From Variovorax sp. 54 (GTDB lineage: Bacteria; Pseudomonadota; Gammaproteobacteria; Burkholderiales; Burkholderiaceae_C): a stretch of 64,000 bases of DNA. The notes under the pieces are model-generated. The model ran no database searches. It was not told the DNA's origin and saw only the letters and a program-made list of their open reading frames with translations. Positions 1-64,000 of the stretch are shown piece by piece. Made by a program: the position numbers and the translations under genes. The stretch covers positions 2,418,001 to 2,482,000 of the forward strand of contig NZ_PEFF01000001.1 of the NCBI RefSeq assembly GCF_002754375.1, in the 5' to 3' direction. How positions within the stretch are numbered: the first letter of the stretch is position 1; every line of letters starts with the position of its first letter.

Positions 1-1346
1 TGCGAGGGCTGGCCGTCGCGGCCATAGACCACGGTGAAGGTCTCCAGCGTGGCGGCGCCCGCGTACTGCAGCACCAGCGGCGGCACCGGCCCGCGCCGCG
101 CGTCGGCGGCGGCCTGCACGCTGTAGTCGGGCTTCGGCAGCCCCTGCGGCGGTGGGCTGGAACCGAGCACCAGCGCGTGGTGCTTGGTGACGTACTCGCC
201 CTGCCCGTAGAGCAGCGCGGCCTTGCCCTTCGGCGCCTCGCGCAGCGCGCGCACCAGGCCGGCGGCGGCATGCGTCATGTAGTCGTTGAGCGGCGCGCCG
301 AAGAAGCTCAGGCCGCCGGTGGAGGTCATGCGTGCCTCGGGTGCGAGGCCCAGCGTGCGGCGCGCCATCTTGGGCACGATGGGGAAGCAGCTGTACAGCT
401 CCAGCATCTCGAAGGCCGAAGCATCGCCGCCGACCTGCGCGAGCACGGTTTCCATCACCAGGTCCTGCGCGTGCGAGCGGTGGTACTGGTCGCGCTGCAG
501 GTAGTCGCGCGGCTCGCGCGCGGCGGCGCCGTCCCACACGTAGACCCAGCGATCTTCGGGAATGCCGAGTTCGCGCGCATGGCCCACGCTGGTGAGCAGC
601 ACGGCCGCGCCCATGTTGACCAGCGGATTGGCCACCATGTGCTTGGTGTAGGGCCAGGCGATGAGGCGGTTGGCCGCATCGATGCGCGCGATGTCTTCGG
701 GCGTGAAGGGCTTGCGCAGCCAGGCGTAGGGGTTGGCGGCGGCCACCTCGGAGTAGCGCGCCCACAGGCGCGACGACTCGTCCTGCGCCTGGCGCGGCGT
801 CTGGCCCCAGTGGGCGAGCGCGGCGTTTTCGTAGAGGGGGTAGATGGTGGTCGGCATGGCCGCGCCGAGCTTGATCGCCACGGGGTGGCAGATGTCGGTG
901 CCGCGCACCAGCTTCACGCTGTCGTCGCGCGGCGTCCAGGCCAGCGGCGTGCCGAGCTTGGCGGCGGCATCGACCGTGTAGCGCGCCTCGGCGCCGGTGA
1001 CGGCCGCCACTTTGCTCTCGCCGCGCGCGATGCGCAGCGCGGCTTCGTGGATGTAGCGCACCGGCGATTCGCCGCCGGTCTCGCCATAGACGCTGCGCGC
1101 CGGGCTGCAGCCCAGGCGCGCGTTGAGCAGCGCGGGCGCGTCGGTGTAGGGCCACGAGTACTCGCAGACGATGTCGAGCGAATCGAGGCCGGCCAGCAGC
1201 GCAGCGGCGCCGCTGTCCTGTTCGGCCGCGCGCATGGCGCGTGCCATCAGCTCGATGGGTTCGAGGCCTTCGGCGGCCTCCTTGGTGCGGTGCGTGATTT
1301 CGCCGACGCCGACGATGACCGGCGTGCGGTCGTCCAGTGCTGTCAT
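1..1346 (-). CDS. Thiolase-like acetyl-CoA acetyltransferase family protein (C-terminus beyond window)
   Basis: The frame opens at an ATG at 1346 and runs off the left edge without a stop, giving about 448 residues. It resembles SCP-x/thiolase-like (TLP1) proteins: an N-terminal VIVGVGEITHR strand, a middle part with VNMGAAVLLTS, an ELYSCFPIVP segment, and an end (TVVYGRDGQPS) typical of the extra C-terminal domain of thiolase-like type 1 proteins. The segment where a thiolase would carry its nucleophilic cysteine reads YGETGGESPV, with no cysteine, so it may not be a classical thiolase. It lies 4 bases from the acyl-CoA dehydrogenase gene upstream of it, implying a shared transcript and a role in acyl-CoA breakdown. 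The exact substrate is unknown. Confidence 0.8.
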   Translation of the reverse strand, partial: MTALDDRTPVIVGVGEITHRTKEAAEGLEPIELMARAMRAAEQDSGAAALLAGLDSLDIVCEYSWPYTDAPALLNARLGCSPARSVYGETGGESPVRYIHEAALRIARGESKVAAVTGAEARYTVDAAAKLGTPLAWTPRDDSVKLVRGTDICHPVAIKLGAAMPTTIYPLYENAALAHWGQTPRQAQDESSRLWARYSEVAAANPYAWLRKPFTPEDIARIDAANRLIAWPYTKHMVANPLVNMGAAVLLTSVGHARELGIPEDRWVYVWDGAAAREPRDYLQRDQYHRSHAQDLVMETVLAQVGGDASAFEMLELYSCFPIVPKMARRTLGLAPEARMTSTGGLSFFGAPLNDYMTHAAAGLVRALREAPKGKAALLYGQGEYVTKHHALVLGSSPPPQGLPKPDYSVQAAADARRGPVPPLVLQYAGAATLETFTVVYGRDGQPS

Positions 1347-1350
1347 GGGT

Positions 1351-2505
1351 TTACTGCTGCTCTGAGAGTGGTTGCTGTTGCTGAAGCTGCGCCACGCGGC
1401 GCAGGTGCCATGCGGGCGGGCCGAACTGGCCTTCGATGAGGGTGGCGCGGCGCACGTAATGGCCGACGGCGAGTTCTTCCGTCATGCCCATGCCGCCGTG
1501 CAGCTGCACCGCGCCCTGCCCCACGGCGCGGCAGGCCTTGGCGACCGCGACCTTGGCGGACGACACGGCACGTGCGCGCGACGCCGCATCGGCGCCGGCG
1601 GCCAGTGCCTCGCCCACGCTGGCGGTGAGTGCGTCGGCCTGTTCGAGCGCCATGTGCATGTCGGCCAGCCGGTGCTGCAGCACCTGGAAGCTGGAGATCG
1701 GCACGCCGAACTGCTTGCGCTGGCGCACGTAGTCGAGCGTGTCGCGCATCAGCCGGCGCAGGATGCCGATGGACTCAGCGCAGACCGCGAGCGTAGCCTC
1801 GTCGAGTGCCTGCTCGATCTGCGGCAGCGCGCTGCCTTCGGTGCCGAGCAGCGCGTCGGCATTCAGGTGCACCGCGTCGAAGGCGATGTCGGCGGCGCGG
1901 CCGCCGTCGCGCGTGCGGTAGGCGCGCAACTGCACGCCGGGTGCGTCCTTGGGCACGACCAGCAATGACAAGCCCTTGTCGCTGCGCGCTGTGACGATGA
2001 CGTAGCTGGCCCACGGCGCGACCTGCACCACGGCCTTGCGGCCATCGAGCTTCAACCGGCCGTCGGGCTCGCGCACGAGCTTCGTGCGCACGTCGTCACG
2101 GGCGTGACGGCTGTGCGGTTCGTCGTGCGCGAAGGCCAGCACGGCCTGCCCCGCGACGACGCGCGCGAGCAACGCATCGGCCATCGCGCCCGGGTGACGC
2201 TGCAGCAGGCCGGCGCCGATCACCAGCGTCGAAAGATACGGCTCGGCCGCGAGTGCGCCGCCCAGTGTGGGCAGCAGCGCGAGGTGCGCGGCCAGGCCGA
2301 GGCCCAGTCCGCCCTGCGCCTCGGGCAGGGCTGCGCCCAACAGGCCGAGATCGCGTGCCAGGCCTTGCCAGAACGGCGGCGGTGCGTCGTCGGCGGTGGC
2401 CAGCGCATGCAGCCGTTGCTCGAAGCCGTGCTGGTCATCGAGGTAGCGCGCGAGGCTGTCGCGCAGCATCGCGAGGGTGTCGTCTTGTTCGGTGAGGGTG
2501 GTCAT
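1351..2505 (-). CDS. Acyl-CoA dehydrogenase family protein (384 aa)
   Basis: FAD-dependent alpha,beta-dehydrogenation of an acyl-CoA is the family role. The C-terminal half has the usual helical bundle signatures (RKQFGVPISSFQVLQHRLAD and QLHGGMGMTEE). The usual YEGTxE-type motif near the end is replaced by LIEGQFGPP, and the protein ends in a glutamine-rich tail. It follows another acyl-CoA dehydrogenase gene 12 bases upstream; such pairs often form mixed-subunit enzymes in steroid or branched acyl-CoA breakdown. That pairing is inferred from context. The start ATG at 2505 is the first in frame. Confidence 0.88.
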   Translation of the reverse strand: MTTLTEQDDTLAMLRDSLARYLDDQHGFEQRLHALATADDAPPPFWQGLARDLGLLGAALPEAQGGLGLGLAAHLALLPTLGGALAAEPYLSTLVIGAGLLQRHPGAMADALLARVVAGQAVLAFAHDEPHSRHARDDVRTKLVREPDGRLKLDGRKAVVQVAPWASYVIVTARSDKGLSLLVVPKDAPGVQLRAYRTRDGGRAADIAFDAVHLNADALLGTEGSALPQIEQALDEATLAVCAESIGILRRLMRDTLDYVRQRKQFGVPISSFQVLQHRLADMHMALEQADALTASVGEALAAGADAASRARAVSSAKVAVAKACRAVGQGAVQLHGGMGMTEELAVGHYVRRATLIEGQFGPPAWHLRRVAQLQQQQPLSEQQ

Positions 2506-2517
2506 GGGAAACGGGCC

Positions 2518-3720
2518 TCAGCGGGATTGCAGGAGCTGCGCCGCGATGATGTTGCGCTGCACTTCGTTGGAGCCGGCGTAGATCGACGCGGCGCGGTCGT
2601 TCAGGTAGGCGGACATCGAGAACACCGCCTCCTCGGGCACGGCGAGCGCGCCCTGCAGGCTGTCGTCCAGCGGCAGGTCGGCCGCCGCGTAATGGGCCGC
2701 GATTTCCACGCCGAGTTCGGTCAGGCGCTGGCGCAGCTCGGAGCCCATCACCTTGCCCATCGAGGGCCGGATGCCGTGCGGCTCGCCACGCGCCTGGGCG
2801 CGCAGCGACTGCAGCTCGGTGGCTTCGACCGCATCGATGGCGCAGTCCATCTCGGCCAGGCGCAGCGCCATCTCGCGCGCCTCGTCGGCGGCGGTGTCGC
2901 CCGCAGCGGCAAAGGCGCTGTCGGCCGCGGTGCGCAGCCGGCGCAGGCGCGCACGCAGCATCGGCGCCCAGGCCCCGCCGCGCTCGTGCTGCAGCAGGTA
3001 CTTGGCCACCGTCCAGCCCTGGTTCTCCTCGCCGATGAGGCCGCTGGCGGGCACGCGCACGTCGTCGAAGAACACCTGGTTGAGCTCGTGGTCGCCCGAG
3101 ATGCTGATGATCGGGCGGATCGTCAGGCCGGCCTGGGGAATGTCGAAGCACAGGAAGCTGATGCCCTGCTGCGCCTTGCCGCCCGAGGCGGTGCGCACGA
3201 GGCAGAACATGCGGTTGGCGTACTGCGCGTGGGTGGTCCAGATCTTGGTGCCGTTGATGACGTAGTCGTCGCCGTCACGCACGGCCTTGCACTGCAGCGA
3301 GGCCAGGTCGGAGCCCGACTGCGGCTCGGAGTAGCCCTGGCACCAGTAGTCCTCGCCCGAGCGGATGCCGGGCAGCCAGGCCTGCTTCTGTGCCTCGGTG
3401 CCGAAGGCGATGATCACCGGCGCGACCATGCCGGGGCCCATGGGCGCGCGCGGCGGCGCGTCGGCTGCGGCCAGCTCGCTCGCGAAGAGGTAGTGCTGCA
3501 TCGGCGTCCAGCCGGTGCCGCCGTGCTCCACCGGCCAGTGCGGCACGCTCCAGCCGCGCTGGGCCAGCACGCGGTGCCAGCGGTTGCCGTCGGCGTAGTC
3601 GGTGAAGATGCCGGAGCAGCGACGCCCCGCGGCGCGCAGCTCAGGCGTCAGCTCGCGCGCAAGAAAGTCGCGAACCTCGTCGCGAAACGCGGTCTCTGCC
3701 GCGCTGAGTGTCCAGGCCAT
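2518..3720 (-). CDS. Acyl-CoA dehydrogenase family protein (400 aa)
   Basis: A full-length acyl-CoA dehydrogenase with the N-terminal helical domain, the central QGYSEPQSGSDLASL segment of the FAD/substrate site, and the C-terminal SIYAGSNEVQRNIIA motif. Alanine stands where many family members carry the catalytic glutamate (YEGT), as I recall for the FadE-type subunits that place the base on another helix. It is the first gene of a minus-strand run with the second dehydrogenase and the thiolase-like protein, so the three probably act on one acyl-CoA pathway. The 141 bases upstream (3721-3861) hold no gene and no promoter I can call. Confidence 0.9.
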   Translation of the reverse strand: MAWTLSAAETAFRDEVRDFLARELTPELRAAGRRCSGIFTDYADGNRWHRVLAQRGWSVPHWPVEHGGTGWTPMQHYLFASELAAADAPPRAPMGPGMVAPVIIAFGTEAQKQAWLPGIRSGEDYWCQGYSEPQSGSDLASLQCKAVRDGDDYVINGTKIWTTHAQYANRMFCLVRTASGGKAQQGISFLCFDIPQAGLTIRPIISISGDHELNQVFFDDVRVPASGLIGEENQGWTVAKYLLQHERGGAWAPMLRARLRRLRTAADSAFAAAGDTAADEAREMALRLAEMDCAIDAVEATELQSLRAQARGEPHGIRPSMGKVMGSELRQRLTELGVEIAAHYAAADLPLDDSLQGALAVPEEAVFSMSAYLNDRAASIYAGSNEVQRNIIAAQLLQSR

Positions 3721-3861
3721 GGTGTTGTCTCACAGGGTTCACACCCGGCAAGTGTGCGGCGCGCGCGGCTGCGCGGCATCGTCGGATCGGACGAACGTGC
3801 GCGCCCCACGGCGGCGGTGAGCGCTTTTTTCTTCAGTCGAGGCCCGTGCAGGGCCGAACGT

Positions 3862-4731
3862 TCAGGCCGCGACCGTTTCGCGCGCCGGCACCGCTTGCGT
3901 TCCGACGGGCATGTGCTGCGCCCAGTCGATGATCTCGAGCGTGCCGTCGGCGTGCTCGGCCAGCGCCGTGAGGCTTTCCACCCAGTCGCCGTCGTTGCAG
4001 TACAGGATGCCGTCGATGTCGCGCATCTCGGCGTGGTGGATGTGGCCGCAGACCACGCCCTGCGCGCCGCGGTTGCGGGCCTCGCGGGCGACGGCGTTCT
4101 CGAAGTCGCCCACGTAGCTCACGGCGCGCTTGACCTTGCCCTTGAGGTACTTCGAGAGCGACCAGTACGGCAGCCCCATGCGCGCACGCAGCGAATTGAG
4201 GTGGCGGTTGAGCTTGAGCGTGAACTCATAAAGCGAGTCGCCCACGTAGGCCAGCCACTTGGCGCACTGGATCACGCCGTCAAACAAATCGCCGTGAATG
4301 ATCCACAGCTTGCGACCGTCGGCGGTTTCGTGGATCCATTCGTCGGCCACGTCGATGCCGCCGAAGTTGTGGTTGAGGTACTTGCGGGCGAACTCGTCGT
4401 GATTGCCTGGAATGAAGATCACGCGCGTGCCCTTGCGCGCCTTGCGCAACAGCTTCTGGATCACGTCGTTGTGCGCCTGCGGCCAGTACCAGTGGCGCTT
4501 GAGCTGCCAGCCGTCGATGATGTCGCCGACCAGGAACAGGGTCTCGCACTCGGTGTACTTCAGGAAGTCGAGCAGTGCCCGCGCCTGGCAACCGGGCGTG
4601 CCCAGGTGCAGGTCGGAGATCCAGAGGGTGCGATAGCGCAGCGCCGGACGCGCCGAATCGTCGTCCTCCGGCTCGGGAGGCTGGATCGCGGTGTCGCGCC
4701 AGGCGCGAAGGAAAGCGTCGTCGCGTTGCAT
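3862..4731 (-). CDS. UDP-2,3-diacylglucosamine diphosphatase-like metallophosphoesterase (LpxH-like)
   Basis: A 289-residue calcineurin-like phosphoesterase with every metal-binding block in order: WISDLHLGT, VGDIIDGW, PGNHDE, HGDLFDG and CGHIHHAE. The family removes UMP from UDP-2,3-diacylglucosamine in lipid A synthesis, or acts on similar phosphate esters. The ATG at 4731 is chosen over upstream in-frame starts because homology begins soon after it; the frame upstream to 4935 looks like non-coding read-through into the divergent gene. No signal peptide is visible, so it should be cytoplasmic. The exact substrate is not provable from sequence. Confidence 0.85.
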   Translation of the reverse strand: MQRDDAFLRAWRDTAIQPPEPEDDDSARPALRYRTLWISDLHLGTPGCQARALLDFLKYTECETLFLVGDIIDGWQLKRHWYWPQAHNDVIQKLLRKARKGTRVIFIPGNHDEFARKYLNHNFGGIDVADEWIHETADGRKLWIIHGDLFDGVIQCAKWLAYVGDSLYEFTLKLNRHLNSLRARMGLPYWSLSKYLKGKVKRAVSYVGDFENAVAREARNRGAQGVVCGHIHHAEMRDIDGILYCNDGDWVESLTALAEHADGTLEIIDWAQHMPVGTQAVPARETVAA

Positions 4732-4825
4732 GGTCCGGCAGGTTCGCAGCCGCGCGTGACCGCATGATGGCGACTCCGTGACTTCCCCGTGACGCATGAC
4801 CACGAGGCAACGCCACAATCGGGCG

Positions 4826-6574
4826 ATGCGCTCTGGCCAGATCATCGTTCTCGTCTCCCCCGTGTTCTTTCTGCTGATCGCGATCGAGTTCGCGGTCGGT
4901 CGCGCGCGCGCCCGCCGCGGCACCGGCCAGGACACCTACCGCCTGGCCGACGCCGTGAACAGCATCGGGCTGGGCATGCTGAGCCAGATCAGCGCGGTGC
5001 TCACGGGGCTGCTGCGCATCGGCATCTACACGGCCGTGTACGCGGCAGTGGCGCTCTTTCCGCAAGACGCGGCGCGCGAGTTCTGGACCACCTGGTACGG
5101 CTGGCTGCTGGCGCTGGTGTTCTACGACTTCTGCTACTACTGGCTGCACCGCATGGGCCACGAATCGGCCGTGCTGTGGGCCGCGCACGTGGTGCACCAC
5201 CAGAGCCAGCACTACAACCTGTCGACCGCGCTGCGCCAGACCTCGAGCGGCGCGCTGCTGGGCTGGGTCTTCTATCTGCCGATGGCCGTGGCGGGCGTGC
5301 CGCCGCTGGTGTTCGTCGTGGTGTCGCTCATCGACCTGCTTTACCAGTTCTGGGTGCACACCGAGCAGGTCGGCAAGCTCGGCTGGTTCGACCGCTGGTT
5401 CTGCTCGCCCTCGAACCACCGCGTGCACCACGCGGTGAACGACACCTACCTCGACCGTAACTACGGCGGCGTGCTGATCGTGTGGGACCGCCTCTTCGGC
5501 ACCTTCCGCGAGGAGGACGAGCGCTGCGTGTACGGCACGCGCGGCGAGCTGAAAAGCTGGGACCCGCTGTGGGCCAACGCCGAGGTCTACTGGGCGCTCG
5601 CCAGGGATTCATGGCATGCGCGCCGCTGGTCCGACAAGCTGCGCGTGTGGTTCAAGCCGCCCGGCTGGCGCCCGGCCGACGTGGCGGCGCGCTACCCGAA
5701 GCCCGCTTTCGACATCGCGAAGGTCACGCGCTACGAGCCCGTGGTGAGCCGCGGCGTGCAGTGGTTCGCGGGCCTGCAGTTTCTCGGGCTGCTGGTCGCG
5801 GTGACGGTGTTCCTCTGGTTTTCCGACGCCCTGCCGTTGCCGCAGGCCGCCGTCTGGCTGGCCGCGCTGACGGCCGGGCTGTGGGCGGTCGGCGCGGTGC
5901 TGCAGGGTCGGCTCTCGGTCACCGAAGTGCTGCTGGTCGAGGCGGCTGCACTGGCCACGGCGAGCGCGGCGCTGGGCATCGGCTGGCTGCACCTCGTCTG
6001 CAAGCCGCTGGCCTTGGTGATCGCCATCGTCTTCGCGGCCCGGCGCGCGCAACAGCAGGCCGGCGGCGTGACGCGCTTCGATGCATTGCTGCTCACCGGC
6101 CTGGTCGCCTCGCTCGTGGGTGACGTGCTGCTGATGGGGCCGGCGAACCTGTTCGTGCCCGGGCTCGTGTGCTTCCTGCTCGCGCACCTGGCGTACATCG
6201 CGCTGTTCCGCATCGGCGTCGGCCTCTTCCCGCGACCCCGCGCACTGGCGGCCACGCTGCTGATCGGCGCGGGCATGTACGCCTTCCTGTGGCAGGGCGG
6301 CCTGCCGGTGGCGCTGCGCATCCCGGTCGGGTTCTACGTGGTGGTGATCGCCTGCATGGCGGCACAGGCGATCGGACGTGCGGCGGTGCTGCGTTCAAGC
6401 GACCCGGCCGCGCTGTGGGTGGCGGTGGGCGCCTGCTTCTTCATGCTGAGCGACGCGCTGCTGGCGATCAACCGGTTTGTGTCGCCGCTGCCGCTGGCGT
6501 CGCTGTGGGTGCTGTCTACCTATTACGTGGCGCAGATGTTGATCGTGCGGCACGTCCGTCGGCCGGGGGCCTGA
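4826..6574 (+). CDS. Fusion of fatty acid hydroxylase/sterol desaturase with a YhhN lysoplasmalogenase-like domain
   Basis: An integral membrane protein of about 582 residues with two domains. Residues 1 to about 290 are a fatty acid hydroxylase-superfamily di-iron domain with its three histidine motifs: HRMGH (108-112), HVVHH (121-125) and NHRVHH (H198, H211-equivalent pair close by in the same motif). Residues from about 385 to the end are a multi-pass YhhN/TMEM86 domain, recognised by GDVLLM, FFMLSDALLA and TYYVAQ. The first family includes alkylglycerol monooxygenase; the second contains lysoplasmalogenase. Both act on ether lipids, so the fusion suggests two steps of ether- or vinyl-ether-lipid turnover; that is inference. 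An in-frame ATG at 4796 is an alternative start. Confidence 0.85.
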   Translation: MRSGQIIVLVSPVFFLLIAIEFAVGRARARRGTGQDTYRLADAVNSIGLGMLSQISAVLTGLLRIGIYTAVYAAVALFPQDAAREFWTTWYGWLLALVFYDFCYYWLHRMGHESAVLWAAHVVHHQSQHYNLSTALRQTSSGALLGWVFYLPMAVAGVPPLVFVVVSLIDLLYQFWVHTEQVGKLGWFDRWFCSPSNHRVHHAVNDTYLDRNYGGVLIVWDRLFGTFREEDERCVYGTRGELKSWDPLWANAEVYWALARDSWHARRWSDKLRVWFKPPGWRPADVAARYPKPAFDIAKVTRYEPVVSRGVQWFAGLQFLGLLVAVTVFLWFSDALPLPQAAVWLAALTAGLWAVGAVLQGRLSVTEVLLVEAAALATASAALGIGWLHLVCKPLALVIAIVFAARRAQQQAGGVTRFDALLLTGLVASLVGDVLLMGPANLFVPGLVCFLLAHLAYIALFRIGVGLFPRPRALAATLLIGAGMYAFLWQGGLPVALRIPVGFYVVVIACMAAQAIGRAAVLRSSDPAALWVAVGACFFMLSDALLAINRFVSPLPLASLWVLSTYYVAQMLIVRHVRRPGA

Positions 6575-6584
6575 CTTTCTGTCT

Positions 6585-6696
6585 TTCTCCCTCCCCTTCC
6601 GGGGGAGGGGCGGGGTGGGGGCACGCAGCGCATCCATCGGGCGCTCTGCCCGCCCCCCTCCCAACCTTCCCCCAGAGGAGGAAGGAGCAAGAAAGC
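6585..6696. repeat. Long imperfect GC-rich intergenic palindrome
   Basis: Between the convergent genes ending at 6574 and 6706 lies a strongly strand-asymmetric stretch. The left part (CTTTCTCCCTCCCC, then GGGGGAGGGGCGGGG) is roughly complementary to the right part (GCCCGCCCCCCTCCC, then GGAAGGAGCAAGAAAG), so the transcript could fold into a long hairpin. Similar palindromes are, from memory, dispersed between genes in Comamonadaceae. It may end transcription from both sides. Confidence 0.6.
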
Positions 6697-6705
6697 GACG
6701 CGCTT

Positions 6706-7071
6706 CTATGCCACCGTCGGCGAGCCAATCTCGAACGATGCCGTCTGGATGAGGCCCTGGCGGACCACGTAGACGCACACCATCTCCACGGTGCCGATCC
6801 CCTCCGGGAAGTTGCGTGTCACCACTTCATGGTCGATCACGACGTTCCCCATGACCGAGCGCTGCAGCAGGCGTGCATGCAGGTCAGGCTCGGCAAAGCG
6901 AATCGCGGTTCGGGCGCGCAACTCGGCATGACCGGCCGCCAGCAGCTTGCCTGCCAGTTCGAATTGCCTGGCGTCCTCGGCATAGGTAGCCAACCACGCG
7001 TCGAGGTCCTTGGCGTTGTAGGCGGCCAGTTGGCGCTGCACCACGGCTTCGGGGGGCGGATCGAGGGCCAT
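6706..7071 (-). CDS. NTF2-like/SnoaL-type small protein (nuclear transport factor 2 family)
   Basis: A 121-residue protein with the cone-shaped NTF2-like pattern: an N-terminal helix (VVQRQLAAYNAKDLDAWLATYAEDA) followed by strands such as VVIDHEVVTRNFPEG and MVCVYVVRQGLIQTASF. The family holds small isomerases, hydrolases and uncharacterised ligand-binding proteins. No catalytic residues can be assigned. It lies 37 bases downstream of the DmeF-type transporter on the same strand and may be cotranscribed with it, but nothing ties it to metal export. Confidence 0.8.
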   Translation of the reverse strand: MALDPPPEAVVQRQLAAYNAKDLDAWLATYAEDARQFELAGKLLAAGHAELRARTAIRFAEPDLHARLLQRSVMGNVVIDHEVVTRNFPEGIGTVEMVCVYVVRQGLIQTASFEIGSPTVA

Positions 7072-7108
7072 GGACTCCAGTCTTCGTTCGACAGCGCAGC
7101 CCGGCGTC

Positions 7109-8068
7109 TTATTCCGCGCAGCGCTGAATCTCCACCGTCGAATGCCGAATCTCCTCGTGCATCGAGAAGCACGCCCGCACCTGGTCGGCGGTGAGCGTGG
7201 CCGAATGCGTCACCACCGTGAGCGCGCAGGCGTACGCATCGCGGCCGACGCGCCAGACGTGCAGGTCGGCCACGCGGGTTTCGGAGTCGGCCAGCATCGT
7301 CTCGACGCCTTCGCGAATTTCGGCGGTGACGGGGTGGTCCATCTCGCGGTCGAGCAGGACCTTGCCGGTTTCCTTCAGCAGGCCCTTGGCCCAGACGGCG
7401 ACGAGCACGGCGCCGACGATGCCCATGGCCGGGTCGAGCCAGGACCAGCCGTAGAACCAGCCGCCCAGCAGCGCCGCGATGGCAAGCACCGAGGTGGCGG
7501 CGTCGGCCACCACGTGCAGGTAGGCGGAGCGCAGGTTGAGGTCGTGGCCGTGCGAGTGATCGTGGTCATGGTGATCATGGCCGTGGTGGTCGTGCCCATG
7601 GCCGTGGTGATCATGCGAATGCCCCAGCAGCCGCGCGCAGACCAGGTTCACCACCAGGCCCAGCACCGCGATCGAGATCGCTTCGGGGTAGTGGATGGCC
7701 ACGGGCGACCACAGCCGCTCCAGCGAGCCGACCACCATGAGCGCGGCGACGCCGAGCAGCAGCAGCGCGCTCGCGAAGCCGCCGAGCACTTCGATCTTCC
7801 AGGTGCCGAAGGCAAAGCGCGGGTCGCGGGCGTAGCGCCGTGCGGCCGCGTAGGCAAAGGCGCTCAGGCCGATGGCCAGCGCGTGCGAGCTCATGTGCCA
7901 GCCGTCGGCCAGGAGCGCCATGGAGTTGAACCACCAGCCGGCGCCGATTTCGACCACCATCATCGCGGCGGTGATCCACATCACGAGGCGGGTGCTGCGT
8001 TCGGCGGCGGCATTGCCCGCGCCGAAATGGTGGTCGTGCTGCCAGGCGCTCAGGTCGTGGGTGTGCAT
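7109..8068 (-). CDS. dmeF: Cation diffusion facilitator, DmeF-type Co/Ni efflux transporter
   Basis: A 319-residue inner-membrane proton/metal antiporter of the CDF family. It has the paired acidic/histidine metal sites in membrane helices (LLADGWHMSSH and HVVADAATS), a cytoplasmic loop at about 150-176 made almost entirely of His, Asp and Gly, and a C-terminal cytoplasmic metal-binding fold. The short His-rich N-terminus (MHTHDLSAWQHDHHF) and the His loop are characteristic of DmeF, which exports cobalt and nickel in other proteobacteria. A DmeR-type regulator is not present next to it. Metal specificity is inferred from the family. Confidence 0.88.
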   Translation of the reverse strand: MHTHDLSAWQHDHHFGAGNAAAERSTRLVMWITAAMMVVEIGAGWWFNSMALLADGWHMSSHALAIGLSAFAYAAARRYARDPRFAFGTWKIEVLGGFASALLLLGVAALMVVGSLERLWSPVAIHYPEAISIAVLGLVVNLVCARLLGHSHDHHGHGHDHHGHDHHDHDHSHGHDLNLRSAYLHVVADAATSVLAIAALLGGWFYGWSWLDPAMGIVGAVLVAVWAKGLLKETGKVLLDREMDHPVTAEIREGVETMLADSETRVADLHVWRVGRDAYACALTVVTHSATLTADQVRACFSMHEEIRHSTVEIQRCAE

Positions 8069-8078
8069 GGAATCTCCG

Positions 8079-9143
8079 TCAGGCGCCGAAAAGGTCTTGT
8101 CCGTCCGAGCGGCTCGAGGGCGGCGTCACGCCCAGGTGGCGGTAGGCCGCGAGCGTGGCGATGCGCCCGCGCGGCGTGCGTTGCAGATAACCCTGCTGGA
8201 TGAGGTAGGGCTCGATCACGTCTTCGATGGTGTCGCGCTCTTCGCCGATGCTGGCGGCCACGTTGTCCAGGCCGACCGGGCCACCGTCGAAGCGGTGGAT
8301 CACGGCCTCGAGCAGCTTCCTGTCCATGAGATCGAAGCCTTGCGGATCGACGTCGAGCATGGCCAGCGCCTTGTGGGCGATGTCTTCGGTGATGCGGCCA
8401 TCGCCCTTCACCTCGGCGTAGTCGCGCACGCGGCGCAGCAGGCGATTGGCGATGCGGGGCGTGCCGCGCGAACGGCGCGCGATCTCGAAGCCGCCGGCCG
8501 CGTCGGTCTCGACCTTGAGCAGGCGGGCGCTGCGGGTCACGATGAGCGCGAGTTCTTCGGGCGTATAGAACTCCAGCCGCGCGACGATGCCGAAGCGGTC
8601 GCGCAGCGGGTTGGTCAGCATGCCGGCGCGGGTGGTGGCCCCCACCAGCGTGAAGGGCTGCAGGTCGAGCTTGATGCTGCGCGCCGCGGGGCCCTCGCCG
8701 ATCATGATGTCGATCTGGTAGTCCTCCAGCGCGGGGTACAAAATTTCTTCGACGACCGGGCTCAGGCGGTGAATTTCGTCGATGAAGAGCACGTCGTTGG
8801 GCTCGAGGTTGGTCAGCAATGCCGCCAGGTCCTTGGGCTTCTCGAGCACCGGGCCCGAGGTCTGGCGCAGGTTGACGCCCAGTTCGGCCGCAATGATGTG
8901 CGACAGCGTGGTCTTGCCCAGGCCCGGCGGGCCGAACAGCAGCACGTGGTCGAGCGCCTCTTTGCGCTTGCGCGCCGCACCGATGAAGATCTCGAGCTGC
9001 TCGCGCACCTTGGCCTGGCCGACGTACTCGTCGAGCAGCTTGGGCCGCAGGGCCCGCTCGATCGCCTCCTCGTTGGGCGAGGCCGGGGCGGCGGACACCA
9101 CGCGTTGCGGGGCGGGGGCGAAATCGTCGGTCTGGATGGTCAT
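8079..9143 (-). CDS. ruvB: Holliday junction branch migration ATPase RuvB
   Basis: The 354-residue RuvB motor drives branch migration with RuvA. It shows Walker A (GPPGLGKTT), Walker B (LFIDEIHRL), the sensor motif GATTRAG, the arginine-rich [13 protein letters not shown] segment and the C-terminal winged helix ending in [14 protein letters not shown]. The ATG at 9143 gives the normal family length; the frame stays open far upstream but without homology. ruvA lies 25 kb away in this window rather than adjacent, and ruvC is not in the window. Confidence 0.97.
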
Positions 9144-9173
9144 TGGGGGTGGGTGTTCACAGACGAGTTTAGT

Positions 9174-9256
9174 CCCGGCGCTGCGCCGGGCCGCCCCAAG
9201 CAAGCGAGCGCCCCCTCGGGGGGCAGCGAGGACACGAAGTGCCGAGCGTGGGGGCC
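9174..9256. repeat. Intergenic double-hairpin repeat between ruvB and the lipid operon
   Basis: The divergent gap holds a perfect 7-bp stem CCCGGCG-CTG-CGCCGGG (9174-9190), a spacer with AAGCAAGCGAGC, then GCCCCCTCGGGGGGC (9210-9224) and a tail ending in CGTGGGGGCCA. This arrangement matches, from memory, a short palindromic element common between genes in Comamonadaceae. It sits within 60 bases of the operon start at 9312, so it could affect transcription from either divergent promoter. Confidence 0.55.
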
Positions 9257-9311
9257 ACTTTTCACACTGGCAGAATGCCTGTAGAACATAACAAGAGAGG
9301 GAAGTCAGAAC

Positions 9312-9926
9312 GTGTCCATCTACGAACTGAAACCGCGTTTCCAGGCCTTGCTGCGACCGCTCGTGGTCCGGCTGCATGCGATGGGCGTGACGGCCAACCA
9401 GGTGACGCTGGCGGCCTGCGCGGTGTCGGTCGGGCTCGGGCTCTGGCTGTTCTTCGCCGCGCCCTCTCTGGCCGCCTTCGGCCTGATCCCCGCTTGGATG
9501 TTCCTGCGCATGGCCTTCAACGCCATCGACGGCATGCTGGCGCGCGAACACCACCAGCAAAGCAAGCTGGGCGCCTTCCTCAACGAACTCACCGACGTGG
9601 TCTCCGACGCCGCGCTCTACCTTCCCTTCGTGCTCGTGGCGCCGTTCGCGCCGTTCTGGGTCGGCACGGTCATCGTGCTGGCCGGGCTGAGCGAATTCGC
9701 CGGCGCGCTGGGCCCGACGGTGGGCGCCTCGCGCCGCTACGACGGGCCGATGGGCAAGAGCGACCGGGCCTTCGTGTTCGGTGCGCTCGGGTTGTACGTG
9801 GCCCTCGGCGGGCCGCTGCCGGGCTGGACCGCCCTCCTGATGCCGCTCGTGGCTGCGCTGGTGGCCTGGACGGTCGTCAACCGCATCCGCCGCGCGCTGG
9901 CCGAGGCTGAAGCCCCCGCTGCCTGA
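9312..9926 (+). CDS. CDP-alcohol phosphatidyltransferase family protein, YnbA-like
   Basis: A 204-residue membrane enzyme expected to transfer a phosphatidyl group from a CDP-lipid to an alcohol. The family motif D-x2-DG-x2-AR-x8-G-x3-D-x3-D is present at 70-95 but with Asn at the first and third Asp positions (N70, D73, G74, A77, R78, G87, N91, D95). Hydrophobic segments follow around 100-120, 130 and 165-190. It heads a run of lipid genes, and the hydrolase/methyltransferase fusion 38 bases downstream is what E. coli carries near ynbA. The product lipid is unknown. Start ATG at 9312 follows a purine-rich stretch. Confidence 0.87.
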
Positions 9927-9964
9927 AACATCCCCACACACATAAGCAAAGAAGAACCTTCTTC

Positions 9965-11731
9965 ATGACCCTTTCCACACCCCGCGTCGCCGCCGAACAC
10001 CACTTCCGCACGCACGACGGCGAATCGCTGTTCTACCGCCACTGGCCGGCCACCAGCGGTACCCGGCGCGGTGCCGTGCTGCTGTTCCACCGCGGCCATG
10101 AGCACGGCGCGCGCATGGCGCACCTGGTCGACGAGCTGAACCTGCCCGACTTCGACTTCTTCGCCTGGGACGCGCGCGGCCACGGCCGCTCGCCGGGCCC
10201 GCGCGGCTACAGCCCCAGCTTCGGCACCTCGGTGCGCGACGTGCAGACCTTCGTGCAGCACATCGGCAGCGCGCACGGCGTGCCCGAGCACGACATCCAC
10301 GTGGTCGCGCAGAGCGTCGGCGCGGTGCTCATCGCCACCTGGGCGCACGACTACGCCCCCAAGGTGCGCGGCCTCACGCTGGCCTCGCCGGCCTTCAAGG
10401 TCAAGCTCTACGTGCCGTTCGCGCGGCCGGGGCTGGCGCTCATGCACAAGCTGCGCGGGCTGTTCTTCGTGAACAGCTACGTGAAGCCGAAGTTCCTCAC
10501 GCACGACCCCGAGCGCATCGAGAGCTACAAGAATGACCCGCTGATCTCGCGCCCCATTGCCGTCAACATCCTGCTGGGCCTGTACGAGGCGGCCGACCGC
10601 GTGGTGGCCGACGCCAACGCGATCACGCTGCCGGTGCAGCTGCTCATTTCGGGCGCCGACTGGGTGGTGCACCACAAGCCGCAGCACCAGTTCTTCGACC
10701 GGCTGGGCAGCGTCGTGAAGACGAAGACGGTGCTGCCGGGCTTCTTCCACGACACGCTGGGCGAGAAAGACCGGGCGCCCGCGGTGGCGTCGATCCGCGA
10801 ATTCATCCTGCAGCGCTTCGACGAGCCGGCCGTGCCGGTCGACCTGCGCGAAGCGCACCTGAGCGGCCACACGGCCGACGAATCGCGTGCGCTGGCCGAA
10901 CCGCTCTCGCCACTGTCGCCGCGCGGCGCCTACTGGGCCATGACGCGCGGCGGGCTGCGCGTGGGCGGTGCGATGTCCAGCGGCGTGGCGCTGGGCCACG
11001 CCACCGGCTTCGACTCGGGCAGCACGCTCGACTACGTCTACCGCAACCAGCCGCAGGGCAAGGGCGCGCTGGGCCGTTCGGTCGACCGCACCTACCTCGA
11101 CTCCATCGGCTGGCGCGGCATCCGCCAGCGCAAGGTCCACGTCGAAGAGTTGCTGCGCATCGCGATGGAGCGGCTGGTCGAGATGCACCGCGAGGTGCGG
11201 CTCATGGACATCGCGGCCGGCCACGGCCGCTACGTGCTCGACGCGGTGCTGGCCAGCCCGGTGAAGGCCAGCTCGGTCCTGCTGCGCGACTACAGCGACA
11301 TCAACGTGCGCGACGGCACGGCCCTCATCGCCGAGAAGGGCCTGGAAGACATCGCCCAGTTCGTGCAGGCCGACGCCTTCGACCGCGTGAGCCTTGCCAG
11401 CGTGACGCCGCGGCCCACGCTGGCCGTGGTCTCGGGCCTGTACGAGCTGTTTCCCGACAACGAGATGGTGCGCCGCTCGCTCGCGGGCGTGGGCGACGCG
11501 GTGGAAGACCGGGGCTACCTGGTCTACACCGGCCAGCCCTGGCACCCGCAGCTCGAAATGATCGCCCGCGCGCTCACCAGCCACCGCCAGGGCGAAGCCT
11601 GGGTGATGCGCCGGCGCACGCAGGCCGAGATGGACCAGCTGGTCGAAGAGGCGGGCTTCCGCAAGATCGACCAGCGCGTCGACGAGTGGGGGATCTTCAC
11701 GGTGTCGCTGGCGGTGCGCGTCGCGCAATGA
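9965..11731 (+). CDS. Alpha/beta hydrolase fused to a SAM-dependent methyltransferase, YnbC-like
   Basis: A 588-residue fusion. Residues 1-290 form an alpha/beta hydrolase of the monoacylglycerol-lipase type (FHRGHEHGARMAHLVDEL, WDARGHGRS, and nucleophile elbow AQSVG with Ser117, its first Gly replaced by Ala). Residues from about 390 to the end are a class I methyltransferase with motif I DIAAGHGRY (415-423). The same fusion is known in E. coli YnbC. It lies in a lipid operon between the phosphatidyltransferase and the PAP2/phosphatase fusion, so it probably deacylates and methylates a lipid intermediate; that is inference. Its TGA overlaps the next ATG. Confidence 0.87.
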   Translation: MTLSTPRVAAEHHFRTHDGESLFYRHWPATSGTRRGAVLLFHRGHEHGARMAHLVDELNLPDFDFFAWDARGHGRSPGPRGYSPSFGTSVRDVQTFVQHIGSAHGVPEHDIHVVAQSVGAVLIATWAHDYAPKVRGLTLASPAFKVKLYVPFARPGLALMHKLRGLFFVNSYVKPKFLTHDPERIESYKNDPLISRPIAVNILLGLYEAADRVVADANAITLPVQLLISGADWVVHHKPQHQFFDRLGSVVKTKTVLPGFFHDTLGEKDRAPAVASIREFILQRFDEPAVPVDLREAHLSGHTADESRALAEPLSPLSPRGAYWAMTRGGLRVGGAMSSGVALGHATGFDSGSTLDYVYRNQPQGKGALGRSVDRTYLDSIGWRGIRQRKVHVEELLRIAMERLVEMHREVRLMDIAAGHGRYVLDAVLASPVKASSVLLRDYSDINVRDGTALIAEKGLEDIAQFVQADAFDRVSLASVTPRPTLAVVSGLYELFPDNEMVRRSLAGVGDAVEDRGYLVYTGQPWHPQLEMIARALTSHRQGEAWVMRRRTQAEMDQLVEEAGFRKIDQRVDEWGIFTVSLAVRVAQ

Positions 11732-13068
11732 GCGCCCGGCTGGCGCCCCGGCCTTGGAAACGCGCCGCCGCGTGGCTGGTGTTCCTGGGGCCGCTGTTCT
11801 ACGCCACCTACGGCTTCGCCAACTGGTGGGCCACCACGCGCGCCAGCGTGCCCTCGATGGCCTTCGACTGGGAGCGGCAGGTGCCTTTCTGGGCCTGGAC
11901 GATCTTTCCGTACTGGACCATCAACGTCTTCTACGCGCTGTCGCTGTTCCTGGCGCGCGACCGCCACACGCTCGACCGGCATGCGCTGCGGCTCGTGAGC
12001 GCCACGCTCATCGCCTGCACCTGCTTCATCTTCTGGCCGCTGCACTTCAGCTTCGGCCAGCCGCCGGTGGAGGGCGCACCGGCCTTCCTGTTCAATGCGC
12101 TGCGCGGCTTCGACCAGCCGTACAACCAGGCGCCCTCGCTGCACATCGCGCTGGCCGTGATCCTGTGGGACTGGTACCGGCGCTTCATCCGGCCGCTGTG
12201 GGCGCGGCTCGTGCTGCATGTGTGGGCCTTCGCGATCTGCGCTTCGGTGCTCACGACCTGGCAGCACCACTTCATCGACGTTCCAACCGGCGCGCTGCTC
12301 GGCATCTTCTGCGTGTGGCTGTGGCCGATGGCGCGACGGGTGTCGATGCTGCGCGCGTGGCGCCTCGCGCGCGATCCGCAGCGGCTGAAGCTCGCGGGCT
12401 TCTATGCCGTGGGCGCGGCGCTGTGCCTGTTCGCGGCGCTGGCGACGGGTGGCGTGGTGTTGTGGCTCGCGTGGCCGGCGGCAGCACTCGTGCTGGTGGC
12501 GCTCAACTACCTCGGCTTCGGCGCGCGCGGCTTCCAGATGGACGGCCACGGCCGCATGGGCTGGGCGGCGCGCTGGCTGTTGGCGCCCTACCGCCTGGGC
12601 GCGGCTTTCAATGTGTGGCTCTGGACACGCAAGCTGCCCGCCTCGGTCGAGGTGGTGCCGGGCCTGCGCCTGGGCCGTCGCCCCACGCAGGCCGAATGGC
12701 TGGCCGCCGGCCAGCCCCGGCTCGTGAGCCTGTGCGCCGAGCTGCAACTGCCGGCCGGCGTGCCGCCCACCCATGCGCGCTGCGTGCCGCTGCTCGACCT
12801 CGTGGTGCCGCCGCCCGTGCGCCTGCGCCGCGCCGCGGCCGTCATCGAAGGCCAGCGCCGCGCGGCGCTGGCCGACGGCTCGGCCGTGTGGGTCTGCTGC
12901 GCCCTGGGCTTCTCGCGCAGCGCCGCCGCCGTGATCGCCTGGCTGGGCCGCGACCATGGCCTGGCGCAGGCCGAAGACACCGTGCGCCGTGCACGCCCGC
13001 AGATCGTGCTGCGCGCCGCCTGGCGTGCCGCACTCGAACCCCTTGGAACACCTTCGCGCCATGACTGA
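11728..13068 (+). CDS. PAP2 membrane phosphatase fused to a dual-specificity phosphatase, YnbD-like
   Basis: A 446-residue membrane protein. The N-terminal part is a PAP2/inositolphosphorylceramide-synthase-like domain with PSLHIAL (C2) and TWQHHFIDVPTG (C3). The C-terminal 130 residues are a tyrosine/dual-specificity phosphatase with the P-loop C391-ALGFS-R397; the residue before the catalytic Cys is Cys390 rather than the usual His. The pairing suggests removal of a phosphate from a phosphatidyl-alcohol phosphate made by the operon's transferase. The start ATG at 11728 overlaps the previous stop (ATGA), implying coupled translation. Confidence 0.87.
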   Translation: MSARLAPRPWKRAAAWLVFLGPLFYATYGFANWWATTRASVPSMAFDWERQVPFWAWTIFPYWTINVFYALSLFLARDRHTLDRHALRLVSATLIACTCFIFWPLHFSFGQPPVEGAPAFLFNALRGFDQPYNQAPSLHIALAVILWDWYRRFIRPLWARLVLHVWAFAICASVLTTWQHHFIDVPTGALLGIFCVWLWPMARRVSMLRAWRLARDPQRLKLAGFYAVGAALCLFAALATGGVVLWLAWPAAALVLVALNYLGFGARGFQMDGHGRMGWAARWLLAPYRLGAAFNVWLWTRKLPASVEVVPGLRLGRRPTQAEWLAAGQPRLVSLCAELQLPAGVPPTHARCVPLLDLVVPPPVRLRRAAAVIEGQRRAALADGSAVWVCCALGFSRSAAAVIAWLGRDHGLAQAEDTVRRARPQIVLRAAWRAALEPLGTPSRHD

Positions 13069-13501
13069 CAACGAACGCGCCACCTGCACCGCCCTGGCCG
13101 GCCTGCTGCGCGCGGCGGCCGTGCTCGCCTTCCTGGGCCTCGCGCTCACCTGCATCGCCGCGCTGGTGCTGGCGCTCACGCTGCGCGGGCTGTCGAACAC
13201 CGCCATCCTGGCCTTTGCCGCGGTGATGGTGCTGGGCGTGATCGAACGCTACTTCGCCTTCCGGCTGCGGCTGGACCAGGCGCTGTTCGAAGGCCTGGCC
13301 AACGGCCAGATCGCCTCGCTGGGCGCGCTGGACAACGCGCTCTCCGTGCTCGGGCTGCGCGACCCGCCGCCCCACCCCAGCGCCCGCGCGCTCGCCGACC
13401 GCGTGCAGGGAACCCGCCAACTGATGCAGCGCCACGCCATCGTGATCGCCGGCCAGAACGCGCTCTTCCTGCTCGCCCTCATGACACAGGAAATCGCTTG
13501 A
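13061..13501 (+). CDS. Small two-helix membrane protein of unknown function in the lipid operon
   Basis: A 146-residue protein that I do not recognise. It has two hydrophobic segments in its first half (LLRAAAVLAFLGLALTCIAA and NTAILAFAAVMVLGVIERYF), then a soluble helical stretch (DQALFEGLANGQIASLGALD) and a final hydrophobic helix (HAIVIAGQNALFLLALM). The ATG at 13061 overlaps the upstream gene by 8 bases, and its own stop overlaps the TTG start of the acyltransferase, so it is translated as part of the lipid operon. It could be a scaffold or accessory subunit of one of the membrane enzymes. Confidence 0.75.
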   Translation: MTDNERATCTALAGLLRAAAVLAFLGLALTCIAALVLALTLRGLSNTAILAFAAVMVLGVIERYFAFRLRLDQALFEGLANGQIASLGALDNALSVLGLRDPPPHPSARALADRVQGTRQLMQRHAIVIAGQNALFLLALMTQEIA

Positions 13502-14226
13502 ACAACGACAACGGCAACAACAAGAACGACAGCAGCGACGACAGCGCCCGGCCCAGTGCCATCGTGCGCCGCGGCCTCGCGGTGGTGGCGGGCCAGCTCA
13601 TCATCGGCGCGGCCGGCCTGCTGACCGGCGTGCGCGCCCTCTGGTCGGGCACCACGCCCAAGGCCGAGCAGACGCTGTACTTCGCCAACCACACGAGCCA
13701 CGGCGACTTCGTGCTGCTGTGGGCCACGCTGCCCTCCGACCTGCGCGCGCTCACGCGGCCCGTGGCCGGGCAGGACTACTGGGAGGCCTCGAAGCTGCGC
13801 AACTTCATCGGCAAGGACGTGTTCAATGCGCTCATGATCCGCCGCGACGGCTCGGGCCAGGGCGGCAACCCGGTCGACCAGATGAAGGAGGCGCTGGAAG
13901 GCGGCGACTCGCTCATCATGTTCCCCGAAGGCACGCGCAACACGGGCGACGACATCCTGCTGCCGCTCAAGAGCGGCCTCTTCCACCTGGCACGCGCCTG
14001 CCCCACCGTGCGGCTGGTGCCGGTGTGGATCGAGAACCTCAAACGCGTGCTGCCCAAGGGCACGCTGGTGCCGATTCCGCTGGCCTGCACGGTGCGCTTC
14101 GGCGCCCCGATCCAGCTCGAAGAAGGCGAAGACAAGGTCGCCTTTCTCGCCCGCGCACGCACCGCCATGCTCGACCTGCGCCCCGAGTACGACCGCATCG
14201 AACAAAACGGAGGGACCGCCTCGTGA
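13498..14226 (+). CDS. 1-acyl-sn-glycerol-3-phosphate acyltransferase (PlsC-like)
   Basis: A 242-residue LPLAT-superfamily acyltransferase. The catalytic HX4D box is NHTSHGD, and the FPEGTRNTG block binds the phosphate of the acceptor. An N-terminal hydrophobic segment (VVAGQLIIGAAGLLTGV) anchors it to the membrane after an Asn/Asp-rich leader. The start is TTG overlapping the previous stop as TTGA, and the gene ends overlapping the next GTG start. The expected reaction is acylation of a lysophosphatidate-type acceptor, supplying the substrate for the cytidylyltransferase encoded next. Confidence 0.88.
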   Translation: MNNDNGNNKNDSSDDSARPSAIVRRGLAVVAGQLIIGAAGLLTGVRALWSGTTPKAEQTLYFANHTSHGDFVLLWATLPSDLRALTRPVAGQDYWEASKLRNFIGKDVFNALMIRRDGSGQGGNPVDQMKEALEGGDSLIMFPEGTRNTGDDILLPLKSGLFHLARACPTVRLVPVWIENLKRVLPKGTLVPIPLACTVRFGAPIQLEEGEDKVAFLARARTAMLDLRPEYDRIEQNGGTAS

Positions 14227-15179
14227 TCGAACTCTCTCCCTTCGCCTGGACCACCTTCAAGCTCTTCGGCGGCGTCTTCGGCGTGCTGGTGCTGGCCTCT
14301 TCGATCGGCGCGCTGCTCAAGTGGCGCGTGGCGCACGGCCAGCCGCACTCGGTGATCGACAACCTCAACTCGCGCGTCAACGCGTGGTGGGTGATGGTGG
14401 CAGTGATCGGCCTGGCCTTTGCCTTCGGCAAGGGCGGCGTGATCGTGCTGTTCTACCTGATCTCGTTCTATGCGCTGCGCGAGTTCATCAGCCTGGCCTA
14501 CACGCGGCGCGGCGACCACGGCGCCATCGCGCTGGCCTTCTTCGTCGCGCTGCCGGGCCAGTACTTCCTGATCTGGATCGACTGGTACGGGCTGTACTCG
14601 ATCTACATCCCGGTCTACGCCTTCCTGCTGCTGCCCATCCTGGCGGCCGTGGGCGGCGACACGCAGCGCTTTCTCGAACGCACCTCGAAGATCCAGTGGG
14701 GCCTGATGGTGTGCGTGTTCTGCATCAGCCACGTGCCGGCGCTGCTCACGCTGCAGATCCCGGGCTTCGAGGGCCGCAACCTGCTGCTGATCGCGTTCCT
14801 CGTCATCGTGGTGCAGGGCAGCGACGTGCTGCAGTACGTGTGGGGCAAGCTCTTCGGCAAACGCAAGGTGGCGCCCGAACTCTCGCCTTCCAAGACCTGG
14901 GAAGGCCTGATCGGCGGTGTGGCCAGCGCCACCGCGATGGGCGCGGCGCTGTACTGGGCCACGCCCTTCAACCCGTGGCAGGCCGCGCTCATGGCCTTCA
15001 TGATCTGCCTCCTGGGCTTCTTCGGCGGGCTCGTGATGTCGGCCATCAAGCGCGACCGCGGCGTGAAAGACTGGGGCTCCATGATCGAAGGCCACGGCGG
15101 CATGCTCGACCGGCTCGACTCGGTGATCTTCGCGGCGCCGATCTACTTCCACGCGCTGCGCTACTGGTGGGTGCCGTGA
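14223..15179 (+). CDS. Phosphatidate cytidylyltransferase (CDP-diglyceride synthase), YnbB-like
   Basis: A 318-residue polytopic membrane enzyme with the full CdsA signature near its C-terminus (SAIKRDRGVKDWG, then EGHGGMLDRLDS) and SPSKTWEGLIGG upstream of it. It should form CDP-diacylglycerol from CTP and phosphatidate, the donor for the phosphatidyltransferase at the operon's start. The GTG start at 14223 overlaps the acyltransferase stop. A housekeeping cdsA is presumably elsewhere in the genome, so this copy looks dedicated to the operon; that is an inference. Confidence 0.92.
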   Translation: MIELSPFAWTTFKLFGGVFGVLVLASSIGALLKWRVAHGQPHSVIDNLNSRVNAWWVMVAVIGLAFAFGKGGVIVLFYLISFYALREFISLAYTRRGDHGAIALAFFVALPGQYFLIWIDWYGLYSIYIPVYAFLLLPILAAVGGDTQRFLERTSKIQWGLMVCVFCISHVPALLTLQIPGFEGRNLLLIAFLVIVVQGSDVLQYVWGKLFGKRKVAPELSPSKTWEGLIGGVASATAMGAALYWATPFNPWQAALMAFMICLLGFFGGLVMSAIKRDRGVKDWGSMIEGHGGMLDRLDSVIFAAPIYFHALRYWWVP

Positions 15180-15790
15180 GCCCGGCGGCGAAGAAGACAG
15201 CGGTCAAGGTGGACCGCATCGTCGACGACACGCCGCTGGAATGCACCAACGCGGCGGAGCTGCTGCGTTGGTACAAGAAACACCATGCGAGCCACGCCGG
15301 CGTCTGGCTGCGCATCGCGAAGAAGGCCAGCGGCATCGCGTCCGTCGACCACCCCGAGGCGCTGGAGATCGCGCTGTGCTTCGGCTGGATCGACGGCCAG
15401 CGCAAGAGCCAGGACGCGCAGTTCTTTTTGCAGCGCTTCACGCCGCGCACCGCGCGCAGCATCTGGTCGAAGATCAACCGCGACAAGGTGCTGAAGCTCA
15501 TCGACGACGGCCGCATGCAGGCCGGCGGCCTGGCCGAGGTGGAGCGCGCCCGCGCCGACGGCCGCTGGGCCGCGGCCTACGACGCCGCGAGCGTGGCGAC
15601 CGTGCCCCCCGACCTGCAGGCCGCGCTCGATGCGAACCGCACCGCCAAGGCCTTCTTCGCCACGCTCGATGCGCGCAACCGCTATGCGGTGCTGTTCCGC
15701 ACGCAGGGCGCGAAGAAGCCCGAGACGCGCGCCCGTCGCATCGCGCAGTTCGTCGAGATGCTCGCCAAGGGCGAGAAGATCCACCCCTGA
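15176..15790 (+). CDS. YdeI/OmpD-associated (OmdA) family protein
   Basis: A 204-residue soluble protein of the YdeI/OmdA family, recognised by ELLRWYKKHHASHAGVWLRI, IALCFGWIDGQRK, QRFTPRTARSIWSKIN and a C-terminal helical repeat ending in TRARRIAQFVEMLAKGEKI. Relatives are described as bacteriocin-protection or OmpD-associated proteins, but their biochemistry is unclear. The GTG start at 15176 overlaps the CdsA-like stop as GTGA, so it is the last gene of the lipid operon, although it may have no lipid role. Confidence 0.85.
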   Translation: MSPAAKKTAVKVDRIVDDTPLECTNAAELLRWYKKHHASHAGVWLRIAKKASGIASVDHPEALEIALCFGWIDGQRKSQDAQFFLQRFTPRTARSIWSKINRDKVLKLIDDGRMQAGGLAEVERARADGRWAAAYDAASVATVPPDLQAALDANRTAKAFFATLDARNRYAVLFRTQGAKKPETRARRIAQFVEMLAKGEKIHP

Positions 15791-15806
15791 GCTGACGCCA
15801 CGCCGC

Positions 15807-16430
15807 TCACTGCGGCCCGGTGCCGGTCGCGATGACCGTGAGCTTGTCGGGGTCGACGATGCGGATGCGCTTGTAGCTCATGTCGATCACGCCTTCGGCG
15901 ACCAGCCGGCCCAGCTCCTTGTTGATGGTCTGACGCGACAGCCCGAGCATCGCCGCGAGGTCGTTCTGCGACAGGCGCACCGGCAGGCTCGCCGCCGCCT
16001 TCACCTGCATGCCGTAGAAGTGGATCACGCTCATCAGCGTGGCCGCCACGCGCCCGCGCACCGAGTTGAGCATCTGGTTCTGCAGCAGCACCACGCTCAG
16101 CCGCTGGCGCTGCAGCGCCATCTTGGCCACGTCGCGCCACAGCACGGGCTCGGCGTCGAGCAGCGCGATCACGGCGTCGCTCGGCAGGTGGACGATCACC
16201 GAGTCTTCGTGTGCGTGGTAGTCGTAGGGCAGCGGCACGTCGGCGAGCAGGCGCACCAGCGGCGCCACCTGCCCGGGCCCGAGCAGCGCGTTGACGTACT
16301 TGCGCCCCTGCGAACTCATGCTGCTGATTTCGAGGCAGCCCGACACCACCGCCAGCAGCTCGCGCTTGCGGCGGTCGCGCGCCAGCACCTGCGTGCGGCG
16401 ACGGTAGCGCACCAGGCGCGCCGACTTCAT
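15807..16430 (-). CDS. Crp/Fnr-family transcriptional regulator
   Basis: A 207-residue cyclic-nucleotide-type sensor domain followed by a winged helix-turn-helix (LSQNDLAAMLGLSRQTINKELGRLV). The sensor lacks an obvious cAMP-binding RxS signature and has no Fe-S cysteine cluster, so its signal is unknown. The coding frame stays open to 16592 and the residues there (DLLDRALRWNELFSHWPDALRAEL) look like the missing first part of the domain. A CTG at 16559, preceded by AGGGAG at 6 bases spacing, could be the real start. It is divergent from the porin-led operon, with a Crp-like palindrome between them. Confidence 0.85.
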   Translation of the reverse strand: MKSARLVRYRRRTQVLARDRRKRELLAVVSGCLEISSMSSQGRKYVNALLGPGQVAPLVRLLADVPLPYDYHAHEDSVIVHLPSDAVIALLDAEPVLWRDVAKMALQRQRLSVVLLQNQMLNSVRGRVAATLMSVIHFYGMQVKAAASLPVRLSQNDLAAMLGLSRQTINKELGRLVAEGVIDMSYKRIRIVDPDKLTVIATGTGPQ

Positions 16431-16587
16431 CAGCTCGGCGCGCAGCGCGTCGGGCCAGTGCGAGAACAGCTCGTTCCAGCGCAGCGCGCGGTCGAGCAGG
16501 TCGGCGCACGATTCGTCGTCTGGTGCGTCTTTGGGGGTGGAAACGGTCGATCGGACCAGCGGGTTCTCCCTGCCTTGATGTTCACCG

Positions 16588-16609
16588 ATCTGTCAAAGCG
16601 TTGACAGAT
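16588..16609. promoter_or_regulatory. Crp-family-like operator palindrome with embedded -35 boxes
   Basis: A perfect 9-bp inverted repeat with a 4-base centre, ATCTGTCAA-AGCG-TTGACAGAT. Its core reads TGTCA-N6-TGACA, the spacing used by Crp-family proteins. Each half also contains TTGACA, an ideal sigma70 -35 hexamer, one on each strand. It sits between a Crp/Fnr-type gene and the divergent porin operon, 105 bases before the porin start, so autoregulation plus control of the operon is likely. I see no strong -10 at ideal spacing. Confidence 0.65.
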
Positions 16610-16713
16610 TCGGGGGGTCTTCATTTCTATCGTAAGCCCCGGACATCGACAAGCACACATGCGGCACCGCCCTGCCCCCGCAGGCGGCACGCCACACCCG
16701 GAGACAACACCCA

Positions 16714-17778
16714 ATGAAGAAGACAGCCGCCGCCGGCCTCGCGCTGGCGGCCTCCAGCACCCTTGCGTTCGCGCAAAGCACCGTCACCGTTTACGGCACG
16801 GTCGACCTGTACGTGGCGCATGCCAAGTCGGGCTCCGCCTCCTCGATGCGGCTCGAGGACGGCGGCCAGACCGCCTCGCGCCTGGGCTTTCGCGGCACCG
16901 AAGACCTGGGCGGCGGCCTGGGTGCGCATTTCACGCTGGAGAGCGGCTTTGCGCCCGACACCGGCAACGGCACGCTGCCCGGCCCTGCGATGTCGTTCAG
17001 CCGCCAGTCCTTCGTCGGCTTCTCGGCGCCGTGGGGGCAGATCGACGCGGGCCGCATGTACACGCCGATGTTCTACGCGCTGTTCCGGGCGGACCCTTAC
17101 GGGCTGAACTCGGTGTTCTCGCCGATCAACCTGGTGGCCGCCACCGACGCGCAACCGGGCATGACACCCTTCGCGGCGCGCGCCAGCAACATGGTGCGCT
17201 ACCGCACGCCGGCCAGCATGGAGTTCTTCGCCGACCTGGCCTACGCGCCCGGCGAATCGAGCGCGCCGAGCCACCAGAGCGGCAACTTCTACGGCGGCAA
17301 TGTCGGCTGGGCGCGCAAGCCGTACTACATCGCCTACGCCTTCCAGCACGCGCGCTCCGGCACCGGCGCAGCGCCCGTGGCCTCGCCCGCCACCACGACC
17401 TACCAGGCGCTGACGGGTTCCTACGAGCTGCCGTCGATCGGCCTGCAGCTGTACGCGAGCTACGTGCGCAACGCGTCGAGCCTGCCCCACGTGCCGACCG
17501 CGAAGCTCGTGAACCTGGGCGCCACCTACAACGTGACGCCGGCCTCGAACCTGATCTTCGGCGCCACGCAGCGCACGGTGGCCGAGAGCGAACGCTCGCA
17601 GCTGGCGTGGACGCTGGGCTACGACTACTACCTGAGCAAGCGCACCGTGGTCTATGCGCGCTGGCTGCGCCTGCTGAACCGGCACGGCGCCTCGGCCTCG
17701 CTCGGGACCATTCCGGTGATCGCCAACAGCGGCAACGACGTGCGCGTGCTCGCCACCGGCATCCGCCACAACTTTTGA
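16714..17778 (+). CDS. Gram-negative porin, betaproteobacterial type
   Basis: A 354-residue outer-membrane general porin. It has a signal peptide (MKKTAAAGLALAASSTLAFA), mature start QSTVTVYGTVDLYV, the family block SRLGFRGTEDLGGGL, and the closing beta-strand ending in aromatic IRHNF. It is the first gene of a plus-strand run encoding an acyl-CoA synthetase, Bug binding proteins and unknown enzymes, so it probably admits that pathway's substrate. Upstream lie the Crp-like palindrome and a GGAGAC ribosome-binding site. Confidence 0.93.
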   Translation: MKKTAAAGLALAASSTLAFAQSTVTVYGTVDLYVAHAKSGSASSMRLEDGGQTASRLGFRGTEDLGGGLGAHFTLESGFAPDTGNGTLPGPAMSFSRQSFVGFSAPWGQIDAGRMYTPMFYALFRADPYGLNSVFSPINLVAATDAQPGMTPFAARASNMVRYRTPASMEFFADLAYAPGESSAPSHQSGNFYGGNVGWARKPYYIAYAFQHARSGTGAAPVASPATTTYQALTGSYELPSIGLQLYASYVRNASSLPHVPTAKLVNLGATYNVTPASNLIFGATQRTVAESERSQLAWTLGYDYYLSKRTVVYARWLRLLNRHGASASLGTIPVIANSGNDVRVLATGIRHNF

Positions 17779-17795
17779 CTTCCGATACCTCCGAC

Positions 17796-19913
17796 ATGCC
17801 CATGGACTTCTTCTCTTCGCAAGCCGAATCCCTGTCGGCCCTGTTCGCGCCACGTTCCATCGCGGTGGTCGGCGCCTCGTCCAACGCGCAGAAGATCGGC
17901 GGCATTCCCGTCGACTACCAGCGCCGCTTCGGCTTCGAGGGCGCGCTGTACCCGGTGAACCCGAACGCCGACCGCATCCAGGACCTGCCGGCTTTTCCGA
18001 GCCTGCGCGCCATCGGCCAGCCGGTGGACCTGGCCATCCTCGCGGTGCCGTCGGCACTGGTCGATGGTGCGCTCGACGACGCCATCGCGGCCGGCGTGAA
18101 AGGCGTGGTGCTGTTCTCTTCGGGCTTCGCGGAAGTGGGCGCCGAGGGCGCGGCGGCGCAGGCCCGGCTCGGCGACAAGGCGCGCGCCGCGGGCGTGCGG
18201 CTGGTCGGCCCCAACTGCCTGGGCTTCATGAACATCGCGCGCCATGTGTACGCGACCTTCTCGCCCGCGCCCGGCGTGGGCCGCGTGATGCCGGGGCGCA
18301 TCGGGCTGGTGAGCCAGTCGGGCGCGTTCGGCGCCTATGCCTACGCGACGGCGCGGGCGCGCGGCGTCGGCCTGTCGCTGTGGGCCACCACCGGCAACGA
18401 GGCCGACGTGCAGGTGGCCGACTGCCTGGCCTGGCTTGCGCAGGACCCCGACACCGACGTGATCATGGCCTACATGGAAGGCTGCCGCGACGGCCCCCGC
18501 CTGCGCGCGGCGCTGGCCCTGGCGCAGGCCAACGGCAAGCCCGTGGTGATGGTCAAGGTCGGGCGCACCGCACTGGGTGCCGAAGCCGCCGCCTCGCACA
18601 CCGCCGCGCTGGCGGGCGACGACGCGGTGTACGACGCCGTGTTCCGCCAGTACGGCGTGCTGCGCGCGCGCAACCTCACGGAGTTCTTCGACCTGGCCCA
18701 CAGCGCGGCCGTGGCGGGCCGCCCGCGCGACCGCTCGATCGGCCTGTTCACGCTCTCTGGCGGCGTCGGCGCGCTGATGGCCGACGAGGCCTCGGCCCAG
18801 GGCCTCGATGCCCAGCCACTGAGCGATTCCGCGCAGGACACGCTGCGCAGCTGGGTGCCCTTCGCGGCACCGCGCAACCCGGTCGACATCACCGGGCAGG
18901 TGACCAACGACATGACGCTCATCGAACGCACGGCGCGCGTGATGCTCGACGACCGCGGCTTCGCATCGTGGATGGGCTTTCTCGCAGCAGCGGGTGCGTC
19001 GGATGCGTTCTGGCCGGTGCTGCGCTCGCTCGTGACTTCGCTGCGCGAGGCCTATCCCGACACGCTGCTGGCGGTGAGCACGCTGCTCTCGCCGGAGCGC
19101 CGCGCCGAGCTGGAGGCGATGCGCTGCCTGGTGTTCGCCGACCCGTCGGATGGCATCCGCACGATCGCCGCGCTGGCGGGGCTGAAGCCTGCGGCGGCGG
19201 TGGCTGCGGCGCCCGCATCCATCAAGGCGTCATTGACGCTCGCGCCCGGCACGATGTCCGAACCCGACGCGCTCGCACTGCTCGCCGACGCCGGCGTGCC
19301 CGTGGTCGCGCACCGCGTGGTGCGCAGCGCCGATGAAGCGGCTGCCGCCGCCGAGGCGCTCGGCGATGCGGTGGTGGTGAAGATCGTCAGCGCCGACATC
19401 CCGCACAAGTCGGACGTCGGCGGCGTGGCGCTCGGGCTGCGCGGCGCGGCGCAGGCGCGTGCGGCCTTCGAGCGCACGCGCGACCACGCGCTCACCGCGC
19501 GGCCCGAGGCGCGGCTCGACGGTGCGCTGGTGGCGCGCATGCTGACCGGCGGCGTCGAGTGCATCGCGGGCGTGCACCGCGACCCGGTGTTCGGGCCGGT
19601 GCTGATGTTCGGCCTGGGCGGCATCCATGTCGAGACGCTGCGCGACGTGTCGCTGCGCGCATTGCCGATCACGCGCGACGACGCGCTGGCGATGGTGCGC
19701 GAGCTGCGCGCCTTCGCGATCCTGAACGGCGCACGCGGCCGGCCGCCGGTCGACCTCGGCTCGATCGCCGATGCGTTGTGCGCGCTCGCCGACTTTGCAC
19801 AGCGCGCGGGCGACTCGCTCGACAGCGCCGAGATCAACCCGCTGATCGCACGCCCGCAGGCCGAGGGCGGCTGCGTGGCGGTCGACGCGCTGATCGTCGG
19901 CCGCGCGCCCTGA
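17796..19913 (+). CDS. ADP-forming acyl-CoA synthetase (acetate-CoA ligase family)
   Basis: A 705-residue fusion of the alpha and beta parts of NDP-forming acyl-CoA synthetases. Domains in order are a CoA-binding Rossmann fold (SIAVVGASSNAQKIGG), a ligase domain with the phospho-histidine loop ASHTAALAG, and a C-terminal ATP-grasp domain (VVVKIVSADIPHKSDVGGVALGL; MFGLGGIHVE). It lacks the GNAT domain of PatZ-type proteins. It would activate a carboxylic acid to its CoA ester. It follows the porin by 17 bases, within a presumed catabolic operon. The acid it activates cannot be read from sequence. Confidence 0.9.
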   Translation: MPMDFFSSQAESLSALFAPRSIAVVGASSNAQKIGGIPVDYQRRFGFEGALYPVNPNADRIQDLPAFPSLRAIGQPVDLAILAVPSALVDGALDDAIAAGVKGVVLFSSGFAEVGAEGAAAQARLGDKARAAGVRLVGPNCLGFMNIARHVYATFSPAPGVGRVMPGRIGLVSQSGAFGAYAYATARARGVGLSLWATTGNEADVQVADCLAWLAQDPDTDVIMAYMEGCRDGPRLRAALALAQANGKPVVMVKVGRTALGAEAAASHTAALAGDDAVYDAVFRQYGVLRARNLTEFFDLAHSAAVAGRPRDRSIGLFTLSGGVGALMADEASAQGLDAQPLSDSAQDTLRSWVPFAAPRNPVDITGQVTNDMTLIERTARVMLDDRGFASWMGFLAAAGASDAFWPVLRSLVTSLREAYPDTLLAVSTLLSPERRAELEAMRCLVFADPSDGIRTIAALAGLKPAAAVAAAPASIKASLTLAPGTMSEPDALALLADAGVPVVAHRVVRSADEAAAAAEALGDAVVVKIVSADIPHKSDVGGVALGLRGAAQARAAFERTRDHALTARPEARLDGALVARMLTGGVECIAGVHRDPVFGPVLMFGLGGIHVETLRDVSLRALPITRDDALAMVRELRAFAILNGARGRPPVDLGSIADALCALADFAQRAGDSLDSAEINPLIARPQAEGGCVAVDALIVGRAP

Positions 19914-19945
19914 CGAACGACCACAACAACCACCGGAGACATCGC

Positions 19946-20947
19946 ATGACGACGACATTGAAGAATGGATTGGGGCGCGCACTCGGCATGGGCGCGGCGC
20001 TGGCCATCGCGGCAGGCATGGCAGCGGCCGCCACGGAGGCGCCCTTCCCCTCCAAGCCCGTGCGCATCATCGTGCAGTACCAGGCGGGCGGCTCGACAGA
20101 CATCCTCGCGCGGCTCGTGGCCGAGGGGCTGTCCAAGCGGCTCGGCCAGCCGGTGGTGGTCGAGAACCGCAGCGGCGCGGGCGGGATCATCGGCACCGAC
20201 TACGTCGCCAAGAGCCCGCCCGACGGCTACACGCTGCTGCTCACGGTGCCGGGCCCCGTCACAGCAAACCTGGTGCTCTACAGCAAGCTGCCCTACGACC
20301 CGCGCACCGACCTGCGCATGGTGTCGGACATCGCCACCACGCGCACCGTGCTGGCGGTGCACCCTTCGGTGCAGGCCACCGACTTCAAGAGCCTCGTCGC
20401 CACCGTGAAAGCCACGCCCGGCAAGTACTCCATGGGCTCGTGGGGCCCGGGCACGCAGCCGCACCAGGTGCAGGTGTACATGGACAAGGCCTACGGCCTG
20501 CAGACCATGCACGTGCCCTACAAGGGCGAGAGCCCGATGGCGATCGACCTGATCGGCGGCGTGATCCAGATGACCGTGGGCTCCATCACCACGCTGCAGC
20601 CGTACATCAAGGCCGGCAAGCTGCGCCCGCTGGCCGTGGCCGGCACCCGGCGCGCCCGCGCGCTGCCCGACGTGCCGACCTTCGCCGAGCAGGGCTACCC
20701 CGACGAGGTCTACGCCATGACCGGCCCGACCTCGCTGATGGCGCCGGCGAAGACGCCCGATGCCGTCATCGAGCGCCTGGGCCGCGAGGTCAGCGCGGTG
20801 GTGCGCCAGCCCGAGGTGAGCCGGCGCATCGAGGAGCTCGGCGCCGAGCCCGTGGGCAACCTGCCGCCCGAAGCCACCGCGGCCTACAAGGCCTTCCTGC
20901 CCGTGACGATGAAGCTCACGCAGGCCACGGGCGTGAAGCTCGATTGA
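19946..20947 (+). CDS. Bug/TctC-family tripartite tricarboxylate transporter substrate-binding protein
   Basis: A 333-residue periplasmic binding protein with a signal peptide (about 28 residues, ending near AAAATEA) and the Bug landmarks: PSKPVRIIVQYQAGGSTDILARL, ENRSGAGGIIGTDYVA, HVPYKGESPMAIDLIGG and the C-terminal VGNLPPEA. These proteins bind carboxylates and related small molecules. No TctA or TctB membrane partners are encoded in the window, which is common for Bug proteins in this family of bacteria. Start ATG at 19946 follows CACCGGAGACATCGC. Confidence 0.92.
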   Translation: MTTTLKNGLGRALGMGAALAIAAGMAAAATEAPFPSKPVRIIVQYQAGGSTDILARLVAEGLSKRLGQPVVVENRSGAGGIIGTDYVAKSPPDGYTLLLTVPGPVTANLVLYSKLPYDPRTDLRMVSDIATTRTVLAVHPSVQATDFKSLVATVKATPGKYSMGSWGPGTQPHQVQVYMDKAYGLQTMHVPYKGESPMAIDLIGGVIQMTVGSITTLQPYIKAGKLRPLAVAGTRRARALPDVPTFAEQGYPDEVYAMTGPTSLMAPAKTPDAVIERLGREVSAVVRQPEVSRRIEELGAEPVGNLPPEATAAYKAFLPVTMKLTQATGVKLD

Positions 20948-20997
20948 GCCGTCTCTTTGCACTCTCTTTTCCGAACCCCAGCTCCGAGGTCTTTTTC

Positions 20998-22386
20998 ATG
21001 AACGCTCCCGTCTCCACGCCCGACATCGCCGTCGCCCGCAAGGCGCTCGCCCGCTCCATCGGCCTGGCCGCCTTCGTCTACGGCTATCCGCTCACCGAGA
21101 CCTACCGCACCTGCGCGATGCAGACCGCGCCGCGTGCCGAACGCCGCAGCGGCGCCTCGGCCGGCTCCGATGTGCGCGCGCCGATGAACACGCTGCACCA
21201 CGCGCCGCGCCCGTCCACCGACCAGGACCGCGACGTGGTCACGCCCGCCAACGACCTGCTCTACACCATGGCCTGGCTGCACCTGGCCGACGGGCCGATG
21301 CTGCTCACGGTGCCCGCGTCGTCGCGCCATCCGGGGCGCTACTTCGTGCTGCCGCTGTACGACGCCTACACCGAGAACTTCGAGAACCTCGGCCCACGCA
21401 ACTGCAACCCCGACGGCGAAACCGTGGTGCTCGTGGGCCCCGGCGGCACCGTGCCGGAATCGCTCGCCGCCCACCGCGTGGTGCGCTGCCCGACCCACCT
21501 GATCTGGCTCATCGGCCGCATCCTCGTGGGTGATGAAAGCGACTGGCCGGCCGCGCGCGCGCTGCAGTCGGAGATCCAACTGAAGCCCGCACCCGGCACC
21601 GTGCTGCAGGGCCGCCCGGCGGCCATCGAACAGTGGGCTGGCCCGCACGAAGACGCCATGGCCGCTGCCTTCGAGCACGGCGAGCCGGCCGCTGACGTGG
21701 CGCCGCGCTTCTTCACCAACGTGTGCCACGCGCTGGCCGAGGCGCCGGGCCGCGTGGAAGACCGCGGCCTCGTGGCGTGGTTCGGCCAGGGCGGCCTGCT
21801 GGCGAACGCCGCGTTCTCGTGGGACGCGCTCGAAGCACCGCTGCGCGAAGGCCTCATCGAAGGCTTCGCCGAGGGCGCGCAGCTGGTCGGCGCGGTGGGC
21901 CGCAACCGCCGGCCCAAGCCCTGGTCGATGACACCGGCCACCGGCCGCTACGGCAACGAGTTCCTCGGCCGCGCGCGCACCGCCTACCTGGGCCTGGGCG
22001 CGCTGGCCACCAGCGAGGCGGTGTACGCCGCCGCGCACCACGACGCGAAGCAGGAACCGCTGGACGGCCAGCACCGCTATGCGATGCGCTTCGAGGCCGG
22101 CGACCTGCCGCCCGCGGACGCCTTCTGGTCGGTCACGCTGTACGACACCGACCGCTTCCTCTACCCCAACGAGATCCGCCGCCATGCCATCGGCGACCGC
22201 ACGCCCGGCCTGAAGCGCGGCGCCGACGGCAGCCTGGAGCTGGTGGTGAGCCACGCGCGCCCCGCCGATGCCGCCAACTGGCTGCCGGCGCCGGCCGGGC
22301 GCTTCTACCTGATCCTGCGCATGTACTACCCGCGCGAAGGCGTGCAGAGCTGGCGCATCCCCGCGCTGCAGGCACAGCAGGACTGA
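20998..22386 (+). CDS. DUF1254/DUF1214 domain protein (462 aa)
   Basis: A protein of unknown function with an N-terminal DUF1254 region (TPANDLLYTMAWLHLADGPM, then RYFVLPLYDAYTENFENLG) and a C-terminal DUF1214 region (FWSVTLYDTDRFLYPN, RHAIGDRTPGLKR, NWLPAPAGRFYLILRMYYP). No signal peptide is evident, unlike many relatives. It is the first of two tandem paralogues in a catabolic operon with an acyl-CoA synthetase and two Bug binding proteins. No catalytic residues are known for the family, so I assign no reaction. Confidence 0.85.
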   Translation: MNAPVSTPDIAVARKALARSIGLAAFVYGYPLTETYRTCAMQTAPRAERRSGASAGSDVRAPMNTLHHAPRPSTDQDRDVVTPANDLLYTMAWLHLADGPMLLTVPASSRHPGRYFVLPLYDAYTENFENLGPRNCNPDGETVVLVGPGGTVPESLAAHRVVRCPTHLIWLIGRILVGDESDWPAARALQSEIQLKPAPGTVLQGRPAAIEQWAGPHEDAMAAAFEHGEPAADVAPRFFTNVCHALAEAPGRVEDRGLVAWFGQGGLLANAAFSWDALEAPLREGLIEGFAEGAQLVGAVGRNRRPKPWSMTPATGRYGNEFLGRARTAYLGLGALATSEAVYAAAHHDAKQEPLDGQHRYAMRFEAGDLPPADAFWSVTLYDTDRFLYPNEIRRHAIGDRTPGLKRGADGSLELVVSHARPADAANWLPAPAGRFYLILRMYYPREGVQSWRIPALQAQQD

Positions 22387-22391
22387 GCACG

Positions 22392-23726
22392 ATGCAGCCC
22401 CACACCGACACCCTGCACGCCGTGGCCGAAGAGGCCGTGGTCTACGCCTACCCGCTCTACGAGATGTGCCGCATGCGCGCGGCCACCTCGCCGCAGCGCA
22501 CCGATGCCGCCGGCGAGGCGCCGCGACCGCAGCGCTGGTGCAACGTGTTCACGCACGCGCGCCAGCTGCTGCGCGCGGGCAAGAGCCGCGTCGTCACGCC
22601 GAACAACGACACGCTCTACACCAACGCCTGGCTCGACCTGGGCGACGGCCCGCTCGTGATCGACGTGCCCGACACCGCCGGCCGCTACTACGTCCTGGGC
22701 CTGCTCGACTTCTTCACCAACCCCTTTGCCCATCTCGGGCAGCGCCTCACGGGCACGGCGGCACGCTCCTTCGTGGTCACGCCACCGGGATGGCGCGGCA
22801 CGCTGCCCGCCGCCTTCGACGCACCGGGCGCGCGCATCGAAGCGCCCACGCGCTGGCTGTGGATCATCGGGCGCCTGCTGGTCGACGGCCCGCAGGACGT
22901 GCCGGCCGTCAACGCGCTGCAGGACGGCTTTCTCGTGCGCACGCTGGCCGACTGGCAGGCCGGCCGCGCCTCGGCGCCGCGCGCTTTCGATCCGGCCTGC
23001 GATCCGAAGGCACCGCTCACGGCGGAGCACTTCGCCGCGCAGGTGAACGCGGCGCTGCGCGACAACGCAGCGCCGGCCGGCGATGCGGCGCGGCTCGCGC
23101 GCTATGCCGCGCTCGGGATCGGGCCCGATGCAGGCGCGCTCGACGACGGCCAGCGCGCCGCGCTGCAGGCCGCGCTCGACACCGTGCTGCCACGGCTGCG
23201 CGAGGCGCAGTCGGGCCGCACCACGGCCTCAGGCTGGGTGCAGATGCCGTTGGTGGAAGGCTCCTTCGGCGACGACCACCTGGCGCGCGCGCTGATCGCG
23301 CTCAAGTACATCGGCATGCTCGAAAGCCGCGAGGCCACCTACCCGATGGCCTGGCACGACGCGACCGGCGAAGCCCTCACCGGCCAGCGCCGCTACACAC
23401 TACGCTTCGCGCCCGACGCGCTGCCGCCGGTCGACGCCTTCTGGTCGCTCACGATGTACGACACGCGCGACTACATGCTGGTCGACAACCCGATCGACCG
23501 CTACGCCATCGGCGACCGCACGCCGGGGCTGCGGCGCGATGCGGACGGCGGGCTCACGCTGCACATCCAGCACGCGCGTCCCGAGGGTGAGGCCGCACTC
23601 GCCAACTGGCTGCCGGCGCCCGAAGGCCACTTCTACCTCTGCCTGCGCGCCTATGTGCCGCGCGCCGAACTGCTCGACGGCCGCTATGTGCTGCCGCCCC
23701 TCACCGTCACCAAGGATTCCGCATGA
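22392..23726 (+). CDS. DUF1254/DUF1214 domain protein, tandem paralogue (444 aa)
   Basis: A second, diverged copy of the upstream DUF1254/DUF1214 protein, sharing TPNNDTLYTNAWLDLGDGPL, RYYVLGLLDFFTNPFAHLG, FWSLTMYDTRDYMLV, YAIGDRTPGLRR and NWLPAPEGHFYLCLRAYVP. The central region differs more than the two ends. It begins 5 bases after the first copy and its TGA overlaps the ATG of the MBL-fold gene, so all three are coexpressed. The two copies could form a mixed oligomer or act on successive intermediates. Its function is unknown. Confidence 0.85.
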   Translation: MQPHTDTLHAVAEEAVVYAYPLYEMCRMRAATSPQRTDAAGEAPRPQRWCNVFTHARQLLRAGKSRVVTPNNDTLYTNAWLDLGDGPLVIDVPDTAGRYYVLGLLDFFTNPFAHLGQRLTGTAARSFVVTPPGWRGTLPAAFDAPGARIEAPTRWLWIIGRLLVDGPQDVPAVNALQDGFLVRTLADWQAGRASAPRAFDPACDPKAPLTAEHFAAQVNAALRDNAAPAGDAARLARYAALGIGPDAGALDDGQRAALQAALDTVLPRLREAQSGRTTASGWVQMPLVEGSFGDDHLARALIALKYIGMLESREATYPMAWHDATGEALTGQRRYTLRFAPDALPPVDAFWSLTMYDTRDYMLVDNPIDRYAIGDRTPGLRRDADGGLTLHIQHARPEGEAALANWLPAPEGHFYLCLRAYVPRAELLDGRYVLPPLTVTKDSA

Positions 23727-25003
23727 CCACCACCGTTGAAAAACCCCAAGCAGCAGCAGAAGAAAAAGAAAAGCCCTTCCTCATCGTCGGCACCGGCACC
23801 GAGACCGTGGCGCCGGGCCTGCACATCCTGCGTGGGCAGGGGCAGTCGTTCGTGGCCGAGACCGACGCGGGCCTGGTCGTGATCGATGCCGGCCCGGGCG
23901 GCTCGGTGACGCAGGGCATGATCGACGCGCTGCGCCAGCTCAGCGACGCGCCGGTGCATGCGCTGTGCTTCAGCCACGGCCACATCGGCTACAACGCCGG
24001 TGTGCCGATGTGGCTGGCCCATGCCGCCGCGCGCGGCGATGCGCCGCCGCGGATCATTGCGCACCGCAATGTGCCGCGCCGCCTCGCGCGCTACGGCGAG
24101 ACGATGGCCCTGCAGCACCGCATGGCCGAGATCCAGTTCAACCGCCCGCCGGGCTTCTTCGACCACCGGCTGGTGACGCACCCGCCCACCGAGACCTTCG
24201 ACGACGTGCTGCAGATCGGCAGCGGCGAGCGCCGCATCGAGCTGCGCTGGGCGCCCTCGGAAACCGACGACGCGATCGCGCTGTGGAGCCCCGCGCAGCG
24301 CGTGCTGTACGGCGGCGCGGCGCTGATCGACTCCATTCCCAACATCGGCACGCCCTTTCGCACCATGCGCGACACGGTGCGCTGGGCCGACACGCTGGAG
24401 GCGCTGGCGGCGTTGACCCCGCGCAAGGCGGTGCGCGAATTCGGCGCCACGCTCGAAGGCGAAGACCAGGTGCAGCACGTGCTCCTGCACACGGCCCGCG
24501 CGCTGCGTTGGCTGCGCGCCGAGGTGGTGCGGCTCATGAACGAGGGGCTCAACGAGCGCGACATCCTGGCGCGCATCCGCTTCCCCGACGCGCTGTTCGC
24601 GGTCGAGTGGATGAAGCCCACCTACGGCGACCCCGGCTACATCGTGCGCGACATCTACCGCTCGGAGAACGGCTGGTGGGACCGCAACCCGACCTCGCTG
24701 CATCCGGCCGCACCCGAGGCCATCGGCCGCGCGGTGGCCGACGCCATCACCGACAAGCGCGGCGTGATCGACCAGGCGCGCACGCTGGCGGTAGCCAAGC
24801 AGTGGCAGCTCGCGCTGCACGTGATCGACCTGCTGGCCACCGCCGAGGGCGACGCGCTCGAGATCGCCGAGGCGCGCTCGCTCAAGGCCGAATGGCTGCG
24901 CGAGCGGGCGCGTGAAGTGCCCAGTTACGTCTCGCGCAACCTGTACCGCGTGGGCGCGGACATGATCGAACAGGGCACGCAGGCGCGCTTCGGCATCCGC
25001 TGA
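23723..25003 (+). CDS. MBL-fold alkylsulfatase-like protein with altered metal site
   Basis: A 426-residue protein with a metallo-beta-lactamase fold (VAPGLHILRGQG; GLVVIDAGPGG) followed by an alkylsulfatase dimerisation-like domain (GWWDRNPTSLHPAA; LKAEWLRERAREVPSYVSRN). In alkylsulfatases the first metal site is HxHxDH; here the block is SHGHIGYNAG, with His85 and His87 kept but Gly89 and Tyr90 replacing Asp and His. The second expected glutamate also seems absent (LYGGAALIDSIPN). Its chemistry is therefore uncertain. ATGA overlap with the upstream gene shows coupled translation. Confidence 0.83.
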   Translation: MTTTVEKPQAAAEEKEKPFLIVGTGTETVAPGLHILRGQGQSFVAETDAGLVVIDAGPGGSVTQGMIDALRQLSDAPVHALCFSHGHIGYNAGVPMWLAHAAARGDAPPRIIAHRNVPRRLARYGETMALQHRMAEIQFNRPPGFFDHRLVTHPPTETFDDVLQIGSGERRIELRWAPSETDDAIALWSPAQRVLYGGAALIDSIPNIGTPFRTMRDTVRWADTLEALAALTPRKAVREFGATLEGEDQVQHVLLHTARALRWLRAEVVRLMNEGLNERDILARIRFPDALFAVEWMKPTYGDPGYIVRDIYRSENGWWDRNPTSLHPAAPEAIGRAVADAITDKRGVIDQARTLAVAKQWQLALHVIDLLATAEGDALEIAEARSLKAEWLRERAREVPSYVSRNLYRVGADMIEQGTQARFGIR

Positions 25004-25028
25004 GGCCTTTCCATCGGAGACACGGACC

Positions 25029-26027
25029 ATGACAACCACACAACAACACTTCCGCTTCGGCCTGCGCACGCTGGTCGCCTGTTCCCTGGCCGCCTTGGCC
25101 GCCGCCAGCCACGCGCAAGGCGACGCCAGCTACCCCGACAAGCCCGTGACGCTGGTGGTGCCCACCGCGCCGGCCGGCGGCACCGACACCATGGCGCGGA
25201 TCATCGGCGACGGCCTCGGCAAGATCCTGAAGCAGCCCTTCGTGGTCGACAACCGCCCGGGCGCCAACGGCATCCTCGGCAGCGAGGTGGTGGCGCGTTC
25301 CACGCCCGACGGCTACCGGCTGCTGTTCACCTACGCCGCGACGATGGTGGTGAACCCCAGCCTCTACAAGAAGCTGCCCTACGACCCGCTGAAAGACTTC
25401 ATGCCGGTGGCGCAGGTCGGGCGCGGCGGCAACCTGCTGGTGGTGCGCAAGGACTTGCCGGTGAAGACGATCCAGGAGTTCGTCGCCTACGCCAAGGCGC
25501 GCCCCGACAAGCTCAGCTACTGCTCGTGGGGCAACGGCTCGGGCGGCCACCTGGCGATGGAAAGCCTGAAGAAGCCGGCCGGCCTCGTGATGACGCACGT
25601 GCCCTACAAGGGCAGCGGCCCCTGCGTGCAGGACCTGGTGGGCGGCCAGGTGGATGCGGCGTTCGCCGACATCTCGTCGACCGTGGAGATCGTGCGCGCC
25701 GGCCGCATCCGGGCCCTGGCCAACAGCGGCCCCTCGCGCATCCCGATGCTGCCCGACGTGCCGACCATGACCGAGAGCGGCTACCCCTTCACCACCTACG
25801 CCTGGTACGGCCTGATGGCGCCGGCCAAGACGCCGCCGGCGATCGTGAAGAAGCTCAACGAAGCCGTGAACCAGGTGCTGCGCGACCCCGCGGTGGTGCG
25901 CCGCATGTACGAGCTGAACTTCAACGACCTGCCGCAGAACACGCCCGAGCAGTTCGCCACCACGATCCGGAACGACCTGCGGGACTGGGGCGCGCTGGTG
26001 AAGGACATCGGGCTGACGCTTGAGTAG
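25029..26027 (+). CDS. Bug/TctC-family substrate-binding protein (second in operon)
   Basis: A 332-residue periplasmic binding protein with signal peptide ending ASHAQGD, then SYPDKPVTLVVPTAPAGGTD, DNRPGANGILGSEVVARS and HVPYKGSGPCVQDLVGGQVD. It is clearly diverged from the Bug protein at 19946, so the operon may recognise two related ligands. The ATG at 25029 follows a CGGAGACACGGACC ribosome-binding site. It is the last gene of the run, followed by a hairpin at 26037. Confidence 0.92.
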   Translation: MTTTQQHFRFGLRTLVACSLAALAAASHAQGDASYPDKPVTLVVPTAPAGGTDTMARIIGDGLGKILKQPFVVDNRPGANGILGSEVVARSTPDGYRLLFTYAATMVVNPSLYKKLPYDPLKDFMPVAQVGRGGNLLVVRKDLPVKTIQEFVAYAKARPDKLSYCSWGNGSGGHLAMESLKKPAGLVMTHVPYKGSGPCVQDLVGGQVDAAFADISSTVEIVRAGRIRALANSGPSRIPMLPDVPTMTESGYPFTTYAWYGLMAPAKTPPAIVKKLNEAVNQVLRDPAVVRRMYELNFNDLPQNTPEQFATTIRNDLRDWGALVKDIGLTLE

Positions 26028-26036
26028 GCGCCCCGG

Positions 26037-26074
26037 GCCGGCCTGACCAAGGGTAAGCAACGTGGTCGGCCGGC
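26037..26074. terminator. Hairpin after the catabolic operon, no T tract
   Basis: GCCGGCCTGACCA (26037-26049) pairs with TGGTCGGCCGGC (26063-26074) with a single bulged T and a 13-base loop. It starts 10 bases after the last operon stop. There is no following run of T, so it could be a transcript-stabilising 3' end or a Rho-assisted terminator rather than an intrinsic one. Confidence 0.45.
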
Positions 26075-26154
26075 GGCGCTTCCCACACACTGCGCGCTGA
26101 CAGGCACGGTTTCTGCTCATCGGCTGGGCGATGGCAACTGCGCCAGCGCGCACC

Positions 26155-27117
26155 ATGACCGAGCTTCTTCATTTCAGCCGACAACTCACCGCCGAAGCCC
26201 AGGCCCAAGCCTCGGGCGTGGGCAGCTGGAAGCAGCACTACGAGCAGCTGTCGAACGGCCGCTTCGAGGGACTGTCCGAAGACCTGCACCTGGATTTCGT
26301 GCAGGTGTTCCACGAACACGCCAACCAGACGGTGCTGCAGCACGGCCTCGGCCGACCGGGCGCCCTGTGCCTGGCCGTGATCGACGTGACGGCCCCCGGC
26401 AGCTGGTACTGCGGCCATGACCTCGACGGGCGACGGCTCATTGCGCTGTCGCCGCAGCGCGAGTTCGAGCTGCTGGCCGGTGCCGGCATGGACCTGATGG
26501 CCGTGTGCGTCGACACCGAACCGCTGGCCGACCTCGCCGCCACGCTGTTCGGCCCCGACTTCGCGCTGCGCATGCCGGTGCCCGCGCCGGTGCAGCACCC
26601 CGGCTTCGACGAGACCGCCTTCACCCGCCTGCTGGGCGCCGCCCTGTCGCTGGCGCGCGACAACCTCGCGCAGCTGGAACAGCCGGCCGCGCGCCACATG
26701 CTGTCGCTGTCGCTGGCCGACGCGGTGCTGCAGTGCATGGGCTCCGAGGCCTTCGAGGCCCGGCTGCCCGCCAGCTCGGCGGCGCGCCGCCACATCGTGG
26801 CGAAGGCCCGCGAGTACATGCAGGCGCACGCCGACGAGCCCATCAGCGTGCCCGACCTGTGCGCGGCCACGGGCGTGTCGCGCCGCTCGCTGCAGTACGC
26901 CTTCGAGGACGTGCTGCACCTGAGCCCCGTCACCTACCTGCGCGTGATGCGCCTGAACCGCGTGCGCTGCGAGATGCAGGCCTGCCGCGATGACACCATC
27001 GGCGACATCGCCGCGCGCTGGGGCTTCTGGCACCTGTCGCGCTTTGCCATCGACTACGCGCGCCTGTTCGGCGAACTGCCATCGGCCACGCGCGCGCGAT
27101 GGTTTGCCAAATCTTGA
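26155..27117 (+). CDS. AraC-family transcriptional regulator
   Basis: About 320 residues: an N-terminal sensing domain (HEHANQTVLQHGLGRPGALCLAVIDV) and a C-terminal double helix-turn-helix (ISVPDLCAATGVSRRSLQYAF and TYLRVMRLNRVRCEM, then IGDIAARWGFWHLSRFAIDYARLFGE). It lies 69 bases upstream of the copper amine oxidase gene on the same strand, and is the likely regulator of that gene. A second in-frame ATG at 26131 is an alternative start; neither has a strong ribosome-binding site. Confidence 0.85.
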   Translation: MTELLHFSRQLTAEAQAQASGVGSWKQHYEQLSNGRFEGLSEDLHLDFVQVFHEHANQTVLQHGLGRPGALCLAVIDVTAPGSWYCGHDLDGRRLIALSPQREFELLAGAGMDLMAVCVDTEPLADLAATLFGPDFALRMPVPAPVQHPGFDETAFTRLLGAALSLARDNLAQLEQPAARHMLSLSLADAVLQCMGSEAFEARLPASSAARRHIVAKAREYMQAHADEPISVPDLCAATGVSRRSLQYAFEDVLHLSPVTYLRVMRLNRVRCEMQACRDDTIGDIAARWGFWHLSRFAIDYARLFGELPSATRARWFAKS

Positions 27118-27186
27118 TAACGCCTGCGCCGGCGGCGCTCTTAACTTCGCGGTTGTCCACCACAACATGCGAAGAAGGATGCAGCC

Positions 27187-29496
27187 ATGCGCAGCAGTTT
27201 CCACCGAACGCCGGTCCGCGGGGCCGCGCGGCGTCTCCTGGGCACCGCCCTGGCCACCGCTTTGGCGCTCGCCCTCGGCACCCTGAGCACTGAGCCGGCC
27301 CGGGCCCACGGCGGCGCGGCGCACATGGTGCCGCTGAAGAAAACGGTGGAAGACTTCGGCGGCACGCTGCGCTGGGACAGCTTTGCCAATGTGTTCACCG
27401 TGGCGCGCAACGGCACGCTGGTGCGCCTGAAACCCGGCTCGAAGACGGCGCTGGTCAACGGCCAGCCGATGCAGCTCGACGTACCCGTCGTCATGCGCAA
27501 GGGCGCGGCCTACGTGCCGCACGACTTCGTGAACCAGGTGTTCCAGTCGAGCCTGGACACCACCTTCGTGGTCGAGCGCGTGCCCAACCCGCTGAACCCG
27601 CTCACCGAGGCCGAGATCAAGACCGCGCTCGAGGTGCTGAAAGCCTCGGGTCGCTACAAGACCGGCCTGCGCTTCACCGAGATCAGCGTCAAGCGCCCGC
27701 CCAAGGACGAGGTCTGGAACTTCGCGCTCACCGGCCAGCCCGTGCGCGCGCCGCGCCAGGCGGCGTTCGTGGCGCTCGACGGCAAGAAGGTCATCGAAGG
27801 CACGGTCGATCTCGCGGCGCGCACGCTCACCGCATGGAAGCCCATCGAGGGCGCGCACGGCATGGTGCTGCTGGACGACTTCGCCACCGTGCAGACCGCC
27901 ATCGAGGCCAGCCCCGACTACGCCAAGGCGCTCGCCACGCGCGGCATCGACGACGTGAAGAAGGTGGTCGCCACGCCGCTCACCGTGGGCTACTTCGACG
28001 GCAAGGATTCGCTGCGCCAGGAAGACCGCCTGCTGAAGGTGGCGAGCTACCTGGACGTGGGCGACGGCAACTACTGGGCGCACCCCATCGAGGGCCTGGT
28101 GGCGGTGGTCGACCTGGAGCAGAAGAAGGTCATCAAGATCGAGGACGGCGGCCTGGTGCCTGTGCCGCTCAAGCCCACGCCCTACGACGGGCGCGACCGC
28201 GCGGCCACGCCCGCGCCCAAGCCGCTGGAGATCACCGAGCCCGAGGGCAAGAACTACACGATCACCGGCCACACGATGCACTGGCGCAACTGGGACTTCC
28301 ATGTGCGGCTCGACTCGCGCGTGGGCCTCGTGCTGTCCACCGTCACGTACAACGACAAGGGTACGAAGCGCAAGGTGATGTACGAGGGCTCGCTGGGCGG
28401 CATGATCGTGCCCTACGGCGACCCCGACACCGGCTGGTACTTCAAGGCCTACCTCGACTCGGGCGAGTACGGCATGGGCACGCTCACCTCGCCCATCGAG
28501 CCGAACAAGGACGCGCCGCAGAACGCCGTGCTGCTGGACGCCACGCTGGCCGACTACACCGGCGCGCCCACCAAGGTGCCGCGCGCCATCGCGGTCTTCG
28601 AGCGCTACGCCGACCCCGAGTTCAAGCACCAGGAAATGGGCAAGCCCAACATCAGCACCGAGCGGCGCGAGCTGGTGGTGCGCTGGATCAGCACGGTGGG
28701 CAACTACGACTACCTGTTCGACTGGGTGTTCGCCGAGAACGGCACCATCGGCATCCACGCCGGCGCCACCGGCATCGAAGCCGTCAAGGGCGTGAAGGCG
28801 CGCACCATGCAGGACCCCACGGCCGCCGAGGACACGCGCTACGGCACGCTGCTGGACCACCACATCGTCGGCACCACGCACCAGCACATCTACAACTTCC
28901 GCCTCGACCTCGATGTGGACGGCGAGCAGAACACGCTCACCGAGGTCGACCCCGTGGTGCTGCCCAACACGCGCGGCGGCCCGCGCACCAGCACCATGCA
29001 GACGGTGCAGCGCACGGTGCGCACCGAGCAGCAGGCGGCGCAGAAGTTCGACCCCTCGACCATCCGCCTGCTGAGCAACCCGGCGAAGAACAACAAGGTC
29101 GGCAACCCGGTGTCGTACCAGCTGGTGCCGTACGCAGGCGGCACGCACCCGATTGCCAAGGGCGCGAACTTCGCGAAGGACGAGTGGATCAACCACCGCC
29201 TGAGCTTCATGGACCGCCAGCTCTGGGTGACGCGCTACGACCCCGAAGAGCTGTTCCCCGAAGGCAAGTACCCGAACCGTTCGAACAAGGACACAGGCCT
29301 GGGCCAGTTCACGGCCGACAACCAGGAGATCGTGAACACCGACAACGTGGTGTGGCTCACCACCGGCACCACGCACGTCGCGCGCGCCGAGGAGTGGCCG
29401 ATCATGCCGACCGAGTGGGTGCATGCGCTGCTCAAGCCCTGGAACTTCTTCGACGAGACGCCGACGCTGGGGCTGAACCGGCCTGCTGCGAAATGA
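27187..29496 (+). CDS. tynA: Copper-containing primary amine oxidase
   Basis: A 769-residue periplasmic quinoprotein that oxidises primary amines to aldehydes, ammonia and hydrogen peroxide. It has a signal peptide ending PARA-HGG and an N-terminal amine oxidase N domain (LRWDSFANVFTVARNG). The TPQ cofactor tyrosine is Tyr507 in VGNYDYLFDW. Copper ligands are the HQH pair in GTTHQHIYNFRLDLDVDG and the His of TTHVARAEEWPIMPTEWV. Layout matches E. coli TynA, which acts on phenylethylamine and tyramine. Its stop overlaps the next gene's ATG. Confidence 0.94.
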   Translation: MRSSFHRTPVRGAARRLLGTALATALALALGTLSTEPARAHGGAAHMVPLKKTVEDFGGTLRWDSFANVFTVARNGTLVRLKPGSKTALVNGQPMQLDVPVVMRKGAAYVPHDFVNQVFQSSLDTTFVVERVPNPLNPLTEAEIKTALEVLKASGRYKTGLRFTEISVKRPPKDEVWNFALTGQPVRAPRQAAFVALDGKKVIEGTVDLAARTLTAWKPIEGAHGMVLLDDFATVQTAIEASPDYAKALATRGIDDVKKVVATPLTVGYFDGKDSLRQEDRLLKVASYLDVGDGNYWAHPIEGLVAVVDLEQKKVIKIEDGGLVPVPLKPTPYDGRDRAATPAPKPLEITEPEGKNYTITGHTMHWRNWDFHVRLDSRVGLVLSTVTYNDKGTKRKVMYEGSLGGMIVPYGDPDTGWYFKAYLDSGEYGMGTLTSPIEPNKDAPQNAVLLDATLADYTGAPTKVPRAIAVFERYADPEFKHQEMGKPNISTERRELVVRWISTVGNYDYLFDWVFAENGTIGIHAGATGIEAVKGVKARTMQDPTAAEDTRYGTLLDHHIVGTTHQHIYNFRLDLDVDGEQNTLTEVDPVVLPNTRGGPRTSTMQTVQRTVRTEQQAAQKFDPSTIRLLSNPAKNNKVGNPVSYQLVPYAGGTHPIAKGANFAKDEWINHRLSFMDRQLWVTRYDPEELFPEGKYPNRSNKDTGLGQFTADNQEIVNTDNVVWLTTGTTHVARAEEWPIMPTEWVHALLKPWNFFDETPTLGLNRPAAK

Positions 29497-30644
29497 CAGC
29501 GCCCGACGAGGCCATCGGCCACTACGAAGACCTGATGACGCTGCCGCCCGCGCTGCAGGCGCCGACCTACCGCCAGATGGACCGGCTCTACGCGACGCGC
29601 GCGATCCGGCGCGGCACGCACGTGCATCCGCTGCCCGAGGGCAGGCCGGTCGATGCCCAGCGCTTCGGCATCGACGGCTTCATGACGCGCAACCACACAA
29701 CCGGGCTGCTGGTGCTCAAGGACGGCGACGTCGTGCTCGAACGCTACGCCATGGGCAACGACGCGGCGACGAAGTGGCTGTCGTTCTCGGTCGCAAAATC
29801 GCTGACCTCCACGCTGGTCGGCGCGGCTGTGAAAGACGGCCACATCGACAGCCTCGACGACCCGGTGGTGCGCTACCTGCCCGCGCTGCGCGGCTCGGCG
29901 TACGACGACGTGACAGTGAAGCAGGTGCTGCAGATGAGCTCGGGCGTGGCCTGGAACGAGGACTACCTCGACGCCGACTCCGACCGGCGCCAGCTGATGC
30001 GCGTGCAGCTCACGCAGGAAAAGGGCGCGGTGTTGAAGTTCATGGCGCAACGCCCGCGCGTGGCACCGGCGGGCACGCGCTTCAACTACAGCACCGGCGA
30101 AACCTGCCTGGTCGGCGAGATTTTGGCCAGTGCGATCCGCCGGCCGATCAGCGACTACCTCTCGGAAAAAATCTGGGCGCCCTTCGGCATGGAGGCCGAT
30201 GCCTACTGGCAGCTCGATGCGGTCGATGGCCAGGAGTTCACCGGCAGCGGCGTGAACGCCACGCTGCGCGACTTCGGGCGCTTCGGCCTGTTCGTGCTCG
30301 GCGGCGGCGTGGCCGGCGGCCAGCAGGTGCTGCCCCATGGCTGGGTGGCCGACGCCACGCGCGTCGATGCGGCCAGCCACCTCGCGCCCGGCACGCTCGC
30401 GGGCTTCGAACCGATGGGGTACGGCTACCAGTGGTGGACCTTCCCGACCGACGCGAAGGCGCTGCCCGAACTCGACGGCGGCCTGTTCGCCGCGCTCGGC
30501 ATCTTCGGCCAGCAGATCTACATCCACCCGAAGGAACGGCTCGTGGTCGCGATCCACAGCACGTGGCCGGCGCCGATCCATCCGCCGAGCCTCATCGAGA
30601 CCGATGCGCTGCTCGGCGCACTGACCGCCGCGCTGCGCAACTAG
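29493..30644 (+). CDS. Serine hydrolase of the beta-lactamase/class C type
   Basis: A 383-residue serine hydrolase with the S-x-x-K nucleophile motif in SVAKSLTSTLVG and a YST motif in FNYSTGETCLVGEIL as the Y-x-N equivalent. The C-terminal half ends with YGYQWWTFP and IFGQQIYIHP, typical of the family. No signal peptide is visible. The ATG at 29493 overlaps the amine oxidase stop by 4 bases, so it is translationally coupled with it. Family members include esterases, amidases and nylon-oligomer hydrolases; a role releasing amines from amides is possible but unproven. Confidence 0.87.
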   Translation: MTAPDEAIGHYEDLMTLPPALQAPTYRQMDRLYATRAIRRGTHVHPLPEGRPVDAQRFGIDGFMTRNHTTGLLVLKDGDVVLERYAMGNDAATKWLSFSVAKSLTSTLVGAAVKDGHIDSLDDPVVRYLPALRGSAYDDVTVKQVLQMSSGVAWNEDYLDADSDRRQLMRVQLTQEKGAVLKFMAQRPRVAPAGTRFNYSTGETCLVGEILASAIRRPISDYLSEKIWAPFGMEADAYWQLDAVDGQEFTGSGVNATLRDFGRFGLFVLGGGVAGGQQVLPHGWVADATRVDAASHLAPGTLAGFEPMGYGYQWWTFPTDAKALPELDGGLFAALGIFGQQIYIHPKERLVVAIHSTWPAPIHPPSLIETDALLGALTAALRN

Positions 30645-30646
30645 CC

Positions 30647-30674
30647 TGTGAGCGTGGCGCCCGCCACGCTCACA
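30647..30674. terminator. Perfect 13-bp hairpin between convergent genes
   Basis: TGTGAGCGTGGCG and CGCCACGCTCACA are exact reverse complements separated by CC. The element begins 2 bases after the serine hydrolase stop and ends 9 bases before the aldehyde dehydrogenase stop. Being symmetrical it would form in both transcripts. No T tract follows on either strand. Confidence 0.6.
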
Positions 30675-30683
30675 CTCAAGTCG

Positions 30684-32090
30684 TCAGGAGAAGATCACCT
30701 GCGCGTCGGTGTACTCCTTCAGCCCTTCTTCCGCGAACTCCACGCCGAGCCCCGAGGCCTTCACGCCGCCGAAGGGCGCGTTGGGCTGGATGGCGCCGTG
30801 CTTGTTGATCCACACCGAGCCGCACTCCAGGCGCGACGCGATGCGCTTGGCGTGTTCGATGTCCTTCGACCACACAGAACCGCCGAGGCCGTTCTCGCTG
30901 TCGTTGGCAGCGCGGATGGCCTCTTCGACATCGGTGTAGCGAATGATGGGCAGCGCGGGCCCGAACTGTTCTTCGTCGACCAGCGCATCGCCGTTCTTCA
31001 GGCCCGCGATGATGGTCGCGGGGAAGAACAGGCCCTCGCCCGGCTCACCGCCGGTGAGCAGCTGGCCCTTGGTCTTGGCGTCGGCCACGAGCCGCGCGAC
31101 CTTGTCGAACTGCATGCGGTTCTGCACCGGGCCGAGCACATTCTTTTCGTCCATGCCGTCGCCCATCGGCACCTGCTTTGCGAAAGCCGCGAGATGCTCG
31201 CACACGTCGTCGTGAATGCTGGCGTGCACGTACAGCCGCTTCATGGCCGCGCAGGTCTGGCCGTTGTTGAGGAACGCGCCCCAGAACAGGCCTTCGGCAA
31301 TGGCCTTGGGGTCGGCGTCGGGCAGCACGATGCCGGCGTCGTTGCCGCCGAGTTCGAGCGTGAGCCGCTTCATCGTGCTGGCGGCCGACTGCATCACCTT
31401 CTTGCCGGTGGCGCAGGAGCCGGTGAACACGATCTTGCGGATGACGGGGTCGATCGCCATGTCGGCGCCGAGGTTCGAGGTGCGGTCGTCGCAGCTCACG
31501 CTGTTGACCACGCCTTCGGGCAGCACCTCGTTGAGCAGCTCGACAAAACGCAGCGTGGCCAGCGGCGTGTACGGCGAAGGCTTGATGACGACCGTGTTGC
31601 CCGTGCGCAGCGCCGGCAGCACGTGCCACACGGCGATCAGCACGGGGAAGTTCCACGGCGTGATCGAGCCGACCACGCCCACGGGCTTGCGGAAGATCTC
31701 GACGTGGCCCTGCGCGTTGTCCTGCAGCACACGCGGCGGCAGCGACAGCGCTGCGGTGGCGCCGGCCCAGGCAGCGGCGCCGCCCAGCTCCCAGCGCGAA
31801 CCCAGGCCGTTGAGAGGCTTGCCCTGCTCCAGCGTGAGCAGGCGCGCCAGCTCTTCGGCGTGCGCGCCGATCTTCTCGGTCACGGCGCGGCAGGCGGCGG
31901 CCAGTTCGTCGTCGGATTGGCGCGACCAGCTCGTGAAGGCCTTCTGCGCGGCGGCCACGGCGGCGGCGAGGTCGTCGCGCGAACCGTTCGGCGCGGTGCC
32001 GATCACCTGGCCGTTGGCGGGGTTGCGCACTTCGAAGGAAGCCGTGCCTGGCACTGCGCGACCACCGATCGTCATTCTTGTCTCTTGCAT
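30684..32090 (-). CDS. NAD(P)-dependent aldehyde dehydrogenase
   Basis: A 468-residue aldehyde dehydrogenase with the cofactor-binding ITPWNFPVLIAVWHVLPALRT... region, the base motif LELGGNDAG and the catalytic cysteine in NNGQTCAAMKRLYV. It probably oxidises the aldehyde released by the amine oxidase encoded convergently nearby, as FeaB does in E. coli. The similarity to FeaB itself is not close enough to give the symbol. The ATG at 32090 is preceded by ribosome-binding purines (AAGGACAAAGCA). Confidence 0.9.
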   Translation of the reverse strand: MQETRMTIGGRAVPGTASFEVRNPANGQVIGTAPNGSRDDLAAAVAAAQKAFTSWSRQSDDELAAACRAVTEKIGAHAEELARLLTLEQGKPLNGLGSRWELGGAAAWAGATAALSLPPRVLQDNAQGHVEIFRKPVGVVGSITPWNFPVLIAVWHVLPALRTGNTVVIKPSPYTPLATLRFVELLNEVLPEGVVNSVSCDDRTSNLGADMAIDPVIRKIVFTGSCATGKKVMQSAASTMKRLTLELGGNDAGIVLPDADPKAIAEGLFWGAFLNNGQTCAAMKRLYVHASIHDDVCEHLAAFAKQVPMGDGMDEKNVLGPVQNRMQFDKVARLVADAKTKGQLLTGGEPGEGLFFPATIIAGLKNGDALVDEEQFGPALPIIRYTDVEEAIRAANDSENGLGGSVWSKDIEHAKRIASRLECGSVWINKHGAIQPNAPFGGVKASGLGVEFAEEGLKEYTDAQVIFS

Positions 32091-32208
32091 TGCTTTGTCC
32101 TTGTAGGTTGACGCTGGAACGCGCCGCCGCAGGGCGGGCGCGCAGGTCAATGTAGGCAAAGCAGGGGCCGGCGTCTTGGAGCCAGACGTCAGCGAATGGA
32201 CTCAGGCG

Positions 32209-33204
32209 TCAATGCGTCAGTGGTCCAAGGGCCAGGCGCCCCGGCGGCACGCCGTGGCGCTTGCGGAACTCGCGGTAGAAGAACGACAGGTCGTTGAAGC
32301 CGCAGTCGTAGGCGACCTGTGCGATGGCCGGCGCAGGCCCGCCGCGGCGGGCTGCAGCGTCGAGCGCGGCGCGTGCCGCCCCCAGCCGGGTGTCGAGGAT
32401 GTGCCGGCTGGGCGACACGCCCAGCGCCTCGAAGGCCCGCTGCAGCAGCCGTGGCGACACGCCCAGGTGCCGCGCCAGTTCGCCCGCGTGGAAGGCCGGG
32501 TCGTGGAACTGCAGCGCCACGTGGTCCATCGCGCGGCGCAGCACGCCCTCGCCGGCGTTGCGCGACAGCAGCGCCGGCGCCTGCCGCGCGCGCTCGACCA
32601 GCACCGAGCCGAACACGCCGAGAAAGGCCTCCACGAGGTGGTCGTCGTCGGACTGCCCGCTGTCGAGCATGCGCGCGAGGATGGCGCGCATCGCGAAGCC
32701 CAGCGCGTCGCCGCGCCGCACGCACACGCCGCCCTGCAGCGTGGGGCCGAAGCGCGCGAGCATGTCGGCGCGCGGCAGGTGCACCGACACCTGCTGCGAG
32801 CTGGCGCCGTCGTAGACGAACTCCGAGGGCCGCGCCGAATCGATCAGCACGATGTCGCCGGCCTGCACCGCGATCTGCTGCGCGCCCTGGCACATGAGCG
32901 CGCCGCCGTGGTCCTGGAACACGAGGAAGAAATGCTCGCGGTCGTCGCGCCGGATCGCCTGCGCATCGCGGTGCACGCGCTGCAGGTTCTGGCCGATGAG
33001 CGCCACGTCGACCCCGCCGGCGCGCCGCACCTCGATGCCGCCCGACACGGTCTGCTGGCGCGGCATGGGCACGGGCGTGAAGTTGCCGCACACGGCCTGC
33101 AGGCGCGGGCCGACGAGCTCGAACGGCATCTCGGCGCGCATCAGCGGCGTGAGGGGGCCGCCGGTCATGCGTGCAGGCAGCGGGGCGAAAGAGGAAGCGC
33201 TCAC
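32209..33204 (-). CDS. AraC-family regulator, FeaR-like
   Basis: A 331-residue regulator with an AraC-binding-like N-terminal domain (FFLVFQDHGGALMCQGAQQI; AGDIVLIDSARPSEF) and a C-terminal HTH pair (HAGELARHLGVSPRLLQRAF; IAQVAYDCGFNDLSFFYREF). FeaR, with the same architecture, controls tynA and feaB in E. coli, and this gene lies just upstream of an aldehyde dehydrogenase on the same strand. The GTG start at 33204 has AAGGAG at 7 bases spacing and overlaps the upstream gene's stop; a later ATG (MTGGPL) is less well placed. Confidence 0.87.
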   Translation of the reverse strand: MSASSFAPLPARMTGGPLTPLMRAEMPFELVGPRLQAVCGNFTPVPMPRQQTVSGGIEVRRAGGVDVALIGQNLQRVHRDAQAIRRDDREHFFLVFQDHGGALMCQGAQQIAVQAGDIVLIDSARPSEFVYDGASSQQVSVHLPRADMLARFGPTLQGGVCVRRGDALGFAMRAILARMLDSGQSDDDHLVEAFLGVFGSVLVERARQAPALLSRNAGEGVLRRAMDHVALQFHDPAFHAGELARHLGVSPRLLQRAFEALGVSPSRHILDTRLGAARAALDAAARRGGPAPAIAQVAYDCGFNDLSFFYREFRKRHGVPPGRLALGPLTH

Positions 33205-33821
33205 GGGGTGTCTCCTTGCAACGCATGCTCGCCGGGCTTCCAGGGCCCCAAAGCCACCCCGGACTTCCACAGCTTGAGCGCGCCCGGCAGTATGGCGCGG
33301 CTGCCGATCTTTGCCACGCCCTGCTTGCGGATCTCGCGGTTCAGGCGCGACGAGAAGGCGGTGATCTTGGCGAAGTCCCAGGCGCCGACGTCGCCCATCT
33401 CGCTCACCGTGCCCGACCAGGCCTGGGCACGCTTCAGTGTGTTGTGGTTGGTGTGGGAGTCCTCGAGCCGCGCGTCGCCCTCGGACAACGCGCCAAGGTA
33501 CAGCTGCACCAGGCCCCAGCCGTCGGCGCTGTAGCGGAAGGTGGCGCCATCGCAGGCCTTCGGATCGAGCGCCACGCGGCGAGGCGCGAAAGGCGGCCCG
33601 GCCCCGCGCACGCAAAGCTGCAGGCGCACCGCGCGCCACTTCCTGCCATTGGGGTAGCGCCGCTCGAACTGCGCCAGCACCTCGGCGGCCGAATGGAAGC
33701 GTTTCAGGGGTTGGCCGACGTCGGAGCCCAGTTCATGGACCTCGCAGCTGCCTTCGGCAAACAGCCACGTGAGCAGGCCCTCGTGGTCTTCGGGCGTGGC
33801 GTAGAAGTCGCAGTTCGGCAT
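33201..33821 (-). CDS. Conserved hypothetical protein (206 aa)
   Basis: I do not recognise this protein. It starts PNCDFYATPEDHEGLLTWLF, has a central GWGLVQLYLGALS segment and ends in a basic stretch (SRLNREIRKQGVAKIGSRAI). There is no signal peptide or membrane segment, so it should be cytoplasmic. It sits between ruvA (27 bases upstream) and the FeaR-like gene, whose GTG overlaps its stop. Codon use is like that of its neighbours. Confidence 0.75.
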   Translation of the reverse strand: MPNCDFYATPEDHEGLLTWLFAEGSCEVHELGSDVGQPLKRFHSAAEVLAQFERRYPNGRKWRAVRLQLCVRGAGPPFAPRRVALDPKACDGATFRYSADGWGLVQLYLGALSEGDARLEDSHTNHNTLKRAQAWSGTVSEMGDVGAWDFAKITAFSSRLNREIRKQGVAKIGSRAILPGALKLWKSGVALGPWKPGEHALQGDTP

Positions 33822-33848
33822 GTCGCGTGTCCTGCTGGCGTCGCCCGG

Positions 33849-34421
33849 TTATTTGGCGAGCGACTTGAGGGCCATCTTGATGCCGTCGCTCACGCTCGCG
33901 TCCTTCGGCAGCGCCTTGAGCGCGAGCGCGGCTTCCTTGTCGCTGTAGCCCAGCGCCACCAGCGCCTGCAGGATGTCGGCCTGCGCGTCGGACGCGGCGT
34001 GCGCCGGCAGGCCGATGTCGGCGCCCAGCTTGCCCTTGAGCTCGAGCAGCAGCCGCTCGGCGGTCTTCTTGCCGATGCCCGGGATCTTCACGAGCCGGCC
34101 CAGTTCCTGCGTGGTGATGGCCTGCGCCAGCTCGCCCACGCTCATGCCCGAGAGCAGGCCCAGCGCGGTGCGCGGGCCCACGCCGGTGATCTTGATGAGC
34201 TGGCGGAACGCCGCCCGCTCCTCGGCGGTGCCGAAGCCGTAGAGAATCTGTGCGTCCTCGCGCACGACGAAGTGCGTGAGCAGCGACACCTTCGCGCCGA
34301 CGTTCGGCAGGTTGTAGAACGTGCTCATCGGCACATCGACCTCGTAGCCGACGCCGTTGCAGTCCACCACCACCTGCGGGGGATTCCGCTCTGCCAGCGT
34401 GCCGGTCAGTTTGCCTATCAT
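33849..34421 (-). CDS. ruvA: Holliday junction DNA-binding protein RuvA
   Basis: A 190-residue RuvA: the OB-fold start [20 protein letters not shown], two helix-hairpin-helix motifs ([18 protein letters not shown] and [20 protein letters not shown]), a flexible linker, and the C-terminal RuvB-contacting helices ([20 protein letters not shown]). It forms the tetramer that holds the four-way junction for RuvB. It stands apart from ruvB, which lies at 8079-9143. It is divergent from phoH with only 20 bases between the two starts. Confidence 0.97.
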
Positions 34422-34441
34422 GGGTGCCCTTTTTCCTTGAA

Positions 34442-35392
34442 ATGTCCGGCGTGATTCTGCGACACACCTTTACCCCCCTGAACAATTCGCGCCTCGGCCA
34501 CCTGTGCGGCCCGCTGGATGCGCACCTGCGCCGCATCGAGGACGCCCTGGGCGTGAAGATCGCGCACCGCCACGAGCAGTTCAAGGTCGACGGCCCCAAG
34601 GCCACCGCGCAGCGCGCCATGGACGTGCTGCAGGCGCTGTACGAGATCGCCCAGCGCGCCATCGACCCGGCCGTGGTGCAGCTCACGCTGGCCGGCGACG
34701 GCTCGATGAGCGACGAGGACGCGGCCATGCTGGTCACGCGCCGCGCCGACCTGCGCGCGCGCACGCCCACGCAGGCGCTGTACCTGGACAACATCGCCAA
34801 GCACGACATCACCTTCGGCATCGGCCCGGCCGGCACCGGCAAGACTTACCTGGCCGTGGCCTGCGCGGTCGATGCGCTGGAGCGCGCGGCGGTGCAGCGC
34901 ATCGTGCTCACGCGCCCGGCCGTGGAAGCGGGCGAGCGCCTGGGCTTTCTGCCGGGCGACCTGACGCAGAAGGTCGACCCCTACCTGCGCCCGCTGTACG
35001 ACGCGCTGTACGACCTCATGGGCTACGAGAAGGTGCAAAAAGCCTTCGAGCGCAACGTGCTCGAGATCGCGCCGCTGGCCTTCATGCGCGGGCGCACGCT
35101 GAACAACGCCTTCGTGATCCTCGACGAGGCGCAGAACACCTCGGTGGAACAGATGAAGATGTTCCTCACGCGCATCGGCTTCGGCGCCAAGGCGGTGGTG
35201 ACGGGCGACGTGAGCCAGATCGACCTGCCCAAGCAGCAGTTGAGCGGCCTGATCGACGCCGAGCGCGTGCTCAAGCGCGTGGCCGGCATCGCCATCACGC
35301 ACTTCACGAGCGCCGACGTGGTGCGCCACCCGCTGGTGGCGAAGATCGTCGATGCCTACGACGGCCAGCGCAAGCGCGCGGGAGGCCACTGA
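34442..35392 (+). CDS. PhoH-family ATPase
   Basis: A 316-residue PhoH-like (YbeZ-type) P-loop protein with Walker [31 protein letters not shown], Walker [11 protein letters not shown] and [10 protein letters not shown]. It is next to ybeY, the usual partner in 16S rRNA maturation and ribosome quality control in proteobacteria, and the genes are 1 base apart. The ATG at 34442 is preferred; a GTG at 34424 in the same frame would add 6 residues. Neither has a strong ribosome-binding site. Confidence 0.93.
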
Positions 35393-35393
35393 G

Positions 35394-35861
35394 ATGGCGA
35401 CCTCGCTGCTTCCGGCCCTGTCGCTGTCGCTGCAGTTCGGGCGCTTCAAGGGCGTGGAGCGCCACCGCGCCGCGCTGCCGCGCCACAGCGTGAACCGCTG
35501 GATTCGCCACGCACTCGACATCGACGGCGAGATCACCGTGCGCATCGTCGATGCCGACGAAGGCCAGCGCCTGAACCGCGAGTTCCGCGGCAAGGACTAC
35601 GCGACCAACGTGCTCACCTTCGACTATGCGCAGGGCCCGATCGTGATGGCCGACCTGGTGCTGTGCGCGCCCGTGGTGGCGCGCGAGGCCAAGGAAAACC
35701 GCAAGACGCTCGCCGCGCACTACGCGCACCTGCTGGTGCATGGCACGCTGCATGCGCAGGGCTGGGACCACGAGACCAGCGACGCCGACGCGGACGAGAT
35801 GGAAGCGTACGAAATCGAGATCCTCGCGGGCCTGGGCATTCGCAGCCCGTACGGGCGCTGA
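35394..35861 (+). CDS. ybeY: Endoribonuclease YbeY
   Basis: A 155-residue metalloenzyme in 16S rRNA 3' end maturation. The zinc site [11 protein letters not shown] is intact near residues 112-122, preceded by [15 protein letters not shown], both family hallmarks. It begins 1 base after the PhoH-family stop, with GGAGGCCACTGAG as the ribosome-binding region. The N-terminal 30 residues ([19 protein letters not shown]) are more variable. Confidence 0.95.
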
Positions 35862-35876
35862 TTGGGGACTGCGGCA

Positions 35877-36462
35877 GTGCCCGACACCGATCCCTGGTTG
35901 CCGCGCTGGCTGCCGCTGCTGCGCGAATGCGCCGGCGATGGGCCGGTGCTCGAGCTGGGCTGTGCGGCCGGTCGCGACACCGCCACGTTGGTCGAAGCCG
36001 GTTTGCGGGTGGCGGCGATCGAGCTGTCGTCCGACGCCTTGGCGCAGGCGCGGCAACGCGTGCCGGCAGGGGCCGAGTTCCACTGCGGCGATTTCCGCGA
36101 GGCGTGGCCGCTCGCGGAGGGCGCCACGGTCGGTGTGGTGCTCGCGAGCCTGTCGCTGCACTACTTCGCGTGGGACGAGACGCTGGCGCTGGTGCAGCGC
36201 ATCCACCGCGTGCTGCGGCCGGGTGGCGTGCTGCTGTGCCGCCTCAACTCGGTCAACGACCTGCACCACGGCGCGCACGGCCCGTCGGCCAGCGGGCGGG
36301 ACGAAGATTTTTTCTACGTGGTGGACGGCTTCCCCAAGCGCTTCTTCGACCGCGCCGCGGTCGAGCGGCTGTTTGCCGACGGTTGGGCGCTGCAGCACCT
36401 CGAAGAGGTGCGCGTGCTGCGCTACGACGAACCGAAGGTGGCGTGGGAGGCCTTGCTCCGGC

Positions 36463-36491
<29 letters not shown>
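35877..36491 (+). CDS. Class I SAM-dependent methyltransferase
   Basis: About 204 residues with motif [16 protein letters not shown], an acidic end to strand 2 ([11 protein letters not shown]), motif [10 protein letters not shown] and [14 protein letters not shown]. It resembles small-molecule methyltransferases of the Tehb/methyltransf_25 kind. The GTG at 35877 has GGGGA upstream at good spacing; a TTG at 35862 is an alternative. Its last 29 bases overlap the convergent dtd gene. Substrate unknown. Confidence 0.82.
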
Positions 36492-36902
<411 letters not shown>

Positions 36903-36906
<4 letters not shown>

Positions 36907-37817
36907 GAATGGTGGTCCTCGAGTCGGGTGGCGCGCGCTTCCATGGTGAGCGGCAGCAGTTGGATGGTCACGCGCAGGCCGGGCACGGCGTCCATGAGCG
37001 ACTGCTCCAGTTCGTCGCGCAGGTTGGCGGCGCGCTGCAGGGTCCAGTCGCCGGGCACGTGCATGTGCAGGTCGGCAAAGCGGCGCTGGCCGGCGCCGCG
37101 CGTCACCATGTCGTCGAAGCGCAGCCGGTCGCCTTCGGCATGGTGTGCGGCGAAGGCGTCGAGCGTGGCGCGCACGGTGGCGAGCGTCTCGGCGTCGAGC
37201 GCCTCGTCCATCAGGCCCTGCGACGAGCGCCACACGAGCTTGAAGCCCTCGCGCACGATGTTGAGCGCCACGCCGATGGCGATCAGCGGATCGAGCCAGA
37301 GCCAGCCGCTGAAATGCACGGCCACGATGCCGACCAGCACGCCGACCGAGGTCCAGACGTCGGTCATCAGGTGGCGCCCGTCGGCCTCCAGCGCAATGGA
37401 GCGGTGCGCGCGCGCCGCACGGAACAGCACGAACGCCAGCGCCGCGTTGAAGCCCGAGCTGATCACCGACAGCGCCAGGCCCCAGCCCAGTTGCTCGAGC
37501 GGCTGCGGCGCCATCAGCCGCAGCACCGACACCCACAGGATGGCGATGGCGGCGGCCACGATCAGCAGGCCCTCGAAGCCGGACGAGAAGTACTCGGCCT
37601 TGTGGTGGCCGTAGGGATGGTCCGCGTCGGCCGGGCGCTCGGCGATGGTGACCATGGCCAGTGCGAACATGGCGCTCGCGAGGTTGACGCACGACTCCAT
37701 GGCGTCCGAAATGAGGCCCATCGAGTTCGTCAGGTAGCCGGCCCAGCCCTTCAGGAGGATGGTGAGCAGGGCCACGGCGACAGAGACGCGAAGCAGCGTT
37801 TTAGGGGTCAACGTCAT
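36903..37817 (-). CDS. Cation diffusion facilitator family transporter (FieF-like)
   Basis: A 304-residue inner-membrane metal/proton antiporter with six hydrophobic segments. Metal-site motifs are SDAMESCVN in helix 2 and [12 protein letters not shown] in helix 5, followed by a cytoplasmic ferredoxin-like domain ([16 protein letters not shown]). It lacks the His-rich loop of the DmeF-type protein at 7109-8068, so the two probably differ in metal preference (zinc or iron here, by family). It is cotranscribed with dtd. Confidence 0.9.
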
Positions 37818-37968
37818 GCAAAAAGAACAGGATCAGGTAAAAAGGGCCCCTGCAAGCGGGCATTACGTCGCGGGAATCGACTGAATTATCAGCCGCGTGA
37901 CCATATGTAACGCCTTCGGCTTAATATTTGCGCTCATTGCGAAGCAATCAGTCACAGAGAGGCAAATG

Positions 37969-38451
37969 ATGAAGAAATTTTTGACCGCCGCCCTCGGGCT
38001 CGCCATCGCCGGCGCCGCCACCCTGGCCCAGGCCCAGGCACCCGCTGCGGCAGCCCCAGCAACGCCCCCGCAGGCCGGGTTCGTGAAGTCGGTGCGCGGC
38101 AGCGTCCAGCTGCTCGACGCCGCCGGCGCCACGCGCAACGCGGCCCCCGGCGACGCGCTGGGCGCGGTCGATCGCATCGTGACCGGCCCCGATTCGTCGG
38201 CGGCCGTCGTGCTGCGCGACAACACCACGCTGATGGTCGGCCCGTCCTCGCGCATGGACCTCAAGGAATTCCACTTCGACGGCACCACCCGCGACGGCGG
38301 CATGCTGGTGTCGCTGCTGCGCGGTTCGATGCGCATGATCACCGGCCTCATCGGCAAGACCAACCCCGACGCCGTGCGCGTCGAAACCCAGACCGCCACC
38401 ATCGGCATCCGCGGCACGGACTTCATCGTGCAGGCCGACGGCCAACCCTGA
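37969..38451 (+). CDS. FecR-domain periplasmic protein
   Basis: A 160-residue secreted protein with signal peptide MKKFLTAALGLAIAGAATLA and the FecR fold (GFVKSVRGSVQLLDAAG, LRDNTTLMVGPSSRMDL, and the closing TATIGIRGTDF). FecR domains bind sugar-like ligands or act in surface signalling. The second of two adjacent ATGs is chosen because AGAGAGG then lies 6 bases upstream. It is followed after 4 bases by an OmpA-like lipoprotein. Confidence 0.85.
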   Translation: MKKFLTAALGLAIAGAATLAQAQAPAAAAPATPPQAGFVKSVRGSVQLLDAAGATRNAAPGDALGAVDRIVTGPDSSAAVVLRDNTTLMVGPSSRMDLKEFHFDGTTRDGGMLVSLLRGSMRMITGLIGKTNPDAVRVETQTATIGIRGTDFIVQADGQP

Positions 38452-38455
38452 AAAG

Positions 38456-39070
38456 ATGCAGACACTGTTACGCCGCTCCTCCCTTCTTCTTGCGACCACG
38501 GTCGCCCTGTTCCTGGCCGCCTGCTCCTCGCCGGGCACGCGCGTGGTGCTGCTGCCCCAGGCTGACGGCACGCCCTCCGCCGTGGTGGTGCGCGCCAAGG
38601 ACGGCGAAGAAGTTCTTTCCAAGCCCTACCAGCGCGCCACGGCCGCGGTAGGCGCGAGCGGCGCACCGGTGGTCGACCAGGCCGACGCGGCCAAGGTCCA
38701 GGCCGAGAACAAGCCCCTGTTCGACATGCGCCCGCCGCCTCCGCAGCGCTACACGGTGTTCTTCGAGGTGGGCACCGCCACGCTCACGGCGGCGTCGCAG
38801 CAGATCATGACCGAGGCCCTCACGGCCGCGCTGGCCCGCAGCGGCGGCGACATCGTGGTGACCGGCCACACCGACACCAAGGGTGCGGGCGAGCAGAACG
38901 ACCAGCTGTCGCGCCGACGCGCACAAGAAGTGGCCCAGCTGTTCGTGGAGCGCCAGTTCCCGGCCGCCCGCATCGAGGCCGTGGGCCGCGGCGAACGCGA
39001 CCTGGCCGTGCCGACCGCCGACGAGGTCGACGAACCGCGCAACCGGCGCGTGACCATCGAGGTCCGCTGA
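38456..39070 (+). CDS. OmpA-family lipoprotein
   Basis: A 204-residue outer-membrane lipoprotein. Lipobox LAAC is at residues 20-23, and the C-terminal OmpA/peptidoglycan-binding domain includes FFEVGTATLTAAS, TGHTDTKGAGEQNDQLSRRRA and NRRVTIEVR. It should anchor the outer membrane to peptidoglycan. It is paired with the FecR-domain gene. A symmetric terminator follows. Confidence 0.9.
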   Translation: MQTLLRRSSLLLATTVALFLAACSSPGTRVVLLPQADGTPSAVVVRAKDGEEVLSKPYQRATAAVGASGAPVVDQADAAKVQAENKPLFDMRPPPPQRYTVFFEVGTATLTAASQQIMTEALTAALARSGGDIVVTGHTDTKGAGEQNDQLSRRRAQEVAQLFVERQFPAARIEAVGRGERDLAVPTADEVDEPRNRRVTIEVR

Positions 39071-39092
39071 TCCTCCGCGCTGACGCCCATTG

Positions 39093-39118
39093 AAAAAGGC
39101 CCCGAGGGGCCTTTTTTG
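39093..39118. terminator. Bidirectional intrinsic terminator
   Basis: AAAAAGGCCCC-GA-GGGGCCTTTTTT: a 7-bp GC stem flanked by A and T runs, placed between the convergent OmpA-like and tyrS genes, so it can end both transcripts. Confidence 0.9.
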
Positions 39119-39122
39119 TCGA

Positions 39123-40355
39123 TCAGCTCAGGGTCACCCGCGCAAACTTGCGCTTGCCGACCTGCACCACGTAGCTGCCCGCGGGCAGTTTCAGGCCCTT
39201 GTCGGACACCACGACCGAATCGACCCGCACGCCGCCGCCGTCGATCAAGCGGTTGCCTTCCCCGGACGAGGCCGCCAGGTTGGCCTGCTTGAGCAGCTGG
39301 CCGATGCCCAGCGGTGCACCGCTCAGCGCCACTTCGGGAATCTCGTCGGGCACGCCGCCCTTGCTGCGGTTGATGAAGTCCTGCTCCGCGGCCTCGGCCG
39401 CCGCCGCGTTGTGGAAGCGCGCGGTGATTTCCTTGGCCAGCGCGACCTTGGCGTCCTTCGGGTTACGGCCAGCCGCGATCTCGGCCTTCAGCGCCTCGAT
39501 CTGCGCCACCGACTGGAAGCTCAGCAGCGTGTACCAGCGCCACATCAGCGTGTCGGAGATCGACAGCACCTTGGCGAACATGCTGTTGGCGTCTTCGCTG
39601 ATGCCGATGTAGTTGCCCTTGCTCTTGGACATCTTCTCGACGCCATCGAGCCCTTCGAGCAGCGGCATAGTGAGTATGCACTGCGGCTCCTGGCCGTATT
39701 CCTGCTGAAGATGACGACCGACGAGCAGGTTGAACTTCTGGTCGGTGCCGCCCAGTTCGAGGTCGCTTTCGAGCGCCACCGAGTCATAGCCCTGCATCAG
39801 CGGGTACAGGAACTCGTGCACCGAGATCGACTGGCCGGCCTTGAAGCGCTTGTTGAAGTCGTCGCGCTCCATCATGCGCGCCACCGTGTACTTGGCCGCC
39901 AGCTGGATCATGCCGCGCGCGCCCAGCGGGTCGCTCCACTCCGAGTTGTAGCGGATCTCGGTCTTCGACTCGTCCAGCACCAGCTTGGCCTGGGCGAAGT
40001 AGGTTTCGGCATTGGCGCGGATCTGTTCGGCCGTGAGCGGCGGTCGGGTGCTGTTGCGGCCGGAGGGATCGCCGATCAGGGAGGTGAAGTCGCCGATCAG
40101 GAAGATCACGCGGTGCCCCAGGTCCTGGAGCTGGCGCATCTTGTTGAGCACCACCGTGTGTCCGATATGAATATCCGGTGCGGTCGGGTCCAGGCCCAGC
40201 TTGATGCGCAGCGGCTTGCCGCTGGCTTCCGCCTTCTGGAGCTTCTTGACCCACTCGTCCTGCGGCAGCAGCTCGTCAGCGCCTCGGAGGGATATTTCGA
40301 GGGCTTGTCTTACACCATCGGAGAGGCGGGTGGATGTAACAGATTCGGCGTTCAT
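39123..40355 (-). CDS. tyrS: Tyrosyl-tRNA synthetase
   Basis: A 410-residue class I synthetase. It has HIGH (in [13 protein letters not shown]), KMSKS (in [13 protein letters not shown]), the tyrosine-pocket region [21 protein letters not shown], and a C-terminal S4-like RNA-binding domain ([20 protein letters not shown]). It belongs to the TyrRS type found in many proteobacteria (TyrZ-like length). It is divergent from the M23 peptidase gene. Confidence 0.97.
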
Positions 40356-40389
40356 GGGCTTTTTTGGCGGTTTTTCCGGTGGCCGAAGC

Positions 40390-40438
40390 TATACTCAGCC
40401 CGACTTTTCAAGCGCCGGATTCTAAGCGGCGCTTTTTT
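40390..40438 (+). promoter_or_regulatory. -10-like box followed by terminator-like hairpin (possible attenuator)
   Basis: TATACT (40390-40395) resembles a -10 hexamer, and 15 bases downstream AAGCGCC (40410-40416) pairs with GGCGCTT (40428-40434), followed by a T run. A transcript starting near 40402 would meet the hairpin at once, before the M23 peptidase gene at 40516. No convincing -35 box is visible, so this is tentative. Confidence 0.35.
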
Positions 40439-40515
40439 CCGCACCGTCTCCTGCCGCCCTGAACGCACTGGGCCTTGCAGCACGGACCTGCAGAACCTGA
40501 GTTGGAATCCACAGT

Positions 40516-41862
40516 TTGATCAACGGCATTCTCGCCGCCGAGGAGCTTCTCGCTTCCCGCGTGGCCTACACATTCCGGACCTACCCCAAGCAGATCACCG
40601 CAGCGATCGCTGCGATGCTGCTCAGCGCCGGCACCCTCGCGGTCGCCTCGCTCGGTCCCGACGCGTCCGACCTCCCCATCCAGCAAGTGCTCGAAGCCAC
40701 CGCGCCGGTGTCTTTCGCCGACCAGTCGGCGTCGCTCGAGAACTTCAGCTTCACGCTGTTCCGCACCGACATCTCGCGTTCGAGCGACACGGCCGACACG
40801 CTGATGAAGCGCCTGGGCATTTCCGACCCCGCCGCCACCGCCTTCGTGCGCGGCAACGCCGAAGCGCGCATGGCGCTGTTCGCGCGCGTGGGCCGCACCG
40901 TGACGGCCGAAGCCACGCAGGAAAACCAGCTCCAGAAGCTCAGCGCCCGCTGGATTCCCGATGCCGACGGCGGCTTCAAGCGTTTCGTCGTCGAGCGCAC
41001 GCCCACCGGCTTTGTCGCCCGCACCGAGCGCGACATGCTGACGCCGGGCACGCGCCTGGCCAGCGGCACCATCCGCAGCTCGCTGTTCGCCGCCACCGAC
41101 GACTCGCGCATTCCGGACGCCGTGGCGAGCCAGCTGGCCGACATCTTCGCGGGCGACGTCGACGTGCGCTCGCTGCGCAAGGGCGACCGCTTCGCCGTGG
41201 TCTACGAGACCTTCGAAGCCGACGGCCAGGCGCTGCGCAGCGGCCGCGTGCTCTCAGCCGAGTTCGAGAACAACGGCAAGGTCCACCAGGCGGTCTGGTT
41301 CCAGCCCCCGGGCGCGGGCCAGAAGGGCAGCTACTACCGCCCGAACGGCGACAGCCTGCGCAAGGCCTACCTGGCCTCGCCGGTCGAGTTCTCGCGCGTG
41401 TCCAGCGGCTTCGCGATGCGCATGCACCCGATTTTGAACAGCTGGCGCCAGCACAACGGCATCGACTACGCGGCGCCCACGGGCACCGCGGTGCGCACGG
41501 TCGGTGATGGCACGGTCGATTTCGCCGGCACGCAAAGCGGCTACGGCAACATCGTCATCATCAACCACCGCAACAACCAGCAGACGGCCTACGCCCACCT
41601 GAGCCGCATCAACGTGAAGGCCGGCGAGAGCGTGAGCCAGGGCCAGACCATCGGCGCCGTCGGTTCGACCGGCTGGGCCACGGGCCCGCACCTGCACTTC
41701 GAATACCGCGTCGCCGGGGCCTACCAGGACCCGACCACGATCGCGCAAGAAGGCGGCGCACCGATCACCGCGGCCCTGCGCCCGGCCTTCGAACGCATCG
41801 CCGTGGGCGCCCGCACCGAGCTGGCTGCCGCCTTCTCGGTGATCCAGGCCAGCGCGGACTGA
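40516..41862 (+). CDS. M23-family metallopeptidase (LytM domain)
   Basis: A 448-residue murein endopeptidase of the MepM type. It has an N-terminal membrane anchor (ITAAIAAMLLSAGTLAVASL), a long periplasmic region, and a C-terminal LytM domain with the zinc ligands in RQHNGIDYAAPTG (HxxxD) and HLHFEY (HxH). It should cleave peptidoglycan cross-links. The start is TTG at 40516; a GTG at 40561 in the same frame is an alternative. It is followed 17 bases later by anmK, linking it to cell wall turnover. Confidence 0.9.
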   Translation: MINGILAAEELLASRVAYTFRTYPKQITAAIAAMLLSAGTLAVASLGPDASDLPIQQVLEATAPVSFADQSASLENFSFTLFRTDISRSSDTADTLMKRLGISDPAATAFVRGNAEARMALFARVGRTVTAEATQENQLQKLSARWIPDADGGFKRFVVERTPTGFVARTERDMLTPGTRLASGTIRSSLFAATDDSRIPDAVASQLADIFAGDVDVRSLRKGDRFAVVYETFEADGQALRSGRVLSAEFENNGKVHQAVWFQPPGAGQKGSYYRPNGDSLRKAYLASPVEFSRVSSGFAMRMHPILNSWRQHNGIDYAAPTGTAVRTVGDGTVDFAGTQSGYGNIVIINHRNNQQTAYAHLSRINVKAGESVSQGQTIGAVGSTGWATGPHLHFEYRVAGAYQDPTTIAQEGGAPITAALRPAFERIAVGARTELAAAFSVIQASAD

Positions 41863-41879
41863 GCCTCGCTCCCCTGGGC

Positions 41880-43031
41880 ATGGCCGCCGCACCGCAGCAG
41901 CCCAAGCAACGCTTCATCGGCCTGATGTCGGGCACCTCGCTCGACGGGGTCGACGGCGTCATTGCCGATTTCTCCGACGACGGCCACCTCGCGGTGGTCG
42001 GCCACGCCAGCGCCGACTTTCCCGCCGCGTTGCGCGCCGAGCTGATGGCGCTCAACACCCCCGGCGACAACGAACTGCACCGCGCAGCCCTGGCCGGCAA
42101 CGGCCTGGCGCGGATGTATGCCGACGTGGTCGTGCAGCTGCTGGCCAGCACCGGCACCGCCCCGCGCGCCGTCACCGCCATCGGCGCCCACGGCCAGACC
42201 GTGCGCCACCGGCCGCTCGAATTCGACGGCACGGGCTACACACTGCAGGTCAACAACCCCTCACTGCTGGCCGAGCTGAGCGGCATCGACGTGGTCGCCG
42301 ACTTCCGCAGCCGCGACCTCGCGGCCGGCGGCCAGGGCGCCCCGCTGGTGCCGGCCTTTCACCAGGCGCTGTTCGCCCGGCCCGACGCGCCCGTCGCCGT
42401 GCTGAACCTCGGCGGCATCTCCAACCTGAGCCTGCTGCCCGCCACGAACGCGCCGGCGGGCACGACGGCGCCCCTGCTGGGCTTCGATTGCGGCCCCGCC
42501 AACGCGCTGATGGACCACTGGTGCCAGCGCCACCTCGGCCAGCCCTTCGACCGGGGCGGCCACTGGGCGGCCAGCGGGCGCGTGCTGCCCGAGCTGCTCG
42601 CCCGGCTGCAGGCCGAACCGTACTTCGCCAAGGCGCCGCCGAAGAGCACGGGGCGCGATTTATTCCATCCGGACTGGCTTGCGGGCCATCTGGGCATGGC
42701 CGCGTGGGCGCCTGCCGATGTGCAAGCCACGCTGGCCGAACTGACCGCGAGCACCTGCGCGGCAGCCCTGAATAGCCATCAAAAAGAGAGCGCCTTGTTA
42801 ATCGTCTGCGGCGGCGGTGCGCTCAACGACCACCTCATGACCCGCCTGCGCGCGCTGCTGCCCGGCGTGCAGGTGCAGGCCTCATCGGAACACGGCCTGC
42901 CGCCCCAGCAGGTCGAAGCCGCCGCCTTCGCGTGGCTGGCCCGGCGCACCGTGCGGCGCGAACCCGGCAACCTCGCGAGCGTGACCGGCGCGCGCGGAGC
43001 GCGGGTGCTCGGCGCGATCTACCCCGCCTGA
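41880..43031 (+). CDS. anmK: Anhydro-N-acetylmuramic acid kinase
   Basis: A 383-residue sugar kinase that converts recycled 1,6-anhydro-MurNAc to MurNAc-6-phosphate. Family motifs are GLMSGTSLDGVDG at the start, VADFRSRDLAAGGQGAPLVPAFH, LNLGGISNLSLLP and LLGFDCGPANALMDHW. It lies downstream of the murein peptidase gene, consistent with a wall-recycling pair. It converges on the MFS transporter gene with 10 bases between stops. Confidence 0.95.
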   Translation: MAAAPQQPKQRFIGLMSGTSLDGVDGVIADFSDDGHLAVVGHASADFPAALRAELMALNTPGDNELHRAALAGNGLARMYADVVVQLLASTGTAPRAVTAIGAHGQTVRHRPLEFDGTGYTLQVNNPSLLAELSGIDVVADFRSRDLAAGGQGAPLVPAFHQALFARPDAPVAVLNLGGISNLSLLPATNAPAGTTAPLLGFDCGPANALMDHWCQRHLGQPFDRGGHWAASGRVLPELLARLQAEPYFAKAPPKSTGRDLFHPDWLAGHLGMAAWAPADVQATLAELTASTCAAALNSHQKESALLIVCGGGALNDHLMTRLRALLPGVQVQASSEHGLPPQQVEAAAFAWLARRTVRREPGNLASVTGARGARVLGAIYPA

Positions 43032-43041
43032 GATTTTTCGC

Positions 43042-44475
43042 TCAACCCTGGCCGGAAACTTCCGGCTGCGCAGGCTGGGCCGCTCGCACTTCTGCGGGCA
43101 AATGCCAGAAGATCAGCGCCGAAGCCACCGTGATGAGCCCCATGGTCGCGAACGTGGCCTGGAACGCATCGAGCGTCTGCACCGCCGTCGTGGTGCCGAA
43201 CACGCCGTTGTAGCCCGCCAGCACCGCGCCTGCTGCGGCCACGCCCAGGCTCATCGCCAGCATCTGCACCATCGACAGCAGGCTGTTGCCGCTGCTGGCC
43301 ATGCCGCCATCGAGGTCCTTCAGGGTGATGGTGTTCATGGCCGTGAACTGCAGCGAATTGACCGCGCCGAACACCAGCAGCTGCAGCAGGTGCAGCGCCA
43401 GCGGCTGCCCCGGCGCCGTGAGGCCGAAGCTGGCCATGGTGCAACCGACCAGCACCGTGTTGGCCACCAGCACACGGCGGTAGCCGTGGCGCGTGATCAG
43501 CGGCGCGGCGAAGCGCTTCATCGCCATGCCGGCCAGCGCGACCGGCAGCATCATCAGCCCGGCGCGCACCGGCGAATAGCCCATCGACACCTGCAGCAGC
43601 AGCGGCACCAGGAAAGGCATGCAGCTGCTGCCCAGGCGCGAGAACAGGTTGCCGAGCAGGCCGATGCTCAGCGTCGGAATGCCGAACAGCGCGGGCGAGA
43701 ACAGCGGCTCCGGCGTGCGCGCCGCACGCAGCCAGTAGGCGACCACTGCGGCGAAGCCGAAGATCAGCACCGCCATCACCCCGCCCTGGCGCAGCCCGAG
43801 CCCCGACACGCCGTCGACCGCCAGCGAGATCGCCACCATGCCGAAGGCCAGCAGCGCATAGCCCACGCTGTCGAAGCGCTTCTGGAGGGCACCGCGCAGG
43901 TCCGGCATGTAGCGCAGCGTGGCAATGCAGCCCGCGAGGCCCACCGGCACGTTGATCAGGAAGATCCAGTGCCAGGAGGCGTACTGCACCAGCCAGCCGC
44001 CCAGCGTGGGCCCCAGCAGCGGCCCGATGAGCCCCGGAATCGCCACGAAGCTCATCGCCTGCAGGAACTCGCCGCGCGGCACCGTGCGCAGCAGCGCCAG
44101 GCGCCCCACAGGCAGCAGCAACGCCCCGCCCAGCCCCTGCACCACCCGCGCCGCCACGAGCTGCCCCAGCCCCTGCGAGAGCGCGCACAACACGGAGCCG
44201 GCCGCGAACAGCACGATGGCGCAGAAGAAGATGCGCCGCGTGCCGAAGCGGTCGGCGATCCAGCCCGAGGCCGGGATCAGCATCGCCATCGTGAGCGCGT
44301 AAGCCACCACCACCGACTGCATGCGCAGCGGGCTCTCGCCCAGGCTGGCGGCCATGGCGGGCAGCGCCGTGTTGATGATGGTGGCGTCGAGCGTCTGCAT
44401 GAAGAAGCCGACAGCCACGAGCCACAGCAGGCTCTTGCGGGAGGGATCGACGGGAACGGCGGCTTCAGACGTCAT
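43042..44475 (-). CDS. MFS drug exporter, DHA2 family (MdtD/HsrA-like)
   Basis: A 477-residue major facilitator with about 14 hydrophobic segments. Motif A is WIADRFGTRRIFF, the motif C type segment is AIPGLIGPLLGPTLGGWLVQ, and the N-terminal MQTLDATIINTALPAMA is typical of DHA2 proteins. No fusion protein or outer-membrane partner is encoded next to it, so it probably acts alone. Substrates are unknown. Confidence 0.9.
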   Translation of the reverse strand: MTSEAAVPVDPSRKSLLWLVAVGFFMQTLDATIINTALPAMAASLGESPLRMQSVVVAYALTMAMLIPASGWIADRFGTRRIFFCAIVLFAAGSVLCALSQGLGQLVAARVVQGLGGALLLPVGRLALLRTVPRGEFLQAMSFVAIPGLIGPLLGPTLGGWLVQYASWHWIFLINVPVGLAGCIATLRYMPDLRGALQKRFDSVGYALLAFGMVAISLAVDGVSGLGLRQGGVMAVLIFGFAAVVAYWLRAARTPEPLFSPALFGIPTLSIGLLGNLFSRLGSSCMPFLVPLLLQVSMGYSPVRAGLMMLPVALAGMAMKRFAAPLITRHGYRRVLVANTVLVGCTMASFGLTAPGQPLALHLLQLLVFGAVNSLQFTAMNTITLKDLDGGMASSGNSLLSMVQMLAMSLGVAAAGAVLAGYNGVFGTTTAVQTLDAFQATFATMGLITVASALIFWHLPAEVRAAQPAQPEVSGQG

Positions 44476-44510
44476 CGGAGGGGCACAGGTTCAGGAAAAC
44501 GACAGGCAGC

Positions 44511-44535
44511 AAAAAGCCGCCCGGAGGCGGCTTTT
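44511..44535 (-). terminator. Intrinsic terminator of erpA
   Basis: AAAAAGCCGCC-CGGA-GGCGGCTTTTT forms a 6-bp GC stem with T5 on the minus strand, 30 bases after the erpA stop and before the MFS gene start. Confidence 0.88.
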
Positions 44536-44565
44536 TCGAGGGGGCTGGTCAGCAGCATCCGGGCA

Positions 44566-44931
44566 TCAGGCCGAGAAGCTGGAACCGCAGCCGCAGGTGC
44601 TGGTGGCGTTCGGGTTCTTGATGACGAACTGGGCGCCCTGCAGATCTTCCTTGTAGTCGATCTCGGCGCCGAGCAGGTACTGGTAGCTCATGGCGTCGAT
44701 CAGCAGCGACACACCGTTCTTGGTCATGGTGGTGTCGTCTTCGTTGGTGATCTCGTCGAAGGTGAAACCGTACTGGAAGCCCGAGCACCCGCCGCCCTGC
44801 ACGAACACGCGCAGCTTCAGGTCGGGGTTGCCCTCTTCGGCGATCAGGTCGGCGACCTTGGCGGCCGCGCTGTCGGTGAAGACGATCGGCTCGGGCATCT
44901 GGGTCTGGATGTTTTCGGCAACAGCGCTCAT
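44566..44931 (-). CDS. erpA: Iron-sulfur cluster insertion protein ErpA
   Basis: A 121-residue A-type carrier that passes Fe-S clusters to apoproteins. The three conserved cysteines are present in [15 protein letters not shown] and STCGCGSSF at the C-terminus. The N-terminal extension [19 protein letters not shown] is the usual start in this group. It is monocistronic: its terminator lies downstream and the rpsI terminator lies upstream. Confidence 0.95.
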
Positions 44932-45082
44932 GGGGTGAAACTCCTTGGGGGGCCGCTGTGGCGGCCAATGGGACGAATGCTACTGCAATGCCGCATTTTC
45001 GGCAGGCCGACTGTGGCGAGCACCCATCGCAAGTGGGGTCGAACGCCGCATCCGCCAAGAGCACCTGGGGAACGCGGCCACG

Positions 45083-45106
45083 AAAAAGCCGCCCGAGGGC
45101 GGCTTC
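45083..45106 (-). terminator. Intrinsic terminator of rplM-rpsI
   Basis: On the minus strand, AAGCCGCCCTCGGGCGGCTTTTT follows the rpsI stop by about 23 bases: a 7-bp GC stem, short loop and T5. Confidence 0.88.
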
Positions 45107-45128
45107 TTGTCTCGCAACGAGCAGGGGA

Positions 45129-45521
45129 TCAGCGCTTGCTGAACTGCTTGCGGCGACGGGCGGAGTGCAGACCGACCTTCTTACGTTCGACTTCACGCGC
45201 GTCACGCGTCACGAAGCCGGCTTGGCTCAGGACGGGCTTGAGCGTTGCGTCGTAGTCGATCAGGGCACGGGTGATGCCGTGGCGCGTAGCGCCGGCTTGA
45301 CCCGATTCGCCGCCGCCGTTCACGTTGACCATCACGTCGAAAGCTTCGAGGTTGTTGGTCAGCGCCAGGGGCTGCTTGGCGATCATGATCGAGGTTTCAC
45401 GGCCGAAGAACGCTTGGATGTCCTTGCCGTTGACCGTGATCTTGCCGGTGCCTTTTTTCAGAAACACACGGGCGACGCTGGATTTGCGACGGCCGGTGCC
45501 ATTGTTCCATTCACCAATCAT
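45129..45521 (-). CDS. rpsI: 30S ribosomal protein S9
   Basis: A 130-residue S9 with start [20 protein letters not shown], central [19 protein letters not shown] and the conserved basic tail ending in [11 protein letters not shown] that reaches the P site. The ATG at 45521 has AAGGAG at 8 bases spacing; an in-frame TTG two codons upstream is not needed. It follows rplM by 12 bases, the standard L13-S9 operon. Confidence 0.97.
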
Positions 45522-45533
45522 TCTCAAGGCTCC

Positions 45534-45965
45534 TTACAGTTCCAGCACTTTGGGCTGTTGGGCGGTATGCGGGTGCTCAGCGCCACCGTACACCTTGAGT
45601 TTCTTGATCATCGCGTAACCAAGCGGGCCCTTGGGCAGCATGCCCTTGACAGCCTTTTCCAGGGCACGGCCCGGGAACTTGTTCTGCATGTCGCGGAAGT
45701 TCGTCGCCGTGATACCGCCCGGGTAGCCCGAGTGACGGTAGTACACCTTGTCGATCGACTTGGCGCCGGTGACGCGCAGTTGCGCGGCGTTGATGATGAC
45801 GATGTAGTCACCGGTATCGACGTGAGGCGTGTAAATGGCCTTGTGTTTGCCGCGCAAACGGAGAGCAACTTCGCTGGCTACTCGTCCGAGGACCTTGTCG
45901 GTCGCGTCAATCACAAACCACTCGTGCGTCACGTCAGCGGGCTTGGCGCTGAACGTTTTGGTCAT
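45534..45965 (-). CDS. rplM: 50S ribosomal protein L13
   Basis: A 143-residue L13 with [20 protein letters not shown], the [13 protein letters not shown] block, [11 protein letters not shown] and [19 protein letters not shown]. It is an early assembly protein of the large subunit. The ATG at 45965 follows TTTCAAGAGAAAAACTC. The start of transcription is inferred about 150 bases upstream, leaving a long leader. Confidence 0.97.
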
Positions 45966-46122
45966 GAGTTTTTCTCTTGAAAGAGGGTTTGGCGAGCCCT
46001 TTTCCACGGTCGGCGTTCCTCTGCTGGGAATCTCTTAGGTGGGTTTTCATGCCTGCCCGCCCAGTGATGAGCAGGTGAACATGCCTTCGCCGCGGGGCTA
46101 CAAAAACGCTGCGAAGCCCGCG

Positions 46123-46151
46123 ATTATATGAAGAAATGGCCAAACGGCCAA
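46123..46151 (-). promoter_or_regulatory. Sigma70-type promoter of rplM-rpsI
   Basis: On the minus strand, TTGGCC (46151-46146), a 17-base spacer and a perfect TATAAT (46128-46123) precede rplM. Initiation near 46116 would give a leader of about 150 bases. Confidence 0.65.
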
Positions 46152-46171
46152 TTCCCGGCCTTCCGTGGGCC

Positions 46172-47431
46172 TCAGCGCTGGATGCGGACGAGCTCCAGGC
46201 TCTCGTTGGCCCCCGAGGAGACTCCACGCTGGTATTCGCCCTCGAAACGGACGATCCGGCCCAGTTCGGGGCTGTACCAGGCGGCGCCCCGAAAGCGCGT
46301 GCTGGCGCCGGTCAGCGGCAGGCTGGTGGTGCTGGAGGCAAAGATCCAGCCGTCATAGCCGATGCGCATCACGTTCAATTCCACGCCGTCCACGCGCATC
46401 GTGTGCTCGCCACCCACCGAGGCGGTGAGTTCGTGCCGCAGCCGGTCGCCGGTGGTCGTCACGTAGTCGAGCTGCCAACGCATGCCGGGCTGGATATCGT
46501 CCTTGCGCAAGGCCCAGCCGCCTGGCGGCGATGCAGTGTCGAACAGGCCACCGGCTGGCGATGTGATGGACACTACCTGCCCGTTGGTCTTCTCGATCCG
46601 GCTGCCGGCGTTGAACGACACCTCGTCGCCGTTGACCCGGTCCACGCGGTAGATCACCGGCGTGCGGTTGCCGGTCAGCCGGTCGGTGCGCACGTATTCG
46701 AGCGCGTCTCCCGCGCGCAGCGGCTCCGCCAGCGCCAGGCCGACGCTGCGGCGGACGCCACCTTCGGGTTCACGGGCCCGTGCCGCCAGCTGCGCCAGGG
46801 CGCGGGCCGGCAATTCCGCCAAAAACTCGGCCGGCATCGCGAAATTCAGGTTGCCGCCGTCGCGGGCGGCGAAAGTGGTGATGCCCAGCAGGCGGCCGTC
46901 GCTGTCGAACAGCCCGCCGCCGCTCGACCCGGGGGCGATGGCCGCCGTGGTCTGCAGCAGCCGCGCCTCGCCGTCGCCGCCGCGCAGGCCCGACAAGAGG
47001 CCTTCGCTCAGCGTGTTTTCCAGCCCGCGCGGGTTGCCGATGGCGTACACGCGCTGGCCGACGCGCGCGCCGCCGGCGGGCGCCAGGGTCACCGGGGTGG
47101 CCGTGAAGTTGGCGACCTTGATCTGGCACAGGTCGCGCCCCGGGTCCGGGTACTCAAGCGTGGCGCCGTAGGTGACGTTGTCGCGCTTGACCACGAAATT
47201 GCTGGCCTTGGCGAGCACGTGGCAGTTGGTGACGAGGCGCCCGGGCGCGATCACCACGGCGCTGCCGGCGCGCAGCGGGCGCTCCTGCGCGTCGAAGGTG
47301 CGCACAGCCCAGACGCTGCCCGTCAGCTTGGCGAACAGGGCGTCAGGCTCCAGTGCGGCGGCGTGGCCGGCGGCCAGCAAGGCGCCTGCGGCACACAGCC
47401 ACGGCGCGGGGTTCGTCCAGACCGGCTTCAC
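46172..47431 (-). CDS. Secreted trypsin-like serine protease
   Basis: A 419-residue exported protein with a signal peptide (ending GHAAA-LEP) and a chymotrypsin-fold domain. The triad is His71 in TNCHVLA, Asp100 in GRDLCQIKV and Ser170 in APGSSGGGLF. The C-terminal 200 residues form a second beta-rich region (YRVDRVNGDEVSF; LPLTGASTRFRGAAWYS) without recognised homology. It lacks PDZ domains, unlike DegP. Its ATG overlaps the stop of the upstream lipoprotein gene by 4 bases. Confidence 0.87.
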   Translation of the reverse strand: MKPVWTNPAPWLCAAGALLAAGHAAALEPDALFAKLTGSVWAVRTFDAQERPLRAGSAVVIAPGRLVTNCHVLAKASNFVVKRDNVTYGATLEYPDPGRDLCQIKVANFTATPVTLAPAGGARVGQRVYAIGNPRGLENTLSEGLLSGLRGGDGEARLLQTTAAIAPGSSGGGLFDSDGRLLGITTFAARDGGNLNFAMPAEFLAELPARALAQLAARAREPEGGVRRSVGLALAEPLRAGDALEYVRTDRLTGNRTPVIYRVDRVNGDEVSFNAGSRIEKTNGQVVSITSPAGGLFDTASPPGGWALRKDDIQPGMRWQLDYVTTTGDRLRHELTASVGGEHTMRVDGVELNVMRIGYDGWIFASSTTSLPLTGASTRFRGAAWYSPELGRIVRFEGEYQRGVSSGANESLELVRIQR

Positions 47432-48129
47432 GGCTTGGCAGGCAGCAGGCCGCGCAGGTCGTCCATCGAGACGCGGGCATCAGGCGCCGCGGACGGTGCT
47501 GCAGGCGCGGGGCGCGCTGGAGCGGCCGGTGCGACCGCCACGGGAGGAAGAAGAGAAGAAGGAGGAGGCGCAGGCGCCACCACGGCCGGTGCTGGCGCGG
47601 GCACAGGCACAGGTGCTGCGGCGGTCTTCGGCGCCGGCGCGGCCGCCATCTCGGTCGTGCCGGTTTTCATGCCGACCGTCGCCTCGTCGCCGGTCTGCGC
47701 GGTGCGGTCGAAACTGCGCACCTCGCCGAAGATCAGCCGGATCCAGCTCGGGTAGTTGAAGCCTGCGCCGGTGCCCGAATCGATCGCCACGCCGATCAGG
47801 CCGCCGATCATCACGTTGCCGACCAGACCCACGTTGGCGCGCGAGATCGCCTGGCCGCGGGCCGGCGGTTGGCCGGCCTGCGTGCATTCGATGTTCAGGT
47901 TGTCGCCCGAGCGCCGCACCGGCAGGGTCAGGCCGGAGCGCACCACGGCGTCCATGCGATCGTTCGAGACCCGGCAGCGGGCTCCGTCGACCACCTTGCC
48001 TTCGGGCGACAGGGTCTCGATCTTCACGTTCTGGGTCGTCCCGTGGGTGACCGAGGCGCAGCCCGTCAAAATAGACAAAACGCCCGCGCCGACGCACAGG
48101 CCCCAAAATCGCCATCCGGCTCCTCGCAT
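47428..48129 (-). CDS. Lipoprotein with proline/alanine-rich tail
   Basis: A 233-residue lipoprotein with lipobox LTGC after a short hydrophobic segment. The body has a glycine-rich hydrophobic patch (NVGLVGNVMIGGLIGVAID) and a conserved aromatic motif (GFNYPSWIRLIFGEVRSFDR). The last 80 residues are a Pro/Ala-rich spacer ending MDDLRGLLPAKP. I do not assign a function. The ATG at 48129 follows GAGGGGCAGCA. It is translationally coupled to the serine protease, suggesting a shared envelope role. Confidence 0.78.
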   Translation of the reverse strand: MRGAGWRFWGLCVGAGVLSILTGCASVTHGTTQNVKIETLSPEGKVVDGARCRVSNDRMDAVVRSGLTLPVRRSGDNLNIECTQAGQPPARGQAISRANVGLVGNVMIGGLIGVAIDSGTGAGFNYPSWIRLIFGEVRSFDRTAQTGDEATVGMKTGTTEMAAAPAPKTAAAPVPVPAPAPAVVAPAPPPSSLLPPVAVAPAAPARPAPAAPSAAPDARVSMDDLRGLLPAKP

Positions 48130-48213
48130 TGCTGCCCCTCGTTGTGTTTTGTAAATCAATGTAGCGCCGCGCGAGTCTAGCGCTCCCTTTTTCACTTTTT
48201 CAGGTCTCATTCC

Positions 48214-49173
48214 ATGTTCAGTTACCGCCACGCGTTCCATGCCGGCAACCACGCCGACGTGCTCAAGCACACGGTCCTGATTGCCACCCTCGACCACCTG
48301 CTTGAAAAAGACGCCGCGCTGACCGTCGTCGACACCCACGCCGGCGCCGGCCTGTACCGGCTCGACGGCGACTACGCCGGCACCAGCGGCGAAGCGGCCG
48401 ACGGCGTGCTGCGCTTCTTCCCCGAGCCGAAAAAAGCGGCCGAAACGCCCGCCCCCGCCGCGAAATCGGCAGCGAAGAAGGCCGCAGCCCCCGCTGAAGA
48501 GAAGCCGGTCGCCGAAGCCATCGCCCGCTACCTCAGCGTGATCCACGACTTCAACCCCAAGGGCGGCGCCCGCGTCTACCCCGGCTCGCCGTTCATCGTG
48601 CAGCACCTGCTGCGCGACCACGACAAGCTCAAGCTGTTCGAGCTGCACCCGACCGATTCGCGCACGCTCGGCGCCAACATCGCGCAGCTCGAAGCCGGCC
48701 GGCAGATCGCCGTGTTGACCGAAGACGGCTTCGGCAGCGCCACCAAGTTCCTGCCGCCGCCCTCGCGCCGCGCGCTGGTGCTGATGGACCCGAGCTACGA
48801 AATGAAGACCGACTACGGCCGCGTGCTCGACTTCGCGGCCGAGGCGCTCAAGCGCTTCGCCACCGGCACGTATGCGGTCTGGTACCCGATCATTCCGCGC
48901 CCCGAGGCGCACGACCTGCCGCGCCGCCTGAAGACGATGGCGACCAAGGCCGGCAAGTCGTGGCTGCACGCCACGCTGACGGTCAAGTCGAGCAAGATCA
49001 CGAAGGACGCCTCGTCGGGCGAAACGCAGCGCCCGGGCCTGCCGGCGAGCGGGATGTTTTTGATCAACCCGCCCTACACGCTGAAGGCGCAACTGGCCGA
49101 GGCGCTGCCGCAGCTGGCCGAGCGCCTGGCGCAAGACCGCAACGCCGCCTACTCGCTCGAGAGCGGCGGCTGA
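48214..49173 (+). CDS. rlmJ: 23S rRNA (adenine(2030)-N6)-methyltransferase RlmJ
   Basis: A 319-residue RlmJ with start MFSYRHAFHAGNHADVLKH, VDTHAGAGLYRL (SAM binding), LFELHPTDSR and the catalytic block MDPSYEMKTDY. Compared with E. coli RlmJ (about 280 residues) it carries an extra Ala/Lys/Pro-rich stretch at about residues 73-103 (EPKKAAETPAPAAKSAAKK). It converges on rlpA with 10 bases between stops. Confidence 0.93.
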   Translation: MFSYRHAFHAGNHADVLKHTVLIATLDHLLEKDAALTVVDTHAGAGLYRLDGDYAGTSGEAADGVLRFFPEPKKAAETPAPAAKSAAKKAAAPAEEKPVAEAIARYLSVIHDFNPKGGARVYPGSPFIVQHLLRDHDKLKLFELHPTDSRTLGANIAQLEAGRQIAVLTEDGFGSATKFLPPPSRRALVLMDPSYEMKTDYGRVLDFAAEALKRFATGTYAVWYPIIPRPEAHDLPRRLKTMATKAGKSWLHATLTVKSSKITKDASSGETQRPGLPASGMFLINPPYTLKAQLAEALPQLAERLAQDRNAAYSLESGG

Positions 49174-49183
49174 GGCAGGCCGC

Positions 49184-49879
49184 TCAGCGGCGCTTGCGCG
49201 GCGGCACGGCCGCCCGTTTGCGGGCAGGTGCCGGCGCACGCACGCGCGACGTCGGCGCCTCGGGCAGCAGCGCGGGCTGCAGATCGTCTGCCGCCACGGC
49301 CTGACCGCCGCAGCGCATGCCTTCGCGGTCGATGACCGACAGCGCCACCTGCTTGATGCCCATGCTCGTGAGGCCGATGCGGTCGGCCGCGGCGCGGCTC
49401 AAATCGATGATGCGGCCCGGCGTGAAGGGCCCGCGGTCGTTGACGCGCACCAGCACCTCGCTGCCGTTGACCAGGCTGCGCACGCACACGCGCGTGTTGA
49501 AGGGCAGCGTCTTGTGGGCCGCCGTCATGGCGCCCATGTCGAAGCGCTCGCCGTTGGCAGTCTTGCGCTGGTGGAACTGGATGCCGTACCACGAGGCCCC
49601 GCCACGCTCGAAGATCTCGCGCGGTTCATCGCCAGGCACGCCATCGTCGAGCGACTCGCCGGTGCCCGACACCGCGAGGTCGTAGCGCACCGACGGCACG
49701 GCCGAGCGCGGGGCGGCACCGGGCGGCACGGCCAGGCCGCGTCCGAGCGGCTGCAGCCGCTTGCCGGACGCCGCCGGCGTGGCGGCGGTGTCCGCGTCCT
49801 TGTCCTGCGTGGCAGGCGGCATGGTGCACCCTGCGAGCACGCAGGAGACCGCGACGGCGACCGCGCGCAGCCCTCTCAA
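49184..49879 (-). CDS. rlpA: RlpA-like septal ring lipoprotein (double-psi beta-barrel)
   Basis: A 231-residue lipoprotein with lipobox LAGC near the N-terminus and a double-psi beta-barrel domain: GGASWYGIQFHQRKTANGER, MTAAHKTLPF, VRVNDRGPFTPGRIIDLS and AAADRIGL. RlpA enzymes cleave denuded glycan strands at the septum. There is no C-terminal SPOR domain; the tail is basic and Pro/Ala-rich. The TTG start at 49879 overlaps the metF stop as TTGA, so this wall protein is coupled to a methyl-cycle gene. Confidence 0.88.
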   Translation of the reverse strand: MRGLRAVAVAVSCVLAGCTMPPATQDKDADTAATPAASGKRLQPLGRGLAVPPGAAPRSAVPSVRYDLAVSGTGESLDDGVPGDEPREIFERGGASWYGIQFHQRKTANGERFDMGAMTAAHKTLPFNTRVCVRSLVNGSEVLVRVNDRGPFTPGRIIDLSRAAADRIGLTSMGIKQVALSVIDREGMRCGGQAVAADDLQPALLPEAPTSRVRAPAPARKRAAVPPRKRR

Positions 49880-50700
49880 TCCAGGCGCTCCAGGATGGCC
49901 AGCGTGGCCGCCGACTGGTTCATCGTGTAGAAGTGGATCGCGGGTGCGCCGCCCGCTTGCAGGCGCGCGCACAGCTCGGTCACCACGTCCAGGCCGAAGG
50001 CCTTGATCGAGGCCGTGTCGTCGCCGAAGCCCTGCAGTCGCAGGCGAATCCAGCGCGGAATCTCGGCGCCGCAAGCATCCGAAAAACGCATGAGCTGCGT
50101 CGAGCTCGTGATGGGCATGATGCCCGGCACGATCGGCGTGTCGAGCCCCAGCTTGCGCGCGTCGTCGACGAAGCGGAAGTAGGCCTCGGGGCTGAAGAAA
50201 TACTGCGTGATGGCCGAGTCGGCCCCCGCCTTCATCTTGGTGGCGAAGGCCTGCAGGTCGGCTTCGGGCGAGCGCGCCTGCGGATGAATCTCGGGGTAGC
50301 AGGCCACCTCGATGTGGAAGTCGCGACCGGTCTCTTCGCGGATGAAGGCGACCAGGTCGCTCGCGTACTGGAACTCGCCGCCGATGCCGTAGCCACTGGG
50401 CAGGTCGCCGCGCAGCGCGACGAGGCGCTTCACGCCCATGGCCTTCAGCTCGGCCAGCTGCTCGCGCACGGTGGCGCGCGTGGCGCCGATGCACGAGAAG
50501 TGGCTGGCAGCGTCCACGCCCTCGGCCAGGATCTCCTGCACCGCACCGAAGGTGCCCTGGTGCGTGGAGCCGCCCGCGCCGTAGGTGACCGAGCAGAACT
50601 GCGGCTTGCGCACATAGAGCTGCTGGCGCACGGCGCGCAGCTTGACCGCGCCTTCGGGCGTCTTGGTCGGGAAGAATTCGAAACTCAGCGGAAGGCGCAC
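49876..50700 (-). CDS. metF: 5,10-methylenetetrahydrofolate reductase
   Basis: A 274-residue FAD-dependent TIM-barrel enzyme that makes 5-methyl-THF for methionine synthesis. Motifs include LSFEFFPTKT, CSVTYGAGGST, VKRLVALRGD, VACYPEIHP and GADSAITQYFF. The GTG at 50700 is chosen because AAGGAG lies 6 bases upstream; a GTG at 50739 would add residues without homology. It is third in the ahcY-tlyA-metF-rlpA run behind an SAH riboswitch. Confidence 0.95.
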   Translation of the reverse strand: MRLPLSFEFFPTKTPEGAVKLRAVRQQLYVRKPQFCSVTYGAGGSTHQGTFGAVQEILAEGVDAASHFSCIGATRATVREQLAELKAMGVKRLVALRGDLPSGYGIGGEFQYASDLVAFIREETGRDFHIEVACYPEIHPQARSPEADLQAFATKMKAGADSAITQYFFSPEAYFRFVDDARKLGLDTPIVPGIMPITSSTQLMRFSDACGAEIPRWIRLRLQGFGDDTASIKAFGLDVVTELCARLQAGGAPAIHFYTMNQSAATLAILERLD

Positions 50701-50710
50701 CTGCGTCTCC

Positions 50711-51547
50711 TTAGGAACCGTCGCCGGCCTTGGCAGCACGAACGGCGTGAATGAAAAACTCGCGGTTGCCGTCGCCCCCGGCGATCGGGCTGTCGAACCA
50801 GCGCAGCACCTTCAGCTCGAGCGCCGCGCAGGCGTCGTGCAGGCGCTTCTCGACCACCGCGTACATCGCCTCGTCGCGCACGATGCCGCCCTTGCCGACC
50901 TGGCCGGGCTGCAGCTCGAACTGCGGCTTGACCAGCATCAGCAACTGGCCGTCGTCGGCCAGGAACTGCACCACGGCCGGCATCACCAGCGTGAGCGAGA
51001 TGAACGACAGGTCGCCGACGATGAGGTCGAAGCGCGGCTCGGCCGGGGCTTCGATCGCTTCGTCGACTTCACCGACTTCGGCGTCCTCGTCTTCACCCTC
51101 ATTCACCTGCAGATCGGCCGGCGACAACGCCCGCGCATTGACGCCTTCGATGGCGACCACGCGCTCGTCCTCGCGCATGCGCGGATGCAGCTGCCCGTGG
51201 CCCACATCGATGCCCACCACCTTGGCGGCGCCGTGCTGCAGCAGGCAGTCGGTGAAGCCGCCGGTCGACTGGCCGACGTCCAGGCAGAGCTTGCCTGTCG
51301 GGTCGACGCCGCTGACCTTCAGCGCGCCTTCGAGCTTGAGGCCCCCGCGCGACACGTAGCGTGCCTCGGCGGCGTCGGCGAGTTCGAGCTCGGCCGATTC
51401 GGGCACTTCGTCCTTGTTCTTGACGACATTGCGCCACGCGTCGCTCGTGCCCGCGTCACGCCAGCGCATGCCGCCGGCGATGAGCCGGACAGCTTGCGAA
51501 CGCGAGGCGGCCATGCCGCGCTCTACCAACAGTTGATCGGCGCGCAC
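50711..51547 (-). CDS. tlyA: TlyA-family rRNA 2'-O-methyltransferase (S4-FtsJ protein)
   Basis: A 278-residue protein with an N-terminal S4 RNA-binding domain (ADQLLVERGMAASRSQAVRL) and an FtsJ-like methyltransferase domain (CLDVGQSTGGFTDCLLQHGA; VGDLSFISLTLVMP; KPQFELQPGQVGKGGIV). Relatives methylate 16S/23S rRNA. An acidic insertion (NEGEDEDAEVGEVDEAIEA) lies at about 165-185. The GTG start lies 6 bases after the ahcY stop. As a SAM-using enzyme it fits a methyl-cycle operon. Confidence 0.9.
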   Translation of the reverse strand: MRADQLLVERGMAASRSQAVRLIAGGMRWRDAGTSDAWRNVVKNKDEVPESAELELADAAEARYVSRGGLKLEGALKVSGVDPTGKLCLDVGQSTGGFTDCLLQHGAAKVVGIDVGHGQLHPRMREDERVVAIEGVNARALSPADLQVNEGEDEDAEVGEVDEAIEAPAEPRFDLIVGDLSFISLTLVMPAVVQFLADDGQLLMLVKPQFELQPGQVGKGGIVRDEAMYAVVEKRLHDACAALELKVLRWFDSPIAGGDGNREFFIHAVRAAKAGDGS

Positions 51548-51552
51548 GCGGA

Positions 51553-52992
<1,440 letters not shown>

Positions 52993-53065
52993 GAGAACTC
53001 CAAAACTGGTTTGAAAGATGCCACTGCGTACGGGGAAGAAAAACTCACCGCGAGAACAGCGGATG

Positions 53066-53123
53066 AGCGTGGTTGCGATGTGGTCCGAGCCTCACGCCTG
53101 ACGGCGCTGCAACGCTCCTCGGA
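53066..53123 (-). ncRNA. SAH riboswitch (ahcY leader)
   Basis: On the minus strand the leader begins TCCGAGGAGCGTTGCA, continues through GTCAGGC and GAGGCTCGGACC, and ends CAACCACGCTC. P1 forms from CCGAG and CTCGG, and the GAGCG after P1 pairs with the terminal CGCTC as a pseudoknot. The sequence and order follow the SAH riboswitch class known in proteobacteria, including Ralstonia. It lies about 75 bases upstream of ahcY and directly after the predicted transcription start, and should switch the operon on when SAH binds. Confidence 0.92.
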
Positions 53124-53130
53124 GCGCCGG

Positions 53131-53159
53131 ATTGTAGTCGCGGCCGTTCCGCCCGCCAA
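53131..53159 (-). promoter_or_regulatory. Sigma70-type promoter of the ahcY operon
   Basis: On the minus strand, TTGGCG (53159-53154), exactly 17 bases, then TACAAT (53136-53131). Initiation about 7 bases downstream would place the SAH aptamer at the very 5' end of the transcript, as expected for this riboswitch. Confidence 0.75.
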
Positions 53160-53367
53160 TCGACCGGGACATCCCACATCACGGAAAGCGCGGGCGGCTT
53201 CGGCGTCGCATGGGCCACCTCGGGAAACTCCGCAGGCAAATCCGCGCTTCGACCGCCCTGAGCCACGCCGGCCCGGCGTATCGTGGCGGCGGGCCCCGGC
53301 CGCCCGGCCGCTGCCTGCATCCACCCGTTCGATTGTTTTCATCACCCGACACAGGAGATTCCGCACC
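53160..53367. other. Gene-free spacer between the ahcY promoter and the phasin gene
   Basis: Together with the riboswitch and promoter this gap is 375 bases. Beyond those elements I see only an ACAGGAGATT ribosome-binding site for the phasin gene. No convincing plus-strand promoter, repeat or small ORF stands out. Confidence 0.5.
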
Positions 53368-53865
53368 ATGGCCACTGCCAAGAAAGCCGCCGCGAACAAA
53401 ACCACCGCCACCAGCGCCGGCACGAAGCAGGCGGCGCCGTCCGCCGCGGACATGCTCGATCCGATGAAGAACCTCAAGGGCATGGCCGAGCGCCTGCAGA
53501 ACCTGAACCTCACCGGCGGCGCCGGCAAGCTGCTCGACAGCGGGCGCAAGGACCTGCAGGCGCTGATGCAGGCCAACGAAAAGTCTTACCAGGGCCTGCA
53601 GACCGTGGTGCAGCGACAGACCGAGATGATCAAGACGGCCATCGGCGAATGGCAGACCGCCGCCAAGGCGATGCCCGGCAAGGACCCGAAGGAAAACCTC
53701 GCCAAGCTCGACGAGCTGGGCCGCCAGTCGTTCCAGCGCGCCGTCGACGACATCAAGGAGCTGGCCACCCTGGCCGCCAAGTCGCAGGCCGATGCCTTTG
53801 ACGTGGTGCGCCAGCGCATCCAGTCCAACGTGGACGAGGTCACGAAGCTGCTGCAGCGCAAGTAA
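53368..53865 (+). CDS. Phasin family protein
   Basis: A 165-residue PHA-granule surface protein. The N-terminus is Ala/Lys/Thr-rich (ATAKKAAANKTTATSAGTK), then an amphipathic helical body with LMQANEKSYQGLQTVVQRQTE, FQRAVDDIKELATLAAKSQ and VVRQRIQSNVDEVTKLLQ, the pattern of the Phasin_2 family. It precedes an alpha/beta hydrolase and a PHA synthase pair, in keeping with a polyester storage locus. The ATG has AGGAGATT upstream. Confidence 0.9.
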   Translation: MATAKKAAANKTTATSAGTKQAAPSAADMLDPMKNLKGMAERLQNLNLTGGAGKLLDSGRKDLQALMQANEKSYQGLQTVVQRQTEMIKTAIGEWQTAAKAMPGKDPKENLAKLDELGRQSFQRAVDDIKELATLAAKSQADAFDVVRQRIQSNVDEVTKLLQRK

Positions 53866-53887
53866 CGCAACGCAAACAGCGCCCCGC

Positions 53888-54817
53888 ATGACCGCCGTCC
53901 CACCCCGCACCGAACGGCGCACCCGCGCCAACGGCATCGAACTGGCCTGGGACAGCTTCGGCGACCCCGAGGCGCCGCCGCTGCTGCTGGTCATGGGCCT
54001 CGGCGCCCAGATGGTCGCCTGGGACGACGCGTTCTGCGCCGGCCTGGCGCAGGCCGGCGGGCACCACGTGATCCGCTTCGACAACCGCGACATCGGCCAC
54101 TCCACCCACCTGCCGCACGCCGGCGTGCCCGACATCCAGGCGCTGATGCTGCAGGCCATGGCGGGCCGGCCGCTGCAGGTGCCCTACACGCTGCGCGACA
54201 TGGCCGACGACTGCGCCGGCCTGCTCGACGCGCTGGGCATCGCGCGCGCTCACATCGTGGGGGCGTCGATGGGCGGAGCCATCGGTCAGGAGATGGCCAT
54301 TCATCACCCGGGCCGGATGCGTTCGCTCACCAGCATCATGTCGAGCACCGGCGATCCGGCCCTGCCGCCGCCCACGCCCGAGGCGCTGGCGGTGCTGTTC
54401 GCGCCCACGCCGACCAGCTTCGAGGCCTACCTGCCGCACCACGCGAAGGTGTGGCGCGTGCTGCGCGGGCCCGACGCCTTTCCGCTCGACGAGGCCCGCG
54501 ATGCCGAGCGCGCGCAGCTCGCCTTTCTGCGCGGCCTCAACCCGGGCGGCGTGGCGCGCCAGCTGGCGGCGGTGTTCGCGTCGGGCAACCGCAAGCCGGC
54601 GCTGCGCGCGGTGCAGGTGCCCACGCTGGTGATCCACGGCGACGTCGATCCGCTGGTGCCCGTGGCCTGCGGCATCGACGTGGCCGAGGCCATTCCCGGC
54701 GCGAAGCTGCTGCGCATTCCGCGCATGGGCCACGCGCTGCCGATATCGATGTGGCCGCAGATCACCGAGGCGATTGCGGCGCACACCGCGCAGGCGGCGC
54801 GACGCGACGATCACTGA
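53888..54817 (+). CDS. Alpha/beta-fold hydrolase
   Basis: A 309-residue hydrolase with the oxyanion strand LLLVMGLGAQM, the DNRDIGHST turn, nucleophile elbow VGASMGGAIGQ, an acid strand LVIHGDVDPLVP and the catalytic His in RMGHALP. No signal peptide is present. It lies 22 bases after the phasin gene and before the PHA synthase pair, so depolymerase or oligomer hydrolase activity is possible, but the family is broad and the substrate cannot be told. Confidence 0.87.
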   Translation: MTAVPPRTERRTRANGIELAWDSFGDPEAPPLLLVMGLGAQMVAWDDAFCAGLAQAGGHHVIRFDNRDIGHSTHLPHAGVPDIQALMLQAMAGRPLQVPYTLRDMADDCAGLLDALGIARAHIVGASMGGAIGQEMAIHHPGRMRSLTSIMSSTGDPALPPPTPEALAVLFAPTPTSFEAYLPHHAKVWRVLRGPDAFPLDEARDAERAQLAFLRGLNPGGVARQLAAVFASGNRKPALRAVQVPTLVIHGDVDPLVPVACGIDVAEAIPGAKLLRIPRMGHALPISMWPQITEAIAAHTAQAARRDDH

Positions 54818-54860
54818 AGAAAAAACAAACACGACAACAGACCCAGACGGAGGTGTTTTG

Positions 54861-55301
54861 ATGAGTCAGTTTCCGTCCCTCGATCCCATGGCCATGTGGC
54901 GCGAGCTCACGGCCCAGTGGGAAAAAAGCACCAACGAATTCGCCAACGAAACCATGGCCTCGGACCCGTTCCGGCAGGGCATGCACGGCGGCATGAACGC
55001 CTCGCTCACCGCGCAGAAGGCGCTGGGCGACCTGATGGCGCGCTACCTCACGCTGCTGAACCTGCCGACACGCGGCGACCTGCAGGCATTGGGTGAGCAG
55101 TTGCACCGCATCGACGACCACCTGGCTGGTATTCGCCGTGCGCTGGAAGGCGGGGCCGGGCCTGCCACACGGACCGGCGATGCCGCAACAGCGCCAGCCC
55201 GGCCACGTCGCACCAAACAACCGCCCGCGGCGGCGACGCCTGCACCGGCCGCCAAGGCCGCCGCCCCGAAGAAACGCCCCGCCGGAAAGCGCCGCCCATG
55301 A
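54861..55301 (+). CDS. PhaE/PhaR-like PHA synthase partner protein
   Basis: A 146-residue protein with a helical N-terminal part (PMAMWRELTAQWEKSTNEFA), then MARYLTLLNLPTRGDLQALG and a heptad-like segment LHRIDDHLAGIRRAL, which resembles the C-terminal region of class III PhaE subunits. The last 45 residues are Ala/Pro/Lys-rich. It is much shorter than typical PhaE (about 350 residues). Its stop overlaps the ATG of the adjacent PHA synthase, so the two are made in step. The assignment to PhaE is by pattern and position. CGGAGGTG is the ribosome-binding site. Confidence 0.75.
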   Translation: MSQFPSLDPMAMWRELTAQWEKSTNEFANETMASDPFRQGMHGGMNASLTAQKALGDLMARYLTLLNLPTRGDLQALGEQLHRIDDHLAGIRRALEGGAGPATRTGDAATAPARPRRTKQPPAAATPAPAAKAAAPKKRPAGKRRP

Positions 55302-56371
55302 GCGCGCCGCCCGACACCTTCCAGCTGCCCGACATCCGCGGCGAGATCGAGCGCACCATCCAGCGCAACATCAAGGGGCTGGACTTCCTGACCTCGACCG
55401 CGCCCGCCGTCGGCCTCACGCCCAAGGACGAGATCCACCGGCGCGGCACGCTGAGCCTGTACCACTACCGCCCGATGGTCGACGAGATCTACCGCGTGCC
55501 GGTGCTCATGGTGATGGCCACCACCAACCGCGCCTACATCTTCGACCTCGCGCCGGGCCAGAGCATGGTCGAGTATTTGCTGCTCAAGGGCTACGACGTC
55601 TACGTGATGGACTGGAACGCGCCGCGCCCCGACGAGAAGCGCCTGCGCATCGAAGACTACGTGCTCGACTTCATTCCCGATTCGATCCGCCGCGTGCAGG
55701 AAGACTCGGGCGAAGAAGACGTCACCCTCGCCGGCTACTGCATGGGCGGCGTGCTCTCCACGCTGTATGCCGCGCTGCATCCCGACGGGCCGATGAAGAA
55801 CCTGGCGCTCTTCACCACGCCGATCGACTTCAGCCGCATGACGCTCTTTCATGCGTGGTCCGACCGGCGTTATTTCGACGTCGACCGCCTCATCGACACC
55901 GTGGGCAACGTGCCGCCCGAGATGCTGTTCGCCTCCTTCGACATGCTGCGCCCCGCCGGGCGCGGCGCCGGGCTGGTGCAGCTGTGGGACAACATGGCCA
56001 ACGACGAGTTCGTCAAGTCGTACCGCATGTTCGACCGCTGGGGCGCCGAGATGCTGCCGCTGGCCGGCGAGTACTTCCGCCAGACCGTGAAAGAGCTCAT
56101 GTGGGACAACAAGCTCCACAAGGGCGAGCTGGTGCTCGGCGGGCGCAAGGTGCTGCTGAAGAACATCACCGTGCCGGTGCTGCATGCGCTGGCGCAGCAC
56201 GACCACATCGTGCCCTACGAAGCGGGGCAGCCGCTGATTGCCGGCATCGGCTCTACCGACAAGGAAGAGGTGGTGCTCAAGGGCGGCCACGTCAGCCTGG
56301 CGGCCGGCACCAACGCCGTGCGGCGGCTGTGGCCCAAGCTCGACGAGTGGCTGGGCGTGCGCTCCATCTGA
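55298..56371 (+). CDS. phaC: Poly(hydroxyalkanoate) synthase, class III-like
   Basis: A 357-residue PHA synthase. The cysteine lipase box is AGYCMGGVLS with Cys148, and the other triad members are Asp302 in QHDHIVP and His331 in GGHVSL. This length and spacing match class III enzymes (Cys149, Asp302, His331 in Allochromatium vinosum) rather than class I enzymes of about 590 residues usual in this family. The ATG overlaps the stop of the PhaE-like gene. It polymerises 3-hydroxyacyl-CoA in granules. Confidence 0.9.
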   Translation: MSAPPDTFQLPDIRGEIERTIQRNIKGLDFLTSTAPAVGLTPKDEIHRRGTLSLYHYRPMVDEIYRVPVLMVMATTNRAYIFDLAPGQSMVEYLLLKGYDVYVMDWNAPRPDEKRLRIEDYVLDFIPDSIRRVQEDSGEEDVTLAGYCMGGVLSTLYAALHPDGPMKNLALFTTPIDFSRMTLFHAWSDRRYFDVDRLIDTVGNVPPEMLFASFDMLRPAGRGAGLVQLWDNMANDEFVKSYRMFDRWGAEMLPLAGEYFRQTVKELMWDNKLHKGELVLGGRKVLLKNITVPVLHALAQHDHIVPYEAGQPLIAGIGSTDKEEVVLKGGHVSLAAGTNAVRRLWPKLDEWLGVRSI

Positions 56372-56390
56372 TGAACACAACCCTCACCTC

Positions 56391-56990
56391 ATGCCCATGA
56401 CCGCCTCTTCTTCCCGCACCTACCCGCGCACCGTCGCCCACGCGGACGGCAACATCGCCCTGCGCCTCATGACCGGCGCCGATGCCCCCGCCGTGCTGGC
56501 TTTCGCGCAGGCGCTGCCGGCGCACGACTTGCTCTTTCTGCCGCGCGACATCACCGAGCCCAAGGTGATGGCCGCATGGGTGCGCGCCATCGAGCGCGGC
56601 GACATCGACAGCGTGCTGGCCGTGCGCGACGGTGCCGTGCTGGGCTGCGCCGCCGTCATCCGCGACCCGCACTCGTGGTCGGGCCATGTCGCCGAGCTGC
56701 GCGTGCTGGTGTCGCCCACGCTGCGCGGCGGCGGGCTGGGCCAGCAGCTCGCGCAGGAGGGCTGCGCGCTGGCCTTCGCGCACGGGCACGAAAAGATCGT
56801 CGCCCAGATGACCGTCGACCAGCGCGGCGCCATCGCCGTCTTCCAGGCCCTGGGCTTCCGGCCCGAGGCCCTGCTGACGCGCCACGTGAAAGACCGCGAG
56901 GGCAAGGCGCACGACCTCGTGGTGCTGAGCCAGGACGCCGCGCAGGTCGAGGCGCAGATGCGGGCATACGGGGTGACGGAGGCGTTTTAG
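56391..56990 (+). CDS. GNAT-family N-acetyltransferase
   Basis: A 199-residue acetyltransferase with the GNAT core: AELRVLVSPTLRGGGLGQQL (acetyl-CoA pyrophosphate loop) followed by QMTVDQRGAIAVFQALGFRPEAL. The N-terminal half (LRLMTGADAPAVLAFAQALP) is the usual first part of the fold. It follows the PHA synthase by 19 bases and could be cotranscribed, but a PHA role is not indicated. A second in-frame ATG lies two codons on. Confidence 0.85.
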   Translation: MPMTASSSRTYPRTVAHADGNIALRLMTGADAPAVLAFAQALPAHDLLFLPRDITEPKVMAAWVRAIERGDIDSVLAVRDGAVLGCAAVIRDPHSWSGHVAELRVLVSPTLRGGGLGQQLAQEGCALAFAHGHEKIVAQMTVDQRGAIAVFQALGFRPEALLTRHVKDREGKAHDLVVLSQDAAQVEAQMRAYGVTEAF

Positions 56991-57066
56991 GCCCATCGGC
57001 GGGGGATTGAGGGGGTTTGCGGGGCGGCCTCCTAAAATCGGGGGATTCCCCTGCAGATTGCCCACC

Positions 57067-58695
57067 TTGTCTTTTCTTGCCGAAACCCGCCGCCGTCGCA
57101 CCTTCGCGATCATTTCCCACCCTGACGCCGGCAAGACCACGCTGACCGAAAAGCTGCTGCTGTTCTCGGGCGCGATCCAGATCGCCGGCTCGGTGAAGGC
57201 CCGCAAGGCCTCGCGCCACGCCACCTCCGACTGGATGGAAATCGAGAAGCAGCGCGGCATCTCGGTGGCCTCGTCGGTGATGCAGATGGTGTACCGCGAG
57301 CACGTCATCAACCTGCTCGACACCCCCGGCCACAAGGACTTCTCGGAAGACACCTACCGCGTGCTCACCGCCGTCGACTCGGCGCTGATGGTGATCGACG
57401 CGGCCAACGGCGTGGAAGCGCAGACGCGCCGGCTGATCGAGGTCTGCCGCCAGCGCGACACGCCCATCATCACCTTCGTCAACAAGATGGACCGGGAAGT
57501 GCGCGAGCCGCTGGACATCCTGGACGAGGTGGAACGCGAACTCGGCATGCCCTGCGTGCCCATGACCTGGCCCGTGGGCCAGGGCAAGAGCTTCCGCGGC
57601 ATCATGAACCTGCGCACGCAGGCGATGACGGTGTTCGAGTCGGGCAGCGAGCGCTTGCCGCACGACTTCGAGACCATTCCGCTCACTGAGCGCGACACGC
57701 TGACCAAGCGCTTTGGCGCCGACTTCGCGCACGCCATGGAAAGCATGGAGCTCGCCACCGGCGCCTCCCCCACCTGGGACCGCGAGGCCTTCCTGGCGGG
57801 CAAGCAGACGCCCGTGTTCTTCGGCTCCGGGGTGAACAACTTCGGCGTGATGGAAGTGCTCGACGCGCTGGTCGACCTGGCCCCGCAACCGCAGTCGCGC
57901 ACCAGCACCACGCTGGTCAACCGCCAGCCGGTGGTGAAGGAGATCCAGCCCGAGGACAAGGACTTCGCGGGCGTGGTCTTCAAGGTGCAGGCCAACATGG
58001 ACGCCAACCACCGCGACCGCATCGCCTTCGTGCGCATGGCCTCGGGCAAGTACACGCCGGGCATGAAGCTCAAGGTGCAGCGCACCTCGAAAGAGCTGCG
58101 CCCCACCAGCGTCGTGACCTTCATGAGCCAGCGCCGCGAGGCGGTGGAAGAGGCTTACGCCGGTGACATCGTGGGCTTCACCACGCACGGCGGCGTGCAG
58201 CTGGGCGACACCATCACCGACGGCGCGAACCTGCAGTTCACCGGGCTGCCCTTCTTCGCGCCCGAGCTGTTCATGACCGTGATCTTGAAGAACCCGCTGC
58301 GCACCAAGCAGCTGCAGCAGGGCCTGGCCCAGCTCGGCGAGGAAGGCGCGATCCAGGTCTTCCGCCCCGAGGTCGGCGGCCCGATGCTGCTGGGCGCCGT
58401 CGGCCAGCTGCAGTTCGAAGTGGTGCAGCACCGCCTGAAGGCCGAGTACGACGCCGACGTGCGGCTCGAAGGTTGCCAGTACACGGGCGCGCGCTGGATC
58501 ACGGCCGACACGCCGGCCGAGCTGCGCGAGTTCGTCCACGCGTACCCGGTGCGCATGGCCAAGGACGCGGCCGACACCCTGGCCTTCCTGTGCACCTCGC
58601 CCTACGACGTGCGGTTGGCACAGGAGCGTTTTCCGAAGATCCACTTCCATCCGCTGCGCGAGCACGCGGGCCTGGCGCTGCAGAGCGCGGGCTGA
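57067..58695 (+). CDS. prfC: Peptide chain release factor 3
   Basis: A 542-residue translational GTPase that recycles RF1/RF2 after termination. G motifs are SHPDAGKTTLTEK (G1), DTPGHKDF (G3) and FVNKMDRE (G4), followed by domain II (GVVFKVQANMDANHRDRIAF) and a C-terminal domain with VGQLQFEVVQHRLKAEY. The start is TTG at 57067 (TTG TCT TTT CTT), the point where homology begins. It is convergent with the ABC transporter operon. Confidence 0.95.
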   Translation: MSFLAETRRRRTFAIISHPDAGKTTLTEKLLLFSGAIQIAGSVKARKASRHATSDWMEIEKQRGISVASSVMQMVYREHVINLLDTPGHKDFSEDTYRVLTAVDSALMVIDAANGVEAQTRRLIEVCRQRDTPIITFVNKMDREVREPLDILDEVERELGMPCVPMTWPVGQGKSFRGIMNLRTQAMTVFESGSERLPHDFETIPLTERDTLTKRFGADFAHAMESMELATGASPTWDREAFLAGKQTPVFFGSGVNNFGVMEVLDALVDLAPQPQSRTSTTLVNRQPVVKEIQPEDKDFAGVVFKVQANMDANHRDRIAFVRMASGKYTPGMKLKVQRTSKELRPTSVVTFMSQRREAVEEAYAGDIVGFTTHGGVQLGDTITDGANLQFTGLPFFAPELFMTVILKNPLRTKQLQQGLAQLGEEGAIQVFRPEVGGPMLLGAVGQLQFEVVQHRLKAEYDADVRLEGCQYTGARWITADTPAELREFVHAYPVRMAKDAADTLAFLCTSPYDVRLAQERFPKIHFHPLREHAGLALQSAG

Positions 58696-58723
58696 TCGAT
58701 CGATCGGATGACCGTCGGGCGCG

Positions 58724-59527
58724 TCAGCTGCCCGACGAGGTGTAGTGGCGCAGCCCGAGGCGCCACGCACCGAACGCCGCCGCGAGGAACACGAAGCCCG
58801 CGAGCGGCGACACCCATCCCACCCAGGCCGGCGCGCCCAGCGGATCGGGCTTGCCCAGAATCGCCAGCACCGGGTAGTACGCCACGCAGGCCAGCGGCAC
58901 GATGAAGGTCAGCACACGGCGGAACCACTGCGCATAGAGCGCCAGCGGGTACTGCGCCGCCTGCACGCCGCCGTAGGTGAGCACGTTGGCGATCTCCAGG
59001 CTTTCGACGGTCCAGAACGACAGCGTGCCCTGCAGCACGAGGATGCCGAGGAACAGCGCGATGCCGCCGGCCATGGCGAACAGCGCGACCGCCACCGCGC
59101 TCGGGGTCCACGCGATGTCGGCCTGCACGGTCGCGAAGGCCAGCACGAGCAGGCCCTGCAGCAGACGGCCGAGGCGGCTGATGCGCACGTCGTGGCCCAT
59201 GAGCTGCAGCGCGAGCGGACGCGGGCGCAGCAGCAGCCGGTCGAAGGTGCCGGTGCGCAGGAACTCGGTGCCCAGCACGTCGAAGCCGCGGCCCAATGCG
59301 TCGGCGAGGGCGAACATGCAGTTCACCAGGCCATAGAACAGCGCGACCTCGCCGATGCCCCAGCCCTGCACTTCGCCGAAGCGATGGAACAGCGCCCAGA
59401 CGGCGACCACCTCGATGCCTGTGCCGAGGAACTGGCCTATCGTGAGCAGCAGTGCGGACGCGGGGTATCTGGCCTGGCCGCTGATGGAGGCGGCCATGAG
59501 GCGGAAGAAAAGAGAGAGCGACCCCAT
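58724..59527 (-). CDS. ABC-2 family exporter permease (DUF990 type), second subunit
   Basis: A 267-residue membrane protein with six hydrophobic segments and the family landmarks FRTGTFDRLLLRPRP-like LRTGTFDRLLLRPRPLALQL and SFWTVESLEIANVLTYGGVQ. It pairs with the permease encoded just upstream and the ATPase before it. The ATG at 59527 is preferred, with GTG codons at 59533 and 59542 as alternatives that would overlap the upstream gene. The transported molecule is unknown. Confidence 0.85.
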   Translation of the reverse strand: MGSLSLFFRLMAASISGQARYPASALLLTIGQFLGTGIEVVAVWALFHRFGEVQGWGIGEVALFYGLVNCMFALADALGRGFDVLGTEFLRTGTFDRLLLRPRPLALQLMGHDVRISRLGRLLQGLLVLAFATVQADIAWTPSAVAVALFAMAGGIALFLGILVLQGTLSFWTVESLEIANVLTYGGVQAAQYPLALYAQWFRRVLTFIVPLACVAYYPVLAILGKPDPLGAPAWVGWVSPLAGFVFLAAAFGAWRLGLRHYTSSGS

Positions 59528-59534
59528 GCGCACC

Positions 59535-60389
59535 CTAGCCACCCTGCACCTGCAGACTGCGCATCGTCCGCCCCATCGTCACCCGCCCGAACGCGACCAG
59601 CGCGACGATCCAGAAGCACTGCAGCCCCAGGCCGGCCAACGCGTGCCACCCGTTCAGCTGCCCGAAGTACAGCCGCGCCGGAATGTCGATCAGCCCGGCC
59701 AGCGGCTGCACCAGCAGCGCGGTCTGCCAGGCGTCGGGCAGCAGCGCCAGCGGCAGCAGGTTGCCCGAGAACACGATGACCACGGGAGTCGCCACCGCCT
59801 GGATGCCGCGCTCGTTGAGCGCTGCCGTGGTCGCCACGTTGAGCAGCATCACCATCGCGGTCGAGAGCAAGAGGCCGAGCCCCACCGACAGCAGGAACGC
59901 CGCGCCAGCCATCGCGCTCGCAGGCAGCTGCCAGGCCCAGTCGCCCAGCCCCATCAGCGGCAACGCGACCGCCGCGAAGGCCGCCATGAGCGCCACGCGC
60001 GGCAGCAGGCGCGCCGCGATCCATCCAGCGGTGCGCGCGAACCACAGCGCGTACGCGTCCACCGGGCGCAGCCGGTCGTAGGCCACCGCACCCGTGCGCG
60101 CGGCCTGCGCCACCTCTGGGTCGCCGAGCCAGGGCATCAGCACCAGCAGGCCTTGCGCGAGCCAGGTGTAGGTGATGGCCTGGGCCAGCGACATCGACGA
60201 GGCCGCGCCCGCGATGGCGCTGCCGCTGTAGAACGCGGCGAACACCATCACCTTGATGCCGCCCCACCAGCACTGCGTGGCAAAGCCCGCGAGCGCCGCC
60301 GTGCGGTACTGCAGCATCTGCAGGAAGCGCGAGACGAACGCAGCGACATACGGCCGGGCGAGGTCGCGCAGGCCCATGGGCGGCTTCAC
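59535..60389 (-). CDS. ABC-2 family exporter permease (DUF990 type), first subunit
   Basis: A 284-residue permease with six predicted helices, including LLVLMPWLGDPEVAQAARTGAVAYDRLRP-type coupling sequence before helix 3 and TPVVIVFSGNLLPLALLPDAW. The GTG start at 60389 overlaps the ATPase stop as GTGA. The two-permease plus ATPase layout resembles the viologen-exporter-type ABC systems of cyanobacteria and other bacteria, from memory. Confidence 0.85.
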   Translation of the reverse strand: MKPPMGLRDLARPYVAAFVSRFLQMLQYRTAALAGFATQCWWGGIKVMVFAAFYSGSAIAGAASSMSLAQAITYTWLAQGLLVLMPWLGDPEVAQAARTGAVAYDRLRPVDAYALWFARTAGWIAARLLPRVALMAAFAAVALPLMGLGDWAWQLPASAMAGAAFLLSVGLGLLLSTAMVMLLNVATTAALNERGIQAVATPVVIVFSGNLLPLALLPDAWQTALLVQPLAGLIDIPARLYFGQLNGWHALAGLGLQCFWIVALVAFGRVTMGRTMRSLQVQGG

Positions 60390-61381
60390 GCCTCGGCCGC
60401 TCCGTGCATGGCGTAGAAGCGCGCGATGACGGCTTCGATCGCGAGGCCTTCGAGGCGGATGTCTTCCACGGCGTGCGCACCGGCGATGCGGGCGATGAGC
60501 GCGGGGGCGGGGGTCTGCTTGGGGTCGAAGTCGAGCACCAGCGTCTGGCCGTCGCGCGAGTGCACGGTGGCGCCGTCGACGTGCGCGGGCAGCGTGGCGT
60601 CTTGTGCAAAGTCGACCACCAGCCGACGCTCGGCCAGCACCTGTGCGCGCAACGCCTCGACGGGGCTGTCGGCCAGCACGCGGCCGTGGCCGACGACGAT
60701 CACGCGCTGGGCCAGGGCCTCGATGTCGTGCATGTCGTGCGTGGTCAGCAGCACGGTGGTGCCGCGCTCGCGGTTGGCGCGCCGCACGAAGTCGCGCACG
60801 GCGAGCTTCGAGGGTGCATCGAGGCCGATGGTCGGCTCGTCGAGGAACAGGATGTCGGGCTCGTGCAGCAGCGCCGCGGCAATCTCGGCGCGCATGCGCT
60901 GGCCCAGCGAGAGCTGGCGCACCGGCTGGTCGAGCACGCGCTCCAGGTGCAGCAGCGCGACCAGCTCGTCGCGCGTCTTGCGGTAGCGCACCGGGTCAAC
61001 GCGGTAGATGTCGCGCAGCAGGTCGAAACCGTCGCCCACGGGCAGGTCCCACCACAGCTGCGTGCGCTGGCCGAAGACCACGCCGATGCGCGCCACGTGC
61101 CGCTCGCGGTCGGCAAAGGGGTCGCGGCCGTCGACTTCCACGCGTCCGCCGTCGGGCCGCAGGATGCCCGAGAGGATCTTGATGGTGGTCGACTTGCCCG
61201 CACCGTTCGGCCCGATGAAGCCCAGCAGCTCGCCGCGCTCCAGCGCGAACGACACGTCCGACAGCGCCTCCACCGTGCGGTGGCGGCGCTGCAGCAGGCC
61301 GCGCAGCGCCCCGCGCAGACCGGGGTCGCGCTCGGACACCTTGTAGGTCTTGCGGAGGTGGTCGACGAGGATGTGAGGCAT
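60386..61381 (-). CDS. ABC transporter ATP-binding protein
   Basis: A 331-residue ATPase with Walker A GPNGAGKSTT, Q-loop FGQRTQLWWDLP, signature LSLGQRMRAEIA, Walker B ILFLDEPTIGLD and the switch TTHD. A C-terminal extension of about 90 residues (AERRLVVDFAQDATLP) is typical of exporters with DUF990 permeases. It is the first gene of the three-gene operon, and its ATG lies 108 bases from the divergent HAD phosphatase gene. Confidence 0.92.
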   Translation of the reverse strand: MPHILVDHLRKTYKVSERDPGLRGALRGLLQRRHRTVEALSDVSFALERGELLGFIGPNGAGKSTTIKILSGILRPDGGRVEVDGRDPFADRERHVARIGVVFGQRTQLWWDLPVGDGFDLLRDIYRVDPVRYRKTRDELVALLHLERVLDQPVRQLSLGQRMRAEIAAALLHEPDILFLDEPTIGLDAPSKLAVRDFVRRANRERGTTVLLTTHDMHDIEALAQRVIVVGHGRVLADSPVEALRAQVLAERRLVVDFAQDATLPAHVDGATVHSRDGQTLVLDFDPKQTPAPALIARIAGAHAVEDIRLEGLAIEAVIARFYAMHGAAEA

Positions 61382-61489
61382 GGTGAAAGAAAGAAGCAGA
61401 GCGCCGCGCCGGCCCTGAAAGCGCGGCGGGGGCGGGATGCTACACGAAAGCGCCGGTACGATCACGGGCCCTCCCGAGAATCCTGCCCC

Positions 61490-62323
61490 ATGTCTTCGAT
61501 GTCTTCGCCTCCCCTGCCCGCTTCGCCCCACCACCTGTTGCCGCTGACGCGCTGGCCCGCCGACGCGCGCGCGACGCTGACCGGCGTGTTCACCGACATC
61601 GACGACACGCTGACCACCGACGGCGCCATCACGCCCGACGCGCTGAAGGCGCTGGCCGACCTGAAGGCCGCGGGCCTCGCGGTGGTGGCGATCACCGGCC
61701 GGCCCGTGGGCTGGAGCCTGCCCTTCGTGAACAGCTGGCCGGTCGATGCCATCGTGGCCGAGAACGGCGCGGTGGCGCTGCGGCCTGCGCCGAACGGGGG
61801 TGTCGAAAAGCGCTACCAGCAGGACGCCGCCACGCGCGCCGCCAACTTCGCGCGCATGCAAGCCGTGCTGGCGCGCATCGAGCGCGAGATTCCCGGCGCC
61901 GGCCGCGCCACCGACTCGCCCGGGCGCGAGACCGACATCGCGATCGACCACAGCGAGTTCGTGACGCTCGACGACGACACCATCGCGCGCGTCGTCGCAC
62001 TGATGCGCGGCGAAGGCATGCACGCCACCGTGAGCAGCATCCACATCAACGGCTGGTACGGCGACAACGACAAGCTCGAAGGCGCGCGCTGGATCGTGCG
62101 CGAGCTCTGGGGCCGCACGCTCGACGACGAGATGGACCGCTGGGCCTATGTGGGCGACTCCACCAACGACCAGCTGATGTTCCGCAGCTTCGCGCACAGC
62201 ATCGGCGTGGCGAACGTCGCGCGCTTCGTGCCGCAGCTGGAGCACCTGCCGCGCTACGTGACGCAGGGCGAGCGCGGCGCGGGCTTTGCCGAGGCCGCGC
62301 ACGCGGTGCTGTCGGCGCGCTGA
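61490..62323 (+). CDS. HAD-superfamily IIB hydrolase (sugar phosphatase-like)
   Basis: A 277-residue Cof/MPGP-type HAD phosphatase. Motif I is FTDIDDTLTTDG (Asp36, Asp38), motif II AITGRPVG, and motif IV GDSTNDQLMF, with an IIB cap domain between them (IVAENGAVALRP; SIHINGWYGDNDK). Relatives dephosphorylate sugar phosphates such as sucrose- or mannosylglycerate-phosphate. No sugar genes are nearby to narrow this. Confidence 0.87.
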   Translation: MSSMSSPPLPASPHHLLPLTRWPADARATLTGVFTDIDDTLTTDGAITPDALKALADLKAAGLAVVAITGRPVGWSLPFVNSWPVDAIVAENGAVALRPAPNGGVEKRYQQDAATRAANFARMQAVLARIEREIPGAGRATDSPGRETDIAIDHSEFVTLDDDTIARVVALMRGEGMHATVSSIHINGWYGDNDKLEGARWIVRELWGRTLDDEMDRWAYVGDSTNDQLMFRSFAHSIGVANVARFVPQLEHLPRYVTQGERGAGFAEAAHAVLSAR

Positions 62324-62350
62324 GTCGCGCCTTCTTCCAAGGTCGCTGAC

Positions 62351-62377
62351 AAAAAAAAGGCCCGCACAGGGCGGGCC
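62351..62377 (-). terminator. Intrinsic terminator of the porin gene
   Basis: On the minus strand, GGCCCGC-CCTGT-GCGGGCC is followed by T8. It lies about 80 bases after the porin stop and faces away from it. Confidence 0.88.
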
Positions 62378-62420
62378 GAATGGACCGGTTGAACGACCCT
62401 TGGAGAAACTTGCGGGGGTG

Positions 62421-62443
62421 CGGGTCGCGCGGCGCGCGACCCG
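62421..62443. terminator. Perfect 10-bp hairpin just after the porin stop
   Basis: CGGGTCGCGC-GGC-GCGCGACCCG starts 13 bases after the porin stop codon (minus strand) and precedes the T-tract terminator. It may protect the 3' end of the porin mRNA. Confidence 0.5.
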
Positions 62444-62455
62444 TGGGTCAGACCA

Positions 62456-63652
62456 TCAGAACGTGTGGCGGATGCCGAACTCGTAGCCCATCGAGCTCTT
62501 GGCCTGCAGCGCCGTGCGGTTGAACGTGGTGGCGTACGACGGGCCTGCACCCACCGTGAGGCCTGCGCCGTTCTTGTTGCTGACGCGCGCGACCGTGCCG
62601 TACAGCGCGGTGCGCTTGGACAGGTTGTGCACGTAGCCCAGCGCGAGCTTGCTGGCCTTCGGATCGGCGTTGTTCACGCCGAACACGGGCACGCGGTTGA
62701 AGTCGTACTTGACCTGCGAGTACGACGCGCGGATCACGCCCGGGCCGACCGGCACGGTCACGCCCAGCAGGTAGCCGGTGAGGTCCACGTCCTGGCCGGT
62801 CGTGAAGATGTTCAGCGCGTTGCGCTCGTCCTTCGAACGCGAGATTTCGCCGAACAGCTTGGCCACGCCGAAGTCGTAGGTCGCGCCGAGGTTGAAGGTC
62901 TTGATCTTGCCCGGGCGCGCCACGGCGGCGGCACCGCTGCCGGACGTGAAGCTGGTGTCGTTCTGCGCGTAGCTGGCGGCGATGTCGAACGGACCCGTCG
63001 TGTAGCCCAGGCGCCCGCCGATGTGGCGGCCGGTGTTGGTGCTGGCGGCGGTGTCGGGCGACAGACGCGTCTGCTCGGCCAGGCCGTAGGCCACGTTGCC
63101 GTACAGGCCGCCCAGGCGCGGCAGGAAGTACTGCACCATGTTGCTCGCGCGCTTGTAGGTGCTGTTGCTGCCGTAGCCGCTGCCCGACATGCTGGCTTCG
63201 TTGGCGTCGATGATCAGCGAGCCGCCGATGCCGGTGTCGCCGAACGGATCGAACTGTTCTTCGTTCATCACCGTCGCGGTCTTGTCGCGGCCCAGGCGCA
63301 GTTCGCCGAAGCTGCCTGCCAGGCTCACCGTCGAACGGCGGGTGAAGCTCGACACGCCGGTGGCGCCGTCGTCGTTGGTGATCGGGGCTTCGAGCCAGAA
63401 GCTGGCCGACAGGCCGCCGCCGAGGTCTTCCACGCCGCGGAAGCCGAGGCGGCTCGAGCTCAGGCCCGAATTCGCCAGCTCGCTGCGGCTGGCCTTCACG
63501 CTGTAGGCGGGGCCGAAGGGGGTGGTCGAAACGCTCTTGTTCGCTACGTTGCGGTAGGCGGCATCGACCACGCCGAACAGGGTCACGGTCGATTGCGCCG
63601 ACGCGGCGCCGCAGGCTGCGATGGCAGCCAGAACAAGCAGGGATTTTTTCAT
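62456..63652 (-). CDS. Gram-negative porin, betaproteobacterial type
   Basis: A 398-residue outer-membrane porin with signal peptide MKKSLLVLAAIAACGAASA, mature start QSTVTLFGVVDAAYR, SSRLGFRGVEDLGGGLSASF, the surface loop region LIIDANEASMSGSGYGS and the terminal strand GYEFGIRHTF. It is longer than the porin at 16714 and stands alone, with its own hairpins and T-tract terminator. GGAG lies 9 bases before the ATG at 63652. Confidence 0.95.
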   Translation of the reverse strand: MKKSLLVLAAIAACGAASAQSTVTLFGVVDAAYRNVANKSVSTTPFGPAYSVKASRSELANSGLSSSRLGFRGVEDLGGGLSASFWLEAPITNDDGATGVSSFTRRSTVSLAGSFGELRLGRDKTATVMNEEQFDPFGDTGIGGSLIIDANEASMSGSGYGSNSTYKRASNMVQYFLPRLGGLYGNVAYGLAEQTRLSPDTAASTNTGRHIGGRLGYTTGPFDIAASYAQNDTSFTSGSGAAAVARPGKIKTFNLGATYDFGVAKLFGEISRSKDERNALNIFTTGQDVDLTGYLLGVTVPVGPGVIRASYSQVKYDFNRVPVFGVNNADPKASKLALGYVHNLSKRTALYGTVARVSNKNGAGLTVGAGPSYATTFNRTALQAKSSMGYEFGIRHTF

Positions 63653-63866
63653 TGAGGTCACTCCAGGATGGGGATGCCGCTGCGCCGAAACCGGGCGCGA
63701 CTTTGGGACGTCCGGGCCTTGTTGCCGCGAGACTGGGTCCGAGTTTTCCCTCACTGGAAGACAAAGGGATTACATAGGGTTAACGCCTAGGTTACGGAGG
63801 GTTTTAGGGGGTGAGTTTGGGACACCGATCGGGGATCGGGTAGACGCTGCAGGGCGCAGGCCGAAA

Positions 63867-63920
63867 ACGTGCATCGAAAAATCGAATTTCTATGCACGTC
63901 GTCGACAACGTGCATAGAAA
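63867..63920. promoter_or_regulatory. Three 13-bp half-sites at about 20-base spacing (candidate operator)
   Basis: ACGTGCATCGAAA (63867-63879), its inverted relative TTTCTATGCACGT (63887-63899) and ACGTGCATAGAAA (63908-63920). The last two are exact reverse complements with an 8-base spacer; the first differs by one base. Starts are 20 and 21 bases apart, two helical turns, as for cooperative regulator binding. Confidence 0.55.
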
Positions 63921-63939
63921 CGGACGGAATCCATGTTCA

Positions 63940-63959
63940 GCAGCGACCGTGGTCGCTGC
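63940..63959. repeat. Perfect 9-bp inverted repeat
   Basis: GCAGCGACC-GT-GGTCGCTGC. The 2-base centre makes it a tight cruciform or a dyad operator rather than a normal terminator, and no T run follows on either strand. Confidence 0.45.
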
Positions 63960-64000
63960 CGTGTTTCTCCCGCCTCACTTCTCCTTCGCCAACCCCAGCT

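What the first reader, a model, noticed from the sequence alone, without database searches (positions are those of the whole stretch)
9312..15790. Extended Ynb-like phospholipid operon encoding a near-complete lipid-head-group pathway
Seven overlapping plus-strand genes encode a CDP-alcohol phosphatidyltransferase, a hydrolase/methyltransferase fusion, a PAP2/dual-specificity phosphatase fusion, a small membrane protein, a PlsC-like acyltransferase, a CDP-diglyceride synthase and a YdeI-family protein. The four fused or membrane types match E. coli ynbABCD, whose product is, to my knowledge, not defined. Here an acyltransferase and an unknown membrane protein are added, so the operon could make phosphatidate, activate it, transfer it to an alcohol phosphate, dephosphorylate and then methylate or trim it. 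That route is inferred from enzyme types alone.
Basis: partly seen in the sequence, partly recalled or inferred. Interest (0 to 1): 0.78.

Follow-up and report, generated by a model that had tools for sequence, protein, structure and literature searches.

The report
Minor-phospholipid operon with unusual headgroup enzyme
A conserved bacterial gene cluster, present in a shortened form in E. coli, looks like a private pathway for a minor membrane lipid, and its head-group enzyme carries an unusual substitution in the metal site of its family that goes with having its own lipid-activating partner genes.

Summary
The seven genes are real and lie where stated, in a Variovorax genome. Four are homologues of E. 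coli YnbA, B, C and D (47, 39, 57 and 37% identity). The interpretation needs correcting. The order A-C-D-M-P-B (M, small membrane protein; P, PlsC-like) was found in 81 of 86 loci with complete neighbourhoods, so this is the common form and E. coli ynbABCD the reduced one. The YdeI gene is a neighbour seen only in Variovorax. The main new result concerns YnbA: it has the fold of phosphatidylinositol-phosphate synthases, but the first and third aspartates of the family signature are asparagine in 36 of 36 aligned homologues, E. coli included. In a tree these asparagine-type enzymes form one clade. Loci outside ynbC operons still mostly have CdsA-like and PlsC-like genes nearby (14 of 16), the next ten aspartate-type relatives do not (0 of 10). 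Best reading: an acyltransferase, CDP-lipid synthase and head-group transferase module for a minor phospholipid, finished by a two-domain phosphatase and a hydrolase/methyltransferase. The product is unknown. Published work found concerns YnbB, which makes CDP-diacylglycerol in vitro and was linked to the glycolipid MPIase.

The parts
9312..9926 (+). A: YnbA-like CDP-alcohol phosphatidyltransferase-fold protein, 204 aa, GTG start; motif N70-x2-D73-G-x2-A77-R78-x8-G87-x3-N91-x3-D95
   Evidence: 47% to E. coli YnbA; invariant columns; model and fold matches
9965..11731 (+). C: YnbC-like fusion, PldB/serine-hydrolase type domain (S117, D232, H262) plus SAM-methyltransferase-type domain PF12147, 588 aa
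   Evidence: 57% to E. coli YnbC; S117, D232, H262 and D415-x-A-A-G-H-G-R invariant in 98 sequences
11728..13068 (+). D: YnbD-like fusion, PAP2-type membrane domain (P136-S-L-H139, H180-x3-D184) plus dual-specificity phosphatase domain (D357, C391-x5-R397), 446 aa
   Evidence: (37% to E. coli YnbD)
13061..13501 (+). M: small hydrophobic protein of unknown family, 146 aa, conserved between D and P
   Evidence: no Pfam family above cut-off in seven members; 319 homologues, 120 listed; profile finds it in 87 of 97 loci; not in E. coli
13498..14226 (+). P: PlsC-like acyltransferase, 242 aa, TTG start; H65-x4-D70 and F142-PEGTR147
   Evidence: motifs invariant in 87 sequences
14223..15179 (+). B: YnbB/CdsA-like CTP transferase, 318 aa, GTG start; K276-R-D...K282-D283...G290-H-G-G...D296-R
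   Evidence: 39% to E. coli YnbB; motif invariant in 88 sequences
15176..15790 (+). Y: YdeI/OmdA-family protein (PF13376), GTG start; downstream neighbour seen only in Variovorax loci, probably not part of the pathway

Best explanation
The operon encodes a dedicated pathway for a minor glycerophospholipid, parallel to the bulk pathway. P acylates a lipid phosphate, B activates it with CTP to a CDP-lipid (CDP-diacylglycerol or something close to it), and A moves the lipid-phosphate onto an acceptor that probably bears a phosphate or another anion. The phosphatase half of D then removes an exposed phosphate, and C trims and/or methylates the product. The PAP2-type half of D keeps the catalytic His/His/Asp but not the usual Lys and Arg, so I expect it to act on a phosphodiester, as a head-group transferase or lipase, rather than on a phosphomonoester. 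M is an accessory membrane protein. A, P and B are the core; C, D and M are the usual additions. Shown: gene order, families, active-site motifs, fold of A and of the DSP half of D (models), the Asn substitutions, and the A+P+B association. Inferred: the substrates and the order of steps.
Against: No substrate or product is known. A lacks two of the three aspartates that hold the metals, so normal catalysis is not assured. MtPgsA1 R94, reported as conserved in enzymes using inositol phosphate, is V/I/L/M in A, and K135 and S132 are Gly (Ala at 134 in 2 of 36), so the acceptor is probably not inositol phosphate. I saw no recurring head-group-making gene next to the operon (reading by eye). E. 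coli lacks P and M in the cluster. P falls below the curated cut-off for 1-acylglycerol-3-phosphate acyltransferase (44.4 against 102.95 bits). A ynbB knockout of E. coli showed no defect in phospholipid or MPIase (PMC7018664).
Confidence: 0.52

Rival explanations
1. A is a pseudoenzyme. With two metal ligands lost it no longer transfers head groups but binds or presents the CDP-lipid made by B, as a scaffold or lipid-handling partner; the lipid product is made by B, C and D.
For: N at positions 1 and 3 of the signature in 36 of 36. Nine of the 16 Asn-type loci outside ynbC operons have also lost the Arg of 'AR' (V, M or I). In MtPgsA1 the fourth Asp (D93) to Asn almost abolishes activity (PMC4634129, passages).
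Against: In the ynb branch D73, G74, A77, R78, G87 and the presumed base D95 are invariant, as are R152 and R191, which is more than a scaffold would need. Asn can ligate metals (general chemistry, not tested here).
Confidence: 0.2
2. The operon serves the MPIase type of lipid: B makes CDP-diacylglycerol and A or B puts it on a sugar 1-phosphate, giving a pyrophosphate-linked glycolipid (GlcNAc-PP-DAG).
For: E. coli YnbB overproduction raised MPIase (PMC6362211, passages) and restored MPIase but not phospholipids when CdsA was depleted; YnbB makes CDP-DAG in vitro (PMC7018664, passages). CdsA and YnbB were reported to be involved in making GlcNAc-PP-DAG (PMC10881803, passages). A phosphate nucleophile would fit a less acidic metal site (inference).
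Against: Deleting ynbB did not change the MPIase level significantly (PMC6362211; PMC7018664). YnbA is not mentioned in either paper (0 occurrences). The phosphatase, hydrolase and methyltransferase have no place in that route.
Confidence: 0.14
3. It is simply a second route to phosphatidylglycerol (PlsC, CdsA, PGP synthase, PGP phosphatase), used under certain conditions.
For: The enzyme types and the DSP half (PTPMT1-like fold; PTPMT1 as PGP phosphatase is recalled) fit.
Confidence: 0.12

Closest known systems
E. coli ynbABCD (b1408-b1411)
   Same: Four homologous genes in one cluster with the same domain make-up, including N,N in YnbA
   Different: E. coli order is A-B-C-D and lacks M and P in the cluster; the common form is A-C-D-M-P-B
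Phosphatidylinositol-phosphate synthase of mycobacteria and Renibacterium (class I CDP-alcohol phosphotransferase)
   Different: D1 and D3 are Asn; R94, K135 and S132 replaced by V/I/L/M, G/A and G; below NCBIfam cut-off (48.1 against 170 bits)
Archaetidylinositol phosphate synthase (NF040950)
   Same: Best NCBIfam match of A (73.6 bits)
   Different: Cut-off is 180 bits; A has Asn at two signature positions
CdsA, housekeeping CDP-diacylglycerol synthase
   Same: PF01148 domain and C-terminal signature; E. coli YnbB makes CDP-DAG in vitro (PMC7018664)
   Different: E. coli YnbB does not replace CdsA for phospholipids (PMC6362211; PMC7018664)

Membership tests
ynb gene cluster (YnbA, YnbB, YnbC, YnbD homologues together) | All four families in one cluster, near full-length similarity to the E. 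coli proteins | tested here: met
Class I CDP-alcohol phosphotransferase (gene A) | Family profile and fold | tested here: met
Class I CDP-alcohol phosphotransferase (gene A) | Signature D1xxD2GxxAR...GxxxD3xxxD4 with four Asp (as given in PMC4634129) | tested here: not met
   N-x2-D-G-x2-A-R-x8-G-x3-N-x3-D in 36 of 36; the other three CDP-OH transferases found in the same genome have all four Asp
PIP synthase using inositol phosphate (gene A) | R155 and R195 (acceptor phosphate) | tested here: met
   R152 and R191 invariant in 36 of 36. R195 matches R191 as aligned; R155 matches R152 only after I shifted the HMMER alignment by one residue
PIP synthase using inositol phosphate (gene A) | R94, K135, S132 of the acceptor pocket | tested here: not met
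   V/I/L/M at 96, G (34 of 36) or A at 134, G at 131
CDP-lipid synthase, CdsA/YnbB (gene B) | PF01148 over cut-off and C-terminal S..KR..KD...GHGG..DR motif | tested here: met
   235 bits; residues invariant in 88 sequences; motif wording is recalled
1-acylglycerol-3-phosphate acyltransferase, PlsC (gene P) | HX4D and EGTR motifs | tested here: met
   invariant in 87 sequences; motifs recalled
1-acylglycerol-3-phosphate acyltransferase, PlsC (gene P) | Curated cut-off of TIGR00530 | tested here: not met
   44.4 against 102.95 bits; so PlsC-like only
PAP2 phosphatase (gene D, N-terminal half) | C2 PSxH and C3 H-x3-D | tested here: met
   P136-S-L-H139 and H180-x3-D184 in 37 of 37; motif definitions are recalled
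PAP2 phosphatase (gene D, N-terminal half) | C1 Lys (KX6RP) and C3 Arg (SRX5H) | tested here: not met
   P at 104 in 37 of 37; V (36) or T (1) at 174; motif definitions are recalled
PAP2 phosphatase (gene D, N-terminal half) | PAP2 fold | tested here: inconclusive
   structure search was filled by the DSP half; Pfam PAP2 27.3 against 27.2 bits
Dual-specificity phosphatase (gene D, C-terminal half) | Cys-x5-Arg and general-acid Asp, DSP fold | tested here: met
YnbC hydrolase/methyltransferase (gene C) | PF12146 and PF12147 over cut-off, Ser/Asp/His, SAM motif | tested here: met

The most novel reading that the evidence does not exclude
The Asn-type CDP-alcohol transferases are a separate enzyme class with a rebuilt metal site. 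They are fed by their own acyltransferase and CDP-lipid synthase with a channelled or modified CDP-lipid, or use a nucleophile other than a plain hydroxyl, and form a second phospholipid-making module in Proteobacteria of which E. coli carries a reduced copy.
Probability: 0.25. Interest if true: 0.82.

Novelty: new variant of a known kind. Interest (0 to 1): 0.58.

Why it matters
A ynbABCD stretch covering at least 80% of the K-12 one is in 4242 of 5426 complete E. coli genomes, and I found no paper that assigns the operon a product (a library that lacks most subscription journals). Placing it as the reduced form of a widespread module, with a defined core (A, P, B) and a sharp, testable oddity in the metal site of the head-group enzyme, turns an uncharacterised operon into a focused biochemical question. 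It also points to organisms with the fuller operon in which to look for the lipid.

Tried and rejected
Literature: ynbABCD gave 0 papers. Single ynb gene names gave 206 papers, 40 listed, most of those listed about media or markers with similar letters. Searches by enzyme names found nothing on this operon in their listings. 'YnbA' with 'phospholipid' listed four papers; two are Candida papers by title and were not opened, two are E. coli expression studies of which I read the passages. Passages were also read in PMC10652928 (ynbABCD stand in a long gene list whose meaning I did not establish) and PMC4951805 (ynbC and ynbD as landmarks). The BglJ-RcsB paper cited there is not held. The YnbB paper of Sato et al. 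2019 was not seen; what I say of it comes from a review.

Head group from neighbours: I looked through flanking genes of divergent loci (part of the first output was cut) and saw no recurring sugar- or polyol-phosphate gene. This was a reading by eye, not a clustering. One variant (A-B-P) has a VTT-domain-like protein next to it.

A first M profile drifted and gave a false hit in E. coli and a false order A-C-M-D-P-B. I rebuilt it with domain coordinates and stricter limits; that result is the one used.

An analogy to AUR1/sphingomyelin synthase is recalled, not tested.

One search parsed the YnbA motif in 98 loci (the window's own gene appears among them twice): 95 as N/D/AR/N/D, two misparsed because of a double glycine (read by eye as N and N), one not parsed.

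Rows dropped: one search offered 41 non-redundant A sequences and 39 D sequences; I gave 35 and 36 of them, plus the window's, to the alignments (36 rows; 37 rows), leaving out L054, L033, L043, L047, L070, L009 for A and L006, L025, L035 for D, by choice and without testing. The tree used 16 of the 36 A rows.

The 26 loci are the matches outside ynbC operons, from the top down to E = 3.4e-7, one locus per region (a second match in the G056 region was not read apart); further weaker matches were not read. In L153, L170 and L179 the stretch ends less than 4 kb from A on one side. The loci are related sequences, not independent trials.

Full report
What is there. The window lies in a Variovorax genome (nearest named loci: Variovorax sp. 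Root473 and V. boronicumulans NBRC 103145, both 97% identity in gene C; the genome is one contig of 6.64 Mb). On the plus strand seven genes run from 9312 to 15790. Five of six junctions overlap by 4 or 8 bp; A and C are 38 bp apart. The upstream gene reads as a RuvB homologue on the minus strand and the downstream gene as a Crp/Fnr-type regulator on the minus strand (both named by eye, not searched).

Identity of the genes. A, C, D and B are homologues of E. coli YnbA, YnbC, YnbD and YnbB (47, 57, 37 and 39%). P is a PlsC-like acyltransferase, below the curated cut-off for 1-acylglycerol-3-phosphate acyltransferase and with HX4D and FPEGTR intact. M has no Pfam family above cut-off in seven members tried. 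Y is YdeI/OmdA (PF13376).

Gene order. I examined 97 loci: 80 from named genomes, 16 from the other PF12147-bearing genomes of an even draw of 299 over the phylum and E. coli K-12. In 86 the neighbourhood is complete; 81 of these read A-C-D-M-P-B, 25 of them followed by Y, all 25 titled Variovorax. The five others are E. coli (A-B-C-D), two with A turned round and no P or B found (L114, L115), one A-C (L118) and one A-C-P-B (L119). Among the 11 set aside as cut short, three still show A-C-D-M-P-B and L071 reads B-P-A-C-D. So M and P are normal members and E. coli is the reduced form; Y is a local neighbour. The ynbC-type methyltransferase family PF12147 is patchy: 17 of 299 Pseudomonadota genomes, 27 of 37 genomes of the genus counting this one.

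The asparagine site. The CDP-alcohol phosphotransferase signature is D1xxD2GxxAR...GxxxD3xxxD4; the first three Asp hold metal and the fourth is the likely base (PMC4634129, passages read). In M. tuberculosis PgsA1 D68, D71 and D89 ligate Mg-1, while D89 and D93 belong to site 2 (PMC6506517, passages read). In gene A the first and third are Asn: N70, D73, N91, D95. All four columns are invariant in 36 of 36 aligned homologues, including E. coli. As an internal control, the three other CDP-OH transferases found in the same genome have all four Asp.

How far it goes. A profile of gene A was run over the 299 genomes. 25 genomes have a strong match (170 bits or more), among them all 17 with PF12147. 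I read the loci of the eight without it and of the weaker matches down to E = 3.4e-7, one per region, 26 loci in all. Sixteen lack Asp at both positions: 15 are N and N, one (L157) is A and N. Nine of the 16 (the eight weakest and L157) also lack the Arg of 'AR'. Ten are Asp and Asp. Fourteen of the 16 have both a B-type and a P-type gene within 4 kb (in L167 and L168 on the other strand from A; L156 has B only, L157 neither), against 0 of 10 Asp-type loci (L178 has a weak B-type match on the other strand). One-sided Fisher value by hand: 120/9657700, about 1.2e-5; the loci are related, so this is a guide only. In a FastTree tree of these, the three other CDP-OH transferases of this genome and 16 of the 36 ynb rows, the 32 Asn-type sequences (L157 counted with them) form one clade with no other member; local support 0.93 as read after rooting on L001. 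So the core unit is A+P+B, and C, D and M are additions found in the ynb branch.

What is known. E. coli YnbB overproduction raised the glycolipid MPIase; deleting ynbB did not change it significantly; YnbB did not replace CdsA (stated as data not shown) (PMC6362211, passages). A review reports from Sato et al. 2019 that YnbB makes CDP-DAG in vitro, restores MPIase but not phospholipids under CdsA depletion, that its knockout has no defect in either, and concludes that it is a backup for MPIase (PMC7018664, passages). A study of ECA found ynbB in a screen and states that it is not needed for ECA-PG synthesis (PMC8609368, passages). YnbA has 0 occurrences in these three. Two expression studies mention ynbA: 3.0-fold up with an acid-tolerance peptide, there called a predicted diacylglycerol cholinephosphotransferase and, citing other work, activated by BglJ-RcsB (PMC12871917), and among membrane-stress genes up with an antimicrobial peptide (PMC12811501). 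I found no paper that assigns a product to the operon; subscription journals are mostly not held in that library.

Verdict. A real, conserved, uncharacterised lipid operon. The strongest new point is the single clade of Asn-type CDP-alcohol transferases tied to a CDP-lipid synthase and acyltransferase of their own. What it makes cannot be told from sequence.

Noticed in passing
L165:5119-7255 (own genome C1, about 4.163-4.165 Mb): A second P-B-like pair; I saw no CDP-OH transferase motif in the 12-kb stretch around it. Its B-like protein has P-N where CdsA/YnbB have K-D and TGANG in place of GHGG, so it looks catalytically altered; its P-like protein has a proline-rich insertion.
   Followed up: partly
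L153:858-1397 and L152:10536-11219: In A-B-P variants without ynbC/D, the next gene is a small membrane protein; in L153 it matches the VTT domain (DedA type) at 29 bits, below the cut-off of 33.9; the L152 one, similar by eye, matched no family.
   Followed up: partly
L136 and L143 (G204, G110): the genome search reports one stop codon inside the A match in each; in the G110 stretch (L156) the B match is also partial, so that copy may be decaying.
   Followed up: no
G339 (same order), three places: One genome carries three PF12147 matches, one of them divergent (199 bits against 448 and 470).
   Followed up: no
window 12385-12954: Residues 220-409 of gene D match NCBIfam NF009025 (PRK12361), recalled as a DSP plus diacylglycerol-kinase fusion, at 47.8 bits, far below its cut-off of 505: the same membrane-plus-DSP unit may be joined to a lipid kinase elsewhere.
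   Followed up: no
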